From an uncultured Ruminococcus sp. (GTDB lineage: Bacteria > Bacillota > Clostridia > Oscillospirales > Ruminococcaceae): a stretch of DNA of 61,745 bases. Below are positions 1-61,745 of this stretch, piece by piece (the first letter of the stretch is position 1; each line of letters starts with the position of its first letter). Made by a program: the position numbers and the translations under genes. The notes under the pieces were generated by a model that worked only from the letters and a program-made list of their open reading frames with translations, was not told the origin of the DNA and ran no database searches. The stretch is from assembly GCA_902783005.1 (NCBI GenBank), contig CACZPI010000081.1, positions 1 to 61,745 of the forward strand, given 5' to 3'.

Positions 1-2
1 AT

Positions 3-42
3 AATGTAAAACCGCCGCTGCATCAAGGGATGCAGCGGCGGT
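3..42 (-). terminator. Intrinsic terminator, minus strand
   Basis: A 13-bp stem (11-23 with 30-42) and 6-base loop is followed on the minus strand by TTTACATTAT. It lies about 200 bases past the esterase stop codon. Confidence 0.5.
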
Positions 43-101
43 GAGCTTGTCAAAAAAGTCTGTTTTGGGGAGGACGTACTGCTGATCCGCCCCTCCCCCT
101 G

Positions 102-132
102 CCCCCTCCCCGCACGCGGGGAGGGGGTTTTT
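102..132 (+). terminator. Terminator-like hairpin, plus strand
   Basis: A GC-rich stem (102-113 with 116-127) is followed by TTTTT at 128-132 on the plus strand. No plus-strand gene is visible to its left, so it may serve a gene outside the window or be part of a repeat unit. Confidence 0.4.
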
Positions 133-238
133 AGGTGTGGGGGCTTCGCCCCAACACCCCCTGAAAAAGTGTCACAGACACTTTTTCGACAGTCTGAAAT
201 GCCGCATCACTGCGGCATTTCTAATTTAGTAGATGGGA

Positions 239-3200
239 TCACTTCACACAGGTGTAGAGTCCTTCGATTTTCTGGTTCTTGATGGCACCTGCCACGAGAC
301 CTGCCACAACATTGGCACCCTTCTCGCAGAAATGCGTTCCGTCTGTCGATCCCTCGACTGCACCCATCAGATGGTAGCTCAAGGCCGTGTCGTAGCCAAC
401 ACTGTTGTAGTGGTTCACCATCAGGGTATTCAGGTCAATGCACGGAATGTTGTACTTGCTGGCAAGGCTCTTGCAGGCATCACAGTAATTCGTGTAGCTG
501 TTGACGAACTTGCCGTTGGAATACGCCTTCAAGCCGATGACCGTAGTCACAAGAATGGGGGTCGCACCCTTGTCAAGGGTAGCATTGATGAACTGGGTCA
601 TGTACCATTCGTAGGAGCCTGCCTCGGGATTGTTCACATTCCCGCATACCGGCGCATAACGCTCCGACTTGGTATAGTCGGCATCATTGATGGCAAACTG
701 GATCAGCACATAATCCCCTGCCTTCAGGCTGTTTGCGATCGTTTCAAAGCGTCCCTGATCGTAGAAGCTCTTGGAGCTTCTGCCGGAAATCGCATGGTTG
801 GAAACGCTGCCGATATCATCATTGAAATAATCACCGAGGTAGTAGCCCCAGCCCTGCTGCGGTGCTGCGCTCGCGCGGTAGGACTGTACAGTCGAATCAC
901 CGGCAATGTAGACCACAGGCTTGGCTGCCGCTGCTGCTTCCTGACGCTGTCTCTCAAGCTCTGCATCGATCTCCGGCGAGAAGATCTCCGCGATCGGCTC
1001 ATCGGTAATATCCAGACGGATGTAATCGAGATTGGGACCGCCGTTTTCGGTCTCGGAGATGAACTTGATCGTATTGGCGCCGGCCTTCAGAGGCAGGACA
1101 ATACCGACTGTCTTCCAGTTGTCCCATGCATCGGTACCGATGAACGGCTGTCTCCAGTACTGCTGGGTATTGCCGTTGACCTCCACGCGCATGGTGCGGT
1201 CATCATTCTTGCCGTTGGACATGCGGATCTCGACATAATAGTTAGCCTCTTGGGCAACATTTACCGTGAAGGTGATATTGCTGTTGAGCTCGTTGTTGAG
1301 GTTGACATAGCCCTCGTCCTTGGTGTAGCCGGCATTCACGGTCTCGGCATAGCCCTGCTCCCAGGTCTGGTCAACAGCGAAATAGTAATCGGCATACGGA
1401 TCCTTCGGGATCATATCGGCAAACGGAGCATCCAGACACATCAGGTGCTTTTGCAGAAGAACAGCATCCTTCATGTCCACCGTACCGTCACCGGTCACAT
1501 CGGCCACCAGCATCTGCTGATCGGTGAAGATGCCCGTGCGCATTGCCATGCGCTTCATCAGGGCCATGTCGAAGATGTCAACCACACCGTCGGCATTGAT
1601 GTCGCCCATGATGCCGCTGACAGACTGCGTGGGCTGCGTCGGCTGGGTATCCGGCTCGCTTGTGGGCTGGGTGTCAGGCTCCGTGGGCTGCTGCTGGATC
1701 TCGACCTTGACTGCCTGCCAGTTCTGGCATGTGCTGTAGGAATACTGCCACTGCTGGACATTCGCGCCGGATTCCCTGGATGCGGAGGCGACCTCCACAA
1801 AGCAGGCATCACGCGAGGAACGGGTCGAAATGTAGTAGGAGCCGTCACCGATCTTGGTGAACTGGAAGAGCATCATGCTGTCCTTGGTATTGTAAGGAAC
1901 AAGCTCGATGTTACCGCCGCTGTCTGCACTCATGGCTTTCAGGCAGTAATCGGGATTCACGGCAGAGCGCATATAATAATAGGTAGTGCCGCCCGCAAAG
2001 GGAGTGAGCTGGAACTGCTGTGCAGTCAGTCCGTTGCTGCCCCACTGCTGGAGATTGGTGCCCTCCGCCATCTCACCGCCTGCCACATCCATGACAAGTC
2101 CGGAATTGGTATTCTTGAAGGTGTAGTAAACGGAGGTATCCATTTCGGTATCGCCGATCTTCATGAGACCTGCAATGATCTCGGCATTCTTCTGCGCACC
2201 CTTGGCACTCTGGTGCAGGTCGTCCCGGTTGTCCCCGGTACCTGCATAATACTCGTACATCGCATCATAGGCAGCCTGGTTATCCGCGCCGAGGGACAGA
2301 CCGAAATTCTGCCATGCAGTAAAATCGTCAATGACGGTGACGCCCTGCTCCTGACCGATCTGGTCGAGCTGGCCGCCGAACCATCGTCCACCGAGCAGCA
2401 CATAGGAACCGGCGCTGTTTGTGCGGATCAGGTCACCGTGACGTCCCTGCTGCTTGACGAGGATGACATTCATGCCCTTGCCCTTGGCGACCTTGACCAT
2501 GTCGGTCACGACGTTGTAGTATTCCTCACCATTGGAATAGTTCGTGTCATTGATACCAATGGAGATCACATAGTAGTCGCCGGGCTTGCCGTAATACTTG
2601 ATGGCATCGAACTGGCCTCCGTCCACAAAGCCCTTGGCATACTGTCCGGAGGATGCCTGATTGCGCACCTCAAAGACATTGGTATTGATGTAGTTTTTCA
2701 GGTACTGCCCCCACCCGTGCTGGGCGTAATCGGGGGTATTGTAGTAATTGGCGACCGTGGAATCGCCGCAGATCCAGACGGTCGGCTTCATGGCACCGGT
2801 GGTATTGAGCTGGGTGATCTCGAGTGCCGCAATGGTATACTTGACACCGTTCATGCCGGCAACGGCAGAGATATTGAGCTTGCCGTCCGTGACCGGAACC
2901 TGAATGGATTCAACAGCATTCGTGCCGGTCAGGTTGATCATCTGGAGCATTCCCTCGATCTTGATCGAGGTACGCGGACTGTCGCCGGTGGTAACAGTCA
3001 CCTGATAGAGGCCGGTCGGCAGATCAACCTGGAATTCACCTCCGGTGAAGCTGACCGCATCGGCATTGGCACCGACGCCGTTTGCTGTGACATCGGCCAC
3101 GCTGCCGGAGAAGCCGTACCCGCGGGATGTATTGTAGGCATCGGATGCCGATACACCTGTAAATCCGCTGGCTGTGCCGGAGGCGCCGAAGTCAAATTTC

Positions 3201-3316
3201 CAGTTGGCGGTCGCTGCCTTCGTCGGCATGGCGCTCATCCCTGCAAATGCGGTGCAGGACAGCGCGAGCGATGTGATCCCGCTGAGTATGCGTTTGAAAC
3301 GGGATTTTGTTTGCAT
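239..3316 (-). CDS. Secreted dockerin protein with two SGNH esterase domains (rhamnogalacturonan acetylesterase-like)
   Basis: This 1025-residue secreted protein probably removes acetyl groups from pectin or other plant polysaccharides. Order of parts: signal peptide (about 1-35); beta-sandwich like that at the N-terminus of rhamnogalacturonan acetylesterases (38-170); SGNH domain 1 with GDST (184-187), GIND (254-257) and a D365-x-x-H368 pair; ricin-B/CBM13-like lectin domain (395-540); Pro/Thr linker (541-566); dockerin with two calcium-loop repeats (570-627); CBM35-like domain (643-772); SGNH domain 2 with GDST (806-809), IND (876-878) and D992-x-x-H995. Both catalytic sets look complete. 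The start is supported by AGGAGG eight bases upstream and a TTGCAA-N17-TATAAT promoter. The dockerin predicts docking to a cellulosome scaffoldin. Exact substrate is inference from the CE12-like family resemblance. Confidence 0.9.
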   Translation of the reverse strand: MQTKSRFKRILSGITSLALSCTAFAGMSAMPTKAATANWKFDFGASGTASGFTGVSASDAYNTSRGYGFSGSVADVTANGVGANADAVSFTGGEFQVDLPTGLYQVTVTTGDSPRTSIKIEGMLQMINLTGTNAVESIQVPVTDGKLNISAVAGMNGVKYTIAALEITQLNTTGAMKPTVWICGDSTVANYYNTPDYAQHGWGQYLKNYINTNVFEVRNQASSGQYAKGFVDGGQFDAIKYYGKPGDYYVISIGINDTNYSNGEEYYNVVTDMVKVAKGKGMNVILVKQQGRHGDLIRTNSAGSYVLLGGRWFGGQLDQIGQEQGVTVIDDFTAWQNFGLSLGADNQAAYDAMYEYYAGTGDNRDDLHQSAKGAQKNAEIIAGLMKIGDTEMDTSVYYTFKNTNSGLVMDVAGGEMAEGTNLQQWGSNGLTAQQFQLTPFAGGTTYYYMRSAVNPDYCLKAMSADSGGNIELVPYNTKDSMMLFQFTKIGDGSYYISTRSSRDACFVEVASASRESGANVQQWQYSYSTCQNWQAVKVEIQQQPTEPDTQPTSEPDTQPTQPTQSVSGIMGDINADGVVDIFDMALMKRMAMRTGIFTDQQMLVADVTGDGTVDMKDAVLLQKHLMCLDAPFADMIPKDPYADYYFAVDQTWEQGYAETVNAGYTKDEGYVNLNNELNSNITFTVNVAQEANYYVEIRMSNGKNDDRTMRVEVNGNTQQYWRQPFIGTDAWDNWKTVGIVLPLKAGANTIKFISETENGGPNLDYIRLDITDEPIAEIFSPEIDAELERQRQEAAAAAKPVVYIAGDSTVQSYRASAAPQQGWGYYLGDYFNDDIGSVSNHAISGRSSKSFYDQGRFETIANSLKAGDYVLIQFAINDADYTKSERYAPVCGNVNNPEAGSYEWYMTQFINATLDKGATPILVTTVIGLKAYSNGKFVNSYTNYCDACKSLASKYNIPCIDLNTLMVNHYNSVGYDTALSYHLMGAVEGSTDGTHFCEKGANVVAGLVAGAIKNQKIEGLYTCVK

Positions 3317-3372
3317 ACAAATTCCTCCTTTGAAAAATAGAATGATTAAATAACAATTTATTCATCATTTCT

Positions 3373-3401
3373 ATTATACCTAAAGTTTCACGAATTTGCA
3401 A
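3373..3401 (-). promoter_or_regulatory. Sigma-A-type promoter of the SGNH/dockerin gene
   Basis: On the minus strand TTGCAA (3396-3401) is 17 bases from TATAAT (3373-3378). Confidence 0.7.
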
Positions 3402-3462
3402 TGACTTTTTGTATTGTTTTTGTTGCTTTTCTTCGCTTATTATCGCTTTTCTCACCATCTGC

Positions 3463-3492
3463 AAAAAGCACCGGATCCGTTTGGATCCGGTG
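3463..3492 (-). terminator. Terminator of the hyp/nitrogenase-like operon
   Basis: A 10-bp stem (3469-3478 with 3483-3492, loop GTTT read on the plus strand) is followed on the minus strand by CTTTTTG. It lies just after the last gene of the operon. Confidence 0.75.
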
Positions 3493-3500
3493 AAGTATGC

Positions 3501-3764
3501 TCAGGATTGTGCCTCGTCCATCAACGCCTGGTCAATCGCGATCGCAAGCTGATCGGCGCAGGAGGTGCCGCGCATCCCGCATTCATTTCCGCGCAGCAGA
3601 TCGGCGATCTCCTCCGCATCCGCGCCCTCAAGCAGCTTGGAAAGTGCAGCGGTATTGCCGGGACATCCCCCGTTGAAACGGACATTGTGCAGCTTGCCGT
3701 CCTCCAGCGAAAAGCCGATCTGACGGGCACAGACGCCTCTGGTATTGTAAACGTAATCCTTCAT
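3501..3764 (-). CDS. Small TSCPD-domain protein (TIGR03905-like), last gene of hyp operon
   Basis: This 87-residue protein has the features of the small stand-alone TSCPD family: a FNGGCPGN motif (about residues 30-37), a GNECG motif and a TSCADQLA motif near the C-terminus. The same fold occurs at the end of some vitamin-B12-dependent ribonucleotide reductases, but the function of the stand-alone proteins is not known to me. The ATG at 3764 is chosen because AGGAGG lies six bases upstream; longer readings in this frame run back into hypE. It starts 16 bases after the hypE stop and precedes the operon terminator, so it is co-transcribed with the hyp and nitrogenase-like genes. Conserved cysteines could bind metal or a cluster, which is inference. 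Confidence 0.8.
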   Translation of the reverse strand: MKDYVYNTRGVCARQIGFSLEDGKLHNVRFNGGCPGNTAALSKLLEGADAEEIADLLRGNECGMRGTSCADQLAIAIDQALMDEAQS

Positions 3765-3780
3765 CCGAATCCTCCTTCTC

Positions 3781-4788
3781 TCAGCAGATCCGCGGCAGCA
3801 GCTCGCCCTTGGGCTGCGGGAGCATGGTCTGGGTGCCGATCTCCGTTTCCATGACAACGCGGCCTGCATGCTCCGCAGTCACATGACCGATGACAGCAGC
3901 ATTCCTGGAATACGGGCATTCATGCAGCGCATCCACCAGCTTCTGAGCCTCCTCCTGCGGAGCAAAGATCACAAGTCTCCCCTCGCATGCCAGATACAGC
4001 GGCTCCAGGCCAAGCATGCCGCATACGCCCTTGACACGCGGATCCACCGGAATGGACGGCGCATCAAGCGTAATGCCCACATTGCTCTGCTCTGCGATCT
4101 CATACAGCACCGTGCCGACGCCGCCGCGGGTCGCATCGCGGATCACATGGATCTGATCGGTCGCTTCAAACATGCGCTCGACCGTGCCCCAGAGCGGTGC
4201 GCAGTCGCTGTCCACATCCGAACCGATCCCGAAATCATCCCGCGCGATCAGAATGGTGCAGCCGTGCCGCCCCACATCGCCGGACACAATGACAGCATCC
4301 CCGGGCTTTGCATAAGCTCCGGAGGTATGGGCATGCTCCATGATCTGACCAATGCCCGTAGTCGTAATGAATACGCCGTCGCACTGCCCCTTTCCCGCGA
4401 CCTTGGTATCACCGGCAACGATCTTCACGCCGACCTCGGCAGCCGTCTTTTCCATTGCCGCGGCGATCTCCTCGAGATCATCGAGCGGGAAGCCCTCCTC
4501 AATGACGAAGCCGCAGGTCATATACAGCGGCTTGGCACCCATACAGGACAGGTCGTTGACCGTGCCGCAGATGGAGAGCTTGCCGATATTGCCGCCGTTA
4601 AATTTCCACGGAGATACGATGAATCCATCCGTGGACATCGCAAGCCGCCCGCCGGGCTGCGGCAGAACTGCGGCATCATCCGCAGTGAATTCCGGATTGG
4701 AGAAATGCGCCTGAAAGACCCTTGCGATCAGCTCGCTTGTCTGCCTGCCCCCCGCGCCGTGCGCAAGGGTCACTGTTGTTTCACTCAT
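3781..4788 (-). CDS. hypE: Hydrogenase maturation protein HypE (carbamoyl dehydratase)
   Basis: HypE accepts a carbamoyl group from HypF on its C-terminal cysteine and dehydrates it with ATP to a thiocyanate, the source of the cyanide ligands in the Fe(CN)2CO unit of [NiFe] hydrogenase. The 335-residue protein has the PurM/AIR-synthetase-like layout: N-terminal LAHGAGG motif, GFIVSPWKFNGGNIGKLS-type ATP-binding region, and the diagnostic C-terminus PRIC with the catalytic cysteine as the last residue (C335). It lacks nothing visible. The gene follows hypD by 15 bases with GGAGG before its ATG. Identification is secure; whether its cyanide goes to a hydrogenase or to another enzyme in this organism is not shown by the window. 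Confidence 0.97.
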   Translation of the reverse strand: MSETTVTLAHGAGGRQTSELIARVFQAHFSNPEFTADDAAVLPQPGGRLAMSTDGFIVSPWKFNGGNIGKLSICGTVNDLSCMGAKPLYMTCGFVIEEGFPLDDLEEIAAAMEKTAAEVGVKIVAGDTKVAGKGQCDGVFITTTGIGQIMEHAHTSGAYAKPGDAVIVSGDVGRHGCTILIARDDFGIGSDVDSDCAPLWGTVERMFEATDQIHVIRDATRGGVGTVLYEIAEQSNVGITLDAPSIPVDPRVKGVCGMLGLEPLYLACEGRLVIFAPQEEAQKLVDALHECPYSRNAAVIGHVTAEHAGRVVMETEIGTQTMLPQPKGELLPRIC

Positions 4789-4803
4789 GATTCTCGTTCC
4801 TCC

Positions 4804-5853
4804 TCAATTGGTTGCATATTGATAATACGCCGCACAGGCACCCTCATCCGATACCATGCATGCTCCGACCGGATGCAGCGGCGTACAGCCCTTGCCGAAT
4901 ACCTTGCAGTCGGACGGACGGCATTTTCCCTGGAGCACATCGCCGCACCGGCAGGCAGGATTTGGTCTGCCGGTGATCACCGGCATATGATATTTGATAC
5001 GCGCATCATAGTCCGCATACGCCTCGCGCAGCTTCATGCCGCTGCCCGGGATCATGCCAAGCCCGCGCCATTCACTGTCGCAAGGCTCCATGACTTCCTC
5101 CATCAGACGAATCGCAGCAGGATTTCCTTCATCCCTGACCACTCGCGGATAGCAGTTGCGGAAAAACGGCTTTCCTTCTCCAAGGAGCTTGACCGTTACC
5201 GCCATTGCCGTGAGCAGCTCCGCTGCGGTAAAGCCCGCCACAACGCCGGACACGCCCTGCTCCTCGCAAAGCCGCTGACAGACGGCATTGCCTGTGATCG
5301 CATTGACATGGCCGGGGTACAGGAAGGCATCCGCACTTCCGACAAGCGCCTGGTAGGCATTCGGCATGGTCTTGTTGGCGGTCAGCAGGGAGAAATTTTT
5401 CAGACCTGCCGCCTTTGCCTGCTTCGCCGCAAGACATGCGGAGGGCGTTGTGGTCTCGAATCCGACTGCCAGGAAGGCGACCTGACGATCCGGATTCTCC
5501 TTTGCAATTTCCACCGCATCCAGCGGCGAATACACCGGCCGCACATCCGCACCCTTCGCCCTGGCGCCCGCAAGGCTCATTTCCGTTCCGGGCACGCGGA
5601 TGAGGTCACCGAAGGTACAGACGATGCAGCCCTGTTCAAGTGCGAGCCAGCATGCTTCATCAATAAACCCGACTGCCGTCACGCAGACCGGACATCCGGG
5701 GCCGGAGATCAGGTCAATGGATTCCGGCAGCAATCCGCGGATGCCGAGCCGGAAGATCTCATGCGTATGCGTGCCGCAGACCTCCATGATGCGCAGGGGT
5801 CTTCCGGAATAGCCGGTAATGATCTCCCGCGCCGCTCTGATCGTTTCGTTCAT
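4804..5853 (-). CDS. hypD: Hydrogenase maturation protein HypD (Fe(CN)2CO scaffold)
   Basis: HypD, with HypC, carries the iron atom while CO and two cyanides are added, and has a [4Fe-4S] cluster. The 349-residue protein keeps all family signatures: CGTHTHE near residue 26, GPGCPVCVT near residue 51, the GFETTTPS motif, and the C-terminal cysteine-rich block CRCGDVLQGKCRPSDC followed by the CMVSDEGACAAYY ending. Its ATG overlaps the hypC stop by four bases, so the two partners are translationally coupled, as expected for a HypC-HypD complex. No odd substitutions were seen. Confidence 0.97.
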   Translation of the reverse strand: MNETIRAAREIITGYSGRPLRIMEVCGTHTHEIFRLGIRGLLPESIDLISGPGCPVCVTAVGFIDEACWLALEQGCIVCTFGDLIRVPGTEMSLAGARAKGADVRPVYSPLDAVEIAKENPDRQVAFLAVGFETTTPSACLAAKQAKAAGLKNFSLLTANKTMPNAYQALVGSADAFLYPGHVNAITGNAVCQRLCEEQGVSGVVAGFTAAELLTAMAVTVKLLGEGKPFFRNCYPRVVRDEGNPAAIRLMEEVMEPCDSEWRGLGMIPGSGMKLREAYADYDARIKYHMPVITGRPNPACRCGDVLQGKCRPSDCKVFGKGCTPLHPVGACMVSDEGACAAYYQYATN

Positions 5854-6059
5854 AGCAGCCCCTCCAGCAGACCTGCGGTCTCCGCTTCATCATCCTCGGT
5901 GATCTTTGCAATGGCGACACCGGCGTGTACCATCACGAAATCACCCGGCTCAAGATCGTCGAGAACACCGGCACTGACCTCACGGGTCGCACCGTTGGCG
6001 TCAATCAGCGCCGTTCCGTCTTCTACACTGACAACCTTTGCAGATAATCCAACACACAT
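5850..6059 (-). CDS. hypC: Hydrogenase maturation chaperone HypC/HybG/HupF family
   Basis: HypC is a small OB-fold chaperone whose N-terminal cysteine (exposed after removal of Met1) holds the iron during ligand assembly with HypD and then delivers it to the hydrogenase large subunit. This 69-residue protein starts MCVGLSAKVV, which places the essential Cys at position 2. The ATG at 6059 is preferred over one 15 bases upstream because it gives Cys2 and has GGAGG eight bases away. It has the usual GDFVMVHAGVAIAKI core. A 38-base gap separates it from hypF and it overlaps hypD by four bases. Confidence 0.95.
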   Translation of the reverse strand: MCVGLSAKVVSVEDGTALIDANGATREVSAGVLDDLEPGDFVMVHAGVAIAKITEDDEAETAGLLEGLL

Positions 6060-6097
6060 GGTAAATACCTCCATAAAGATAGAATGATTGATTTTGT

Positions 6098-8395
6098 TTA
6101 TACATGCATTGCAGCATATGCCGCCTGTCCGACGGCAATGCCGCCGTCATTGGGCGGGATCAGATGATGTCGGAGCACGGTGATACCCTGTGCCGCGAAC
6201 ATTTCTTCGCAAAGCCGCGTCAGCAGCCGGTTCTGAAAGACCCCGCCGCTGAGTGCCGCCGTCTGAATGCCGGTCTGCTCCCGCAGAATGCAAACACTCT
6301 CCGTGATCTGCTGAGCAAGTGCGGCATGGAACTGACAGGCAAGCGCCTCCTTCGTTTCCGGATGTGCCAGCATTTCCTCTGCAACGCGGGATAATAGCTT
6401 TGCTGTCGGAAGCGTCACAAAGCCGCCACGCTCCATGACCGGAATGCGCTCCGGTGCAGGAATGCCGTTTCGCTTGGCATAGCGCTCCGCCTGCGTCATC
6501 AGCGCCGTGGCTGCTTCGCCTTCAAAGGTCGATGCCGTCCGGATGCCCAGTACCGCGGAAGCTGCATCAAACAGCCTTCCGCAGCTTGTTGAGGAGACTG
6601 CATTGATATGCCGCTGTGCCATGGCACGCTGTACGCCGAAATTCTGCGCGTCACACAACCCGAGCTTCACACACGCATCCTCTGCCGCATCTCCGAGCAT
6701 ATCCCGGAAGATCGACACCGCAATGCGCCAGCCCTCCTTCGAGGACGCATCCCCGCCGATCTGAAGAAACGGCGCAATGCTTCCCCGGCGTTCATAGCCG
6801 GAAAAATCGGAAATCAGCAATTCCCCGCCCCAGATCGTTCCGTCATCGCCGTAGCCGGTGCCGTCCATGCTCACGCCGATCACGCGGCCTGTACAGCCGT
6901 TTTCTGCCATGCAGGAGAGAATATGCGCATAATGATGCTGCACCTGCACGAGCGGAATGTCCCGCTGTGCGGCAAGCTCCTGTGCAACGGTGACGGTATT
7001 GTACAGCGGATGGGTGTCGCAGGCGATCACCTCCGGCTTTGCTTCCAGAAGGCCGCACAGACGATCGACCGATTCCCGCAGCGCGGCCACCGTGCGGATG
7101 TCCGCCATGTCCCCGACATAGGGAGAGGCATACAGCAGTCCTCCCCGCGCAATGCAGAAGCTGTTTTTCAGCTCCCCGCCGATACCAAGTGCCTGCCGCG
7201 GAGAATCGGCTTTGAGCATGACCGGCAGCGGCGCAAAGCCCCGGGAACGCCGGATCATGTAGGGCGCTCCGTCCAGCCAGTCACAGACGGAATCATCGGC
7301 ACGAATGCGGATCTTCCGGTCATGCGACAAAATCAGATCACAGAATCCGCCGATCTCCTTGACGGCATCCGCGTCATTCCGGCAGATCGGTGCGTCCCTT
7401 GCATTACCGCTGGTCATTACCAGACAGTCCGTCATGGCAATGCCGTCGGGATAGTCAAACAGCAGCATCTGTACCGGTGCATACGGCAGCATGACGCCAA
7501 CCGTATCCATGTCCGGTGCGATTTTTGCCGACAAGGTGCAACCCGGCTGCTTTTCGAGGAGAAGAATGGGCTTTTGCCAGCCGGTCAGCCATTCGGACTG
7601 TCCCTCCTGCACGATGCATTCGCGCTGCACCGTTTCGGGATCGCGCATCATCACCGCAAAGGGCTTCATCGGGCGGTGCTTGAGCAGCCGGAGTCTTTCT
7701 ACTGCGGCAGTATTGCGGGCATCACAGCACAGGTGGAATCCGCCGATGCCCTTGACCGCGGCGATCTTCCCTTCCATGACCGCACGCCGGACAGCCGTGA
7801 TCGCATCCTTTCCGCGTATGTCCGTGCCGACCAGATAGACCTGCGGGCCGCATGCATTGCAGCAGACGGGCTGTGCATCGTAGCGGCGGGTCGCAGGGTC
7901 TTCATATTCGCTGCGGCATTCCGGACACATCGGGAATTCCGCCATACTCGTGCGTTCCCGGTCGTAGGGCATCGTATCAAGGATCGTCAGGCGCGGACCG
8001 CATTGGGTGCAGTTGATGAAGGGATGCAGATAGCGCCGGTCTTGCGGGTCAAACAGCTCCCTGCGGCATTTGTCGCAGGTGGCGATGTCGGGCGAGACAA
8101 AGATATTGCCGTATTCCCGCTTGGATTCAATAATGGAAAATTCCCGGAATTCCGGTGCATCCTCCACCGTCTGCACTTCTGTATCGAGGATCATGGAGCG
8201 CTCCGGCGCTTCCTGTGCAATGGCTTTCTGAAATGCCGCAAGGGCTTGCGCTTCCCCCTGCGCATAGATCTCCACATACGATCCCTTGTTCGACACCGTA
8301 CCGCGAATGCCGTACCTTCCAGCCGTGACCGCGGTAAACGGCCGGAATCCGACACCCTGTACAATGCCGAAAAGCTGCATTTTTATGGTGCGCAT
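6098..8395 (-). CDS. hypF: Hydrogenase maturation carbamoyltransferase HypF
   Basis: HypF converts carbamoyl phosphate and ATP to carbamoyl-adenylate and passes the carbamoyl group to HypE. Domains in order: acylphosphatase-like (about 4-90, with VQGVGFRPF), two zinc-finger pairs (C107/C110 with C129/C132, and C157/C160 with C179/C182), YrdC-like (about 195-375) and a Kae1-like carbamoyltransferase half with [20 protein letters not shown] and the LSGGVFQN motif. The 765-residue length matches the family. The start at 8395 ([12 protein letters not shown]) has GAGG at a good distance and overlaps the upstream NifK-like gene by 13 bases, so it is coupled to the nitrogenase-like genes rather than separately expressed. 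Confidence 0.96.
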
Positions 8396-9426
8396 GTATC
8401 TGTCCTCAATTCTGCACTGACTGCGTGATGGGCAAAGGGAATGAATGTGCCCTCCCATCCCCGCAGCAGACGCCGGAAGGCATTGTCGGCAATGATGACC
8501 TCATACCCGCGATCACGGATCGTTTCGAGGAGCATATCCTCCCCCGTGATTCGGAAATCCTGCTCTCTTGCCAGATCCGGCGAAAACAGGAACCATGTCG
8601 CGCAGTCGGCATTCCGGTCTTCCATCTGCTCACGCAGCGCATTGGCCGCGATCTGCTGGTGAATGATGAGTGTCTTACTGCCGCGGATTTCCTTTGCCTG
8701 CGCAACCACCTCCGGCGGCAGACAGGGAAAACCGGTCTCATAGGGAATGCCAAAATGCTCATGCAGCTCCTGTGCTGCCTTGAGACCGGAAGGAGCGATC
8801 ACATACAGCTTTTCGCATTCCGTCACGCGGCGGATCTCGTCAAGAGAGCTGTCAAGTCCGAAGCAAACTGCCTCTGTGCAGTTCATCGCGCGGACAATAT
8901 CCCGTGCATGGGTAAAGCCGGTATCCAGCGGCGTTGCACCGAGAATGCCGACCTTGCCCGGCTTCACAGGGAGCTTCTCTCTGGCAAAGCGCCGGAACAG
9001 CGCACAGTATGCCTTTTCTGCGCCCTTGTCGTAATACTTCGTTCCGTCTGTATTCAGGGCGATGCACGGCAGGCCTGTCTGCTTTTCGGCCATTCTTTCG
9101 AGTGCATGAAAATCAGTCGCAATGACCGCGGGAACCGGTGTGCCGATGACTGCGGTGAATGCCGCCTCCGGCACCTGCGTACAGACCTTGGCCAGTTTCT
9201 TCACCAGCCGTTCATCGCGTCCGAGAATGGCATCCATATCCCGCAGTCCAGCGCTGAACAATGCCGAACGCTTTTCATGCCAACGCGGCTCGTCGAATCC
9301 GCAGACATTGCCCGCGCATCCGCCTGCATCACAGATCACCACAATGCCGCCCAGCTCATACAGCACCGAGCAGGCACCGCTGTCATCAGGTGCAAACGGC
9401 GACAATGCTTTGAGCAGCTTCTTCAT
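8383..9426 (-). CDS. Nitrogenase-like component, NifK/NifN-type, second module
   Basis: This 347-residue protein is related to the small subunits of nitrogenase-superfamily enzymes (NifDK, NifEN, BchNB, CfbD). It opens with a block shared with the protein at 11475-12581: D-x-x-G-x-CS-x-LYELGG (C19), DAGGC (C37) and DEPRW, followed by [11 protein letters not shown], the position of the conserved nitrogenase motif around a gly-rich turn. Candidate cluster ligands are C19, C32, C37 and C42. At 347 residues it is much shorter than NifK (about 520). Its ATG overlaps the stop of the NifD-like gene by four bases, indicating a 1:1 complex. Substrate unknown. Its paralogue has a cysteine at position 93 that is replaced here by isoleucine. 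Confidence 0.8.
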
Positions 9427-10721
9427 ACTTTCACCTCACTGTGTTCACGGATCGCCTGTGCCAGCCTCCGGAAGATCAGCTCCACCCCGCGGTATCCGAA
9501 GGGCTGCTCTTCCTCACTGAACGGAATCCCGGGCAGATCCCGGTGGTAATACGCCGCATCGCTGCCGATGCATACATCAATCCGGCAGTCGCGTTCATAG
9601 CCGAGCATGGTCGGGGAAAGATTGGAATAGATGCGCGTTTCCGGAGAGCGTGCCGCCAGCTTTTTCAGATACACGAAATTGCGCTCACCGATCGTTCCGT
9701 AGATCTCGGAAACATGGAATCCGTATTCCGTCAGGGCCAGCGCCAGCTCAAAGCTGTCGGCATTCATGCACTCACCAACCGCAAAATGCACATCACCAAA
9801 TGATTCCCGGAATTCCGCAATTGCCCTTGCAGCACTGTCATACCAGAGCGAATCGTCAAACTTTGCGCCGATCGCCTGTCCAAGAAGACGGTACTGATTC
9901 CGGATCTTGTCCAGACGGTAGAGCCTTGTCAGTTCGATGAACGGAATACCCAGGCGCTCATGCATATCCTGTGCGGCGGCGCGTGCCTCGGCATTGAGCA
10001 CGATGCTGAAATTGGCGCGGGACATGGCCTTGTATTCCGCAAAATCCGTGCACCGCCCGATCTCACGGACAGTTTTGATCCCTGCCTGGTACAGCAGCTC
10101 ATACAGCTCGCAGCCGTCTTCAAGCGCCGTAAAATAACCCAGGAGATTACACTCTGACCTGACACGCTCCTGCTTTTCGAGCAGCGAATAGATCGACCGG
10201 CGCACCAGCCCCATCGGAGGCAGGCGCTTTTCACGGGTCAGCGCATACATGTAGGCCGGAACACAGGGAACGCCGGATGCCTCTGCACTGCTCCGGCAGA
10301 CACGTTCCATATCCGTGCCGAGAAGTGCATCCACACAGGTACAGCAGATCATGATGGCAGACGGCTCATAGTCGAGCGGTTCGCGAAGCTCCTGACATGC
10401 CTGCGGGATCTTTTTGAGATAACGGCCGGTGACAATGTCGGTATCATCGAGCAGGAGATAGAAGAATTTATCATTGTATCCGAGCTCATTGAGCAGTGCG
10501 GTATTCCGCCCGCAGCATCCCGGCGCAACCAGCAGCATCACCGCGCCTGGAATGCACAGGCCTGCACGCTTAACACCGAAGCCCTTGGCTCCGGGGGAAT
10601 TGAAATCAAGCGTGGCAGGAGAGCTGTAGATCAGGTGCTTATTGGAGACAAGCTCCTCCGGGAGATCCGTCAGCCCGCGTCCTGCAAGCTCCGCGGCAGT
10701 ACAATAAAACGCCTTATTCAT
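9423..10721 (-). CDS. Nitrogenase-like component, NifD/NifE-type, second module
   Basis: A 432-residue nitrogenase component-1-like protein, predicted partner of the NifK-like protein that follows. It has C7 near the N-terminus, C56, a [10 protein letters not shown] motif (C69/C70) where family members hold a cluster ligand, and an [15 protein letters not shown] motif near 124-138 resembling the third ligand region of NifD. It is shorter than NifD (about 490). It overlaps the upstream NifH-like gene by eight bases and the downstream gene by four. Assignment to the superfamily rests on these motifs and on neighbours; which subclass it belongs to needs a profile search. It does not look like a dinitrogen-reducing NifD in length or in neighbours. 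Confidence 0.78.
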
Positions 10722-11478
10722 GGGCTTTCTCCTCGTCGATCAGCTTTTGAGCAAGGGCAAGGAAGCGCTTTGCCGCCTCGCAGTCCGGTGCGCCCTCGAT
10801 CACGGTCATGCCCCGATCCTCGCAGCGGATAATATCATCCGAACGCGGAATATCCGCAGCGATCTCCAATCCCGCCGTCTGTGCAAAGCGACAGACCTTC
10901 TCTTCCTCCTGCTCCACATTTCTGCGGTTCATGATGATGCCGCGCACGCGGGCATAGCTGCGGTCTTCAAAATTTTTCACGGCATTGTGAATGTTGTTTG
11001 CCGCATACAGCGCCATTTTCTCGCCGGAGGTCACGATCAGCACCTGCGATGCATAGCCCTCCCGGATGGGTGCCGCAAATCCGCCGCAGACCACATCGCC
11101 CAGGACATCATAAAGCACGACATCGGGCTTGTATTTCTCAAACAGATGCAGCTCCTCAAGAAGCGAGAATGTGGTGATGATGCCTCTGCCTGCACAGCCA
11201 AGTCCCGGTGTGGGGCCGCCTGTTTCAATGCAGAGGATGCCGCCGAATCCGGTCTCAGAGATCTCCTCGATGGATTCCGGCTCGTCGTCGTGCTCGCGCA
11301 GGTAATCCATAACAGGCGTGACAGGCGTGCCGCCGAGCAGATTGATGGTGGAATCTGCCTTGGGATCGCAGCCGATCTGGATGACGCGCTTACCGAGTGT
11401 CGCGAAGGCTGCTGCAAGATTGGCAGTGCAGGTGGATTTACCGATGCCGCCCTTGCCGTAAATTGCGAGTTTTATCAT
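10714..11478 (-). CDS. NifH/BchL/CfbC-like iron protein, second copy
   Basis: A 254-residue P-loop ATPase of the nitrogenase iron-protein family that should pass electrons to the NifD/K-like pair encoded just downstream. Visible features: GKGGIGKST (8-16), GCDPKADST (36-44), the two [4Fe-4S] ligands C95 (PGLGCAGRG) and C131 (DVVCGG), and R98, the arginine that is ADP-ribosylated in some NifH proteins. These residues form a homodimer with a bridging cluster in the family. Its ATG overlaps the preceding NifK-like gene by four bases and has AAGGAG eight bases upstream. About the length of BchL/CfbC and slightly shorter than NifH. Confidence 0.93.
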
Positions 11479-12581
11479 AATGAAATCTCCTTACAGATGA
11501 GATTGGGAATGGTGTGTTCATAGCACCGCCCGGAAAATGCAAAATGCGCCAGCGGATGCAGCATCGCCTCCGGGGGCAAAATAAACCGGTACAGAGGATC
11601 GGCATAGACATGCTCTGCATTTCGCAGGATCTCTGCGATCTCCTCCTCTGACGAAGCGGCGCTGTCACCCGGTGCCAGAAATCTTCTGTCATCCGTGACC
11701 GGTGAGATCAGATGCGCCCCCAGCTCGCACGCCAGGGATCCGGCATAGACCGGCTCACCGATACAATAGATATGCCCTTCCCCGCGGTGTGCCATGCAGG
11801 GAGCGGCATTCTCCCCCGATGCTGCGGCCTTGTGCAGAGCCTCTGCAAGGATCACCGTGAAGCGGACGCCGACCGGAATGCCGCAGACATAGGGAATGCC
11901 GTAGGCTTCCCGCAGATATTCTGCCGCAGGAAGGCCGCAGGCGGAAACGACCAGATTCACTGCCGCCTCTCCCAGATGAGACAATGCTTCAAAGCGGTCA
12001 GACATGGCAAGGCAGCATTTCACGGAAAAGCCCTGCTTCTCCATCCAGCCGCGGACGGATTCCGCGGTGCCGTTCGTATACAGATCAAGCGGTGTGGCAC
12101 CGAGTATATTCACGCCCTTCGGGTCACGCGGCGCAGGATTTGCAAATGCCCTTGTAACAGCAAGCAGCGCCTCGGATGCACCGTCCAGATAGGAACGGGT
12201 ACCGTTGGTATGCATCGCAAATGTTCGGATACCGGTGCGTCTTTCGATCTCGGAGGCAATCGCATCAAAATCCACACCGGTCATCATCGGCATCGGTGAG
12301 CCGCAGACCGTGATAAACCCCGGGTGCAGATCGGCCGCCGCTGCGGTCACATCCGAAATGAGCTTTTCATCGTTGCCCATGATCGCGTCGATCTCGGTCA
12401 GCGCCGAAATGAAGATATCGGATTGCAGAGATTCCCACCGCGGCTCGTCATGGGTCGCATACGTCGAATTGCAGCCGGAGGCATCGTGTACAACGGTCAT
12501 GCCCCCCAGCTCATAGAGCGCAGAGCAGACACCGGCAGTATCGGCAGCATAGCAGGGAATGATCGTGGCGTTATTCTTCAT
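11475..12581 (-). CDS. Nitrogenase-like component, NifK/NifN-type, first module
   Basis: A 368-residue paralogue of the protein at 8383-9426. The N-terminal block is D-x-A-G-x-CS-x-LYELGG (C19), DASGC (C37), DEPRW, then [11 protein letters not shown]. Candidate ligands are C10, C19, C37 and C93 (VCGSPMP); C10 and C93 are not kept in the second copy, so the two modules are not redundant in their metal sites. It also has a longer, cysteine-containing C-terminal part ending [21 protein letters not shown] lies eight bases before the ATG, 12 bases after the NifD-like stop. Substrate unknown. Confidence 0.8.
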
Positions 12582-12593
12582 GGCAGATCCCTC

Positions 12594-13910
12594 CTATCCC
12601 AGACAGCTCTCGCAGCCCCAGCCCTTATGCCGGAGCACGGTACGGCGGCTTTTCGGATTCCGGAATGCATCCTCCATCAGTCCTGCCAGCGAAACAATGC
12701 CGGAAAAGCCGTAGAATCCGCCGTTCATCACGATATTGACAAAATGGTCGGTCGCAAAATAATACGCAGCCTTCTGCCCGATCGCCAGCACCGGCGGATG
12801 CGGTTCTTCATGAAAATGCAGCATATTGACATTCGTCGCCGCATAGAGCATGAGATCCGGGACATGCACCTGGAGCCATGCAAAGGCTTCCGTTTCCTCC
12901 GGCGCTGCATCGGCAATGATATGCCGGACACGGAATCCATGCTCAGCCAGGAGCTTTGCCAGCTCAAACGGGCGGGAAACTGCCGTAAAATCAATCGCGA
13001 TCTCCCTGTCTCCGATCAAATCATGCGCCGCATCAAGCGCAGCATGCATCTCCCGGATATTTTCCCCGAATTCCGGCACAGCCACGCCGAGTGCTTCACA
13101 CAGGCTCCGGTAATTTTCCAGAATGGTCTGCACCTCGAAGCTCGCCGGGAGATGCAGATGCCGTCCGCCGATGCGCTGCGTCAGCTTCTCCCCCGCCGAA
13201 CGCGTGACAGGGGTGTAGGTAATATACAGTGCGCTGTCCGCCATCTGCAAATATTCATCATAGGTGTGGCACAACGTCAGATCCCGCAGGGTACATCCGG
13301 CATTCCGGATGATCTGTACAAGCTCGGAATGTACATCCGTCGGGCGGTCGTTTCCAAGGATGCCAACAGACTTCGGATCCTTCGGAAGCGGGCGCAGCGG
13401 GAAATAGAGCTGCTCTGCGAGCTTCGCAGCAGGAGAGACCGTCTGGCGCATCGTCGGGGTCATGTAGCAGTCCACAAAATCGATTTCCGGGAATTGTCCG
13501 GACAGCTCCCGCAGGATGATCTCGAAATCACATCCGGCAAACAGATGGATGCAGCTCAGAAACAGCAGCACCGCACGCGGCTTTTTGCCGAGTCTGCGGA
13601 GAATATCGGCAGTCCCGTCAATGACCTTCTGCTCCAGCGTGCCGTCAAACATATCCTGCTCCGAGACAGATACCCAGCTCATGCGGTCAAGGGCATTCAT
13701 CTCCGCTGCCGTCAGGATCACGCCCCGCAGGCAGCCCTGCGCACAGACAAAGATCTGCTGTGCCTCCGGAAGAAGCATGCCGGTATGGACGATATTCCAC
13801 ATGCCGCGGGCAGGCGTGTTGTATTCAAGACCGGAGGGGAAGAAGCCTGCGGCATTTGCATCCGTGATCCGGACACAGGGGGCTTTCTCATAGGAATGCA
13901 GTGCCTTCAT
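12594..13910 (-). CDS. Nitrogenase-like component, NifD/NifE-type, first module
   Basis: A 438-residue nitrogenase component-1-like protein, paralogous in position to the gene at 9423-10721. Cysteines near expected ligand regions are C12, C56 and C60 (FVCAQGC), C120 and C127 (LSCIHLFAGC). The C-terminus GWGCESCLG adds a CxxC pair not seen in the second copy. The ATG at 13910 overlaps the NifH-like stop by four bases (ATGA) with GGAGG ten bases upstream; an ATG at 13919 is also possible but would have its binding site only one base away. Predicted to form a heteromer with the NifK-like protein downstream. Confidence 0.78.
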   Translation of the reverse strand: MKALHSYEKAPCVRITDANAAGFFPSGLEYNTPARGMWNIVHTGMLLPEAQQIFVCAQGCLRGVILTAAEMNALDRMSWVSVSEQDMFDGTLEQKVIDGTADILRRLGKKPRAVLLFLSCIHLFAGCDFEIILRELSGQFPEIDFVDCYMTPTMRQTVSPAAKLAEQLYFPLRPLPKDPKSVGILGNDRPTDVHSELVQIIRNAGCTLRDLTLCHTYDEYLQMADSALYITYTPVTRSAGEKLTQRIGGRHLHLPASFEVQTILENYRSLCEALGVAVPEFGENIREMHAALDAAHDLIGDREIAIDFTAVSRPFELAKLLAEHGFRVRHIIADAAPEETEAFAWLQVHVPDLMLYAATNVNMLHFHEEPHPPVLAIGQKAAYYFATDHFVNIVMNGGFYGFSGIVSLAGLMEDAFRNPKSRRTVLRHKGWGCESCLG

Positions 13911-14662
13911 CCTCCGCATACCTCCAGGATCGCCTGTGCCGCCGCATCAAGCTGGCGTGCGGCATTGCTGTCAGGACAGACGACAGAAACGGGCTTTGCA
14001 AGGCGCTCTGCCTGCGCAATGTCCGAGCTTCGGTCAACGGAAGCGAGGATCTTTGTCCCGAAATCCTCTGCAAGCGCCTGTGCCTGTGCATCCTCCTCCG
14101 GCACTCCGCGCCGGTTGAGCAGAATGCCGCCGAGGGAAGCGTACCCGCGCCCCTGGAAATTCTGCACGGCCATGCAGATATTGGCGGCGGCATAGACGGA
14201 CATTTTCTCTCCGGAGGTCACCACAAAGATGCGGTCTGCATAGCCTCCGCGCATCGGCATGGAAAAGCCGCCGCAGACAACATCGCCCAGTACATCATAG
14301 ATGACGACGTCCGGCTTGTAGACCTCATAGGCACCAAGGCGGGAGAGCGTTTCAAGCGCATTGATGATGCCGCGTCCCGCACATCCAAGCCCCGGCACAG
14401 GACCCCCGGCCTCGACACAAAGCACCCCGCCCGCTCCCGGACGGACAATCTCATCAAGCTGCAGGGCATTCCCCTTCTCGCGGGTGAGCTGCAGCACGGT
14501 CGGGATCCGCTCCCCGTCATGCAGGAGCGACGTGGAATCTGCCTTCGGATCGCAGCCGATCTGCATGACGGTCAGTCCCCTTGCCGCGAGTGCCGCGGAT
14601 ACATTGCAGGCAATGGTGGACTTGCCGATGCCGCCCTTGCCGTAGATCGCAAATCGGATCAT
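13907..14662 (-). CDS. NifH/BchL/CfbC-like iron protein, first copy
   Basis: A 251-residue nitrogenase-type iron protein, first gene after the structured leader. It has the P-loop GKGGIGKST (8-16), GCDPKADST (36-44), cluster ligands C94 (PGLGCAGRG) and C130 (DVVCGGF). It shares about the same layout as the second copy but differs in the switch and C-terminal regions, so each probably serves its own NifD/K-like pair. AAGGGG precedes the ATG. The presence of both cluster cysteines separates it from MinD/ParA-type ATPases of the same fold. Confidence 0.93.
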   Translation of the reverse strand: MIRFAIYGKGGIGKSTIACNVSAALAARGLTVMQIGCDPKADSTSLLHDGERIPTVLQLTREKGNALQLDEIVRPGAGGVLCVEAGGPVPGLGCAGRGIINALETLSRLGAYEVYKPDVVIYDVLGDVVCGGFSMPMRGGYADRIFVVTSGEKMSVYAAANICMAVQNFQGRGYASLGGILLNRRGVPEEDAQAQALAEDFGTKILASVDRSSDIAQAERLAKPVSVVCPDSNAARQLDAAAQAILEVCGG

Positions 14663-14700
14663 ATTCGTTCCCCTTTCCGTATTTCCCCGGTACAGCGCAT

Positions 14701-14738
14701 AAAAAAGCAGCCGTTCTCCGTCAGGCGGATACGGCTGT
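14701..14738 (-). terminator. Intrinsic terminator in the operon leader
   Basis: On the minus strand an imperfect stem (14708-14714 with 14731-14737, inner stem 14717-14720 with 14726-14729) is followed by TTTTTT (14701-14706). It lies between the TM1266-like gene and the first NifH-like gene, 39 bases before that start codon, so transcripts must pass it to reach the operon. Confidence 0.75.
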
Positions 14739-14880
14739 GCGGTAGCACAAGAGCTGCATAGAGGGCATCTGTTCCGCCTTCATGCAGGTCTTTGCAGCAG
14801 TATCAGCTTTTGCCGCAAGCGCCCTTGGGCGGTTTTGGCATCAGAAGAAATACATGTATGCTATGAAATTATGATTTGAA
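14701..14880 (-). promoter_or_regulatory. Structured 5' leader, candidate riboswitch or attenuator (class unknown)
   Basis: The 230-base gap between the TM1266-like stop and the NifH-like start holds several nested stems on the minus strand: TGCC/GGCA enclosing GCCCAAGGGC (about 14807-14840), CTGCAT/ATGCAG enclosing AGGC/GCCCT (about 14754-14790), GTGC/GCAC (about 14737-14748) and then the terminator. I could not match it to a known riboswitch consensus. It could instead be only the terminator of the regulator gene. Confidence 0.4.
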
Positions 14881-14893
14881 ATCTGCCTCCGTC

Positions 14894-15142
14894 TTATGCA
14901 GACGGTGCATAAACAGTTTTGGCATTCACGCCCGGAAGTCTCCCGATCGCACCTGCCAGCGAATTGATGACATCCTGCGGGGCATCCATCGCTACATTGA
15001 TGATGCTGATGCCCTTGGATCGGTAGGGCACGCCCATCCGGCCGATGATATACCCGCCGTATTCATGCAGGAGCGCATTGATGCTGACAGCGGAATCACT
15101 GTCCCGGACAAGTATGGCGATCACTGCCACACGGGTATCCAT
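14894..15142 (-). CDS. TM1266 family, putative iron-only hydrogenase system regulator
   Basis: An 82-residue ACT-like protein of the TM1266 family, often found beside [FeFe]-hydrogenase maturation genes and named for that association; its ligand is unknown. Motifs: VAVIAILV at the N-terminus, LLHEYGGYIIGRMGVPYR in the middle, and INVAMDAP plus GRLPGV towards the end. The ATG at 15142 is preferred over an upstream in-frame start because AGGAGG is eight bases away. It has a consensus promoter and is the first gene upstream of the NifH-like operon, separated by a leader with a terminator. It may sense a redox or metal signal for that operon, which is inference. Confidence 0.85.
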   Translation of the reverse strand: MDTRVAVIAILVRDSDSAVSINALLHEYGGYIIGRMGVPYRSKGISIINVAMDAPQDVINSLAGAIGRLPGVNAKTVYAPSA

Positions 15143-15166
15143 TCCGCATTCCTCCTCTTTGCTCCT

Positions 15167-15195
15167 ATTATACCATAAAAGCGTCATTCTGTCAA
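15167..15195 (-). promoter_or_regulatory. Consensus promoter of TM1266-like gene (and possibly the hyp/nif-like operon)
   Basis: Perfect TTGACA (15190-15195), 17-base spacer and perfect TATAAT (15167-15172) on the minus strand. No other clear promoter was seen before the first NifH-like gene. Confidence 0.85.
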
Positions 15196-15205
15196 GCGGA
15201 ATCTA

Positions 15206-15234
15206 TTGCATTCTGCCGGATCCTGTGCTATAAT
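15206..15234 (+). promoter_or_regulatory. Promoter of glpK
   Basis: TTGCAT (15206-15211), 17-base spacer, TATAAT (15229-15234). It is divergent from the TM1266-like promoter, with the -35 elements only ten bases apart. Confidence 0.75.
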
Positions 15235-15268
15235 GAAAGTACCGATTCCAATAGAAAGGGGCATCGCC

Positions 15269-16756
15269 ATGAAAACCTATCTTCTCTCCCTTGACCAGGG
15301 TACAACTTCCTCGCGTGCAGTGCTGTTCGATACACAGGGACAGCATGTATTCTCCGCACAGTATGAATACCCCCAGATCTTTCCGCAGGCCGGTTGGGTC
15401 GAGCACGATCCCTATGAAATTCTCAATACCCAGCTCCGTGCTGCCCGGGACTGCATGGACTGGCTCCGGGAGCATGCGCCGGATGCTGACGTTGCCGCCG
15501 TGGGTGTGACGAACCAGCGTGAAACCACCATCGTCTGGGATAAGACGACCGGAAAGCCAGTCTATAACGCCATTGTCTGGCAGTGCCGCCGCACGGCAGA
15601 GGAATGCCGCGTCCTTGAAAAGCAAGGCGTCGTCCCCCTTCTGCGGGAAAAAACCGGACTGCTGCTCGATCCCTATTTTTCTGCGACGAAGCTGCGCTGG
15701 ATCCTGGAGCATGTCCCGGATGCCCGCGCAAGGGCAGAATGCGGCGAGCTGCTTTTCGGCACGGTCGATACCTGGCTGATCTGGCATCTGACCGGCGGAA
15801 AGGTACATGCAACGGATTACACCAATGCCTCGCGGACGATGCTCTACAATATCCACACGCTGCAATGGGATCCGGAGATCCTCGATCTGCTGGAGATTCC
15901 GGCGCAGATGCTTCCGGAGGTGCGTGATTCCTCCGGCGACTTCGGCATGACATCCCGATCCATCCTCGGTGCATCCGTGCCGATCCTCGGATGTGCCGGC
16001 GATCAGCAGGCGGCTTTATTCGGGCAATGCTGCCTTGCACGGGGCGATGTGAAGAACACCTACGGCACCGGGGGATTTCTGCTGATGAATACAGGAGACA
16101 CCTGCATCGGCAGCACACATGGCTTATTATCCACCATCGGATGGGGCATCGGCGGCAAGATCACCTATGCACTGGAAGGCTCGGTATTCGTCTCGGGTGC
16201 TGTCATCAAATGGCTGCGTGATGAGCTCGGGATCATTCAGACGGCAGCGGAGACCGCAGCGCTTGCACAGAGTGTCCCGGATAATGCAGGCGTGTACTTC
16301 GTTCCGGCATTCGTCGGGCTTGGAACGCCGTACTGGGACAGCGAAGCCCGCGGCTTGCTGTGCGGTCTGACACGCGGCAGCGGCCGGGCGCATATCGTTC
16401 GTGCGGCACTCGAGGCAATTGCCTACCAGACTGCGGATGTGATCCGGGCAATGGAGCAGGATACCGCCGCACTTGGCAGCATCCGCGTAGACGGCGGTGC
16501 TTCTGCGAATGATTTCCTGATGCAGTTCCAGGCGGATATTCTGGGACGCGAGCTGCTTCGGCCGGCGCAGACGGAATCCACCGCACAGGGCGCAGCTTAT
16601 CTGGCAGGACTGGCAGCCGGGATCTGGAGCAGCACAGAGGAGCTTTTACGCATGGCAAAACATGACCGGGTATTCCGGCCTGCAATGGAGGAAACGCAGC
16701 GTCAGGCACTTCTGCACGGCTGGGAGGATGCGGTCAGACGTACCATGACGCGGTAA
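15269..16756 (+). CDS. glpK: Glycerol kinase
   Basis: Phosphorylates glycerol with ATP to glycerol 3-phosphate in the cytoplasm. The 495-residue protein is a full-length FGGY kinase with [11 protein letters not shown] at 7-17, [21 protein letters not shown], the GTGGFLL motif and [11 protein letters not shown] in the C-terminal half, which together fit GlpK better than xylulokinase or gluconate kinase. The ATG at 15269 is chosen because the family begins with the [12 protein letters not shown]-type sequence; upstream in-frame codons would overlap the promoter. An aquaporin gene lies 3.7 kb away but no glpD or glpF operon is adjacent. Ends at a strong bidirectional terminator. Confidence 0.95.
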
Positions 16757-16771
16757 ATCCATCAGAAGGTA

Positions 16772-16806
16772 TAAAAAACGTCCCGGCTGCAAACCGGGAC
16801 GTTTTC
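16772..16806. terminator. Bidirectional terminator between glpK and mntP
   Basis: Stem 16778-16786 with 16794-16802, flanked by A-rich and T-rich sequence, sits between convergent genes. Confidence 0.8.
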
Positions 16807-16818
16807 ATATGATAGCAA

Positions 16819-17388
16819 TCATCCTCCGAAAAAGGTATGCTCAATAAAAATCTTCACACCGATGACGACGAGAATCAATCCGCCGACGATCTGGGCATTG
16901 CTGCCGAGCTTCTGACCGACACGCTTGCCGAAGACCACGCCGATAAGGGAGAATGCAAATGTCTCACATCCGATCAGCACCGCCGCCGGCAAAATCCGCA
17001 CATCCGGAAGCGCCGCAAAGCTCACGCCCACAGCCAGTGCATCAATGCTCGTCGCGACTCCCTGCATCAGAAGCATCCGCGGGGTCAGAAGCATCTGGTG
17101 CAGCTCCTCATTCCGGTCGCGGATCGCGTCGATCAGCATTTTTCCGCCGATATAACCGAGCAAAAGCAGCGCGATCCAGTGGTCAAAGGCACGGATGTAT
17201 TGCTCAAATGCCTTGCCCAGCCAGAAGCCGAGTGTCGGCATCAATCCCTGAAATCCGCCGAAACAGACACCAATCAGAATGATGCGCCGCCGGTTCAGAT
17301 TCGTGCAGCACAGTCCGTTTGTAATGGATACCGCAAAAGCATCCATCGACAGGCCGATGCCGATGAGAATGAGCTCCAGAATGGTCAT
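16819..17388 (-). CDS. mntP: Manganese efflux pump MntP
   Basis: A 189-residue, six-helix membrane protein of the MntP (DUF204) family that exports Mn2+. The two internal repeats each begin with the acidic motif: GLSMDAFAVSI near residues 12-22 and VATSIDALAVGVSF near 110-123, whose aspartates are needed in the family. AAGGAGG precedes the ATG, 17 bases after tgt, so it is co-transcribed with tgt. I looked for a yybP-ykoY manganese riboswitch ahead of it and there is no room for one. Assignment is by family; substrate not shown here. Confidence 0.92.
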   Translation of the reverse strand: MTILELILIGIGLSMDAFAVSITNGLCCTNLNRRRIILIGVCFGGFQGLMPTLGFWLGKAFEQYIRAFDHWIALLLLGYIGGKMLIDAIRDRNEELHQMLLTPRMLLMQGVATSIDALAVGVSFAALPDVRILPAAVLIGCETFAFSLIGVVFGKRVGQKLGSNAQIVGGLILVVIGVKIFIEHTFFGG

Positions 17389-17405
17389 AGCTGCCTCCTT
17401 GAACG

Positions 17406-18551
17406 TTAATCCTCAGGTGCTTTCTGAGAGAGAAGCGTCGAATACTTCGCACGGAACTCCGCGAAGGTACCGTTGTCCAGTGCTTCACGGATCTTCTCGG
17501 TGAGGGTATTGTAGAAATACAGATTATGAATGACGGTCAGACGGCCGGCAAGCATTTCATTGGCCTTGAACAGATGGCGGACATAGGCGCGGGAGAAATT
17601 GCGGCACGCCGGACAATCGCACTGCTCATCCATCGGGCGCGGGTCGGTCATATAAGTCTGGTTCTTCATATGCCGCATGCCCTCCCAGGTGAAAATGGTG
17701 CCGTGACGCGCATTCCGGGTCGGCATCACGCAGTCAAACATATCAATGCCGCGGGCTACACCTTCAATGATATTGGACGGGGTACCGACACCCATCAGAT
17801 AGCGCGGCTTATCGGCGGGCATGTAGGGTACCACTGCATCAAGAATGCGGTACATTTCCTCGGTCGGCTCCCCGACGGCAAGACCGCCGACTGCATAGCC
17901 GTCCAGATCCAGCTCCGCGATCTGCTGCATGTGCTCAATCCGCAGCTTTTCAAAGGTGCATCCCTGATTGATGCCGAAGAGGAGCTGCTGCGGGTTGATC
18001 GTGTCCGGAAGCGATGCAAGGCGCTGCATTTCATTTTTGCAGCGGATCAGCCAGCGCGTGGTGCGCTCGCAGGAACGTGCAGAATAGTCATAGGGTGCGG
18101 GATTTTCCACGCATTCGTCAAATGCCATCGCAATGGTCGAAGCCAGATGCGACTGGATGCGGATGCTCTCCTCCGGCCCCATGAAGATCCGCTTGCCGTC
18201 AAGGTGGGACTGGAAGTAGACGCCCTCCTCCTTGATCTTACGCAGCTTCGCCAGAGAAAATACCTGAAATCCGCCGCTGTCTGTCAGAATCGGGCGCTTC
18301 CAGTTCATGAATTTGTGCAGGCCGCCCATCTGGTGGATCACATGATCCCCCGGTCGCAGATGCAGATGGTAGGTATTGCACAGCTCCACCTGACATTTCA
18401 GATCTGCCAGCTCCGGAGAGCTGACGCCGCCCTTAATCGCGGCGGATGTACCCACATTCATGAAGCACGGCGTCTGGAAGGTGCCGTGTACCGTGGTGAC
18501 CGTACCCCGGCGGGCAATCCCCTCGGTTTTCAGCAGTGTATAGATCGACAT
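17406..18551 (-). CDS. tgt: tRNA-guanine transglycosylase (queuine/preQ1)
   Basis: Swaps guanine-34 for preQ1 in tRNAs with GUN anticodons. The 381-residue protein has DSGGFQ with D91, the nucleophile motif MFDCVMPTRNARHG with D273, and the zinc site C311-x-C313-x2-C316 with H342. GGAG precedes the ATG at 18551; a longer reading frame upstream overlaps the tRNA terminator and has no family similarity. It leads a two-gene operon with mntP. Confidence 0.96.
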   Translation of the reverse strand: MSIYTLLKTEGIARRGTVTTVHGTFQTPCFMNVGTSAAIKGGVSSPELADLKCQVELCNTYHLHLRPGDHVIHQMGGLHKFMNWKRPILTDSGGFQVFSLAKLRKIKEEGVYFQSHLDGKRIFMGPEESIRIQSHLASTIAMAFDECVENPAPYDYSARSCERTTRWLIRCKNEMQRLASLPDTINPQQLLFGINQGCTFEKLRIEHMQQIAELDLDGYAVGGLAVGEPTEEMYRILDAVVPYMPADKPRYLMGVGTPSNIIEGVARGIDMFDCVMPTRNARHGTIFTWEGMRHMKNQTYMTDPRPMDEQCDCPACRNFSRAYVRHLFKANEMLAGRLTVIHNLYFYNTLTEKIREALDNGTFAEFRAKYSTLLSQKAPED

Positions 18552-18618
18552 ATTCGTTCTCCTCATCCTATGCAGCAGATGCATACGGCATGCCTCTGCA
18601 AAAATTCCGGAATATTGC

Positions 18619-18646
18619 AAAAAAGCGATGCAGAAGCATCGCTTTT
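18619..18646 (-). terminator. Terminator after tRNA-Met
   Basis: An 11-bp stem (18621-18631 with 18636-18646), followed by TTTTTT on the minus strand, separates the tRNA gene from tgt. Confidence 0.75.
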
Positions 18647-18661
18647 CCGGCGTTTGAAAAA

Positions 18662-18735
18662 TAGCGGCAGCTGGATTTGAACCAGTGACCGATCGGGTAT
18701 GAACCGATTGCTCTAGCCAACTGAGCTATGCCGCC
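18662..18735 (-). tRNA. tRNA-Met (CAT anticodon), elongator type
   Basis: A 74-base cloverleaf read on the minus strand: acceptor GGCGGCA/TGCCGCT (one G-T pair), D arm with AGCTCAGTTGG, anticodon stem around TTCATAC with CAT at 18699-18701, T arm GGTTCAAATCC and discriminator A. The paired first base argues against initiator tRNA. A lysidine-modified tRNA-Ile cannot be fully excluded, but the body resembles elongator tRNA-Met. CCA is not encoded. Confidence 0.93.
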
Positions 18736-18763
18736 ATCAAAGCTGTTTATTCACAGCTTTATT

Positions 18764-18792
18764 ATTATACCACATTCCGCTGCATTTGTCAA
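18764..18792 (-). promoter_or_regulatory. Promoter of tRNA-Met
   Basis: Perfect TTGACA (18787-18792), 17-base spacer, perfect TATAAT (18764-18769) on the minus strand, about 30 bases before the tRNA 5' end. Confidence 0.85.
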
Positions 18793-18897
18793 GTGAATTT
18801 TGCGGAATTTTTTGGGCTCCGCTGCAAGTGGTAAAAATGCACAAAAACTGATTCCGATTTTTGCCGTCCGGAAACAGGCTTTTCTGATTTCTGTCTA

Positions 18898-18926
18898 TTT
18901 ACAAATCTGCCGCGGCATGGTATAAT
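18898..18926 (+). promoter_or_regulatory. Promoter of aquaporin gene
   Basis: TTTACA (18898-18903), 17-base spacer, TATAAT (18921-18926). Confidence 0.7.
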
Positions 18927-18988
18927 AAAAATGGATCTGTAGGCGCAATACAGGTACTAATATTCTATGATACAGGAGGAAACAACAA

Positions 18989-19711
18989 ATGAATGCAATG
19001 AAAAAATATGTGGCTGAATGCATTGGTACCATGACACTGGTGCTCATCGGCTGCGGCACGGCAATGCTTGTGGGCTGCGATGCAGCAAACGGCTGCGGCT
19101 ACATCCTGACGGCGCTTGCCTTCGGTCTGACCATCGTCGGCATGGCCTACTGCGTGGGCAATATCTCCGGATGTCACATCAATCCGGCTGTCTCCCTCGG
19201 TGTACTGCTCTCGGGCGGTATGTCCGGCAAGGATTTTGTCGGCTATGTGATCTCCCAGTGCATCGGTGCCCTGCTCGGTTCGGGCATCCTTGCAGCGATC
19301 TTCGGTCTTGGCGGCGTGTATGACATGACTGGCGGCTTTGGCTCGAACGGTCTTGCCGGCGTCAACGGCAGCTACGTTGCAGGCCTGATCGTTGAGGTGG
19401 TACTCACCTTCATCTTTGTACTGACCATTCTGGGTGTCACCAGCAAGAAGGCCGGTCACGGATCCTTCGGCGGCGTTGTCATCGGCTTCACCCTCGTACT
19501 CGTTCATATTCTCGGCATTGGCCTGACCGGTACCTCCGTAAACCCGGCAAGAAGCCTCGGCCCGGCTGTATTCGCTGCCATCAACGGCAACACCGCTCCG
19601 ATCGTTCAGCTCTGGGTATTCATCGTAGGCCCGCTGGTCGGCGCTGCAATTGCTGCCGGCGTTTACAAGTGGCTTGAGAGCAGCGATGAGGCTCCTGCCA
19701 AGAAGAAGTAA
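18989..19711 (+). CDS. Aquaporin (MIP family, AqpZ-like)
   Basis: A 240-residue, six-helix major intrinsic protein that should conduct water or small neutral solutes. Both pore motifs are present: GCHINPAVS near residue 64 and GTSVNPARSLGPA near 184. The arginine after the second NPA and the short loops resemble water channels more than glycerol facilitators, though a glycerol role cannot be excluded with glpK nearby. AGGAGG precedes the ATG and the gene has its own promoter and terminator. Confidence 0.92.
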   Translation: MNAMKKYVAECIGTMTLVLIGCGTAMLVGCDAANGCGYILTALAFGLTIVGMAYCVGNISGCHINPAVSLGVLLSGGMSGKDFVGYVISQCIGALLGSGILAAIFGLGGVYDMTGGFGSNGLAGVNGSYVAGLIVEVVLTFIFVLTILGVTSKKAGHGSFGGVVIGFTLVLVHILGIGLTGTSVNPARSLGPAVFAAINGNTAPIVQLWVFIVGPLVGAAIAAGVYKWLESSDEAPAKKK

Positions 19712-19732
19712 TCTCTGACTGCACTGAAAGCA

Positions 19733-19762
19733 ACACCTCCCGGCCTGCGCACCGGGAGGTGT
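19733..19762. terminator. Terminator after aquaporin gene (bidirectional)
   Basis: An 11-bp stem (19733-19743 with 19752-19762) lies between convergent genes and is followed by ATTCATTT. Confidence 0.7.
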
Positions 19763-19768
19763 ATTCAT

Positions 19769-20695
19769 TTATTCGGTTTCCTTCTTCCGGTGCGTAAGAT
19801 ACTGCACCGTGAACAATGCACACAATCCGACAAACAAGAGCACAGATACGATACCGACCGGGATTTCTGAGATGAATTCCAGTCCCCAGAAGAAGAACCA
19901 TATTGCCACGACGATCCGCAGCTTGTCCGTCAGGGCAAGGAGCGCGGGGTTGCCTTGTTTTCCGGCACGCTTTCCGACGATCCATAAACCGATCAGCAGC
20001 AGCGCATTGACTGCATACGGAATCAGAACCAGGGGCTTTGGGACGCATCTGTTCAGATTGGCTACATATACAACAGTTTCGACAACAACTGAATCCTCGC
20101 TTGCATGGATGCGATCCCACGCCACGGCCAGAACGAGCAATCCGCTGACACTCACCAGCCATGCGACCAAAGTACTGATCCTGTGAAGCGAATTCTGCTT
20201 CTCCGGCTTTGGTTGGCTGCTGCGGTGGATCATACAGGTGATGATCTCCGCCAGGATCCCGACGGAGGCAGCGAACAACATGCACGAGACGAGAGTGCCC
20301 ATCACCCGATCATTGAGCGGTACCTGCAGGGAAACGCAGCGCGACCAGTATCCGAAGCTCACGCCGACCAGCAGCGAAATGGCATCAAGCGTCATTGTCA
20401 GCTCCGTCCGGAAGAGGCGTTCTCCCGCTTCCGTAACATGCAGCCCGGTCGGCTTCCTTCTGGAAAGCCATGAGCAAAATGACAATCCGCCGATCATCAG
20501 GCCGCCGACAATGTGCGGATAAAAGCCGTACCACCGGGAGGCATAGACGTCAAAGCTGCCGTCAGGGCCAAAATGAATGCCGGCTTCCTCCGGAAGGCTG
20601 CCCCAGCGGATCAGAAAGAATACCAGACTTGCCCCCAGGATCGCTGCCGCAAGCGCGACCAGAATCCTGTGCAGGATGACGAATTGTTGTTTCAT
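19769..20695 (-). CDS. Multi-pass membrane protein, DUF1648-like N-terminus
   Basis: A 308-residue protein with about seven or eight hydrophobic segments. After the first helix it has SLPEEAGIHFGPDGSFDVYASRW, which resembles the DUF1648 signature (proline-rich, then H-F-x-x-x-G) of SdpI-like membrane proteins. Function is not known. It starts 17 bases after the methyltransferase gene and is likely co-transcribed with it. GGGG precedes the ATG. Confidence 0.65.
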   Translation of the reverse strand: MKQQFVILHRILVALAAAILGASLVFFLIRWGSLPEEAGIHFGPDGSFDVYASRWYGFYPHIVGGLMIGGLSFCSWLSRRKPTGLHVTEAGERLFRTELTMTLDAISLLVGVSFGYWSRCVSLQVPLNDRVMGTLVSCMLFAASVGILAEIITCMIHRSSQPKPEKQNSLHRISTLVAWLVSVSGLLVLAVAWDRIHASEDSVVVETVVYVANLNRCVPKPLVLIPYAVNALLLIGLWIVGKRAGKQGNPALLALTDKLRIVVAIWFFFWGLEFISEIPVGIVSVLLFVGLCALFTVQYLTHRKKETE

Positions 20696-20712
20696 AAAAT
20701 TCCCCTTCCCTG

Positions 20713-21528
20713 TTATCGGCTGCGCAGCTCCCAGAATGCCACCGCAGAAGCGGCTGCCACATTCAGGGAATCAATCCCCGGTGCCATCGGAATGAGCACC
20801 GTATAATCCGCACCGCGAATGGTCTCGTCACACAGGCCGTAGCCTTCCTCACCAAGCAAAATGGCCAATTTTTCTTCCTTGCGAAGTGCCGGATCTGCGA
20901 TCGAGACCGAATCCTCGCGCAGCGCCATTGCCGCGGTTTGAAAGCCCATGCGATGGAGCTTGTCCAGATCAATATACCGATCCTCCGACAGATACCCCCA
21001 CGGCATCCGGAAGGCCGTTCCCATGCTGACCCTTTCGGCACGGCGGTACAGCGGATCTGCACAGCCCTCTGTCAGCAGCACCGCTTCGATGCCGAGGGCT
21101 GCTGCGGAACGGACGATCGCCCCGACATTGGTCGGGTTCGTAACATGCTCAAGAACGGCGATACGTCTTGCATTTTTGCAGAGCGTTTCGGCATCCGGCA
21201 CCGGCTTGCGGCGCATCACGCACAAAGGTCCCCGGATGAGCTTGAAGCCGAGGAAATCATTGAGCACCTCTTCGTCCTGAATGTAGACCGGCACATCGCC
21301 GCAGCGTTCGAGAATGGCTGCTTCCTGTGCAAAGGCGCGTTTCCGTTCGGAGATCAGGGCGATCGGTTCATAGCCCGCATCGAGCGCCCGTCCGATGACC
21401 AGGGCACTTTCTGCGACAAAGATGCCGAGATCCGGCTCGTAATAATGCAAAAGCTGCGCTTCGGACAGGGCGTTGAACGCCTGCAGGATCGGCAGCGAAA
21501 AATCAGTTAGCTCAATAAACTGCGGCAT
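20713..21528 (-). CDS. TrmH/SpoU-family RNA 2'-O-methyltransferase
   Basis: A 271-residue SPOUT enzyme that transfers a methyl group from S-adenosylmethionine to a ribose in rRNA or tRNA. The N-terminal part (to about 110) resembles the RNA substrate-binding domain. The C-terminal knot has motif 1 HVTNPTNVGAIVRSA, motif 2 LLGEEGYGL and motif 3 IPMAPGIDSLNVAAA. AGGAGA precedes the ATG at 21528; longer in-frame readings overlap the divergent ABC gene. Which RNA base it modifies is not evident. Confidence 0.9.
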   Translation of the reverse strand: MPQFIELTDFSLPILQAFNALSEAQLLHYYEPDLGIFVAESALVIGRALDAGYEPIALISERKRAFAQEAAILERCGDVPVYIQDEEVLNDFLGFKLIRGPLCVMRRKPVPDAETLCKNARRIAVLEHVTNPTNVGAIVRSAAALGIEAVLLTEGCADPLYRRAERVSMGTAFRMPWGYLSEDRYIDLDKLHRMGFQTAAMALREDSVSIADPALRKEEKLAILLGEEGYGLCDETIRGADYTVLIPMAPGIDSLNVAAASAVAFWELRSR

Positions 21529-21562
21529 GGGTATCTCTCCTGTGATGCAAAATTGATACTTT

Positions 21563-21591
21563 ATTATAGCATAAACCGGGCAGAATTGCAA
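21563..21591 (-). promoter_or_regulatory. Promoter of SpoU methyltransferase operon
   Basis: TTGCAA (21586-21591), 17-base spacer, TATAAT (21563-21568) on the minus strand. Confidence 0.75.
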
Positions 21592-21642
21592 GAAAAAATC
21601 TTCTGAAAAAACCGGTTTTGTCACCTTGGCGTAAGATTCGCA

Positions 21643-21651
21643 TGCTATACT
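21643..21651 (+). promoter_or_regulatory. Extended -10 promoter of ABC exporter operon
   Basis: TG-C-TATACT (21643-21651) is an extended -10 element. No good -35 box lies at the expected distance. Confidence 0.45.
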
Positions 21652-21702
21652 ATCCATAATGGGAGAAGGCTTGCAGCCACCTCCGGAAAGAGAGGACGTA
21701 CT

Positions 21703-22389
21703 ATGGGTAAAAAATGGATCGAGGTCGAGCACCTCACGAAAATTTACGGAAAGGGCGAAACTGCACTCAAGGCACTTGACGATGTGAGCTTCACCGTGCA
21801 GACGGGGGAATTTGCAGCCGTTACCGGAGAGAGCGGCAGCGGCAAGACCACCCTGCTCAATATTCTCGGCTCCCTGGACAGGGCGGATGAAGGGACGGTG
21901 CGGGTGGACGAGATGGATCTGATGCACATGGACGACAATGCCCTGGCGGCTTACCGGCGGCAGAAAATCGGGATCATCTTCCAGTCCTTCAACCTGATCC
22001 CGGTGCTGAATGTGGAGGAAAACATCGTTCTCCCCCTGAATCTGGACAACGTCGAGGTCGATCGCGCCTTTCTCGACGAAATGCTGACGCTGACCGGACT
22101 GACGGAAAAACGGCTCAGCTTCCCGCATGAATTATCCGGCGGGCAGCAGCAGCGCGTGGCATTCGTCCGGGCGCTGATTCACAAGCCGGATGTCATTCTT
22201 GCCGATGAACCGACCGGAAATCTCGATACCCGCAACAGCCGGGAGATCATCCACATTCTCAAAGAATCCATCCGTAAGTACAACCAGACGCTCCTGCTTA
22301 TCACCCACGATCCCGCCATTGCCGCGCAGGCTGACCGGATCTTCCGCATGACAGACGGCCGCCTGACCGAGGAGGGACTGCCAAAATGA
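21703..22389 (+). CDS. ABC transporter ATP-binding protein (MacB/LolD/FtsE type)
   Basis: A 228-residue ATPase with Walker A GESGSGKTT near residues 42-50, Q-loop region FQSFNL, signature LSGGQQQR, Walker B VILADEPTGNLD and the His switch THD. This type pairs with FtsX-like permeases that move lipoproteins, peptides or antibiotics, or that act as mechanical signal relays. The stop overlaps the permease start by four bases. No two-component genes are adjacent, unlike BceAB systems. Confidence 0.93.
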   Translation: MGKKWIEVEHLTKIYGKGETALKALDDVSFTVQTGEFAAVTGESGSGKTTLLNILGSLDRADEGTVRVDEMDLMHMDDNALAAYRRQKIGIIFQSFNLIPVLNVEENIVLPLNLDNVEVDRAFLDEMLTLTGLTEKRLSFPHELSGGQQQRVAFVRALIHKPDVILADEPTGNLDTRNSREIIHILKESIRKYNQTLLLITHDPAIAAQADRIFRMTDGRLTEEGLPK

Positions 22390-25292
22390 AGCACCTGGTA
22401 TCGCTCTCCCTCAAATACCTCCGGAGGCAGAAGCTCCGGACGCTGCTGACATTCCTGTGCATCGTGCTGTCGGTATTCCTGCTCAATGCGATCACGGCAT
22501 TTGTTTCCAGCTTTCAGGTGACCATGCAGAAGCAGGAAATCCTGCTTGACGGCTCTTGGGAAGCCGATGTGACGGAGCTGCTGAACCGCTCCCCGAAGGA
22601 CAATGCATACGATATTGTCACACATCACGCTGTTGTGGACGACTGGTTTTATGAATCCTCGCGTTTTGCATCCGGCAGCTACCGCAGCGAGAGTCCGGAA
22701 GCATCACAGCCGATCGGCTATATTGATCTGACGCTTGACAATCATGCCGAAAAGCGGCTGTTCCTTGCGAATTTCCGCACCTATGAGGGTACGCCGGAGG
22801 TCGGGCTCGGCAAGCTGTTACATCCGGAGGAATTAAAGGTCACCAGCCAGATCTCCGAGCCGCTTGCTCCCGGTCATGCATTGGTGCCGACATGGTTTCA
22901 GGATTACGGGTACCAGACCGGTGACACGGTACACATCAGAATGCAGTATCAGAACGCCGTGCTTTCCAAAGATGCACCGGAACGTCAGGCCGTGCGGGAG
23001 CTGATCGATCAGCTTGAATCGCAGACGGAATACCGCTATCTCATCGAAGGGGAGGAAATGCCGGATGAGGATGAAAGCAAACGAATCAAATCCAACCCGC
23101 TTATGAGCTATCTGGTCAGTCTGTATGACGTCGATGCAATCGGCTTCACAGAAACGGCAGTCGGTGAACCCGTGGAATTGACACTGACGATCGACGGATT
23201 TATCGGAGATGTCACGATGAAGGAACGCTTCATGAGCTCCATGGGAAGCTGGGTCGTGATGCCGGACATGACCATTCTGACCGCACGGGAAACGCTGCCT
23301 GATCTGCATGGGATGGATCTGAGCAGTGAGGGGAATGACGCTGACAGTGAACGAATGCTCGTCCGTGTCAAGGGCGGCATGAAAATCGAGGAAATGCTTG
23401 AACCGCTGTACCTGGATCTCGGCCTTGATCCTGCCGAAATGGAAGAGACACTCAACACAGACATCAACAGGCAGATGTACAACGGCAGTCTCCTGATGTG
23501 GGAGGTGCGCGGGGCGCATTCCGTCGCAGCGCTTTTGCAGATTCTTGCCGTTTTTTGTATTCTGGCGATTTTGCTCTGGTTTGTCGCACGTTTTGTCATT
23601 GACAATGCGTTTGAGATCTCCGTGCAGGAGCGCAGCAGGCAGTTTGCGATCCTGCGCATCATGGGTGCTTCACAGATGCAGCTCAAGATCCTGATTTTTA
23701 CAGAGGCGATCATCTACTGCCTGACGGCCATTCCGCTTGGTGCAGGGCTGGCCTATCTGTTCTGCTATGCTGTCATGCACCGTTTTCATGACCTTGGGTT
23801 TGAAATGATGACCTTCTATGTCAACCCGAAGGTATTTGCATTCGGCATCCTGTGCAGCATTCTGGCCATTGGCATTTCGGCGTATACTTCCGCGATCTGG
23901 GCTGCAAGGAAGCTCTCTCCCCTTGAAGCGCTGCAATTCGGAAAGCCCCGCAAAAAGGCAGCGAAGGTACGACACAGGGCGCACAGGCTCACACGCAGCA
24001 ATCACAGCTTCATTCTGCGCTACACACTGAAAAATATGATGCGTACCAAATCCCGGTTCTGGGTGGCTTCGATCGCCATGATGCTGGGTGTGATGCTGTT
24101 TACGCTTTCAACGCTGATCAGCGGGGTTCTGCAAAAAACCGTTTCTGCCGAATTTGAAAGCTACCCGACAGATTACTACATCTCGACACAGTCCCTCGAC
24201 ACCGACCTGATCCTGCGTGCAGAACGGGAGCTGAATGACCCTTCGATCAGCCATGTCGATCTGGATACAGGCTGCGATTTCGTTGCAAACACCGGGAGCA
24301 TTCATTTTTTATATGAGCTGGTACCGGGATACCGCGAATATATGAGTGAGGACAACTTCTACGGGTACTTCTGCTATTCCATCCTCATGACAAACAAGAT
24401 GTATGACGAAACGCTGCGCGATGTGACAGGCATCTCCTACGAAGCGTGGAAAAGCACCGGGAAAGCCCTTCTCTTCTACCCGCAGGAGGGACTGCCCGAA
24501 CAGCAGACAGAGGATGAATACGGCAAGCCTGTCAAAATCTTCGAGCCGAAGTATGAGAGCATGAGCAGTCTGGGACTGGACAATGCCAAGATCATTTCTG
24601 TACAGGGTGAGGAGGTCGGACTCCTCGGGCGTGTGACCGGAGCGCTGCACACGAACGGTTATACGGGTCCAACGCTTCTTGTTCCAGTGGAAAGCGCAGA
24701 TACGATGCTGCCGCGGGGAACGATGGGAACCCTGCAAATCAGCGTGACGATCAACGGCGCGGAAAACCGGGATGCCGCAGATGCGGTGGTTCACAGATTC
24801 CATGATTCGCTCACGGAATTCAGCTATTTTACCGACCAGTATCTTTCCGGCACAGGTATGACCGAATTTTATAAATCCATCATGCGCATCATCCGGATCG
24901 TGCTGCTTGTCATCTGGGCAGTAGGCGTCTTCTCAATGGTGAATACCGTCAACACCAGCGTTCTCAACCGGCAGAATGAGCTTGTGATGATGCGGGCTGT
25001 CGGTATGACACGCAGACAGCTTTCCGGGACGGTACTGCTCGAAAGCGCACTGTTCTGCGGAATTTCCACGGTATGCGGCCTGATCGTCAGCATCATATGT
25101 TATTTCTGCGGCGTCGCATTCATGCTCAGACCAGAGAACGGGGATGTGGATGCTTACCTGCGGGATGCGCTTGTGCAGCCGGGGCTGATCGTACTGGTTA
25201 TCGCCGCCGTACTGCTGATCAATCTGGTGATTTCTGTTTTCGCCGCAATACCGGGAATCCGGATTTTACAGACAAAGCTGAAGCAGACATAA
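22386..25292 (+). CDS. Large FtsX-like ABC permease
   Basis: A 968-residue permease. One transmembrane helix near residues 18-40 is followed by a large extracellular domain, an FtsX core of three helices (about 380-510), a second helix near 560, another extracellular domain and a final FtsX core (about 835-965). The duplicated FtsX arrangement, and the RTLLTFLCIVLSVFLLNA-type first helix, are typical of Firmicute exporters of this class. Substrate is unknown. Ends at a strong terminator. Confidence 0.88.
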   Translation: MKHLVSLSLKYLRRQKLRTLLTFLCIVLSVFLLNAITAFVSSFQVTMQKQEILLDGSWEADVTELLNRSPKDNAYDIVTHHAVVDDWFYESSRFASGSYRSESPEASQPIGYIDLTLDNHAEKRLFLANFRTYEGTPEVGLGKLLHPEELKVTSQISEPLAPGHALVPTWFQDYGYQTGDTVHIRMQYQNAVLSKDAPERQAVRELIDQLESQTEYRYLIEGEEMPDEDESKRIKSNPLMSYLVSLYDVDAIGFTETAVGEPVELTLTIDGFIGDVTMKERFMSSMGSWVVMPDMTILTARETLPDLHGMDLSSEGNDADSERMLVRVKGGMKIEEMLEPLYLDLGLDPAEMEETLNTDINRQMYNGSLLMWEVRGAHSVAALLQILAVFCILAILLWFVARFVIDNAFEISVQERSRQFAILRIMGASQMQLKILIFTEAIIYCLTAIPLGAGLAYLFCYAVMHRFHDLGFEMMTFYVNPKVFAFGILCSILAIGISAYTSAIWAARKLSPLEALQFGKPRKKAAKVRHRAHRLTRSNHSFILRYTLKNMMRTKSRFWVASIAMMLGVMLFTLSTLISGVLQKTVSAEFESYPTDYYISTQSLDTDLILRAERELNDPSISHVDLDTGCDFVANTGSIHFLYELVPGYREYMSEDNFYGYFCYSILMTNKMYDETLRDVTGISYEAWKSTGKALLFYPQEGLPEQQTEDEYGKPVKIFEPKYESMSSLGLDNAKIISVQGEEVGLLGRVTGALHTNGYTGPTLLVPVESADTMLPRGTMGTLQISVTINGAENRDAADAVVHRFHDSLTEFSYFTDQYLSGTGMTEFYKSIMRIIRIVLLVIWAVGVFSMVNTVNTSVLNRQNELVMMRAVGMTRRQLSGTVLLESALFCGISTVCGLIVSIICYFCGVAFMLRPENGDVDAYLRDALVQPGLIVLVIAAVLLINLVISVFAAIPGIRILQTKLKQT

Positions 25293-25293
25293 C

Positions 25294-25338
25294 AAAACGA
25301 CTCCCCGCAGCATTTCAAATTTGCGGGGAGTCGTTTTT
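25294..25338. terminator. Bidirectional terminator between convergent operons
   Basis: A long stem pairs AACGACTCCCCGC (about 25296-25308) with GCGGGGAGTCGTT (about 25323-25335), with T-rich tails on both strands. Confidence 0.85.
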
Positions 25339-25344
25339 CTATCA

Positions 25345-26403
25345 TCAGCCAACCAGACCGGAGCGTTCAATGCCTTCCGTGAAGTACTTCTGCAGGCAGA
25401 CGTACATGATAAGCAGCGGTGTGACGGCCAGCAGGCAGCCTGCTTCCATCCAGAGAATCTGCTCACGGGGCGAGACCTCTACGGTCGCGGAATTGAACAG
25501 TACAAGTGAGAGCCGTGTGCCGAGGTTTTTCAGCATCAGCGCCATCGTATTGTTCTGGGTGAAGAAGGTGGACGATACATAGAAATCATTCCAGTACCAG
25601 ACCACGGAGAACAGGAATACTGTCAGGAACGAGGAGGATGCATTCGGCACCATGACCTGCACGAATGTCCGGAACGGGCCGCATCCGTCAAGATATGCCG
25701 CATCCTCAAGCTCCTTGGGCAGACCCTTGAAGAACTGCCGGAAAATGAAGATCATCAGACCTGCGCGGATGCCGTTGGCACCGAGTGCGGGCAGATACAT
25801 CGTCAGGGGCGTGTCGATCAGATTGAACTTCGCGCCGAGTGCCGGGCTGATCTTTTCCATCAGCGGCTGGATACCCAGGCAGTAACGGAATTCCATGTAC
25901 TGCGGGATCGCAATGATCTGGCTCGGCACCAGGATCATCATGATGACAATGCCGAACAGCAGATTCTTGCCCTTGAACTTAAAGCGTGCAAATCCGTAGC
26001 CTGTGATCGCACAGGTCACGACCTGCACCAGAGAACAGCCGATATTCAGCAGAAGCGTATTCCCGAGCGTCTTCCAGAATTCCATCGCCTGCATCGTCTG
26101 TCTGAGGATCTTGAGCGTCAGATGACGCGGGATCCACATGACCGTCGGATCACTCATGTCCTCCTGCGCACGGAAGGCACAGGATACCATGTAGATCAGC
26201 GGATAGAGAATGATGAAGCACAGACCGAAGAGAATGAAGAATCTTGCCACCGGCCAGACCTTTTCCATGGCCTCCTTGCGGCGAAGATACCGGATCTCCT
26301 CCTGATTCATGTTGCGTTCGTGGATCTTCCGGATCTCTTTTTTGGAGAGACCGCCGCCGACAACCACGCCGTTTGCTGCGACGACTTCTTTTTCCTTTGC
26401 CAT
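25345..26403 (-). CDS. Carbohydrate ABC transporter permease (MalG type), second pair
   Basis: A 352-residue inner membrane permease with a long charged N-terminal extension (about 65 residues) before six predicted helices. The cytoplasmic EAA loop reads ELEDAAYLDGCGPFRTF, which contacts the shared ATPase. AGGAGG precedes the ATG, 13 bases after the preceding permease. No ATPase gene is in this operon, as is common where a general MsmX-type ATPase is encoded elsewhere. Confidence 0.9.
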   Translation of the reverse strand: MAKEKEVVAANGVVVGGGLSKKEIRKIHERNMNQEEIRYLRRKEAMEKVWPVARFFILFGLCFIILYPLIYMVSCAFRAQEDMSDPTVMWIPRHLTLKILRQTMQAMEFWKTLGNTLLLNIGCSLVQVVTCAITGYGFARFKFKGKNLLFGIVIMMILVPSQIIAIPQYMEFRYCLGIQPLMEKISPALGAKFNLIDTPLTMYLPALGANGIRAGLMIFIFRQFFKGLPKELEDAAYLDGCGPFRTFVQVMVPNASSSFLTVFLFSVVWYWNDFYVSSTFFTQNNTMALMLKNLGTRLSLVLFNSATVEVSPREQILWMEAGCLLAVTPLLIMYVCLQKYFTEGIERSGLVG

Positions 26404-26416
26404 TGCGATCCCTCCT

Positions 26417-27334
26417 TTAGTCTACTTCGTAATAGATGAAGCGGTTCATAATGAGCGTAATGATGCCGACCGCTGCCAGCACGATCGCAAAATAGATCCA
26501 TGCCATTGCGGCTGCCTCGCCGTATTTCCAGTCCTTCTGCATGTCCAGCACGCGCCCCATAACAAGGTTATCCGGCGCAGTGAAGGAATCAATGACTGTA
26601 AAGATCAGGCAGGCCAGGATCATCGGGCTGACATAGGGCAGCGTGATCTTCCAGAAATATTCCCATGCGGTCGCGCCTTCCATCTGCGCTGCTTCCTTGG
26701 CAGAAAACGGAATATTCTGCAGTGCTGCCAGGAAAATCAGGATCTGGATGCCGGCGCTCCAGACAATTCCGAAAATATTGTTGGAGACCGTCTCGACCAT
26801 CGTCTGCATCTTGTCGGAAAGCCCGTAGATGCCGATGAACTGGAACAGATCGCCCATCAGATCCGTGGAGAACATGGTCGAGAACTGTCCTGCGCTCGAT
26901 GCGCCGGATTTGGAAATATCGCCGTTGATAATGCTGTAAACCGGGCCCGTTGCAATGATGACCGGCAGGAAGAATACCGCTCTTGCAAAGGCGCGTCCCT
27001 TGAACTTCTGGTTCAGAATGACGGCAATGAACAGCGAGAAAATCAGGATCAGCGGTGTTTTCCACAGCGTTTCAAGCAGTACGCTTGCCAGGTACTTCGT
27101 GTAATTCTGGTCGGCAGTGAATACATACACATAGTTGTCCAGTCCGACCCACGTTCCCTGCATGCCGCCGGTTTCCGGCTTGACCTGCATGAACGAATAC
27201 ATGAGCGAATTGAGCAGCGGATACAGGAACCAGACCGCCGTACCGATCAGCCACAGAGCAATGAAGCCGTAGCCGTACAGACCCTTTCGCCTTTCATAGG
27301 GCATCTTGATCGCCCTTTTTTCTTTTTGTGCCAT
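26417..27334 (-). CDS. Carbohydrate ABC transporter permease (MalF type), second pair
   Basis: A 305-residue permease with six predicted helices and an EAA loop KEAAQMEGATAWEYFWKITLP. The ATG at 27334 is chosen because GGGGAG lies eight bases upstream; a GTG at 27343 would overlap the DUF5696 stop. It pairs with the MalG-type protein downstream. Confidence 0.9.
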   Translation of the reverse strand: MAQKEKRAIKMPYERRKGLYGYGFIALWLIGTAVWFLYPLLNSLMYSFMQVKPETGGMQGTWVGLDNYVYVFTADQNYTKYLASVLLETLWKTPLILIFSLFIAVILNQKFKGRAFARAVFFLPVIIATGPVYSIINGDISKSGASSAGQFSTMFSTDLMGDLFQFIGIYGLSDKMQTMVETVSNNIFGIVWSAGIQILIFLAALQNIPFSAKEAAQMEGATAWEYFWKITLPYVSPMILACLIFTVIDSFTAPDNLVMGRVLDMQKDWKYGEAAAMAWIYFAIVLAAVGIITLIMNRFIYYEVD

Positions 27335-27339
27335 CCGGC

Positions 27340-30144
27340 TCACTCCCCTTTCTTGGCTTCCTCAAGCGACCAGGTTTTGCCGCCGGAGGTAATGGTTTTA
27401 TTGGCATAGTCGATCTCAATGGTCGTGCCGTCTGCAAAGGTCGTCTCGGAAATGTCATCCTTGCGGACATAATCCGTGATGACCTGATCGCTCACGCCGG
27501 ACAGGATCTCTTTGGCGAGCTTGTATTCCGCTGCCGCCGTATCCGTCCAGAAGGCGTAATGCGAATAGTAATAAACGTCAAAATCAGTGTCCTTGAGATC
27601 ACTTGCCTCGGCGTAGATCATATCATACGCCGGATTGCAGCCCGTTGCGATGCAGGTCAGGAATGCCGCATCGCTGTCGGCACTGGCATTGATCGCAGTA
27701 CCGGAGTACGGAATCACACCGTGCATGACAAGCTGATAGAACGGAATATCCTCGTCAAATACATCAAATCCGCTCGACTGCAGCGGTACATCACTGATGC
27801 GTTCGGCATAGGGAAATGCATACGCCGCGCAGGTATCTGCCAGCAGCGAGAGTCCTGCATCCCGGATGGTCTGGTAGCTCTGCTGCATGGCTTCCTTGGT
27901 ATCGTCGCGGCTCATATCCTGCTTGCCGTAGTCGCCCCAGATCGTCGAGGTCAGGCTGCCGAGCGATGCGCCCTTGAGGCCGTACTTTGCGTAATTCGAT
28001 GCCAGATTGCCATAGACCTCGGCAAAGGTGCCGGGAGACAGGAGAGACAGCGTCTTCTTCGATGTATCCTGCACACCGTAGGAGAGATTGTAGGACATCT
28101 GGCGCGAATAGGAATTGGAAATGCGGATGGTCGTATCAAGGAACGTATAATAGCCGTTGCCCGATTTGAAGGTCACATTGTTGACGGACGGGTACAGATC
28201 AAAGCCCTTTTCATCCAGGTAGGAGGTCAGCTTGCCAAAATCGCTGCTGCCGCCAAGGGTACCGGAGGGCTTCGCCTTGTTGTCCACCTTGCCGGAAATG
28301 CCTTCATTCGTCCACTGGTTGTAAACCACGACCATATCATCCACGCCCTGTGCCTCCAGTCCGGAGATGATCTCCTTCGCCTCGGAGAAGCTGGTCATGG
28401 ATGTCTTCATCGTGATCGGAATGCCCAGAACGGAGCGCGACTTCATACAGCCGCCGTACAGATCCACATACATTTCTGTATTGTCTGCCTCAGCCTTGGC
28501 GGTCACACCGCCCTCCTCTGTCAGAAAGCTGCGGTAGGTCTCGGCCACATCCATGTAGCTTGCATCCTTGTTTGCCGTCGGATAATACCGCAGGCTCACC
28601 TCGGGCTGCTTGATCTCACCGTTCTCAAAGACGGTCAGATTGCCATAGTCACCTGTCATATAGAATGTATCGGAGCCGCGAAGCTGGAAGCTGAACGAAC
28701 AGGTATTGAACGAGCTGAGTGACTGCCCTGCCACGGAGGCATTGAGCGTCAGATTGCCGTCGCCCTGATCTGCAATGACGGTCATGGCATTGCCGTCCTT
28801 GACAATTCCGTAGACAGGCATATAGATCTTTTCGGTGACAGCCGGCTTGGTAGTCGGGACAGTTGTCATGTCGCGCCCGTAGACCTTGGCGGTATAGGCC
28901 TTGGAGGTCTCCTTGCCGTTGTTGAACCGGATCAGCGCACCGCAGCCGTCGGGGATCACGAAGTAGCCTTCCTCATCCGGACCGCCGGCGCCGAAGCTGC
29001 CCAGGATATTGAGCTGCGTCGTAACGATTCCCTGCTCGGTCTTGGTCTCCTTGATCTCGGAGGTCTTGACCGAAGCGCTGAGGTAGTCGTCCTCGAGCTT
29101 ATAGGTGATCGGAACGGTAATGCCGCCCTTTTCAAACTTGTAGGTAATGGTAACACCGCCGTCGATCAGCTTGCAGCTTGTCTCACCGTCGCTGCGGGAA
29201 CGCAGGATGGTCGTGCCGCGGGTCGCGCTGTCGCCGTAGGTCACAACGGCCGAAGACTGGAGCTGGTTGACCAGCAGCTTGGTCGCACGGGTATCGCGGT
29301 TGGCACCGATGGGAGAAGACCACCAGATGTAATCATTTTCCTTGTTCTGGAAACCGAGCAGGGTGGTCTCTTCATCCAGATACAGCCGGAATTTGTCATT
29401 CTCCGCGATCTGGCGGACGCAGTAGAATACCTCGTCCCTGTCAGCACCAAGCAGGGCATAATCCAGCCCGTCCTCGCTGCGGTAGAGCGCATCCTTCTGA
29501 CTCTCATAGACATTCTGCATCGTTGCCGTCACTTCGGAATAATCCGCATTCCAGCGCTCAAGCGTCTGCTGATCCTGCGTCAGGAACAGATACGGACTGT
29601 CAAGCGTGGAAACGCGGTAACGGATGCGGATGAGCTTGTTCTTATCCTTGTTCGTGAATACCAGGTAATGCCCTGCCTCACTGAAAAAGACCGTTTCCTC
29701 CTTGGAATGCTCGATCTCCTCAAGCTCGGCAACCAGCTTGTTCTTCTCCGTGTCGATCATGGCAAGCTCCACATGCTTCAGGTGCTTTTCCAGATCCTTG
29801 ACAGCATCCTTGCGCTCATCCTCTTCCCTGTACTGCTTTTCGCAGGCGGCTTCGATGGCATCCTTGTAGTCATCCGGGCGGATGTATACGGCATACCCGT
29901 CCATCTCCCCGATCTGTTTCAGATAGGTCTCGACCTCTTCCACGGTGGAATCAAATTCCTCTTCCTCCTCCTCCACGGAAATGGTCTCTACGGAATCAGC
30001 CGTTTCATCGGCAGATTCCTCTGCTGCGGCTTCCTCAACTGCCGCTTCTTCCTCCTCGGCAAAGACAGCCATGGCACCTGCCGGAACCATGAGCGCTGCT
30101 GCGAGCAGGCACGCCAGAATGCGTTTCATCATCTTCATCTGCAT
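27340..30144 (-). CDS. Secreted DUF5696 protein with acidic linker
   Basis: A 934-residue exported protein: signal peptide (about 1-29), a strongly acidic segment (about 30-65), a charged helical stretch, and a long C-terminal region that matches my recollection of DUF5696, a family found beside sugar ABC permeases and thought to have a TIM-barrel, glycoside-hydrolase-like fold. Motifs such as FGAGGPDEEGYFVIPDG and DDMVVVYNQW are visible. Catalytic residues are not established. It sits between the Yip1 gene and the second permease pair and is co-transcribed with them. It may process the transported glycan at the cell surface. Confidence 0.75.
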   Translation of the reverse strand: MQMKMMKRILACLLAAALMVPAGAMAVFAEEEEAAVEEAAAEESADETADSVETISVEEEEEEFDSTVEEVETYLKQIGEMDGYAVYIRPDDYKDAIEAACEKQYREEDERKDAVKDLEKHLKHVELAMIDTEKNKLVAELEEIEHSKEETVFFSEAGHYLVFTNKDKNKLIRIRYRVSTLDSPYLFLTQDQQTLERWNADYSEVTATMQNVYESQKDALYRSEDGLDYALLGADRDEVFYCVRQIAENDKFRLYLDEETTLLGFQNKENDYIWWSSPIGANRDTRATKLLVNQLQSSAVVTYGDSATRGTTILRSRSDGETSCKLIDGGVTITYKFEKGGITVPITYKLEDDYLSASVKTSEIKETKTEQGIVTTQLNILGSFGAGGPDEEGYFVIPDGCGALIRFNNGKETSKAYTAKVYGRDMTTVPTTKPAVTEKIYMPVYGIVKDGNAMTVIADQGDGNLTLNASVAGQSLSSFNTCSFSFQLRGSDTFYMTGDYGNLTVFENGEIKQPEVSLRYYPTANKDASYMDVAETYRSFLTEEGGVTAKAEADNTEMYVDLYGGCMKSRSVLGIPITMKTSMTSFSEAKEIISGLEAQGVDDMVVVYNQWTNEGISGKVDNKAKPSGTLGGSSDFGKLTSYLDEKGFDLYPSVNNVTFKSGNGYYTFLDTTIRISNSYSRQMSYNLSYGVQDTSKKTLSLLSPGTFAEVYGNLASNYAKYGLKGASLGSLTSTIWGDYGKQDMSRDDTKEAMQQSYQTIRDAGLSLLADTCAAYAFPYAERISDVPLQSSGFDVFDEDIPFYQLVMHGVIPYSGTAINASADSDAAFLTCIATGCNPAYDMIYAEASDLKDTDFDVYYYSHYAFWTDTAAAEYKLAKEILSGVSDQVITDYVRKDDISETTFADGTTIEIDYANKTITSGGKTWSLEEAKKGE

Positions 30145-30156
30145 GGGATCACCGCC

Positions 30157-30786
30157 TTATACCTTGACTCTGTATGCAATCTCTGTGTAGATCGAATAGA
30201 TGAACACATACACCTGCTGGAAGAGGGACAGCAGGAGAACCAGCAGAAACAGCATAATGAGCATGGCTGCAATGGTCAGGATAATTGCAAAGATGGTTTT
30301 GAGTACGGAATACTGATGCACCGACTTGATCGCGGAAAAGACCAGGGCGGCGCTCCAGAGCAGTCCGATGATCCGGACGGCAGAAATAAACACCATTTCA
30401 TCCCGGATCAGGAAATGCGAGAGAAATACATCAATGTACATGCTCACCACATAGGGGATGAGCGCGTAAGCACTGTAAATGTAGATATTCTTCATCGTTC
30501 CCTCGCCGTCAAGCAGCGTACAGATCGCCCAGTTGCCGACGACCCATGTCAGGAAGAGCACGATCGTCTGGACGATATAGGGAATGACATTGAACATTTT
30601 ATCCGGCTCTGCATAGAACTGGAAGCCGTACAGACGGTTGTAGAAGATCGAGGCCACGAACCAGAGCAGAATCACACCGGTTGCGATCGGAATGGAGCCT
30701 GCCTTCTTCCAGCGCATGTCCTCGAAGCCTTCAAAGGGATGCGTGACGGCGTGCTTGACCCACTCACGGTTGGTTAAGTCCATCAT
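30157..30786 (-). CDS. Yip1-family membrane protein
   Basis: A 209-residue protein with five predicted helices and the N-terminal [11 protein letters not shown] segment that marks bacterial Yip1-domain proteins. Role unknown; Firmicute copies sit in sugar-transport operons like this one. It begins six bases after the NHL/TPR gene with AGGAGG upstream. Confidence 0.8.
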
Positions 30787-30792
30787 AGCGGC

Positions 30793-32313
30793 TCATTCCT
30801 CCTCTCTGACGGGGCCTGCATGGGTCACGTCGTATTTGCTCTTGTCCTTCGGGTGCTTCTTGCGGTAGATCGACCAGGCAATGGCTGCTATGGCAATCAG
30901 GATCAGAACGATCGTGACGCCGGTCATATGCTCAGTCAGCCATTCCTGCCGGTAGCCCTCAAAGGCGCGGTTGTACCGGTAGGGTGAATCTGCGAGCTTG
31001 GCATATTTCATCGAGCCCGCATAATCGCCCTGCACCAGATAGGCAGCCGAAATGCCCAGGAATGCACGGCGGTAATTGCCGTCATACTGGAGCACCTGGA
31101 ACCACGGCTCGAGCGCTTCCTCGTAATAGCCGCCGTTATACAGCACGGTCGCCTCATGCACGATGCTGCCGAAATCGGTCTCATCGAAAACAGTCACCGT
31201 ATTCTTGCGGGTATCGAGCACCAGGATCTCATTGCCGTAGGATTCGATCGCAGAGACCTCGGTAAATCCGCCGATCTGATCGGAGGAGCTTCCGAAGATG
31301 AAGAGCAGGTTGCCCTCCTCGTCATACTGGAATACTCTGCCGGAGGTCAGGTCAAGGCAATTGATATTGCCGTCATCGGAGATCTCGATGTCACAGATCA
31401 TGGACTGGTAATTCTTATTGGTATTGGAATCATAGACCGACTGGATATCGCCCCAGGATACATCCAGACTCGAAAACAGATTCGTTCCGGCCGGATTGAG
31501 CTTCTTGATCGTGTCCTTTTTCTGGGAGGTGGACTGGGTGCAGGTGTAGATAAAGCCCTCATCATCCAGATCAAAGCTCGTGATGCCGGACGGTACTGTT
31601 CTTGCCTGACGGGAGCGCATTTCCTCGGTGGAGATCAGCTTCCAGAAATAGTTGGCAATGACCTGCGAGGTCGCTTCAACAGTATTGGCACCGTAGTAGC
31701 CGACGAATTCGCCTTCGCTGTTGAACATTGCGGCACCGGTGGTGATATTGCCCAGAACAATGTAGACATTGCCAGCCTTATCTGCCAGCACACGCTGCGG
31801 CAGGAAGGTCAGCTCCTGCGAGAATAGCTCGGAGGTGGGCTTGGTAATTTCCATCTGGACATTGCAGTCATAGTCGCAGACCAGCACACGGGAATTATTA
31901 TAGTCGGCAATATAGACCAGATCGGTTTCCGGGGAAACATAAATGCCCTCTGGCCCCTTGAGCGTCGTTGTGGAGCCGTCCTCCATGGTGAAGGTATCCA
32001 TCACCATCACGACCTCGGTCAGATCGGAATTGGTCACAACAATGCGGTTGTTCTTGGTATCCACAATGAAGAACTGGTCGTAGGCATCGCGGAAGATGTC
32101 AGACGGTTCGGAAAAATTCCCGACCCCCAGATCATCGCCGCTGACCGTTCTGGTCGCAAGATACCCCGCCTGTGAGGGGATCGCTTCCTCCCAGCGGTCA
32201 TAATTGTAGACATCATAATGCTCATCGGCAAATGCCGTCATGCTCAGCAGGGATCCTGCGGAGAGCGCCGCAGCGATCAGGAGAGAAACGAGCTTGCTTC
32301 GGAATTTGTTCAT
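30793..32313 (-). CDS. Membrane-anchored extracellular NHL/TPR-repeat protein
   Basis: A 506-residue protein: signal peptide (1-29), a beta-propeller of NHL-like repeats (about 60-385, recurring IFxDAYDQFFIVDT- and VYIADYNNSRV-type blades), a TPR-like helical segment (about 390-450: ATVLYNGGYYEEALEPW), then a transmembrane helix (about 463-483) and a short basic cytoplasmic tail. The layout suggests a surface-exposed binding scaffold tethered next to the permeases. Substrate unknown. Confidence 0.8.
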   Translation of the reverse strand: MNKFRSKLVSLLIAAALSAGSLLSMTAFADEHYDVYNYDRWEEAIPSQAGYLATRTVSGDDLGVGNFSEPSDIFRDAYDQFFIVDTKNNRIVVTNSDLTEVVMVMDTFTMEDGSTTTLKGPEGIYVSPETDLVYIADYNNSRVLVCDYDCNVQMEITKPTSELFSQELTFLPQRVLADKAGNVYIVLGNITTGAAMFNSEGEFVGYYGANTVEATSQVIANYFWKLISTEEMRSRQARTVPSGITSFDLDDEGFIYTCTQSTSQKKDTIKKLNPAGTNLFSSLDVSWGDIQSVYDSNTNKNYQSMICDIEISDDGNINCLDLTSGRVFQYDEEGNLLFIFGSSSDQIGGFTEVSAIESYGNEILVLDTRKNTVTVFDETDFGSIVHEATVLYNGGYYEEALEPWFQVLQYDGNYRRAFLGISAAYLVQGDYAGSMKYAKLADSPYRYNRAFEGYRQEWLTEHMTGVTIVLILIAIAAIAWSIYRKKHPKDKSKYDVTHAGPVREEE

Positions 32314-32325
32314 TGCTCCCCCTCC

Positions 32326-33201
32326 TTAATCCTTGATGCCGGAGTGCGCCATTGTTTCAATGACGTTCTTCTGGGCAAGCATGAAAATTACGATCGGCGG
32401 AACCAGCATGAATACTGTTCCTGCCATGGCCACACCGGTTCTGGCAAGTCCGGCGCTTGCGGCCTGATTGACAACGGTCGGCAGCGTTTTGAGCGCTTCC
32501 TTATAGACCAGCGTACCGCCCTGGATATTCCATGCTGCCTGGAAGGCGAAAATAATCATGGTCATGAGGGCAGGCTTCTGGTTCGGCATTACGATCTTCC
32601 AGCAGATCGTGAACATATTCGCGCCGTCTACCTTGGCTGCTTCGATCATCGCATCCGGTACGGTGGACATGGACTGCCGCATCAGGAACAGACACATCGG
32701 AGATGCCACAGACGGCAGGATCAGCGCCCAGTAGGTATTGATCATGTGCAGACGCGCCATGACGATGTACTGCATGATGTAGATGACGTTCGACTGGTAC
32801 AGCAGCGAGGTGACGATCAGCTTGTTGAGAAAATTACCGCCCGGGATCCTGCATTTTGCCAGGACGAATGCTGCCATGGAGGCAAATACGCACTGTGCCA
32901 CCGTCACGCAGACGGTCACAAAGACGGAATTGAACAGATACCGCGAGAAGGGTACCCACATATCGGAGAGTGTCTCGAACATATCGCGGTAATTGTCAAG
33001 CGTCGGGTCAATAACGTAGAATTTCGGCGGGAATACGAACAGCTCATGGACGGGCTTGATCGACATGACGACTGCCAGGTAGATCGGCAGCGCCATGAAA
33101 ATGCCGAGGATCAGCAGAAAGGCAAAGATGCCGATGGTGCCTGCCAGCCGGTTGCCGACTGCCTTGTTGGAGCCTTTTACGGTTTCGATTGTTTTTGCCA
33201 T
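32326..33201 (-). CDS. Carbohydrate ABC transporter permease (MalG type), first pair
   Basis: A 291-residue permease with six predicted helices and an EAA loop MIEAAKVDGANMFTICWKI. AGGAGG precedes the ATG. Follows the MalF-type gene by 12 bases. Resembles LplC/YtcP-type proteins that import oligosaccharides from complex plant glycans. Confidence 0.92.
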   Translation of the reverse strand: MAKTIETVKGSNKAVGNRLAGTIGIFAFLLILGIFMALPIYLAVVMSIKPVHELFVFPPKFYVIDPTLDNYRDMFETLSDMWVPFSRYLFNSVFVTVCVTVAQCVFASMAAFVLAKCRIPGGNFLNKLIVTSLLYQSNVIYIMQYIVMARLHMINTYWALILPSVASPMCLFLMRQSMSTVPDAMIEAAKVDGANMFTICWKIVMPNQKPALMTMIIFAFQAAWNIQGGTLVYKEALKTLPTVVNQAASAGLARTGVAMAGTVFMLVPPIVIFMLAQKNVIETMAHSGIKD

Positions 33202-33213
33202 GTAAAAGCCTCC

Positions 33214-34146
33214 TTAATCCATGAAGTTGCTCAGCAGCTTGCTGATGACCTTGTTGCAGATAAGCATTGCAATGAACAGGATCATACAGATCGCCGAAGC
33301 GTAGCCCATCTCATAACGCACCCAGCCGTAGTCGTAGGCATGGGTCATGATGGTATGTGCCTTATAGTCGGTACTCGGGAAGCCGACGAGAGACTGTGCA
33401 ACAGTACCCGCCGTGAAGGAACCGACGATCTGCATGACCGCCGCAAACATGAGCTGCGGTCCCATCGAAGGGATGGTAATGTAGATCAGTTCCTGCCAGC
33501 GGTTCTTGATGCCCTCAATGGCACCGGCCTCATACTGGCTGCGGTCGATGTTCTGGAATCCGGCACGAAGCGCCAGGAATCCGGCGCCCAGCGAGATCCA
33601 GAGCTGCACCACGATGACAGAGCCCAGCACATACTGGCTGTCGGTGAGCCACTGTACCGGCGAGGTGATCAGTCCGAGACTCAGCAGCTTGGAATTGAGG
33701 AAGCCGTAGGAGTCGCCGGAAAAGATGAGCTGCCATACATTATAGACATTGGCCATGGACGGTGCATAGAAGATCAGCGTGAAGATCGTCTTGAGCTTCG
33801 GATGCAGCTCGTTGATGAGCCATGCCAGCAGAAAGCAGAGAATATAACTCAGCGGTCCGGTGAAGATCGCAAAGATCAGCGTGACACGGATCGACTGGAT
33901 GAAAATGCTGTCATTGAGAAACAGTGTCGTGTAATTGGACAGGCCGACGAATTTCGGGAGCTGTACCATATTGAAGTCCGTAAAGCCCATAGGCAGGGAC
34001 ATCACGACCGGAATGATCGTAAATACGAAGAATATCAGCATAAACGGTGCCATCATCAGATAGCATTCCTTGTTCTGTTTCACCTGCAGCCACAGCATCC
34101 GGCGCTCCTCTGCTTTGGAGCGCTTGCCGATTTCAGCATTATCCAA
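33214..34146 (-). CDS. Carbohydrate ABC transporter permease (LplB/MalF type), first pair
   Basis: A 310-residue permease with six predicted helices and an EAA loop QYEAGAIEGIKNRWQEL. The start appears to be TTG at 34146, because AGGAGG lies eight bases upstream and the next in-frame ATG is 17 codons later with no binding site. It lies 52 bases after the solute-binding protein gene. Confidence 0.9.
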   Translation of the reverse strand: MDNAEIGKRSKAEERRMLWLQVKQNKECYLMMAPFMLIFFVFTIIPVVMSLPMGFTDFNMVQLPKFVGLSNYTTLFLNDSIFIQSIRVTLIFAIFTGPLSYILCFLLAWLINELHPKLKTIFTLIFYAPSMANVYNVWQLIFSGDSYGFLNSKLLSLGLITSPVQWLTDSQYVLGSVIVVQLWISLGAGFLALRAGFQNIDRSQYEAGAIEGIKNRWQELIYITIPSMGPQLMFAAVMQIVGSFTAGTVAQSLVGFPSTDYKAHTIMTHAYDYGWVRYEMGYASAICMILFIAMLICNKVISKLLSNFMD

Positions 34147-34198
34147 ATGAAACCCCTCCTTGTTGAAAATAAATCGTCAGTAGCAGAATCGGAAGATC

Positions 34199-37183
34199 TT
34201 ACTCTGTAGGAAGTCCGAGATTCTCTCTCTTTCTGGTGATCTCGGTGTTGATGTCGCGATTGTACCAGAGAAGTGTATCACGCGGATTCTCATAATTGTT
34301 GACCGTCTCACGGAATGCGTTCATGATGTTTCGGGTCACCGCGTAGGAAGCCGGGATGATCGGGATCTCCTCAAGCTCCTCCTGGGCATTCAGGAGCGTT
34401 TTCTGCTCGTCCTTCGACCAGGAAAGCTGCGTCATGGCCTCGCGGTTGGCAGTCGCATAGCGTCCGAGCTGTCCGAGCAAGCCTTCGATCTGGGTGCCGT
34501 ATTCCACCTGTACCTCGGTAGAGGTGAACCATTTCAGGAATTCCCATGCACCGTCGATATTCTTGCACTTATTGAAGATGACAGCGCCGGAGGAGGTGGA
34601 ATTGACCGCATGGGAAACGGTGCCGTCCTCGCGGACAGTGCCGGGGATCTGGGTGAAGTCCCACAGTCCCTTGATCTCCGGGGAAGCCACGGTCAGCTGA
34701 TTGAAGAAGCCGTAGTCGGAAACCACGATCGGATATTCACCGGTGCGGAACCGCGAGAAGCCGTCATACGTCTGCTCAAAGCCGTACTTGGTATACAGAT
34801 CCGTCCACTGCTCAAAGGCCTTGACGGCGATGATGTCGTCAAACGTCGTCTCGGTCTGGTTGTCGTTGTAATAATTCAGCCCGTTCTGGAGCATGAGTGC
34901 TGCAAAGGTATGGCCGGATTCAGTCGCGGCGGAGATCGTCGCATTGACGCCGGATACGACCGGCAGCACCAGGCCGACATACATGTAATTGCGCTGGAGC
35001 GCAGGAAGCATGTCAATGATGTCATCCCATGTCTCCGGCGGTGCGGTGAAGCCCATTTCCGAAAGAATATCCTTGCGGTAGAACATCATCGCCCAGCTCT
35101 GTGTCAGCGGCAGGCCATAGGAGCCGTTGTCATACTGGTAGGGCACGGTTGCATTCTTCTGGAACCGCTGGGTCACTTCCTCATAATCGTCGAACTGCTT
35201 CAGATCGACCAGGAGGCCTCTGGCTGCCAGATTGACCGGGAATTCGCCGCCCAGGAAAAGTGCCACATCCGGCCCCTTGCCTGCAAGCGTTGCTTCAACG
35301 ACACCGCCGACAACGAGATTGACGGCGATCGGGGTATTGTACTGCTCGGTGAATTCGGATTCCACGAGAGACTTGACGACCATTGCCTGGTCACGTCCGA
35401 GGGAAACCCAGACATTGATCGCATCGTCACCGGCATCATCCGAAAGATTGGTGTAATCCTCAAAGAAGGAGCTGGTGAAGCGCTTCCAGCCGAAGCCTGC
35501 CTGCTTGAAGAAATTCTCCTTGACCGTGCCAAACTGCTGATCGGCAGAAGCAAGCTCCAGATAATCGACCTCAAGGGGCTGGCCTCTGTATTCAACCATC
35601 CAGGAGGACAGCGCCGTGATATTGCTCTTGATCTGATCGAGATAATCCGGAATGCGCAGCGGACGCTCAATGCAGGAATCCAGCACGATGTACATACGTT
35701 CCAGTGCTGCTGCCTCAGAGCCTTCGGAGCCGGCAAGCGTCTCGATGTTCTTCTGGATCTGTTTGAGATCCGCAGACAGACGCTCGAAATTCTCCAGCAG
35801 ATCCGGGATCTTCTCATGGACGTAATAATCGGTGTACTGGTCGGGGGAAGGTCCTGTGATCATCAGGATCTTTCTGTAGTAGGTATTGATGTCCAGCACC
35901 GCGGCATCGAGCACGCGCATGGATTCACCGATCTCGCCGGGGATGACCTCCATGGTGATCGTGTGATCCTGTCCGCCGGTCAGGTAGAGATACAGATCCC
36001 CGCCGTCAGCGGTTTTCGGGGAAACCGTCTGCCACTCGGTATCATAGTAGAACTTGACCTGTCCGAGCTCCTCACAGGGTACCTCACCGTCAATATAAAT
36101 GCGGCGGCTCGAATAGAAACCGCGCATCTCATTCTGGCGGGATTTGATGCCGAGTCTGTACCAGCCGTCTGCGGGCAGCTCCGAGGCCGGAACCGTCCAG
36201 GTAATGGTCTGGAGTGCCTGGTTCCAGTTGCCGGAGCCAATGGTATTGTAAACCGTCTTGGCCGGATTGGAGGGCGACACCAGATAGCTGGAATTCTCCT
36301 GCGTCGGGTAGAGCGTGGAATCGCTCTTGTAGGAGGCATTCTCACCCTCAATGCGGATAAGTGCCGAAGGCGTGCTCTCCGGGGTCACAGAAGCGCCGGT
36401 GCTGCTCTGGTATTCCGCATAGCTCCTGAGCGGTGCGGGATTGCAGAGCTTGAAATATTCCAGTGCAAAATAGCCCTTATTGATCTCAAAGGTGATCTCG
36501 TGCCGTCCCTTCTCAAAGTAGAACAGCAGCGGATCATTGAACAGGCCGTCCACATCCTTCAGGGGCGTTTCCAGCCACATGCCCGTCTGCTTCTGCGAGG
36601 GGCGCACCTGATTGCCCTTGGAATCGAGCGTGATCTCGCCGTTGTTGACATAGACCTTGTTGAGCGTTGCGCGTGATGCTGTGTCATACGGGGTCTTGCC
36701 GTCGATCAGGATCGAAAACTCGATATTTGCCATATTCGAGGGGATCGGCAGATAGGAGAAATCAAAGGTATAGCCGCCGGTTTCCGGGATCGTGACCTCA
36801 TATGTCACGCTGCCGTCTGCCGCATCCCAGATCAGGATGTTGTCCTTGATCTCCTGGTCGTACTCGCTGCCAAAGCTGCCGACCGATACACCGCCGCCGG
36901 CATCCTCCAGGGACTTGTAGGCAGTACCCTCGACCAGAACCTCCGCAGAAGGCCTTGGCTCCCCGGCATAGCGGTCATAATAGTCGCTGTAGGTCTCCTG
37001 CTCCACATAAAACGCTTCTGTTTCCTCCGCTGCGATCAGCAGATGCTCGTCCGTTTCCGCATCCGCAGAAACAGGCATCGCCGCAAGCGGCTGTGTGAGC
37101 AGAAATGCAGCCAGCAGAATACCCAGCATCCGCCGCTTCTTTCTATGAATCATCATCTTCAGGATCATCTCCGCCTTTCTCAC
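34199..37183 (-). CDS. Giant extracellular solute-binding protein with carbohydrate-binding-like domains
   Basis: A 994-residue exported protein leading the operon. After a signal sequence (to about 40) come two beta-sandwich, CBM-like regions (about 80-250 and 285-435; the second begins LIRIEGENASY, typical of CBM35/CBM6-like modules), a helical linker (about 440-545), and a C-terminal family-1 solute-binding domain (about 560-960) with WAMMFYRKDIL and the WEFLKWFTSTEVQ motif. Normal solute-binding proteins are 400-550 residues. No lipobox cysteine was seen. The start is uncertain: GTG at 37183, or ATG at 37168, 37156 or 37153. Confidence 0.85.
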   Translation of the reverse strand: MRKAEMILKMMIHRKKRRMLGILLAAFLLTQPLAAMPVSADAETDEHLLIAAEETEAFYVEQETYSDYYDRYAGEPRPSAEVLVEGTAYKSLEDAGGGVSVGSFGSEYDQEIKDNILIWDAADGSVTYEVTIPETGGYTFDFSYLPIPSNMANIEFSILIDGKTPYDTASRATLNKVYVNNGEITLDSKGNQVRPSQKQTGMWLETPLKDVDGLFNDPLLFYFEKGRHEITFEINKGYFALEYFKLCNPAPLRSYAEYQSSTGASVTPESTPSALIRIEGENASYKSDSTLYPTQENSSYLVSPSNPAKTVYNTIGSGNWNQALQTITWTVPASELPADGWYRLGIKSRQNEMRGFYSSRRIYIDGEVPCEELGQVKFYYDTEWQTVSPKTADGGDLYLYLTGGQDHTITMEVIPGEIGESMRVLDAAVLDINTYYRKILMITGPSPDQYTDYYVHEKIPDLLENFERLSADLKQIQKNIETLAGSEGSEAAALERMYIVLDSCIERPLRIPDYLDQIKSNITALSSWMVEYRGQPLEVDYLELASADQQFGTVKENFFKQAGFGWKRFTSSFFEDYTNLSDDAGDDAINVWVSLGRDQAMVVKSLVESEFTEQYNTPIAVNLVVGGVVEATLAGKGPDVALFLGGEFPVNLAARGLLVDLKQFDDYEEVTQRFQKNATVPYQYDNGSYGLPLTQSWAMMFYRKDILSEMGFTAPPETWDDIIDMLPALQRNYMYVGLVLPVVSGVNATISAATESGHTFAALMLQNGLNYYNDNQTETTFDDIIAVKAFEQWTDLYTKYGFEQTYDGFSRFRTGEYPIVVSDYGFFNQLTVASPEIKGLWDFTQIPGTVREDGTVSHAVNSTSSGAVIFNKCKNIDGAWEFLKWFTSTEVQVEYGTQIEGLLGQLGRYATANREAMTQLSWSKDEQKTLLNAQEELEEIPIIPASYAVTRNIMNAFRETVNNYENPRDTLLWYNRDINTEITRKRENLGLPTE

Positions 37184-37249
37184 TGTCCCCCTGTCGAAGA
37201 CAGTTCACTACATATGCACAAAAGCCTGTACACATGAGAATACATTATT

Positions 37250-37279
37250 ATTATAACAGCAAACTACCCCATCTGTCAA
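37250..37279 (-). promoter_or_regulatory. Promoter of the sugar transporter operon
   Basis: TTGACA (37274-37279), 18-base spacer, TATAAT (37250-37255) on the minus strand. The 300 bases to its right, up to the ferredoxin gene, are AT-rich and hold only the ferredoxin promoter region as far as I can see. Confidence 0.8.
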
Positions 37280-37509
37280 GCATTTTTCAAATAAAATGTA
37301 CAAAAACCTTTGCCCCTTCTCATGCACTATGCACATTTTTGTGCAAATGATGAGAATGTCCGTATAAGTCATATGTTTTAACAAAATCGAATTCCGGTCA
37401 ATTCATGCGATTTTCCGCTATTCCGGGAAATACGCTCTGTTGCAAATCCTGCATTGCATTCCTGACATCTGGATTTTGATTACAATTTGATTCTTTTTTC
37501 AAAAAACAC

Positions 37510-37537
37510 TTGATTTTTTCTGAAAATATGTTAGAAT
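37510..37537 (+). promoter_or_regulatory. Candidate ferredoxin promoter
   Basis: TTGATT (37510-37515), 16-base spacer, TAGAAT (37532-37537). Confidence 0.5.
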
Positions 37538-37577
37538 AAATAATAACAGGAGGCACATGCCCCTGAAATCTTCATAG

Positions 37578-37760
<183 letters not shown>

Positions 37761-37801
37761 GTCCCGCACGGAATCTTTGCACACAACTAACACCAAACAG
37801 G

Positions 37802-37836
37802 AAAACCCCTGCTTTCGACAGGGGCTTTCTGTTTTT
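37802..37836. terminator. Terminator after ferredoxin (bidirectional)
   Basis: Stem 37806-37811 with 37819-37824, followed by CTTTCTGTTTTTT on the plus strand and a T-rich run on the minus strand for the gene to the right. Confidence 0.65.
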
Positions 37837-37856
37837 TCAGATTTTTCAGATGTATT

Positions 37857-40673
37857 TCAGGATTGTGTCCAGATGACGTACTCCTCGCCTGTTTTGCCGG
37901 AATCCGGAAGATTCAGCAGGTACTTCTGCATCGCGATGATGTCACCGACGCCCGGCATTCCGTTGCCGTCACAGTCGGATAATTCGTCAAACGCCGAAGG
38001 CTCCTGCAGAATGATATGCTTGAGCAGCGCCAGATCAAAGATGTCGATGATATCGTTTCTGTCCAGATCGCCGTAGTAATAATGGAATTCCTGCAACGGC
38101 GGATCCGTGACCTCCTCAGTCGCGGTATAATAATATTCGGGCTGCGTGACTGCCTTGAAATTCACACGGAAATAATCCATGGAACCTGTCATACCCTCAC
38201 CGACCGTATAGACAGCACCTTCGCGGACAGCATCCACCGGATCATGGGAGAATGCGCCGGTAAATTCCTTCGGGCCGCTGCCGTTGTCCACGATCAGCTT
38301 TGCCGTATCCTCGGAGAAGATCACGCGGATCGTTGCCCAGCATCCGGAAACGATGCAATCAGGTGCCTTGAGCTGCTCCGTGGTGTCGCCTTCCTTGTAG
38401 GTCAGCACCAGATCCCGGTCTTCTGCGGCAAGCTCCAGAAAATGCTCCCCGGTACCAAAACGGAAGATGGAACCGTCTCCCCGCAGCAGTACCGCTGTCT
38501 GGTATTCACCGTCATGCAGTGCCGCATAGGAGCTGTCTGCGATCATGTACTGATCCTTTCCAAAGGTCAGGACACCCAGGCCGCTTGTGCGCTCCGGCGC
38601 CCATTCCGGGTCACCGACAGAAACGCCATAGGTCGAAGTATAGGTATCCGCAGCGATCTTTGCGCTGTCCTCAGAAAATTCCAGTCCTGCAAGCTGTCCG
38701 TCCGTATACGGGCGGTTTGCCACATAGCTGTCCGGACATGTCCAGCCGAATACCGTTCCGGCCGTTACCGCACGGTTCTCGCTGTCCTGATAGAAGTCAC
38801 CGTCCGTAATCCCCTGTCCGGAAGCGCTGCCGCCGCTCAGGCAATAGGAAACGCCCTTGACAGTTGCATTGCCGCTGACTCTGAAATTATTGAAGACCAG
38901 TCCGGATTCGAGTACCCGGGCATTTTCGGAGATCACTGCATTGCCCATGACACCTGCGCAGTCGCCAATGATCGCATTGTCCTTCACCTGCGCACGCTCT
39001 GCCACGACTGCATGGCCGGTGACAACGGCATTGCCGGAAACCGCCGCGCTTCCGGTAACAATCGCATGATCGTCGATCCTCGCATTGCCGGAGACGGTCG
39101 CATAGCCAAGTACCCGGGCATTCGGGCCGACATAGACGGACGCATCCACCTTGGCGGTCGATGCCACAAATCCGCCGCCGTTCTCATGACGGGAGCCTCT
39201 TGCGGCTGCCGTATTGTCCTGCTCCTGCTTCATCTGTGCGCCCTCAATCGTAACGGCATACGGATAGCGGGGCTTGCCCAGGAAGGGATAGTGATTCTCG
39301 TCAAATTCGCCCGTGGAATACGCCCATGCAACGCCGACCTCCTGCCAAGCGCTGCTGTCCGGGGTGGCTGTAACGGTCAGATAGGCCGCTGCATCCGTGG
39401 AAGCATCGAATGTCATGGATGCGCTGCCGCCGGCTGCAAACAGATCGGAATACCGGGTGGTACCGTCACGCTGCTCCACAGCGATGCAGGCTCTCCAGTC
39501 GGCACCGGCTGCATTGGTCAGGCCTTCGAGGGAAACGGTGACTGTATTTCCTGTCGGCACAAGCGGGATGATATTCACACCGAACTGCTGCGGCGCACGT
39601 TCGGTCGGAACGGTATAATAATTCTGCCGGGTCGTGGACTGATCCAGGATCGTGTAGATCTCGCCCCAGTTCCATTCCCCTGCTGCAAGGAGCTGATCCT
39701 GACGGGCGCGGTATGCTGCCTGCTGCTTGAAATCCAGTGTCGCCAGCCGCTTGGCATAATGGCCGAGGGTATCCTTGATGTCGGCGCCGCCGATGCGCTC
39801 GATCTCCTTGTAGGGATATTCGTTCGACTGACCCTGCTGCATCAGATCCCGGATGAAGGAGGATCCGTATTTGCCCAGGTTATCCGGGTTTTCTGTCAGG
39901 TATTCCAGGAATGCCCAAGATGCATAGTTATCGCGTCCGAGGATCGGGGTAAAGCACAGATTCTTCATGTAGGTCTCGAAGTAATCCGTGATGCCTGTAA
40001 TGCCTGCCCACTGCTGGTAGTAATCCGAATACAAAAACTGCTCGCGGTACCAGTTGGCAATGGCCTCCCACCAGGCCTGCACATAGGCATTGTCATTCCA
40101 GCCGTACTGGTGCGCAGTCACCACATGACCGAATTCATGCGGCAGCACCCAGGAGGGATTGGGATCGTTCTGCATGGCGTCCACGCAGCAGAACATGAAG
40201 GCATAGCCCTCTCTGTCGTAGCCCATGTATGCCCAGTCCGTCGGAACGGCATTACCGCCCTCATCCAGCAGACCGGTATTGTGAATGTAGAAATTGACCT
40301 TGTACTCGTTGCCGTCGCGGAAGAATTCGTTGACGGACTGGGTCGGCGGATTCATCGCCAGATCATTCATGTACACGTTCCAGCAGGCCTCAAGATTCTT
40401 GGCATTTTCCTGCAGGAAGGATTCCGTGACCCTGGAGCTGTCCCCGGAATTGCCCCAGTAAAATTTGAAATGCTCGGATTCCCAGGTGTTGACGCCGTCC
40501 ATCCGGATGTGGACATTCCGCGTCTTCAGCTCTCCGGCCTGTGCATCCACAGCATCCACCGGTACGGCGCTGACCGCAGATGCCGGCAGGGCGGAGGCAC
40601 AACCCATGCAGAGCACAGCCGCACAAACCGCCGCTGTGATGCGCTTCCAGTTTCTTTTCTTCATTTTCTTCAT
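37857..40673 (-). CDS. Secreted DUF6055 peptidase-like protein with left-handed helix repeats and dockerin
   Basis: A 938-residue exported protein: signal peptide (about 1-33); a DUF6055/metallopeptidase-like domain with HEFGH at 179-183 and E203 (WWEAIANW) suggesting a zinc site; a beta-rich region (about 370-500); a run of short repeats of the type NARVLGYATVSGNARI (about 520-630) that should form a left-handed beta helix; a LamG-like region (about 650-860); and a C-terminal dockerin (about 868-925; GDLDRNDIIDIFDLALLK and DCDGNGMPGVGDI). AGGGGA precedes the ATG. Peptidase activity is inferred from the motif only. Confidence 0.82.
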   Translation of the reverse strand: MKKMKKRNWKRITAAVCAAVLCMGCASALPASAVSAVPVDAVDAQAGELKTRNVHIRMDGVNTWESEHFKFYWGNSGDSSRVTESFLQENAKNLEACWNVYMNDLAMNPPTQSVNEFFRDGNEYKVNFYIHNTGLLDEGGNAVPTDWAYMGYDREGYAFMFCCVDAMQNDPNPSWVLPHEFGHVVTAHQYGWNDNAYVQAWWEAIANWYREQFLYSDYYQQWAGITGITDYFETYMKNLCFTPILGRDNYASWAFLEYLTENPDNLGKYGSSFIRDLMQQGQSNEYPYKEIERIGGADIKDTLGHYAKRLATLDFKQQAAYRARQDQLLAAGEWNWGEIYTILDQSTTRQNYYTVPTERAPQQFGVNIIPLVPTGNTVTVSLEGLTNAAGADWRACIAVEQRDGTTRYSDLFAAGGSASMTFDASTDAAAYLTVTATPDSSAWQEVGVAWAYSTGEFDENHYPFLGKPRYPYAVTIEGAQMKQEQDNTAAARGSRHENGGGFVASTAKVDASVYVGPNARVLGYATVSGNARIDDHAIVTGSAAVSGNAVVTGHAVVAERAQVKDNAIIGDCAGVMGNAVISENARVLESGLVFNNFRVSGNATVKGVSYCLSGGSASGQGITDGDFYQDSENRAVTAGTVFGWTCPDSYVANRPYTDGQLAGLEFSEDSAKIAADTYTSTYGVSVGDPEWAPERTSGLGVLTFGKDQYMIADSSYAALHDGEYQTAVLLRGDGSIFRFGTGEHFLELAAEDRDLVLTYKEGDTTEQLKAPDCIVSGCWATIRVIFSEDTAKLIVDNGSGPKEFTGAFSHDPVDAVREGAVYTVGEGMTGSMDYFRVNFKAVTQPEYYYTATEEVTDPPLQEFHYYYGDLDRNDIIDIFDLALLKHIILQEPSAFDELSDCDGNGMPGVGDIIAMQKYLLNLPDSGKTGEEYVIWTQS

Positions 40674-40725
40674 ATTCCCCTTTTACTTGTATTCCCGTCA
40701 TATCTCTGTCTGACAGGTTACACAA

Positions 40726-40754
40726 ATTATAGCATAATTCATCCGGAATGTCAA
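40726..40754 (-). promoter_or_regulatory. Promoter of DUF6055/dockerin gene
   Basis: TTGACA (40749-40754), 17-base spacer, TATAAT (40726-40731) on the minus strand. Confidence 0.8.
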
Positions 40755-40806
40755 TAGTTTTTGTTAAATGCAGACAGTTTATTACAAATCGTATTTTCAT
40801 TCAGGC

Positions 40807-40841
40807 AGAACAAAACAGCGGACAGACGAATCTGTCCGCTG
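40807..40841 (-). terminator. Terminator of the DUF4352 lipoprotein gene
   Basis: A 10-bp stem (40816-40825 with 40832-40841) is followed by TTTTGTTCTG on the minus strand. Confidence 0.7.
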
Positions 40842-40858
40842 CGTAAAACAGGCAGGAA

Positions 40859-41431
40859 TCATTTACTTACCGACATGATCTCCTCGGAACGGATCGGCAC
40901 CGTAATCATGGAGCCTCTGTCCGTTGTCTTGGGGATATAGTGGAGTTCGAGATTGGTGAAGCTCTTGTTTGCTTCCACGGCCAGGCGCCCCTGAATGCTG
41001 CCGCCGGCAGGGATCTCCTCATTGAGCGGCTCCGTTCCGTAGAAATCATACATTTCCTTCATGACCGGAATGGTGCAGCACTGGTAGGACTCATACCTGG
41101 TACCGTCCACCGTCAGCTCGAAATTATTCAGGTAGCTGGCAGTAACGGTCTCGTCGGTACCGTTGTCGATCGTCAGTTCAAAGAACAATGCCTTCTTTCC
41201 GGAATCCTTCATCGTGATCCCCGGATCCTCGGCTGCGGTGACAGTGACCGTCATTCCGCCGTAGGAAGCGGATTCATTCATCGCTGCAACGACCTCCTCA
41301 TAGGTCACCTCTGTCGTTTCAACGATACTGGCAGTATCCGGTGTACGCTGTCCGGTGCATCCTGCAAGCAGCATCGCAGATGCGCACAGGATCGCACAAA
41401 TTGCGTTTTTACAGATTCTTGTATCAATCAT
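40859..41431 (-). CDS. DUF4352-like lipoprotein
   Basis: A 190-residue lipoprotein. The signal peptide ends in the lipobox LLAGC with the lipidated cysteine at residue 25. The rest resembles the immunoglobulin-like DUF4352 domain (FFELTIDNGTDETVTASYLNNFELTVDG), a family of surface proteins without known function. The start at 41431 is set by the signal peptide; no good ribosome binding site lies in front of it. Its promoter lies within the 3' end of tadA. Confidence 0.7.
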   Translation of the reverse strand: MIDTRICKNAICAILCASAMLLAGCTGQRTPDTASIVETTEVTYEEVVAAMNESASYGGMTVTVTAAEDPGITMKDSGKKALFFELTIDNGTDETVTASYLNNFELTVDGTRYESYQCCTIPVMKEMYDFYGTEPLNEEIPAGGSIQGRLAVEANKSFTNLELHYIPKTTDRGSMITVPIRSEEIMSVSK

Positions 41432-41488
41432 GGGTCTGGTACCGTGTTCCGGGACACGGCAGCTCCTTTCTATGAATGGGATGCTCCT

Positions 41489-41517
41489 ATTATACCACAT
41501 CTTCATGGATTTTGCAA
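41489..41517 (-). promoter_or_regulatory. Promoter of DUF4352 lipoprotein gene
   Basis: TTGCAA (41512-41517), 17-base spacer, TATAAT (41489-41494) on the minus strand, overlapping the last codons of tadA. Confidence 0.7.
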
Positions 41518-42006
41518 GCCATCCGGAGGATTATTTTTGCACAGCTCTCTGCGGCGGATCCGCAGATCACGGAAAAACGCCGAAAGCAAGGCGCTGCATT
41601 CCTCCTGCATCAGTCCTGCATGCACCTCGGGATGATAGTTATAGGGCAGCGCAAACATCTGCTGCACCGAGCAGACTGCACCGCTTTTCGGATCGGATGC
41701 GCCGAACCACACCTCGTCGATCCGCGCCTGAATGATCGCACCGCTGCACATCGGACACGGTTCAAGCGTGACATACAACGCACAGTCCGGCAGCCGCCAG
41801 CCGCCGAGCTTCCGGCACGCCGCATCAATCGCCATCAGCTCCGCATGGGCAAGTGCATGGCGGTCGGTTTCGCGTCGGTTGTACCCTTCCCCGACGATCT
41901 CTCCCGTGCTGCGGCGCACGATCACCGCCCCCACGGGCACCTCCCCCATTCCGGCGGCCTGCTCCGCAAGCGCAATGGCGCGGCTCATGTACTGCTCCGG
42001 TTCCAT
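41503..42006 (-). CDS. tadA: tRNA-specific adenosine deaminase TadA
   Basis: Deaminates adenosine-34 to inosine in tRNA-Arg(ACG). The 167-residue protein has the zinc and catalytic motifs H54-A-E56 and P-C84-P-M-C87. The ATG is two bases after the stop of the membrane protein gene, with GGAGG upstream, so the two are co-transcribed. Confidence 0.95.
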   Translation of the reverse strand: MEPEQYMSRAIALAEQAAGMGEVPVGAVIVRRSTGEIVGEGYNRRETDRHALAHAELMAIDAACRKLGGWRLPDCALYVTLEPCPMCSGAIIQARIDEVWFGASDPKSGAVCSVQQMFALPYNYHPEVHAGLMQEECSALLSAFFRDLRIRRRELCKNNPPDGLQNP

Positions 42007-42008
42007 CC

Positions 42009-43184
42009 TTACGCCTCCAGAATGGCATTGACCACCAGCAGGATCATGCTCGTGATCACAAAGGCCGTGGTCGGGAATGCCGAAAGCCAGGTGGAAAACC
42101 GGTCATACAGATTCAGGTAGGTATTTCCTTCCCGCCGCAGTTCCGGCCGCGGCTTGCGGCGCTTTGTCAGGTAAATGCAGCCGGCGATCAGACCGATCCC
42201 GACCGGAAGCAGCGTGGTGATCCACCACTGCAGGGAATACGCCTGGCCGAATGTCGAAATGTAGTACAGGCCGAACATGTAGATCTCATGGATAAACCGC
42301 AGCAGCAGCGCCGTCAGGAAGCTGCCGCTCTGCAGCATGAATCTGGAGATCAGCAGGTACATCAGCCCCATGCGCACTGCATCGAGTACATTATGCGTCA
42401 GAAGCGCAGCCGTCAGCGAGCAGCACAGCACCGCAAAGCTGTCACCGAACTGCCGCAGAAGCTGGAACATTGCCCCGTGCAGCAGCAGCTCTGCCAGAAA
42501 CGGCAGGCCGAACACGGAAAACAGAATATACTGGATGATCCGGTGGTCATTGATACTGACCGCGTCCGAGATCAGACGGTATTTGTTCATTTCGGAGGAA
42601 TAGTCGGCGATCAGCATGCCGAATACATCACTGACGATCATCGTCAGCGCTACGCCGTAAAGCACCGGGCTCTTGTGAACAAATTTCACAGGCAGGACTA
42701 CCGGCAGCGGAAGGCGCAGAATCGCCATCAGCAACGCAGCCGGAACCAGATATTTCACCACGGATACCAGCACCGTCACAAGGAAGACAACCGATTCATC
42801 CCCGTACAGACGGCTCTCGCCCCAATACAGCAGCTCGATATGATACCCGAAGGATCCGAGCACGGCAACCAGCAGCTTGTCAAATACATTTTCCAGTACC
42901 AGATAACCGATCAGAACGCACCCGATCAGCATGCTGACACGGTACAATGCCGATTTTTCCGCCTGGGTCGGGGAATCATTGACAACCGCACGGTTTTCGG
43001 CAAACGATGCCTCCTTGGGATGCTTGGTAAACGCAAAGGCATACCGGTTCTTTTTCCGGCGGCGCCATGCACGGTAGGCATCCACATACGTCCGTGTCTG
43101 ACACGGGCAGTCAAACGCTTCAACCACGTCGATCATTCTGTCCGGAACATCCGGCTCCCGGATGATCGTTTCTGCTTCCTGCAT
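42009..43184 (-). CDS. Multi-pass membrane protein, possibly CPBP-like
   Basis: A 391-residue protein with a long soluble N-terminus (about 70 residues) and eight or so hydrophobic segments. The region AELLLHGAMFQLL followed some 25 residues later by LTHNVLD resembles the glutamate and histidine motifs of CPBP (Abi) intramembrane proteases, but only one glutamate of the usual EExxxR is present, so activity is doubtful. The ATG at 43184 has GGAGGG upstream; a TTG 18 bases earlier is less likely. Two TATAAT-like boxes lie upstream (43200-43240) without a clear -35. Confidence 0.5.
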   Translation of the reverse strand: MQEAETIIREPDVPDRMIDVVEAFDCPCQTRTYVDAYRAWRRRKKNRYAFAFTKHPKEASFAENRAVVNDSPTQAEKSALYRVSMLIGCVLIGYLVLENVFDKLLVAVLGSFGYHIELLYWGESRLYGDESVVFLVTVLVSVVKYLVPAALLMAILRLPLPVVLPVKFVHKSPVLYGVALTMIVSDVFGMLIADYSSEMNKYRLISDAVSINDHRIIQYILFSVFGLPFLAELLLHGAMFQLLRQFGDSFAVLCCSLTAALLTHNVLDAVRMGLMYLLISRFMLQSGSFLTALLLRFIHEIYMFGLYYISTFGQAYSLQWWITTLLPVGIGLIAGCIYLTKRRKPRPELRREGNTYLNLYDRFSTWLSAFPTTAFVITSMILLVVNAILEA

Positions 43185-43374
43185 GGGATACCCTCCTTTC
43201 AAATTTTACGATAAGTTTATTATACCACAATTATACCGTCAATGACACGGTATTTAGGGAATAAATTATAAAGAAATTATGAACAGTCAAGCCAAATCAT
43301 TCTGTTTTCGTGGATAATATACGATTCGCCGGCATGCATATAGGAAAATTCTCGTGAAATTCACAAAGTGTTCA

Positions 43375-43403
43375 TTGACGAAAGTCCCGGAATGTGGTAT
43401 AAT
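43375..43403 (+). promoter_or_regulatory. Promoter of cohesin/dockerin gene
   Basis: TTGACG (43375-43380), 17-base spacer, TATAAT (43398-43403). The leader also has a GACGGGG/CCCCGTC stem (43415-43421 with 43439-43445). The wider gap 43185-43480 holds an ATACCGT/ACGGTAT inverted repeat at 43233-43253 and no gene. Confidence 0.75.
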
Positions 43404-43480
43404 GTATAAGAAAGGACGGGGATGCCCTGCGTGCCAAGCCCCGTCATGAACCCAATTTCGTTTTTCTGGAGGCGAAGAAC

Positions 43481-44842
43481 ATGGAGTATTCCAATGTTTT
43501 TAATCGTTTTACAAATGTATGCAGTCCCGCTCATTCATTACGCTCTGTAATACGCCGGGCTGCTTCGCTGGTGACGGCAGCGGCATTCGGATCCGCTGTG
43601 CTGTTGCAGCTCCCTGTGCAGACTTCTGCGGAGCAGCCGATCACCATGACCATTGACAAGGTGCAATACATCGAGCCCGAGAGCCTGCCCGTGGATGAAA
43701 ACGGCAATCCCCTGCCCCGCACGGCAACAGTCTCCGTCCGCATCAACGGCAATACCGACGGCTACCGCGCCGCGGAATTCGGCATTACCTACGACAGCCG
43801 GCTTGTACTTCAGAGCGCCGAGGCAGCCCCTCTTTCCGGTGCCGTCTTCAGCTATGCCGTCAACCCGCAGAATGAGCTGATCTGGATCGGACTGGCCAGC
43901 AGCGATGCGGAATTGACCGCCACCACAGCCCGGTCTGCTCTGGTCAATCTGACCTTTGTCATCCCGGATACATTCCAGATCGGGGATGTCTATTCCCTGA
44001 GCTTCTCCTGGACAGGCGTGGACGGCTCTCCTTCGTACTGGTACACCGAGCCAGGCGTTGACCGTGTGGAGGAGATCTATGCCAATTCGATCGGCGGCAG
44101 CATCAGCATACCTGACCCTTCTGCACCGTATCTGTCCTCCCGCGAGCTGCAGATGAACCGCGGTACATCCGCTGACCTGACCGTGGAAGGGTACGATGGC
44201 GCTGTCACATGGTTTTCCGATCATCCGAACATCGCGGACGTGGAAAACGGCACCGTCAAAGCAATAGATTCCGGATTTGCTACGATCTATGCGCTGGCCG
44301 GTTCCTTGCTGCTGTCCTGCGATGTGCAGGTGACAGAGGCGTTTTACTATTCGATCCGTGACGAAGGCGCGATCACCATTACCGATCCGGACGATCAGGT
44401 ATTTCTGCTGTATCCGGATTCCGAAAGCCTTGTGACATGGATCTCCACCAATCCGACAGTCGTTTCTGTCGATAAGAACGGCAAGCTGACGAGCCAGATG
44501 AACGGCAGTGCGCAGATCCTTGCAACCAGCAACGGCGTCACCATGGCGCGGGCGGTGATCGTGGATTTCACTGCCGACAGCACCGAAAATTCGTCCTCTG
44601 TACAGGCCTCCGGCACCATGGAAGAACCGAAACGCCAGGTCGGTGATGTGACCGGTGACGGCGAGATCGGACTGGTCGATGTCATCAAGATCAACCGCAA
44701 CCTGCTCGGCCTTGACAGTCTGACACCGCAGCAGATCACGGCAGCAGATGCTTACCATGACGGGACAGTCAATTCGACAGACAGCCTGACGATCCTGCGT
44801 TATTGTGTATCCCTTGTGGAGGAGCTCCCGGTAGAGCCATGA
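43481..44842 (+). CDS. Cohesin-like plus Ig-like plus dockerin protein (adaptor scaffoldin candidate)
   Basis: A 453-residue exported protein: long signal sequence (to about 51); a cohesin-like beta-sandwich (about 53-212, with ATVSVRINGN, AAEFGITYDSRLVL and LVNLTFVIPDTFQIGDVYSL); two Ig-like/BIG2-like stretches (about 215-297 and 300-368, each with W-x-S-x-x-P and G-x-A-x-I patterns); and a C-terminal dockerin (387-447, GDVTGDGEIGLVDVIKINR). A cohesin with a dockerin in one chain is the layout of an adaptor scaffoldin. The cohesin call is by pattern and could be a related carbohydrate-binding sandwich. GGAGG precedes the ATG. Confidence 0.7.
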   Translation: MEYSNVFNRFTNVCSPAHSLRSVIRRAASLVTAAAFGSAVLLQLPVQTSAEQPITMTIDKVQYIEPESLPVDENGNPLPRTATVSVRINGNTDGYRAAEFGITYDSRLVLQSAEAAPLSGAVFSYAVNPQNELIWIGLASSDAELTATTARSALVNLTFVIPDTFQIGDVYSLSFSWTGVDGSPSYWYTEPGVDRVEEIYANSIGGSISIPDPSAPYLSSRELQMNRGTSADLTVEGYDGAVTWFSDHPNIADVENGTVKAIDSGFATIYALAGSLLLSCDVQVTEAFYYSIRDEGAITITDPDDQVFLLYPDSESLVTWISTNPTVVSVDKNGKLTSQMNGSAQILATSNGVTMARAVIVDFTADSTENSSSVQASGTMEEPKRQVGDVTGDGEIGLVDVIKINRNLLGLDSLTPQQITAADAYHDGTVNSTDSLTILRYCVSLVEELPVEP

Positions 44843-45672
44843 CGGATCGGAGGAAACGAATCAGGAAAATTGCGGCCGCAGCAGTCATTCTGCTTCTGCT
44901 GCTGGGCTTCTGCGTGTATGAAAACAACCATCTGGTCGTTACGGAATACACCTATCAGAATGCGCAGATCCCCGAAGCATTGAACGATTACCGCATTGTG
45001 CAGATTTCCGATCTGCACAATGCGCGTTTTGGCGCCGACAATCACCGGCTTACAGGCCGGATCCGGAATCTGGAGCCGGATCTGATCGTACTGACCGGGG
45101 ATCTTGTGGATGCCTACCACACGAATCTGACGGTTGCAGCAGCGCTGGCGCAGGAATTGACTGCGGTTGCGCCGGTGTATTTCATCAGCGGCAATCACGA
45201 GGAATGGCTTGATGCGCAGACGCGGGAGGCGCTGTACCGCGATCTGTCGGACGCCGGTGTGATCCTGCTGGAAAATTCCTCTGTCATGATCGGAAAGGGT
45301 GATGCGCAGTTTGAGCTGCTTGGTATCTATGACGGCCGCCTGCAAAGCAATACCCTCCGGACAATGACCGAAGAAAATGAAAATCCGGATGTCCTGACGG
45401 TGCTGCTGGCACACGAGCCGCAATACCTGGATGAATATGCCCGGTGCGGCGTGGATCTGGTGCTGACCGGCCATGCACACGGCGGACAATTCCGGCTGCC
45501 CTGGATCGGCGGCGTGGTCGCGCCGGATCAGGGATTCTTTCCGACCTATACAGAAGGCATCTTTACGCAGGACAATACCACCATGATTATCAGCCGCGGA
45601 CTTGGCAATTCCGTCATTCCCGTGCGGCTGTTCAACGATCCGGAGATCGTAACAGTCACGCTGCATTCCTGA
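44839..45672 (+). CDS. Membrane-anchored metallophosphoesterase (YaeI/YkuE type)
   Basis: A 277-residue protein with an N-terminal signal-anchor helix (about 9-24) and a complete calcineurin-like active site: D-x-H in ISDLHNA, GDLVD, GNHE, AHEP and GHAHGGQ. Family members hydrolyse phosphodiesters, for example UDP-diacylglucosamine or lipid-linked substrates; the real substrate is unknown. The ATG overlaps the stop of the cohesin/dockerin gene by four bases, so translation is coupled. Confidence 0.9.
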   Translation: MTDRRKRIRKIAAAAVILLLLLGFCVYENNHLVVTEYTYQNAQIPEALNDYRIVQISDLHNARFGADNHRLTGRIRNLEPDLIVLTGDLVDAYHTNLTVAAALAQELTAVAPVYFISGNHEEWLDAQTREALYRDLSDAGVILLENSSVMIGKGDAQFELLGIYDGRLQSNTLRTMTEENENPDVLTVLLAHEPQYLDEYARCGVDLVLTGHAHGGQFRLPWIGGVVAPDQGFFPTYTEGIFTQDNTTMIISRGLGNSVIPVRLFNDPEIVTVTLHS

Positions 45673-45696
45673 AAGCAAACACATACCGCACATTCC

Positions 45697-45730
45697 GCCC
45701 CTGTCCCATCCGGCAGGGGCGATTCTATTC
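45697..45730 (+). terminator. Weak terminator-like hairpin
   Basis: Stem GCCCCTG (45697-45703) with CAGGGGC (45714-45720), but the following GATTCTATTCC is a poor T-run. Confidence 0.4.
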
Positions 45731-45775
45731 CAAAAATGGCTGGGGAAATGCGCGGGAAATTGGATATTTGTCGAA

Positions 45776-45804
45776 TTGACAACGATCCCGGTTTGTAGTA
45801 CAAT
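45776..45804 (+). promoter_or_regulatory. Promoter of C39-like peptidase operon
   Basis: TTGACA (45776-45781), 17-base spacer, TACAAT (45799-45804). A TATAAT five bases further right is too far from the -35. Confidence 0.7.
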
Positions 45805-45877
45805 ATAATATGTATAGGTATCTGACCGCAACAGCAGAGCCATACAGAGACAGATCAGAAAGGGCAGCGCAAAACGC

Positions 45878-46756
45878 ATGGAGAAAAACAAATTACGGAA
45901 AGCATCGGAAATTGCGGCATTGGTCGCAGCGGGTCTGCTGGTGGCGGCAATCCCTCCGATCTATATCTGGAGAAGCATGGCGCCCGACCTTCCAACGGCC
46001 GTGGAGGCCACAACAGAACCGGTGACGGAGATGCAGACAGAAACCGCAGCGACCACTGAAACAACAGAGCCTACCACCGAACCGACTACGGAAGCGACGA
46101 CCGAAGCGACCACAGAACCGCCGCCGGAATCCGTACTGCTTGAGGTTCCGTATTATTCGCAGCAAAACCTGCTGCCGACCGGCTGTGAGCTGGTCAGCGC
46201 CAAGATGCTGCTGGAATACTATACCGAAGAGGAGATCCCCATTGAGGAGATCGTGCAGCATACCACCTGCGCTTATCCGCAGATGATCGACGGGAAATCC
46301 TATGCACCGCATCCGGAACAGGCATTTATCGGCAGCCCGTGGGATCCGACGAGCTTCGGATGCTATGCGCCGGTGATCGTGGATATGATGAACGATTTCC
46401 TGCCGGATGACACCGTTGCCGTCGATACCTCCGGAACGGAGCTGCAGGAGCTTGCAGAAACCTATCTGCCCCAGGGACAGCCGGTGCTGATCTGGGCTAC
46501 CATCTCCATGATCGAGAATTTCCCGAATCTGGGCTGGTACCTTCTGGATGAGGACGGCGAGCCGACAGACGAATGGTATGACTGGCAGGTCAATGAGCAT
46601 TGTCTCGTGCTGGTCGGCTATGACGAGGACTATTACTATTTCAACGACCCCTATACATGGCGAAGCCAGACCTCCTACAGCCGCGAGCTGGTAGAGAAGC
46701 GGTTTGAAGCCATCGGAAAATACAGCGTCGCGGTCGTACCCGCGCAGGAGGAATGA
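45878..46756 (+). CDS. Membrane-anchored C39-like cysteine peptidase
   Basis: A 292-residue protein with one N-terminal helix (about 13-33), a threonine/glutamate-rich repeat linker (about 43-84) and a peptidase C39-like domain. The likely catalytic residues are C103 (PTGCELVSA), H241 (NEHCLVLVGYD) and N256/D257 (FNDPY). This family occurs widely in Firmicutes as wall- or membrane-attached proteins; cleavage targets are unknown. The best binding site, AAAGGG, is rather far from the ATG. NUDIX and propeller genes follow closely. Confidence 0.82.
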   Translation: MEKNKLRKASEIAALVAAGLLVAAIPPIYIWRSMAPDLPTAVEATTEPVTEMQTETAATTETTEPTTEPTTEATTEATTEPPPESVLLEVPYYSQQNLLPTGCELVSAKMLLEYYTEEEIPIEEIVQHTTCAYPQMIDGKSYAPHPEQAFIGSPWDPTSFGCYAPVIVDMMNDFLPDDTVAVDTSGTELQELAETYLPQGQPVLIWATISMIENFPNLGWYLLDEDGEPTDEWYDWQVNEHCLVLVGYDEDYYYFNDPYTWRSQTSYSRELVEKRFEAIGKYSVAVVPAQEE

Positions 46757-46759
46757 ATC

Positions 46760-47257
46760 ATGGAATACTGGGATATTTACGATATTAACAAGAAGCCGAC
46801 CGGAAGAACGATGCAGCGCAATGACTTTACGATGCAGCCCGGCGACTACCATCTGACTGTGCTGGGCGTGATCTGCCGGAAGGACGGGAAATTCCTCATT
46901 ACCCAGCGTGCGCTGGACAAGCACTGGGCTCCCGGCTGGTGGGAGGTTTCCGGCGGCGGCGTCATGGCAGGCGAATCCTCGGAGGATGCCGTAAAACGCG
47001 AGGTGCTGGAGGAAACCGGTCTGGATGTTTCGGATGCCGAGGGCGGCTATCTCTTCTCCTACCGCCGTGAGAGCGAGGGGGATAATTATTTCGTGGATAT
47101 TTACCGCTTCATCCTGGACTTTGATGAGAATGATGTGACACCCCAGCTTGCCGAAATGCAGGGCTTCCGTCTGGCAGACAAGGCAGAGATCGAAGCACTG
47201 GCAGCACAGGGAATTTTCCTGCACTACGACAGCATCAGGCAGGTATTTGACATTTAA
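46760..47257 (+). CDS. NUDIX hydrolase
   Basis: A 165-residue protein with a complete Nudix box (GGGVMAGESSEDAVKREVLE followed by ETGL), giving the G-x5-E-x7-RE-U-x-EE-x-G-U pattern. The N-terminal YDINKKPTGRTMQR segment resembles isopentenyl-diphosphate isomerase-like Nudix proteins such as YfcD, but isomerase residues are not evident. It starts four bases after the peptidase gene. Substrate unknown. Confidence 0.88.
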   Translation: MEYWDIYDINKKPTGRTMQRNDFTMQPGDYHLTVLGVICRKDGKFLITQRALDKHWAPGWWEVSGGGVMAGESSEDAVKREVLEETGLDVSDAEGGYLFSYRRESEGDNYFVDIYRFILDFDENDVTPQLAEMQGFRLADKAEIEALAAQGIFLHYDSIRQVFDI

Positions 47258-47281
47258 AGCAATACACATGGGGGATCAGGC

Positions 47282-48436
47282 ATGAAGGTACTCTATACGA
47301 CCGGCCATGCACTTTGGGTGGCTGAAAACGGAAAAGCAACGGAGCTGCCAAGCTACCGGGAGCTCCGCTATCGTGAAACGATCCGGCAGCTCTCCGAAAG
47401 CAAGGCGTGGAAGACTTCGGGACGCGGTGCGCAGTTCATGGGGGTTGCCGAGGTACAGCCGAAGCCGGAGGATGCCTCCGTCTCCTTCGGCGGCATTGCT
47501 GCCGAAAAGGACGGCTTTCTCTATACCATTACGCTTGATGCGTCAAGCGGCATCTACCGGCGCAATTTCTCCGAACGATGCGACCCGGAGGGGCATATCG
47601 TATCCGGAAATGATTTTCGTCCGAGCGCCATCGCGATCCGGGAGAATGACCTGGCCGCCGTGCTCCACCATCCGAACGGACAGGCACACATCGGGCTGTA
47701 TCACCTGCCCCGCGCTGCCTGCACAGAGCTGACAGACGGCGATTCCTGTGAGCTGGATCCCTTCTGGTCGGCCGACGGAAGCAGGCTGCTGTTCTCTACC
47801 TGCGGCATTGCACGCGGCGGCGTGGGAGACATCATTTACGGCCCCTCCTCGGCGGTGGTGTATCATGTCCATACACAGAAAATGGAAACGCTGCTGGAAG
47901 ACGACAAGACGGATTTCCGCGCTCCCAAGGAGGATGCAGCGGGAAATCTGTACTTCATCCGGCAGCCGTACACCCAGCACACCAATGAAGAGGAGGTCAG
48001 TATTCTTGATATTCTCAAGGATGTGCTGCTCTTCCCCTTCCGGCTGGTCAAGGCGATCTTCGGATTTCTCAATGTCTTCTCGATCATGTTCGGCAGGGAG
48101 CCCCTCCAGTCCGGCGGCATCGGCCGTGATACCAAGGCCAAGCAGAAATCCGAACGGGAGATGTTCCTGGAGGATGCCCGCATGAGCATCGAAAGCAGCG
48201 GCAAAAAGGGAAAAATGACTGACGGCGAGGACTTTTATCCGGCAAGCCGCGTGCTGGTGCGGAAAGCTCCGGACGGCACCGAGGAGATCCTTGCAAAATC
48301 GGTCATGGATTATTGCCTGTGCAGCGACGGCGTGGTCTATTCGACCGGTTCGCGCATTCTGCACCGGCAGAATGACGGAACGGTCACGGAGATCACCAAG
48401 GCCAAGTACGCCATGCGGCTGCAGGCCGTTGAATAA
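47282..48436 (+). CDS. Hypothetical protein with propeller-like repeats
   Basis: A 384-residue protein without a signal peptide. Segments such as SCELDPFWSADGSRLLFS and AAGNLYFIRQP resemble TolB/WD40-like blades, so a beta-propeller is likely. A hydrophobic, amphipathic stretch (about 243-272, LLFPFRLVKAIFGFLNVFSI) interrupts it and may associate with the membrane. I do not recognise a named family. Third gene of the operon; ends at a terminator. Confidence 0.6.
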   Translation: MKVLYTTGHALWVAENGKATELPSYRELRYRETIRQLSESKAWKTSGRGAQFMGVAEVQPKPEDASVSFGGIAAEKDGFLYTITLDASSGIYRRNFSERCDPEGHIVSGNDFRPSAIAIRENDLAAVLHHPNGQAHIGLYHLPRAACTELTDGDSCELDPFWSADGSRLLFSTCGIARGGVGDIIYGPSSAVVYHVHTQKMETLLEDDKTDFRAPKEDAAGNLYFIRQPYTQHTNEEEVSILDILKDVLLFPFRLVKAIFGFLNVFSIMFGREPLQSGGIGRDTKAKQKSEREMFLEDARMSIESSGKKGKMTDGEDFYPASRVLVRKAPDGTEEILAKSVMDYCLCSDGVVYSTGSRILHRQNDGTVTEITKAKYAMRLQAVE

Positions 48437-48442
48437 TATATT

Positions 48443-48475
48443 GCAGCGCCCCGCAGTGGAGCGCTGTATTTTTTT
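48443..48475 (+). terminator. Terminator of C39/NUDIX/propeller operon
   Basis: Stem CAGCGC (48444-48449) with GCGCTG (48461-48466) followed by TATTTTTTT. Confidence 0.8.
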
Positions 48476-48483
48476 CAGAAAGC

Positions 48484-48510
48484 TGTAACACTATCCGCAT
48501 CGGCTGCGTT
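48484..48510 (+). promoter_or_regulatory. Candidate ECF-sigma-type promoter
   Basis: TGTAAC (48484-48489), 17-base spacer and CGTT (48507-48510) match the general TGTAAC...CGT pattern of extracytoplasmic-function sigma promoters. It sits just before the sigma gene, which would give autoregulation. Confidence 0.5.
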
Positions 48511-48562
48511 TGTTATAGATGAAAGCCAAAATGCGCAATTTGCTTTTACAAGGAGAAGTCCA

Positions 48563-49123
48563 ATGACAGATCGTGAATTACACCGGCTTGTCAGCGATTC
48601 TCAGGAGGAGGGATTCAGGGAACTGTTCTTGCAGTATCAGGCCTATGTCTACAAGATCGTCTGGGGTAGGATCAAGGATGTCGGCACAGCGCAGGACGCT
48701 GAGGACTGCGTAAGCGAAGTCTTTTTGCAGATATTCCTGCATTTCAGGGAGATCGCAGAAGGCTCGCTGCGTGCCTACATCGGTACGGTCGCCAAGCACA
48801 AGGCCATTGATTACGCAAGACGGCTCGGAAATGCAGGCGCACATCTTTCGGGAGACGGGGAGCTTCCGGAGGATGTTGCTTCAGGGGAAAATATCGCAGA
48901 ATCAGTCGAATCTGCACTGGAACACCGGCAGCTATTCGATGCGATCCGCGCTCTCGGGGAGCCGGATGCAAGCATTCTGATCCTGCGGTATTTCTATGAT
49001 CTGAAATCGCCGGAAATTGCCCGGCGCCTGCAGCTCCGCCCTGTATCCGTCCGCGTCCGGATGAACCGGGCGCTGGGAAAGCTGCGCCGGATCCTCGCAC
49101 AGGAATCCCCGCATGAGAAATGA
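48563..49123 (+). CDS. ECF RNA polymerase sigma factor
   Basis: A 186-residue sigma-70 family protein with region 2 (about 20-85; AQDAEDCVSEVFLQIFLHF matches the -10 binding segment) and region 4 (about 125-180; DLKSPEIARRLQLRPVSVRVR helix-turn-helix). The RILRYFYDLKSPEIA-type motif and short region between them fit the ECF class. Overlaps the next gene by 11 bases. Related sigma/anti-sigma pairs control cellulosome genes in some clostridia. Confidence 0.93.
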   Translation: MTDRELHRLVSDSQEEGFRELFLQYQAYVYKIVWGRIKDVGTAQDAEDCVSEVFLQIFLHFREIAEGSLRAYIGTVAKHKAIDYARRLGNAGAHLSGDGELPEDVASGENIAESVESALEHRQLFDAIRALGEPDASILILRYFYDLKSPEIARRLQLRPVSVRVRMNRALGKLRRILAQESPHEK

Positions 49124-50297
49124 GGTGAGAGCTTTGAAACTGAAATCGCGTCTGAAACACCTGAAGCATGCTGATTCCAAGACCTCGGATGCCATTATGG
49201 AGCAATACCCGCCGGACTGGGACGGTGAACGGCTGTTTCAAAAAACATATGCAGCATTCCGGGAGCAGGAATCCGGAGAGATCACGCCGGAGGATGCACA
49301 GCCGCCTGTCCGGAATCGTCTGACACGCATTGTCCGCTTTGGCGGCTACGGGATCGCCGCAGCCATGTATATCGGACTGATCGTCGGCATTGTCCGGCTG
49401 ACACAGCTCCCGCCGCCGGAGATCCTGCGCGTGCCGGAGGAAACCCCAACTGCTGCCGTTTCGCAGACCACACTCGCAGAATCAGAAACAGCCGCCCCTC
49501 CGGAAACATCGGAGCCGCCCGAGCAGGAACCGGCCGTCCATACAGATGCCCCTGCGCAGACAGATGCACCCACATCCGCCGCGGCAGAAGAATCCCATGC
49601 TGTGACCGATGCGCCCGCGCAGACGGATGCCGCAGAGACGCCCGCAACGGTTCCCGCCGTCACCCCGACAACGGCTGCACCGATTGTGACCACCGCCGGG
49701 CAGGAACCCCCCCCTCCCCCGGCTTCTGCGCAGACAGTCACCGAAACCACCGCACCGGACAACACCATCAGTCCGGTCGTAACGGCGGCGCCCACAGAGC
49801 CGGAGCCGACTGAGGATGAACCCGCACCGCCCGGAGATGCCACAACACCACAAGCCCTCGGGCATTTTGAGGTTATTCCCAGCAATGGCGGGCAGCTCCC
49901 GAAATTCACCTATGTGCGCGATACCGATGCACCGGTTGAGGAGCATGAGCACAGCTTTGCCGCCGAGGGATTTACAGTCACTTCCGAGCAATGGATGAAT
50001 GAAACGCAGGATTACCGTTCCAAGATGATCCAGATCGAGGACAGTGAGGGGCAGACCTATCTGGTGTATGTCTTCCGGTATGAGTACTTCGGGACGCAGT
50101 TCAATCCGGAGGCGCATTCGGTCTGCTATTCATACAGCATTGACGGACGGCCTGCGTATGTCATGACAGATGAGAGCGAAGGAAGTCTGTGTACGATTTA
50201 CTGGGATGACGGCTGTCATGTCTGTGCCATCTATTCACAGCGCAAGGATCAGGCAAAAATGGAGCTTCTGATCCGAAGCGAGATCAATCTTGATTAA
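49113..50297 (+). CDS. Single-pass membrane protein, putative anti-sigma factor/sensor
   Basis: A 394-residue protein: cytoplasmic N-terminus (about 1-72), one transmembrane helix (about 76-96), a very long Pro/Thr/Ala/Glu-rich extracellular linker (about 100-250) and a C-terminal extracellular domain (about 250-394) of unrecognised type. Position and topology fit an anti-sigma factor that senses outside signals, like RsgI-type proteins, but the N-terminal domain is not a clear RsgI or zinc anti-sigma domain. Start may be ATG 49113 or, with a perfect GAGGTGA site, TTG 49134. Confidence 0.7.
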   Translation: MRNEVRALKLKSRLKHLKHADSKTSDAIMEQYPPDWDGERLFQKTYAAFREQESGEITPEDAQPPVRNRLTRIVRFGGYGIAAAMYIGLIVGIVRLTQLPPPEILRVPEETPTAAVSQTTLAESETAAPPETSEPPEQEPAVHTDAPAQTDAPTSAAAEESHAVTDAPAQTDAAETPATVPAVTPTTAAPIVTTAGQEPPPPPASAQTVTETTAPDNTISPVVTAAPTEPEPTEDEPAPPGDATTPQALGHFEVIPSNGGQLPKFTYVRDTDAPVEEHEHSFAAEGFTVTSEQWMNETQDYRSKMIQIEDSEGQTYLVYVFRYEYFGTQFNPEAHSVCYSYSIDGRPAYVMTDESEGSLCTIYWDDGCHVCAIYSQRKDQAKMELLIRSEINLD

Positions 50298-50312
50298 AAG
50301 GAGGAATGTATC

Positions 50313-52157
50313 ATGAAAATTCGGCTGATGACCATTCTGGCGGCAACGATGATGGGGATGTCTGTCATTTACCCCGGGATGGTTCATGCGGAGGAGACAA
50401 CGGATATTCAGCCGCTGGTTCCGCAAAGCTACCAGCAGGCAGAGGATTTTGTCAATGCCTACGGAACATCGCGCGTGGTTGCCGATCAGATCATTACGGT
50501 TTTTCAGGAATACAAAAGCAGCGTATACAGCTATACGGTGGGCTCGGACACCTGCCCTGTTTCCGAACTCGGAAACAGCAGACCGACGGTTGTGATTCCC
50601 TGCGCGGAGAGCTACCATGAGGTTTTTGATGTGCTGGAATCCCCTTATCAATATGAGGTCGTGGCATTCACACCGCCTAAGGAAACGCAGGTCACTGTCA
50701 CGCTGACGCGGTGGAATCAGAACGTGCCGTATAACGATCACAGATTTTGCTTTGTCTCAGACGCAGAGGGTTTCGCGACACAAACCGATATGTATGGATG
50801 GCTGCCCGACAGCTACGGGGAATACAATGAATATGTCCGGAATTACGGTGATGTTTCCGTGCATGACGAATACATCATCTACTGCGGCAAGGAAAGCAGC
50901 AGCACGGGCTCGACCATTCAGATGGAGCAGCACGGTACGGCGCAGATTGAAGAGGTGCTTGAACAAAGATGCAGCTATATTGAGACGAATGCATGGGACG
51001 GCAATTCAGCGCCTGTCATCAAGGTCTATAAGGCAGTCACGGACGGCACAGTGGAGATCACCTGGACGACCGGACGGGAATGGGACAAGAGTGCCCCGCC
51101 GGAAAAGACCGAAACACGCACCTTTTCCGTCAGTGAGAACGGCAAGCACATTCAGGATGTGACCGGCGCCTATACCGCGACTGACGTTCCCGGGGATGTG
51201 AATGCAGACGGCACTTTCAGCGTGCTGGATGTGGTCACGCTCCAGAAATGGCTCTGCCCTGCGGCAGATGCGAAGCAGACGACCGCCCTTTCCGACTGGC
51301 AGGCGGGTGATCTGAACGGTGACGGGATCCTCGATATTCTGGATCTGGCACTGATGAAGCACAAACTGACGGCACGGGTGGAGGATGCCTTTCATCTGCT
51401 GGCGGTCAATGACATGAGCATGGATCAGGATGCACATACAGAATGGACAGGCAAGATCCTGCGTTCGGCAGAGGAAGCCGCGGCGGAAATGGCCGTTTGG
51501 CTCACTGATGACGATGCATCCGTCACGCCGCCGAAGGACAGCTTCTTTGAACGCTATGTGCTGGTGGTGCTCTACAGCCCTGCGCGTGCCGGGAATCAGT
51601 ATTCCATGATCAACCAGATCTATCCGGAGAACGGTGCTGTCCATGTGGAAACGCTCACGGAAATTCCGGAGATTGCCACGCCGGACATGCTGTACAGGCA
51701 GTATGCATATGCCGCAGACCGAAGCGCATTGGAAGGGATCGACGAATTTGTCTTTTCCGATCATCCTACCACCTACAGCTACGAACAGTCCAATGATGCC
51801 CAGACACTCTACAAGGTATGGTGTCAGCAAACTGTCACCTTCGCGCCGCCCTCTCCTGAGATCGTAGAGGATGGCTTTATTGCGGTATTCCATGGAGATT
51901 ATAACGGACTTGTCTACGAGACCTATGTCTACAATTCCCCCTACGACAGCGACAACAACGGATATCTCCTCACGCATACTGCGTCACTCCCCGGTCACAC
52001 GGATGATCCGGTGGTTCTTGGCAGCCAGTTTGTTGAATGGACGGATGATGTATTCACCAATGCCGAGAAAAACCATGCCTATGATTATGTATCAGTCCCC
52101 GATGCCACTGTGGTATATACCATTGAGGAATTCCGGGAGCTGTTTCTGAAAAACTGA
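50313..52157 (+). CDS. Secreted dockerin protein, unrecognised flanking domains
   Basis: A 614-residue exported protein: signal peptide (1-26), an N-terminal domain (about 30-290) I do not recognise, an internal dockerin (about 293-352; GDVNADGTFSVLDVVTLQK and GDLNGDGILDILDLALMK) and a C-terminal domain (about 356-614). The dockerin is internal, not terminal. AGGAGG precedes the ATG, 15 bases after the putative anti-sigma gene, so it belongs to the sigma operon and may be its structural or sensory output. Confidence 0.85.
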   Translation: MKIRLMTILAATMMGMSVIYPGMVHAEETTDIQPLVPQSYQQAEDFVNAYGTSRVVADQIITVFQEYKSSVYSYTVGSDTCPVSELGNSRPTVVIPCAESYHEVFDVLESPYQYEVVAFTPPKETQVTVTLTRWNQNVPYNDHRFCFVSDAEGFATQTDMYGWLPDSYGEYNEYVRNYGDVSVHDEYIIYCGKESSSTGSTIQMEQHGTAQIEEVLEQRCSYIETNAWDGNSAPVIKVYKAVTDGTVEITWTTGREWDKSAPPEKTETRTFSVSENGKHIQDVTGAYTATDVPGDVNADGTFSVLDVVTLQKWLCPAADAKQTTALSDWQAGDLNGDGILDILDLALMKHKLTARVEDAFHLLAVNDMSMDQDAHTEWTGKILRSAEEAAAEMAVWLTDDDASVTPPKDSFFERYVLVVLYSPARAGNQYSMINQIYPENGAVHVETLTEIPEIATPDMLYRQYAYAADRSALEGIDEFVFSDHPTTYSYEQSNDAQTLYKVWCQQTVTFAPPSPEIVEDGFIAVFHGDYNGLVYETYVYNSPYDSDNNGYLLTHTASLPGHTDDPVVLGSQFVEWTDDVFTNAEKNHAYDYVSVPDATVVYTIEEFRELFLKN

Positions 52158-52170
52158 ATACAGGATACAG

Positions 52171-52208
52171 GCCGGTGGACACAGCGTTCACCGGCTTATT
52201 TCATTTTT
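52171..52208 (+). terminator. Terminator of sigma/dockerin operon
   Basis: Stem GCCGGTG (52171-52177) with CACCGGC (52189-52195), followed by TTATTTCATTTTT. Confidence 0.7.
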
Positions 52209-52231
52209 AGAAAATTATTTTGAAAAAACCC

Positions 52232-52260
52232 TTGACAAGTATATCGGAATGTGATATAAT
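52232..52260 (+). promoter_or_regulatory. Promoter of padR operon
   Basis: Perfect TTGACA (52232-52237), 17-base spacer, perfect TATAAT (52255-52260). Confidence 0.85.
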
Positions 52261-52319
52261 CGAATCAAGATATAACGGAATCCGATACACCCGGAACCGT
52301 TATATCGGGAATCGTATAC
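52240..52319 (+). promoter_or_regulatory. Three operator-like repeats, probable PadR autoregulatory sites
   Basis: Three related imperfect palindromes lie at 52240-52258, 52271-52288 and 52301-52319, each with a TATA(T/A)C..GGAAT..GTATAC-like core. Their starts are 31 and 30 bases apart, close to three helix turns, and the first covers the promoter spacer and -10 box. This fits repression by the PadR protein encoded just downstream. Confidence 0.65.
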
Positions 52320-52347
52320 GAAATCAATTCCGAAAGGCGGGATCTGA

Positions 52348-52671
52348 ATGAATTTTGCAAACGGGGCACTGACAGAGGCGGTGTACTATATCCTGCTCTC
52401 TTTGCTCGAAGCGCGGCACGGCTACGGCATCATGCAGAATGCCGAGGAGCTGTCCCACGGGCGCGTGAAGCTGGCGGCAGGCACACTGTACGGCGCGATC
52501 AACACCTTGCTGGAAAAGGGCTGGATCACGGCGCTTCCCGGCGCGAAAAACTCACGGAAAAAGGAATACATCATCACCGATGCCGGCCGGCAGACGCTTC
52601 TGCGGGAGCTGGCAAGACTCGAAGAGCTGGTCAATAACGGCAAGGCTTTATTGAAGGAGGAATCACTATGA
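52348..52671 (+). CDS. PadR-family transcriptional regulator
   Basis: A 107-residue winged-helix protein with the PadR signature LLSLLEARHGYGIMQ and LAAGTLYGAINTLLEKGWI. These proteins repress drug- or stress-response genes and usually their own promoter. The stop overlaps the DUF2812 gene by four bases, the usual pairing. AAAGGCGGG precedes the ATG. Confidence 0.93.
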   Translation: MNFANGALTEAVYYILLSLLEARHGYGIMQNAEELSHGRVKLAAGTLYGAINTLLEKGWITALPGAKNSRKKEYIITDAGRQTLLRELARLEELVNNGKALLKEESL

Positions 52672-53192
52672 GAACGGTACTGCATAAATGGTTCTGGGTA
52701 TGGGACTACGACAAGGAAGAAAAATGGCTGAATCAGAAGGCCGCCGAGGGGCTTGCGCTGGTTGCAACAGGCATTTGCCGGTATGAATTTGAGGACTGTG
52801 AACGCGGGGAATATCTCTACCGCCTCGAGCTGCTGGAGAACCATCCGGATTCCCCGGAAAGCCGGAAATATCTGGAATTTCTCGAGGAAGCCGGTATCGA
52901 GCGCGTCGGGAGCTATATGCGCTGGGTATACCTGCGCAAGAAGGCAGCCGACGGACCGTTTGACCTGTTCTCAGACTACGAGAGCCGCATCCAACACCTG
53001 AACCGCATTCTCTGGCTGCTGGTGCCGATCACGCTGCTCAATCTCGGCATGTTCCTTATCGGCCTGAATCAGTCGCTTGGCTGGGTGCCCTTCCTGAATC
53101 TGGCTGTCGGTCTTCTGTGCTTATACGGCGTGATCCGCTTCCTGATTCGCAAGAACAAATACAAAAAGGAACGCGAGATCTCCGAAAACTAA
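52668..53192 (+). CDS. DUF2812 membrane protein
   Basis: A 174-residue protein: soluble N-terminal DUF2812 domain starting with the WFWVWDYDKEEKWLNQKA motif, then two helices near the C-terminus (about 120-165). DUF2812 proteins follow PadR regulators in many Firmicutes and may act as membrane partners or targets. Precise role unknown. Confidence 0.9.
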   Translation: MRTVLHKWFWVWDYDKEEKWLNQKAAEGLALVATGICRYEFEDCERGEYLYRLELLENHPDSPESRKYLEFLEEAGIERVGSYMRWVYLRKKAADGPFDLFSDYESRIQHLNRILWLLVPITLLNLGMFLIGLNQSLGWVPFLNLAVGLLCLYGVIRFLIRKNKYKKEREISEN

Positions 53193-53198
53193 AATAAA

Positions 53199-53233
53199 CC
53201 CCGCATCACTTGCCGTGATGCGGGAATTCTTAT
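53199..53233. terminator. Terminator between DUF2812 and AraC genes
   Basis: Stem CCCGCATCAC (53200-53209) with GTGATGCGGG (53215-53224); the T-rich tail is stronger on the minus strand. Confidence 0.65.
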
Positions 53234-54024
53234 CTGCTGTGCTCGCGGTATTCGGTCGGGGTCATGCCGGTATGCTGCTTGAAATGCCGCATGAAATGGA
53301 ATTCCCCGGAATAACCGCTCTGCTCTGCGACCTCACGAAGCGTCAGCGTAGTGGAGGTCAGAAGATTCTGTGCATGGAGGATCCGCGATTCAGAAATATC
53401 TGCGGTCACGCTGCACCCAAAGAGCTTTTTATAGGTATGCTGGAAGGAGGACTGGCTCATGGAAAGCTCCTTCGCCATTTCCTCGACGCTGCCGATTTTC
53501 CGCGTATCCTGGTAGATCCGCTGACGAAGGCGGACAAGTGCATCGTCATGGATGCCATTGCCCTGCTCCGCAACCGTTCCCAGCAGCAGCCTTGCAAGCT
53601 GATAGAACACATGGAAGAGCTGCAGCCGGACGATCTCTTCCTTGTAGGGCTTTTCGGAATAGAATTCATAGGTCATATTCCGGATGACGGCGCTCAGACC
53701 GGAGATCTGCCCGAGATGCGTCGGGACGCCGAACGGAATGCCGAGCTTCTGCAAAAGCGCTGCATCTGCACCGGAAGCAGTAAAATGGATCCAGTCGTCA
53801 ATATAGGTCTCCTCACATGCACTGTACCATTCCGGCATTCCTGCTGGATACAGGATGAAGGAATCCGGTCTGACCATGTAGTCAATACCGTCAATGCGAA
53901 AGATCGCAGGCGATTTGATCAGCAGAAACAGCCAGTTGTCTCCCATGCCGTTCGGCCGGTCAATGCAGAATGTGGACTCGTGTTCATGATGGTAGCCGAT
54001 GCTTGTGACTTTCAAAAAGCTCAC
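53230..54024 (-). CDS. AraC-family transcriptional regulator
   Basis: A 264-residue regulator with an N-terminal cupin-like ligand-binding domain (about 10-140) and a C-terminal double helix-turn-helix (about 165-262; SVEEMAKELSMSQSSFQHTY and the second helix with GYSGEFHFMRHFKQ). Such proteins control sugar-use genes. Start codons are unusual: GTG at 54024, or TTG at 54015 which has GGGGGTGA five bases upstream; no ATG is suitable. No clear target operon adjoins it. Confidence 0.9.
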   Translation of the reverse strand: MSFLKVTSIGYHHEHESTFCIDRPNGMGDNWLFLLIKSPAIFRIDGIDYMVRPDSFILYPAGMPEWYSACEETYIDDWIHFTASGADAALLQKLGIPFGVPTHLGQISGLSAVIRNMTYEFYSEKPYKEEIVRLQLFHVFYQLARLLLGTVAEQGNGIHDDALVRLRQRIYQDTRKIGSVEEMAKELSMSQSSFQHTYKKLFGCSVTADISESRILHAQNLLTSTTLTLREVAEQSGYSGEFHFMRHFKQHTGMTPTEYREHSR

Positions 54025-54046
54025 CCCCGGAATTTTCTCATCTTCG

Positions 54047-54076
54047 ATTATACCACAAAAAATGCGGAATTGTCAA
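54047..54076 (-). promoter_or_regulatory. Promoter of AraC gene
   Basis: TTGACA (54071-54076), 18-base spacer, TATAAT (54047-54052) on the minus strand. Confidence 0.8.
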
Positions 54077-54102
54077 GCGCACGGAACACGCGAAAACATA
54101 CG

Positions 54103-54132
54103 AAAAATCCCCTCCGGATCGCCGGAGGGGAT
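54103..54132 (-). terminator. Terminator of leucine-rich repeat gene
   Basis: An 11-bp stem (54107-54117 with 54122-54132) is followed by TTTTT on the minus strand. Confidence 0.75.
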
Positions 54133-54141
54133 GCATTGCGC

Positions 54142-55554
54142 TTATTCTGCGGCAGCACGGTAGCCATCGTGCTCGAGGATCCACTCGCAGACCAGCTTGC
54201 GGAGAATGTCGCTGTCGTAGCTCTTGCCGGTGATCTGGAAGATCAGCCCTGCCGGCTTCCAGAGATCATTCCAGAATTCCTCATTGGCAAAGGAATTGAG
54301 ATCGGTATAGGCAACGATCTTCTCGGTGCTGTCCGCCATGATCTGGTATTCGCTGAGCATGGAGGGCGATACATCATGACCTGTGATCTTCCAGGTCTCC
54401 TTGAATACAGCCTGCTGATCCTTGTCAAATCCGTAGCAGATGACCTGTGTCACGGTGCGGCGGATCTCATCGGTCTGTACATGGGCAATGACTGCGCCCT
54501 GCTTGACACGCTTGAGCACGCTCGAACGGATATCGAGCATCTCGGCCGGAACACCGCTGTCGCTTTCCTTGATCTCCAGGCGGCTGCATCCGGCAGCGCC
54601 CTTAACGCGGGACAGGCCGATCTTATACAGGGTCTCGGGCTTGTCAGCCTCACGGATCGGCGGGCGGAACTGTGTTCCGAGGAATGCCTTGTCTCTGATG
54701 ATGGTGCTCTCCACATCCGGAATAATAACCTTCTTCAGATTCGGGTTGTTGTGGAAGGCAAGCTGACGAATGTAGCGAAGTCTCGGATTCTTGGGATCGC
54801 CCGGCAGAGTCAGCTCCGACAGGTCATTATTCTCAAAGGCACAGATGCCGATGGTCATGACAGTCTGCGGGATGGTGACGGACTTCAGACCGCAGTCGGC
54901 AAACGCAAAACGTGCAATTTCCTTGGTACCCTCCGGGATCACGACGGTATCCGCAGTCCCGAAGTAATCATAAATCACACCGTCCTCTTCATAGAAATCA
55001 CCGAATGCCTCCTGCGCCCACGGCGTACCGGTGAAGGCATGCATGCCGAAGACGATGGTCTGACGGTGATCTGCCTCCTCAAAGCCGTAATCATCATTGG
55101 ACAGGCTCTCGGTCAGATGCTGCATCCGGCCGCGCAGGATGATCTCAATGTCGATCAGGCTGGTGCAGCCGTTGAATGCTGCATAATGAATGCGGCGCAT
55201 GGTACGCGGGAGCACGACCTCCTCAAGTGCAGTGCAGTTTTCAAAAGCACGGATACCCAGATCGGTGATGCCTTCTTCCACCACGAGGCTGCGGATCTCG
55301 CCCTTGACCTCATCCCACGGTGCTGCCTCGAGATCACCGGAATAGAAATCTGCTACGCCGCCGTTGCCGCTCAGGGTCAGCGTTCCACTCTCATCGAGAT
55401 CCCATGTGATGCAGTCATTCTGTCTGCGCCCGGGTACACGGTTTTCGATCACCTGCTCCTCAGGCTCTTCATTGGTGAGGATATCCTCATTTTCCGGAGA
55501 GGTGTTCTCCGCTGCTGCTGTCTCCGGTACGGTATTTTCGTTCATCATACTCAT
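54142..55554 (-). CDS. Leucine-rich repeat protein (BspA/LRR_5 type), no signal peptide
   Basis: A 470-residue protein with an acidic N-terminus, a CITWDLDESGTLTLSGNG motif that commonly starts BspA-type regions, and repeats such as LGIRAFENCTALEEVVLP, IARFAFADCGLKSVTIP and IRQLAFHNNPNLKKVIIP (about 60-300). The C-terminal third is not recognised. BspA-type proteins are usually surface-exposed, yet no signal peptide or anchor is visible, so it seems cytoplasmic. AGGAGA precedes the ATG. Confidence 0.82.
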   Translation of the reverse strand: MSMMNENTVPETAAAENTSPENEDILTNEEPEEQVIENRVPGRRQNDCITWDLDESGTLTLSGNGGVADFYSGDLEAAPWDEVKGEIRSLVVEEGITDLGIRAFENCTALEEVVLPRTMRRIHYAAFNGCTSLIDIEIILRGRMQHLTESLSNDDYGFEEADHRQTIVFGMHAFTGTPWAQEAFGDFYEEDGVIYDYFGTADTVVIPEGTKEIARFAFADCGLKSVTIPQTVMTIGICAFENNDLSELTLPGDPKNPRLRYIRQLAFHNNPNLKKVIIPDVESTIIRDKAFLGTQFRPPIREADKPETLYKIGLSRVKGAAGCSRLEIKESDSGVPAEMLDIRSSVLKRVKQGAVIAHVQTDEIRRTVTQVICYGFDKDQQAVFKETWKITGHDVSPSMLSEYQIMADSTEKIVAYTDLNSFANEEFWNDLWKPAGLIFQITGKSYDSDILRKLVCEWILEHDGYRAAAE

Positions 55555-55611
55555 GTGGATTCTCCTGTTCTTCTAAAAATGATGGCTTTCTTCTGACAGA
55601 AAGAGAGCCTT

Positions 55612-55671
55612 GCCGGGCCTCCCGGCAATGCTTATTGTATTTATTATACCATAGACTTTAAGTAAAGTCAA
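55612..55671 (-). promoter_or_regulatory. Promoter and leader hairpin of LRR gene
   Basis: TTGACT (55666-55671), 17-base spacer, TATAAT (55643-55648) on the minus strand. The transcript would carry an early TTGCCGGG/CCCGGCAA hairpin (55612-55630). Confidence 0.7.
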
Positions 55672-55735
55672 TCAGAAATTTCAAATTTATGGCTCTGAAT
55701 GCAAAAAACATCTGCCCCGGATGCGCGGATCCCCG

Positions 55736-55764
55736 TTGACAAATCCTTTCTTTTATAGTATAAT
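55736..55764 (+). promoter_or_regulatory. Promoter of NlpC/CHAP-like dockerin gene
   Basis: Perfect TTGACA (55736-55741), 17-base spacer, perfect TATAAT (55759-55764). Confidence 0.85.
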
Positions 55765-55795
55765 GGGAATATCTTAATTCAGGAGGCAGAATACC

Positions 55796-56986
55796 ATGAA
55801 ACACAAACGAATACTGACGCCGCTTGTGACGCTCATGCTGTCGGTGATCCTGGCAGGCATTGCCAGTGGAAATCCCTTACATGCATCTGCAAGCGGCGTG
55901 GACAATATCATTGCACGCGCGGATTACTGGTACAGCATCACCTGGACTGCCCAACGCGATGTCAACGGCTGGCGGGACGAGAGCGTCTACAAGAAGGGAG
56001 AGACCTACCATCTTCCCTATGGACAGCCGATGAGCGCAGGAAAATATCTGTTCTATGCGATTCCTGTGGAATCCCTGATCGAAGCATCCCGGGATCCGTC
56101 AAGTGAATTCTACACCCAGCGTTCCCTCAATGCTGCCAACGGCAATGCCTATTCCACATTCTATGCGACCGACTGTTCGTCATTCTGCTCCTACTGCTGG
56201 AATCTGCCGAAGCGAACGACCACCTATTACTGGTCTGGGCTCCCGGTGCAGAGTCTCGGAAAATGCACCCTCGCCCACATTGCCAAAATTGAACCCGGCG
56301 ATGTGCTCAACAAGTCCGCATCCCATGTCGTACTCGTGACACGCATCCTTGATAACGGCACCTATGAGATCACAGAGCAGACCGTTCCGGAAATGAAACG
56401 CTCCTACTACACGGCAGAGGAGCTGGTCAAGAAATACAGTGCCTTTACCATTTACCGCTACAATTACAGGAACGACGTTCCCCCGCCGGAGCGCGTCAAA
56501 TTCTGTGACGGCGAGAAATCCCTGGTCACAGCACATGACGCTGTTGTGAGCAAGTGGATCGTCAACCGGAATGAACAGTATTTTGAAACCGGCATCCGCA
56601 TCGGTCTCTATCCCGACAAAATGCGAACCTTCGTGACCGGCACGCACTGCGGCTGGAATGAATTCTTTGTGGAGTACCGTCTCAAAGAAAAGATTGGTGC
56701 TCTGCTGCCGCAGACCACCTATTATTACCAGTTCTACATGCTTTCCGAGGATCAGACACGCTGCTTCAATTCCGAGATCTTTTCCGTGACAACCCCCGGT
56801 GTCCGCTATGATGTGAACGGGGACGATGTATTTGACACCGCGGATGTGCAGCTTGTCCAGAGCTGGCTGATGAAGGCTCCTGACGCCGCGCTTTGCGACT
56901 GGATGAATGCCGACGTCAACACCGACAAGAAGGTGGATGTATACGACCTTGCCGTACTGAAATCCAAGCTCAGAGAAAACGGCTGA
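55796..56986 (+). CDS. Secreted NlpC/CHAP-like protein with dockerin
   Basis: A 396-residue exported protein: signal peptide (about 1-32), a papain-like domain (about 40-225) with C127 in YATDCSSFCSYCW and H177 in SASHVVLVTRI, resembling NlpC/P60 or CHAP amidases; a fibronectin-like stretch (about 230-330); and a C-terminal dockerin (about 338-393; DVNGDDVFDTADVQLVQ and DVNTDKKVDVYDLAVLK). It may cut peptidoglycan or another amide-linked polymer while bound to a scaffoldin. Substrate is inference. Confidence 0.8.
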   Translation: MKHKRILTPLVTLMLSVILAGIASGNPLHASASGVDNIIARADYWYSITWTAQRDVNGWRDESVYKKGETYHLPYGQPMSAGKYLFYAIPVESLIEASRDPSSEFYTQRSLNAANGNAYSTFYATDCSSFCSYCWNLPKRTTTYYWSGLPVQSLGKCTLAHIAKIEPGDVLNKSASHVVLVTRILDNGTYEITEQTVPEMKRSYYTAEELVKKYSAFTIYRYNYRNDVPPPERVKFCDGEKSLVTAHDAVVSKWIVNRNEQYFETGIRIGLYPDKMRTFVTGTHCGWNEFFVEYRLKEKIGALLPQTTYYYQFYMLSEDQTRCFNSEIFSVTTPGVRYDVNGDDVFDTADVQLVQSWLMKAPDAALCDWMNADVNTDKKVDVYDLAVLKSKLRENG

Positions 56987-57009
56987 TATTCCTCATTGAA
57001 ACTGCAAAA

Positions 57010-57041
57010 CAGACCTCCGGCATCATTGTCCCGGAGGTCTG
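57010..57041. terminator. Terminator between dockerin gene and speE operon
   Basis: An 11-bp stem (57010-57020 with 57031-57041) lies between convergent genes. Confidence 0.7.
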
Positions 57042-57046
57042 AATTC

Positions 57047-58546
57047 TTATTCCCAGTTGCGGACAGCTTCATTGTAATACTGCATCAGCATGGGCTTGGT
57101 CAGCTGATTGATCTCGACATCGTCTGCCGTTTCATCCTTGCCGAACACAAAAAGCGCCGGAAGATTGTCTTCCGACAGGTATTTCGTCTGGTCATACAGC
57201 GGGTGCTGCTGCGTCAAGGGCTGCGCGGATGCCATCTGGAATCCCCAGTCTCCGAAGGCAGGCACCTGCAAATGATAGGAGGCCACATACAGCCCCTCGC
57301 TTTCCATCGTCCTGCCGATGCACCAATAAGCCTTCACCGCGTAATAGGGACTTGTGGACTGCACATTCATGACGCCGTCCTCTGCCAGACAATTCCGGCA
57401 CATGCGGTAGAAAACATTGGTATAGAGCTTATTGAGCACCTCGTTATTGGGATCGGGCAGATCGACAATGATCACATCGTATTTCTCTGTGCAATGCTCC
57501 AGATATTCATACGCATCGGTATTGATGATATGCACCCGCTCATTGGAAAGGGAGCCTTCATTCAGTGCGGAGATCTGCTTATCCTCGCTGCACAGACGGG
57601 TCATTTCCGGGTCAAGATCCACCAGTGTGATCTGTGTATCCGGGTATTTCAGCAGCTCCCTTGCCGCCATACCATCCCCGCCGCCAAGCACCAGCACATT
57701 ATCCCTTGCAGGGGCATAGGCCATCGGTACATGGATCAGTGCTTCATGATAGCGGTATTCATCGGAGGAGGAAAACTGACAGTTTCCGTCCAGATACAGC
57801 CGCAGATCATTCTTGTGCTTTGTTACCACGATCTTCTGGTACTGGGATTGCTCCATCAGGATCACATTATCCCGGTAAAGCCCGCCCTCGATCAGATTTC
57901 CGACATTCTCCGCAGTCATGCAGGCAATCACCATGCACCCGAGCAGCACTGCCGATACGATCCGGTAGCTGCGGCCGTGACGAATGCGGTTATGATACCG
58001 GAAGACGATCAGCACCGCCGCCGTCAGATTCATGACACCCGCCAGCGCCGCCGTCGCAAAATAGCCCAGATGCGGCAGCAGCACCATCGGAAAGGCAATG
58101 GAACCGATCAGGCCGCCGATGTAATCAAAGGAAAACAGTGAGGAGAGCGTAATGCGCAGATCCTTCTGATCATGCTCGATGATGCGCGTCAGAAGCGGGA
58201 TTTCAAGCCCCGCCAGCGTTCCGATCGCCAGGATCTCTGCATACATCACCAGGGCATAGGATTCCAGATAAAGATTGGCCAGAAACAGCACCAGCGCACT
58301 GGTGCCGCCGATGATGCCGATGGCGATTTCCACATTGGCCAGTCTTGCCCACAAATGCTTGCGGATGAACTTGGACAGATACGATCCGAGGCCGAGTGCG
58401 CACATGTACAGTCCGATCGTCACGGAATATTGCAGCGTAGAGTCCCCTACAAGATACGAGCTGACCGCGCTGATGATCAGCTCGTAGACCATGGAACAGC
58501 CCGAGATGATCAGCGTGGTCAGCATCAGTAAACGATAATCTTTCAT
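57047..58546 (-). CDS. Membrane-fused spermidine synthase-like protein
   Basis: A 499-residue protein. The N-terminal half has about six or seven helices (10-215) and the C-terminal half is a polyamine aminopropyltransferase domain (about 225-470) with VLVLGGGDGMAAREL, VDLDPEM, TDAYEYL and VDLPDPNN motifs of spermidine synthase. Soluble SpeE proteins are about 280 residues, so this is the membrane-fused variant. It follows DUF350 by three bases in an operon with speD and DUF4178. It may attach aminopropyl groups to a membrane-related substrate, which is inference. Confidence 0.88.
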   Translation of the reverse strand: MKDYRLLMLTTLIISGCSMVYELIISAVSSYLVGDSTLQYSVTIGLYMCALGLGSYLSKFIRKHLWARLANVEIAIGIIGGTSALVLFLANLYLESYALVMYAEILAIGTLAGLEIPLLTRIIEHDQKDLRITLSSLFSFDYIGGLIGSIAFPMVLLPHLGYFATAALAGVMNLTAAVLIVFRYHNRIRHGRSYRIVSAVLLGCMVIACMTAENVGNLIEGGLYRDNVILMEQSQYQKIVVTKHKNDLRLYLDGNCQFSSSDEYRYHEALIHVPMAYAPARDNVLVLGGGDGMAARELLKYPDTQITLVDLDPEMTRLCSEDKQISALNEGSLSNERVHIINTDAYEYLEHCTEKYDVIIVDLPDPNNEVLNKLYTNVFYRMCRNCLAEDGVMNVQSTSPYYAVKAYWCIGRTMESEGLYVASYHLQVPAFGDWGFQMASAQPLTQQHPLYDQTKYLSEDNLPALFVFGKDETADDVEINQLTKPMLMQYYNEAVRNWE

Positions 58547-58549
58547 GGA

Positions 58550-58981
58550 TTACAGGATCACACCGCTGATGGTGATGGCAAGACCGATGAAGATACCGGC
58601 TACCATGATACCTGCCGCTGTATTTGCATTGCCGATCTCGTCATTGAGATTGTACTGCTTGTGGAAGAAGTTCAGTACAACATAGCCGAGCATAAAGAAG
58701 GCAATGCCGATGATGAAATAGGCTGCACTGCTCATCAGGCCGGATACCAGCGATTCATGTACTGCCTCGCCTGCCGGAGAAGAGATCGCCGAGCGCAGCA
58801 GAATGCCGACGCCGATATTGGTGCCTGCCGATACAAAGCCGACAGATTTGTTGCCCTTCTTGATCTCCTCCGGGAAGGAGCAGGGAATGATGAGGTCGAT
58901 CAGCCAGTTTCCGAGCAGCATCAGCACGATGCCAATGCACGAATAGATCGCCACGTCCAGAATATCCATCAAAAAGTCCAT
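58550..58981 (-). CDS. DUF350 membrane protein
   Basis: A 143-residue protein of about four helices in two similar halves, each with a GxxxGIG-like pattern (VSAGTNIGVGILL and MVAGIFIGLAITI), as in DUF350/YjfL proteins. The ATG at 58981 has GGAGG eight bases upstream; an upstream TTG is less likely. DUF350 proteins lie beside spermidine-synthase-like and glutathionylspermidine-synthase-like genes in several phyla. Confidence 0.88.
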   Translation of the reverse strand: MDFLMDILDVAIYSCIGIVLMLLGNWLIDLIIPCSFPEEIKKGNKSVGFVSAGTNIGVGILLRSAISSPAGEAVHESLVSGLMSSAAYFIIGIAFFMLGYVVLNFFHKQYNLNDEIGNANTAAGIMVAGIFIGLAITISGVIL

Positions 58982-59000
58982 AGTCAATACCTCCGATCTG

Positions 59001-60095
59001 TTATTTGCCGCCGCTCAGGCCGCCGCCGGACGACTGTCTGGCGTCAATGCTGCTCTGACGGACACTGCTTGAATAGGATGAATAGCCGTTGTCATACGAA
59101 TAGGTGAACGAATCGCCGGAATAGGAGCTGTACGGCGAGCTCAGGCTCGAATAGCTGGAGGAATCGTCTCCGTATCCGGTCGAATAGTAGAAGCTCCGGT
59201 AATACCGCCGTGACCGGTCTGTGCCTTCATACAGGTCATCATCGGTCGTGTAGGCGTATTTCCGGTTTGATACCTGTACCAGCACTTCACCGTTGACAGA
59301 AGGATATACCACACAGTATTCCTTCTTGGTCAGGATGGCGATTGCCCCCTCCGCTTCGTCGGAATCCTGCTGTACATACTGCGTATTGCCTTCGATCTCA
59401 TAGATAATATCCCGCGCAGTCTGGTCGATCGTATAGGTATCCGGCGCCTTGTAGACATTTGCCTTCTGCCGTTCATTGCCGGTAACGGAAGTGATGTAAG
59501 TATAATTGCTGCTCTTCTTCAGATACTTGGCAATGGTGGACGGTACATGGAGCATGCTGGCGATCGAGCCGAACATTTCACCAAAGACGAGCAGAAGCGG
59601 AATCGCTATAAAACCGATCACCATTCCGAGGCCGCCGCCGCTGGTTTTTCTCTGGATCTTTTTCTTGTATTCCGCATCATGCTCAATGAGCCAGAATTCG
59701 TCCTCATCCAGATAATAACCGGTCGAGCATTCACGCTCATCCTCCCAGACCTCATCGGAAATGATCAGCTCCTCGGTCTCATCCTCAAACTCCGTGAAAT
59801 CCGCCTCGTCACCGACCTCAACATCCACCGAACCGCTGCAGCTGATAACACGTTCACGCCCGTGATCCACCCAGTGGTACAGATCGCGGTTGATGTATTC
59901 GCGCTGCTTCTGCCAGATGGAATACTCCTTATAAGTATCATCCACGCTCAGCCAGTGCTCGCTGTGATCGCTCTCTGACAGGATGCGGTATTCATCCCAG
60001 CAGCAGCCGTCATTGGTATTCCGGTAGGTGATGATCCCGACAACGCGGTATTCCCCGCCGTCTGCACAGATCAGATCGCCCAGTTCAAATTTCAA
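59001..60095 (-). CDS. DUF4178 protein with one helix and Ser/Tyr-rich tail
   Basis: A 364-residue protein. The N-terminal part (about 1-140) is DUF4178-like (LGDLICADGGEYRVVGII, WDEYRILSESDHSEHWLSVD), followed by a hydrophobic segment (about 157-185), a second soluble region and a Ser/Tyr/Gly-rich tail ending SGGGLSGGK. The start is TTG at 60095, with GGAGGG seven bases away; it overlaps the speD stop by 11 bases. Function unknown; always near polyamine or PspA-type genes in my recollection. Confidence 0.8.
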   Translation of the reverse strand: MKFELGDLICADGGEYRVVGIITYRNTNDGCCWDEYRILSESDHSEHWLSVDDTYKEYSIWQKQREYINRDLYHWVDHGRERVISCSGSVDVEVGDEADFTEFEDETEELIISDEVWEDERECSTGYYLDEDEFWLIEHDAEYKKKIQRKTSGGGLGMVIGFIAIPLLLVFGEMFGSIASMLHVPSTIAKYLKKSSNYTYITSVTGNERQKANVYKAPDTYTIDQTARDIIYEIEGNTQYVQQDSDEAEGAIAILTKKEYCVVYPSVNGEVLVQVSNRKYAYTTDDDLYEGTDRSRRYYRSFYYSTGYGDDSSSYSSLSSPYSSYSGDSFTYSYDNGYSSYSSSVRQSSIDARQSSGGGLSGGK

Positions 60096-60441
60096 TTGCA
60101 GTCCCTCCCTTCACATCTCGCCGGATCATTTTCGTCCGGATCGTATCAGCGCCCAGCGTCCGGCCAAGCGCCTGTGCCACCTCCTGCGGGATGCCCTGCG
60201 TGCAGGAGAAAATATCCACAGCAGCATAGCCGTATTCCGGCCATGTATGGATCGAAATATGCGATGTACTGATTACGGCGATGTAAGAAACGCCCATCGG
60301 CTCAAAGCGGTGGACGCATTCCTCGACCACCTGTGCACCGACGGCATGAACCGCCTCATGCGCCGCCTGTGTCAGCAGCTTTGCATCATCGAGCCGCTGC
60401 ACATCGCATCCGTAGTAATCTGCCAGTAATTGTTCTGCCAA
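60085..60441 (-). CDS. speD: S-adenosylmethionine decarboxylase-like proenzyme
   Basis: A 118-residue class-1B AdoMet decarboxylase homologue that should cleave itself to form a pyruvoyl group and supply decarboxylated AdoMet to the aminopropyltransferase in the same operon. The processing region reads VISTSHISIHTWPEYGYAAV; the usual Glu before the cleaved serine is Thr here. The HTWPE and FSC (about residue 79) motifs are intact. GGAGG precedes the ATG. Some SpeD homologues have become ornithine or arginine decarboxylases, so substrate should be tested. Confidence 0.88.
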   Translation of the reverse strand: MAEQLLADYYGCDVQRLDDAKLLTQAAHEAVHAVGAQVVEECVHRFEPMGVSYIAVISTSHISIHTWPEYGYAAVDIFSCTQGIPQEVAQALGRTLGADTIRTKMIRRDVKGGTAIEI

Positions 60442-60477
60442 TGCCAGTCCTCCGGATCCTTGCTATTCTTATTTACA

Positions 60478-60506
60478 AGTATATACCAAACCAGCCCGCT
60501 TGTCAA
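60478..60506 (-). promoter_or_regulatory. Promoter of speD operon
   Basis: Perfect TTGACA (60501-60506), 17-base spacer, TATACT (60478-60483) on the minus strand. Confidence 0.8.
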
Positions 60507-60560
60507 TAGATGTAGAGAAAAATGCACCTGTAACCGTCAGAAACCAAAATCTGCCGGGAG

Positions 60561-60590
60561 TTGACAAAGCGGCCGGGAATGTGGTATAAT
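60561..60590 (+). promoter_or_regulatory. Promoter of Fur-family gene
   Basis: Perfect TTGACA (60561-60566), 18-base spacer, perfect TATAAT (60585-60590). Divergent from the speD promoter. Confidence 0.8.
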
Positions 60591-60642
60591 ATGAATCCGG
60601 GAATGAATTTCAGTTTCCCGTCAGAAAGGGGGCTTCACCCAG

Positions 60643-61119
60643 ATGAAGCAAGGATACAAAACACGCCAGAAGGAACAGATCATTGCCTATCTGACAACGC
60701 ACCCCGGCCAGCATGTCACTGCACAGGAGCTTTCCCGGCATCTTGAAGCCGAGGGAACGCCGGTCGGTACCGCGACCATTTACCGCTGTCTCGATCAGCT
60801 CACCACAGACGGCGTACTGCGAAAATACACCATTGATTCACGCACCTGTGCATGCTATGAATTTATCAGCGAATCCGAGGAATGCCGCAGCCATTTCCAT
60901 CTTAAATGTATGAAGTGCGACAAGCTCATTCATCTGACCTGCGAGCATCTCGACGGGCTTGCCGCACATATTCTGGAGCATCACGGTTTTCAGATCGACA
61001 ACTCCAAAACCGTCCTTTACGGGCTTTGCGCTGACTGTCAGGCGGGCAATACGCCCCCGCAGATCACCCATGACAGTCATTGCGGCTGTCCGGATTGCTG
61101 CGGATCGGACGGCAGATAA
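60643..61119 (+). CDS. Fur-family metal- or peroxide-responsive regulator
   Basis: A 158-residue winged-helix regulator of the Fur/Zur/PerR family. The DNA-binding part (1-75) contains TATIYRCLDQL; the dimerisation part has two CxxC pairs, C89/C92 and C129/C132, for structural zinc, and histidine-rich positions around HFHLKC. The tail is longer than usual and adds C147, C149, C152 and C153 with H143 and H146. Which metal or stress it senses cannot be read from the sequence. AAAGGGGG lies upstream of the ATG. Confidence 0.92.
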   Translation: MKQGYKTRQKEQIIAYLTTHPGQHVTAQELSRHLEAEGTPVGTATIYRCLDQLTTDGVLRKYTIDSRTCACYEFISESEECRSHFHLKCMKCDKLIHLTCEHLDGLAAHILEHHGFQIDNSKTVLYGLCADCQAGNTPPQITHDSHCGCPDCCGSDGR

Positions 61120-61208
61120 ATCCGTACCGGCGCATCACTCTGCGCCAGCGCATCCAGCCTTTGCGGATCGGATGGATGCGGGCAGTAGATCCGGATCGTC
61201 TCGTCCAT
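61077..61208 (-). CDS. Small hypothetical protein (43 residues)
   Basis: A short frame starting MDETIRIYCPHPSDPQRLDA with GAAGG a few bases before its ATG. It lies 13 bases downstream of the 150-residue gene and its end overlaps the Fur gene on the other strand by 43 bases. The IRIYCPHPSDPQRL and VRIYLPSDPQ segments look like two half-repeats. No known family; may be spurious. Confidence 0.35.
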   Translation of the reverse strand: MDETIRIYCPHPSDPQRLDALAQSDAPVRIYLPSDPQQSGQPQ

Positions 61209-61221
61209 GCCGCACCTTCTT

Positions 61222-61674
61222 TCAGAGATACGGCGTGATGCGGTCGAGGTATTCCCGTTCATGGGAAAGCACCGCTTCGCCCTGCGCCCGCAGCTCATCG
61301 GGAATGTTCTGGTTGTGATTGAGCAGCTCATGCAGCTGCACCATGCCCATATTGGTTCCCTCTGCCATGAGCTTGGCGGCCTTTGCCTCTGTCATGCCGG
61401 TTTTTGCCTTCATGCGGATGATCATTTTGCTGCATTCGCGGGCAGCTTTTCCGGATTCCCGCGGCTCCATCCAGATCTCCGCCATCTGCCGGCGGATGTC
61501 CTGCATCTGCTCGCGGTAATATTCGCGCTGCGTGAACAGCTCCCGCCGCAGAGGCATGTGCTCGACCTCCGGCAGCAGCGCACTGATGCTGTCGGCACCG
61601 ACAGCAAAATTTTTATACATGCCGCTCAGTACGTTTTCCACCGGATTTCCGGTCGTGTGGTCAATTGTTTCCAT
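61222..61674 (-). CDS. Hypothetical helical protein
   Basis: A 150-residue, mostly helical protein with no signal peptide or membrane segment. The motifs EVEHMPLRRELFTQREYYRE and MTEAKAAKLMAEGTNMGM look like a four-helix bundle, possibly a DUF-type bacterial protein of the ferritin-like or spore-related kind, but I do not recognise a named family. The ATG at 61674 has GGAG nine bases upstream; an ATG at 61683 would have its site directly adjacent. The window ends 71 bases upstream with no other gene visible. Confidence 0.6.
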   Translation of the reverse strand: METIDHTTGNPVENVLSGMYKNFAVGADSISALLPEVEHMPLRRELFTQREYYREQMQDIRRQMAEIWMEPRESGKAARECSKMIIRMKAKTGMTEAKAAKLMAEGTNMGMVQLHELLNHNQNIPDELRAQGEAVLSHEREYLDRITPYL

Positions 61675-61745
61675 GTGTGCCATCTCCTTTCCTCACGGGT
61701 AGTATCTGCACACAGGACGCCGCACATACCTGCCGGATCCTTCCA

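What the first reader, a model, noticed from the sequence alone, without database searches (positions are those of the whole stretch)
3501..14662. Hyp (Fe(CN)2CO) machinery in one operon with two nitrogenase-like reductase modules
Seen: eleven genes in one direction, with overlaps of 4-13 bases or gaps up to 38 bases, encode NifH-, NifD-, NifK-like, again NifH-, NifD-, NifK-like, then HypF, HypC, HypD, HypE and a TSCPD protein. Known: HypCDEF make the Fe(CN)2CO unit of [NiFe] hydrogenase, while nitrogenase-like enzymes reduce hard substrates such as tetrapyrroles or metal cofactors. Inference: the two may act in one pathway, such as a new metallocofactor containing an Fe-CO/CN unit, or a reductive step in hydrogenase maturation. 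I know of no described pathway with this gene set.
Basis: partly seen in the sequence, partly recalled or inferred. Interest (0 to 1): 0.92.

Follow-up and report, generated by a model that had tools for sequence, protein, structure and literature searches.

The report
Hydrogenase cofactor assembly without HydG
This gut-type bacterium appears to build the iron-carbonyl-cyanide active site of its hydrogen-making enzyme without the usual enzyme HydG, using instead a cyanide-making kit known from another kind of hydrogenase together with two nitrogenase-like complexes, which would be a second natural route to this cofactor.

Summary
In detail: eleven minus-strand genes (14662 down to 3501) encode NifH-D-K-like, again NifH-D-K-like, then HypF-C-D-E and a TSCPD protein. 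In many relatives the same ten genes follow genes for HydF, HydE and the iron-only-hydrogenase regulator TM1266; the window keeps TM1266, and its HydE and HydF lie on another contig. HydG, which makes the CO and CN of the [FeFe]-hydrogenase H-cluster, is over its cut-off in 0 of 49 genomes with the operon; 46 of 49 have an [FeFe]-hydrogenase domain and 2 of 49 a [NiFe]-like large subunit. In 295 genomes of the order, the first nitrogenase-like module occurs in 11 of 19 HydF-positive genomes lacking HydG and 1 of 117 having it. Best reading: a HydG-independent H-cluster assembly line in which HypF and HypE make cyanide, HypC and HypD hold the iron, nitrogenase-like reductases do a low-potential step (perhaps supplying CO), and HydE and HydF finish. 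The role is inferred from genome context; the chemistry is untested. A 2022 paper noted missing HydG, and HypCDEF without HypAB, in Clostridium acetogens without linking them. TSCPD is probably incidental.

The parts
15167..15195 (-). consensus sigma-70 promoter pattern (TTGACA, 17 nt, TATAAT, TG before the second hexamer) upstream of TM1266
   Evidence: pattern scan, 12 of 12 matches; a pattern only
14894..15142 (-). TM1266-family iron-only hydrogenase system putative regulator
   Evidence: TIGR03959, 103.8 bits, cut-off 60.8; upstream of NifH1 in the 14 loci looked at for this, directly in 11 and with HydE between in 3
13907..14662 (-). NifH1-like Fe protein (module 1)
   Evidence: Pfam Fer4_NifH; P-loop, C94 and C130 conserved in 79 sequences
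12594..13919 (-). NifD1-like subunit (module 1)
   Evidence: Pfam Oxidored_nitro; C59, C63, C123 conserved and a C-terminal CxxC (98% and 95%) in 82 sequences; nitrogenase fold predicted, pLDDT 88
11475..12581 (-). NifK1-like subunit (module 1)
   Evidence: Pfam Oxidored_nitro; C19 in 98% of 87 sequences; best solved relative is a NifE chain
10714..11478 (-). NifH2-like Fe protein (module 2)
   Evidence: Pfam Fer4_NifH; C95 and C131 conserved in 82 sequences
9423..10721 (-). NifD2-like subunit (module 2)
   Evidence: Pfam Oxidored_nitro; C70 and C129 conserved, C126 99%, in 82 sequences; nitrogenase fold predicted, pLDDT 87
8383..9426 (-). NifK2-like subunit (module 2)
   Evidence: Pfam Oxidored_nitro; C37 and C42 conserved in 78 sequences
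6098..8395 (-). HypF carbamoyltransferase; the longest frame starts at 8458
   Evidence: TIGR00143, 727 bits, cut-off 466
5850..6059 (-). HypC; the longest frame starts at 6074
   Evidence: TIGR00074, 55.4 bits, cut-off 48; N-terminal Cys and a His conserved in 62 sequences
4804..5853 (-). HypD scaffold
   Evidence: TIGR00075, 407 bits, cut-off 192.8; C26, C54, C57 conserved in 67 sequences; operon-type HypD forms its own split
3781..4788 (-). HypE
   Evidence: TIGR02124, 420.5 bits, cut-off 251.6; C-terminal Cys335 conserved in 60 sequences
3501..3764 (-). TSCPD-domain protein (TIGR03905), probably not part of the system
   Evidence: no match in 80 related loci

Best explanation
The operon replaces HydG in making the diiron subcluster of the [FeFe]-hydrogenase H-cluster. 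Inferred steps: HypF and HypE turn carbamoyl phosphate into cyanide on the HypE C-terminal cysteine; HypC and HypD hold an iron atom and receive the cyanide, as in [NiFe]-hydrogenase maturation; the two ATP-driven nitrogenase-like complexes (NifH1-D1-K1 and NifH2-D2-K2), whose D/K-like proteins have the cofactor scaffold NifE as best or second-best solved relative by profile, carry or reduce this iron unit at low potential, so that it becomes the monocyano-dicarbonyl iron that HydE normally takes from HydG. A Hyp unit has two CN and one CO, while the HydG synthon has one CN and two CO, so an extra CO must be supplied; CO2 reduction by a nitrogenase-like complex is my candidate. HydE then builds the diiron precursor and HydF completes and delivers it. 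Shown by sequence: gene content and order, conserved cysteines, no HydG over cut-off, HydE, HydF and HydA in the window genome. Inferred: every chemical step and the division of labour between the two modules.
For: Of 46 loci with full flanks, 33 have HydE, 27 HydF, 38 TM1266 and all 46 at least one of the three; 41 of 46 share the ten-gene order; records are titled Clostridia-type and Lentisphaeria. HydG over cut-off in 0 of 49 genomes, against 117 of 136 HydF-positive genomes of the order and a positive Thermotoga control. Sub-cut-off hits of the HydG model: the two of 186-229 bits that I scanned are ThiH. [FeFe] domain in 46 of 49; three H-cluster motifs in the window genome's enzyme. [NiFe] large-subunit model in 2 of 49 and HypA in 3 of 49. 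Window genome: HydE 549 bits (cut-off 255) and HydF 525 (cut-off 326) on contig C95. In 295 genomes, module 1 is in 11 of 19 HydF+ HydG- and 1 of 117 HydF+ HydG+ genomes, Fisher p 1.8e-10 (not corrected for kinship; the 11 fall in 7 genera and 4 families). Operon HypD forms one split against 19 other HypD of the order; the one outsider inside it, G052, is itself HydF+ HydG- (support 0.83). Cysteines of HypC, HypD, HypE, NifH and NifD/K conserved.
Against: No biochemistry. 3 of 49 operon genomes (G304, G312, G328) show no [FeFe] domain at E 1e-40, and in 2 of 49 (G303, G304) the HydG model meets not even a HydE-like protein; completeness is not told for 46 of the 49. 8 of 19 HydF+ HydG- genomes lack module 1, and G150 has a distant module 1 but neither HydF nor HydG. 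G184 has a distant module 1 and HydG. A shorter related locus has module 1 and a FecBCD-type transporter but no module 2 or Hyp, so Hyp is not present wherever HydG is missing; one of its genomes, G148, has no [FeFe] domain at E 1e-40. Co-variation of pairwise identities over 36 loci is uneven (Spearman 0.37 for NifD1-HydE to 0.76 for NifD2-HypE). HydE and HydF were not searched for in the 49 genomes as such; they are seen in 48 and 37 of 80 loci, many of them truncated. The CO source is a guess.
Confidence: 0.8

Rival explanations
1. Hyp and the nitrogenase-like complexes make a different Fe-CN/CO cofactor for an unknown enzyme; HydE, HydF and TM1266 are neighbours because both are needed in hydrogen metabolism, and the H-cluster CO/CN comes from elsewhere.
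For: No biochemistry ties the product to HydA; I did not look for hydrogenase genes inside the operon loci (one search used other queries).
Against: HydG is over cut-off in 0 of 49 genomes, so the H-cluster would lack its known ligand source; module 1 tracks HydG absence.
Confidence: 0.1
2. Ordinary [NiFe]-hydrogenase maturation genes beside unrelated nitrogenase-like reductases.
For: HypC, D, E, F pass the curated cut-offs; 2 of 49 genomes have a [NiFe]-like large subunit and HypA on one contig.
Against: PF00374 in 2 of 49 and HypA in 3 of 49 genomes, neither in the window genome; operon HypD is a group apart.
Confidence: 0.02
3. ThiH or another radical-SAM tyrosine lyase stands in for HydG, and the operon only adjusts or repairs the cofactor.
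For: ThiH makes the same tyrosine fragment as HydG (recalled); 26 of 49 genomes have a HydG-model hit of 171-228 bits, ThiH in the two scanned.
Against: 23 of 49 have no such hit; in the R. bicirculans 80/3 genome the one HydG-model match lies at the operon's own HydE.
Confidence: 0.03
4. The nitrogenase-like complexes reduce a tetrapyrrole or C-S compound and share only regulation with hydrogenase genes.
For: The predicted fold matches DPOR and methylthio-alkane reductase about as well as NifDK and NifEN.
Against: Nearly the same gene set is kept together in other orders in two further families of the order (L020-L022); module 1 correlates with HydG absence; in the shorter locus a transporter ATPase is fused to a TM1266 domain.
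Confidence: 0.05

Closest known systems
HydE-HydF-HydG maturation of [FeFe] hydrogenase
   Same: HydE and HydF of the window genome pass their curated cut-offs; TM1266 regulator; HydA with H-cluster motifs
   Different: No HydG over cut-off; six nitrogenase-like and four Hyp proteins in the operon
HypCDEF part of [NiFe]-hydrogenase maturation (Fe(CN)2CO synthesis)
   Same: All four proteins with conserved cysteines, including the HypE C-terminal Cys
   Different: HypA in 3 of 49 and a [NiFe]-like large subunit in 2 of 49 genomes; operon HypD forms its own group
NifEN cofactor-assembly scaffold with NifH
   Same: A NifE chain is the best (NifD1, NifK1, NifK2) or second-best (NifD2) solved relative by profile; cofactor-assembly context
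   Different: Far below the NifE cut-off (63 bits at most against 505); K-like subunits of only 347 and 368 aa; two such modules side by side
CfbCD, BchLNB and methylthio-alkane reductase
   Same: NifH plus D/K-like architecture and, for DPOR and methylthio-alkane reductase, fold
   Different: No BchB, BchL, CfbC or CfbD cut-off is met; other gene neighbours
HydG absence and HypCDEF without HypAB in Clostridium acetogens (PMC9431212)
   Same: Same missing-gene pattern: HydG not found in 5 of 8 species; HypCDEF without HypAB in 5 of 8
   Different: That paper offers atypical HydG candidates and reports a [NiFe] hydrogenase in each species; the passages I saw do not link the two gaps or mention nitrogenase-like genes; I did not test those species

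Membership tests
HydEFG [FeFe]-hydrogenase maturation | HydE present | tested here: met
   Window genome contig C95, 548.8 bits, cut-off 254.6; in 33 of 46 loci with full flanks
HydEFG [FeFe]-hydrogenase maturation | HydF present | tested here: met
   Window genome contig C95, 524.8 bits, cut-off 325.6; in 27 of 46 loci with full flanks
HydEFG [FeFe]-hydrogenase maturation | HydG present | tested here: not met
   0 of 49 genomes over cut-off, window genome included
HydEFG [FeFe]-hydrogenase maturation | Client [FeFe] hydrogenase | tested here: met
   46 of 49 genomes; all three H-cluster motifs in 5 of 7 enzymes looked at, the window genome's included
[NiFe]-hydrogenase maturation (Hyp) | HypC, D, E, F with conserved cysteines | tested here: met
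[NiFe]-hydrogenase maturation (Hyp) | HypA (nickel insertion) | tested here: not met
   3 of 49 genomes; not in the window genome; HypB was not searched
[NiFe]-hydrogenase maturation (Hyp) | [NiFe] large subunit client | tested here: not met
   0 in the window genome; 2 of 49, both NuoD/FpoD-like proteins of 357-359 aa
Nitrogenase NifHDK / NifEN | NCBIfam NifH, NifD, NifE cut-offs | tested here: not met
   NifH 291 and 313 bits against 394; NifE 63 bits at best against 505; NifD 28 against 654
Nitrogenase NifHDK / NifEN | FeMo-cofactor ligands | not tested
   No residue-level superposition on NifD was made
CfbCD / BchLNB | Curated cut-offs of those families | tested here: not met
   CfbC 305 bits at best against 402; BchL 211 against 345; BchB 60 against 509; CfbD model 19 against 268
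Methylthio-alkane reductase (MarHDK) | Sequence-family membership | not tested
   Fold similarity only; no tree with named Mar proteins was made

The most novel reading that the evidence does not exclude
The nitrogenase-like complexes make the CO ligand, for example by reducing CO2 on a Hyp-held Fe(CN) unit, so that three metallocofactor systems (Hyp, Nif-like, Hyd) form one new assembly line for the H-cluster. A shorter version of the system would replace Hyp and module 2 by importing a ready iron complex through a FecBCD-type transporter whose ATPase carries a TM1266 domain.
Probability: 0.3. Interest if true: 0.97.

Novelty: new variant of a known kind. Interest (0 to 1): 0.92.

Why it matters
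HydG is described as the source of CO and CN in [FeFe]-hydrogenase maturation. A HydG-free route in hydrogen producers of the rumen and gut would explain an anomaly noted in print for acetogens, would give nitrogenase-like proteins a role in hydrogenase cofactor assembly, and could offer new parts for making hydrogenases in the laboratory. It is directly testable by isotope labelling and gene deletion.

Tried and rejected
Rejected: [NiFe] maturation; ThiH as a hidden HydG; TSCPD as a member; an RNA element in 3300-15400 (no Rfam match at E up to 1). Structure search could not place the D/K-like proteins in one known family: NifDK, NifEN, DPOR and methylthio-alkane reductase score alike. No tree against named NifDKEN, BchNB, CfbD or MarDK was built, because I had no named reference sequences in hand; none of the 8 other PF00148 proteins tested passed an NCBIfam cut-off either. 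Zheng 2014 on R. albus hydrogenases was not held; I know it only from its title in reference lists. The ten paper searches listed no paper whose title or abstract start describes this gene set; some lists were cut (20 of 24, 16 of 18 and 15 of 42 shown), I opened only four papers and saw passages of them, and the library holds open-licence PMC papers only.

Selections: the 49 genomes are the window's, G204, G286 and 46 of the 80 loci (the tool takes at most 50 loci; I chose mostly loci with long flanks). The 80 loci are the best of 405 confirmed matches, so less similar relatives are not represented. One search dropped 34 of 80 loci for short flanks. For one search, module 1 was assigned by hand to 13 of the 22 genomes with a PF00148 match, on similarity to NifD1 and NifK1; G084 and G267 were left out (only 62-90 bits there), and seven more (G008, G033, G063, G133, G228, G238, G242) because they had no NifD2-like match. 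One search scored at most six candidates a genome.
Full report
Observation. The eleven genes are present as described. HypF, HypC, HypD and HypE pass their NCBIfam cut-offs. The six Nif-like proteins are in the Pfam families but reach no NCBIfam cut-off, nitrogenase, DPOR or CfbCD. Upstream lies a TM1266-family gene, 14894-15142 (TIGR03959), behind a full-consensus sigma-70 promoter pattern.

Relatives. A search of 295 genomes of the order found NifD2-like matches in 15 at E 1e-10. A scan of the GTDB contigs with an alignment of three NifD2 proteins gave 405 confirmed relatives, of which the best 80 were kept; the records are titled Ruminococcus (R. albus and R. bicirculans among them), Lachnospiraceae, Clostridiaceae, Lentisphaeria, Victivallales and others. 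The two genes between TM1266 and NifH1 in many of them are HydF (549 bits, cut-off 326) and HydE (577 bits, cut-off 255), tested on the R. bicirculans locus. Of 46 loci with at least 6.5 kb upstream and 8 kb downstream of NifD2, 41 have the ten genes NifH1-D1-K1-H2-D2-K2-HypF-C-D-E in one order and strand; two lack HypF there and have HypE between NifD1 and NifK1; three lack HypE within the stretch held. HydE is in 33, HydF in 27, TM1266 in 38, and at least one of these in all 46. In two other families of the order nearly the same set occurs in other orders (L020-L021, where only one NifH was found, and L022). Pairwise identities of seven of the proteins co-vary over 36 loci, but unevenly (Spearman 0.37 to 0.76).

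No HydG. The HydG model (TIGR03955) is over its cut-off in 0 of 49 genomes that carry the operon, while it finds 118 of 295 genomes of the order, 117 of the 136 that have HydF, and the Thermotoga control. The completeness of 46 of the 49 is not told by the tool. Matches under the cut-off are of two kinds. Those of 171-228 bits occur in 26 of 49 genomes; the two that I scanned, from the window genome and the BL-3 genome, are ThiH, among neighbours that I read as thiamine genes. The weaker ones (80 bits or less) lie mostly in frames of 340-430 aa, as HydE would; two genomes (G303, G304) show none. In the R. bicirculans 80/3 genome (record titled complete sequence) the one match is the operon's own HydE by position. 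The window genome, 88% complete, has HydE and HydF on contig C95 and one [FeFe] hydrogenase with all three H-cluster motifs on contig C75. Of seven hydrogenase loci looked at, five show all three motifs by my patterns; L148 misses the second and L156 the third.

No [NiFe] client in most. The [NiFe] large-subunit model matches 2 of 49 genomes at E 1e-10, by about 69 residues of NuoD/FpoD-like proteins of 357-359 aa. HypA is in 3 of 49, including those same two genomes on the same contigs. [FeFe]-hydrogenase domains are in 46 of 49.

Exclusion of HydG. In the 295 genomes HydF is in 136, HydG in 118 and both in 117. Module 1 (NifD1/K1-type, assigned by hand) is in 11 of 19 HydF+ HydG- genomes and 1 of 117 HydF+ HydG+ genomes (Fisher p 1.8e-10). 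This is not corrected for shared descent: the 11 genomes fall in 7 genera and 4 families. One more module-1 genome (G150) has neither HydF nor HydG. Of the 11, ten have an [FeFe] domain at E 1e-40; G148 has none. Of the eight HydF+ HydG- genomes without module 1, four (G122, G104, G051, G244) have a member of the same genus with HydG, so some may be assembly gaps.

Hyp specialisation. In a HypD tree, 67 operon sequences and one outsider form a split against 19 other HypD of the order (support 0.83). The outsider is G052, 60% complete, HydF+ HydG-, with its hyp genes near a contig end: it falls where the hypothesis puts it.

Residues and fold. Conserved in nearly all sequences are the HypE C-terminal cysteine, the HypC cysteine and a histidine, HypD cysteines, NifH P-loops and two NifH cysteines, NifD1 C59, C63 and C123 with a C-terminal CxxC, NifK1 C19, NifD2 C70, C126 and C129, and NifK2 C37 and C42. 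That these are the residues that matter in known Hyp and Nif proteins is recalled, not tested. Profile searches of solved structures give a NifE chain as the best relative of NifD1, NifK1 and NifK2 and the second-best of NifD2. AlphaFold models of NifD2 and NifD1 (pLDDT 87 and 88) have the nitrogenase fold, about equally like NifDK, NifEN, DPOR and methylthio-alkane reductase.

A shorter version. In eight loci (L024-L031) module 1 occurs without module 2 or Hyp in the stretch held (one, L028, is a 6.2 kb contig): HydE stands beside it in 5 of 8. A FecBCD-type ABC transporter is confirmed by Pfam in L024 and L025 and in part in L029, and looks present in L027, L030 and L031 by the reading of sequence starts. 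In L025 and L029 the transporter ATPase is fused to a TM1266 domain; L030 and L031 look the same. HypD is absent from 6 of these 8 genomes at E 1e-50 and HydG from all 8; in G218 and G292 the HypD lies on another contig and outside the operon group of the tree. HydE was not searched for elsewhere in these genomes. This suggests that module 1 is the common core, and that Hyp plus module 2 can be replaced, perhaps by import of an iron complex.

Mechanism. In the known pathway HydG makes CO and CN from tyrosine and builds an Fe(II)(Cys)(CN)(CO)2 synthon; HydE reduces and dimerises it; HydF with the aminomethyl-lipoyl H-protein completes the diiron unit (PMC12752695, passages seen). With HydG missing and HypCDEF present, cyanide most likely comes from carbamoyl phosphate (Hyp chemistry recalled). 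HypCDEF give Fe(CN)2CO (PMC9431212, passages), so the ligand ratio must change before HydE can act. The nitrogenase-like complexes are the candidates for this low-potential step. CO2 reduction to CO is my specific guess, at about 0.3. The wider claim, that the operon replaces HydG in H-cluster assembly, I put at 0.8.

Known or new. PMC9431212 (2022; passages and section 11 seen) reports that HydG could not be found in 5 of 8 Clostridium acetogens and that HypCDEF occur without HypAB in 5 of 8; it offers atypical HydG candidates or unknown mechanisms, and finds a [NiFe] hydrogenase in each species. I did not test those species. Ten paper searches listed nothing that by title or abstract start describes a nitrogenase-like, Hyp, HydE and HydF gene set; most subscription papers are not held. 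R. albus is reported to make hydrogen with the electron-confurcating hydrogenase HydABC (PMC6288185, passages), and two R. albus genomes here carry the operon without HydG over cut-off (L049, L054). I call it a new variant because HydE and HydF are shared with the known pathway; its first part is unlike any H-cluster route I know of.

Changes on checking. 

Noticed in passing
L024-L031 (genomes G078, G039, G017, G292, G218, G148, G095, G031): A shorter locus: NifHDK1 with HydE or TM1266 and, where seen, a FecBCD-type ABC transporter whose ATPase is fused to a TM1266 domain in L025 and L029; no Hyp in the stretch held and no HydG over cut-off in the genome.
   Followed up: partly
window genome G000:C73:14804-22603: Two further pairs of Oxidored_nitro proteins (211-259 bits); the two tested reach no NCBIfam cut-off. 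Another uncharacterised nitrogenase-like system in the same genome.
   Followed up: partly
295 genomes of the order: 270 have an [FeFe]-hydrogenase domain at E 1e-40 but only 136 have HydF over cut-off; many carry HydA-like proteins without a recognised H-cluster scaffold.
   Followed up: no
L042, L043 and L044: HypE sits beside NifK1 (between NifD1 and NifK1 in L043 and L044), and HypF was not found in L043 and L044.
   Followed up: no
G000:C95:7181-11327: In the window genome HydF and HydE flank a flavodiiron-like protein and a deacetylase-like protein; those two names are my reading of the sequence, not a family search.
   Followed up: no
L064:820-4842: Six similar membrane-protein-like genes of about 200 aa lie between HydF and HydE; unknown role.
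   Followed up: no
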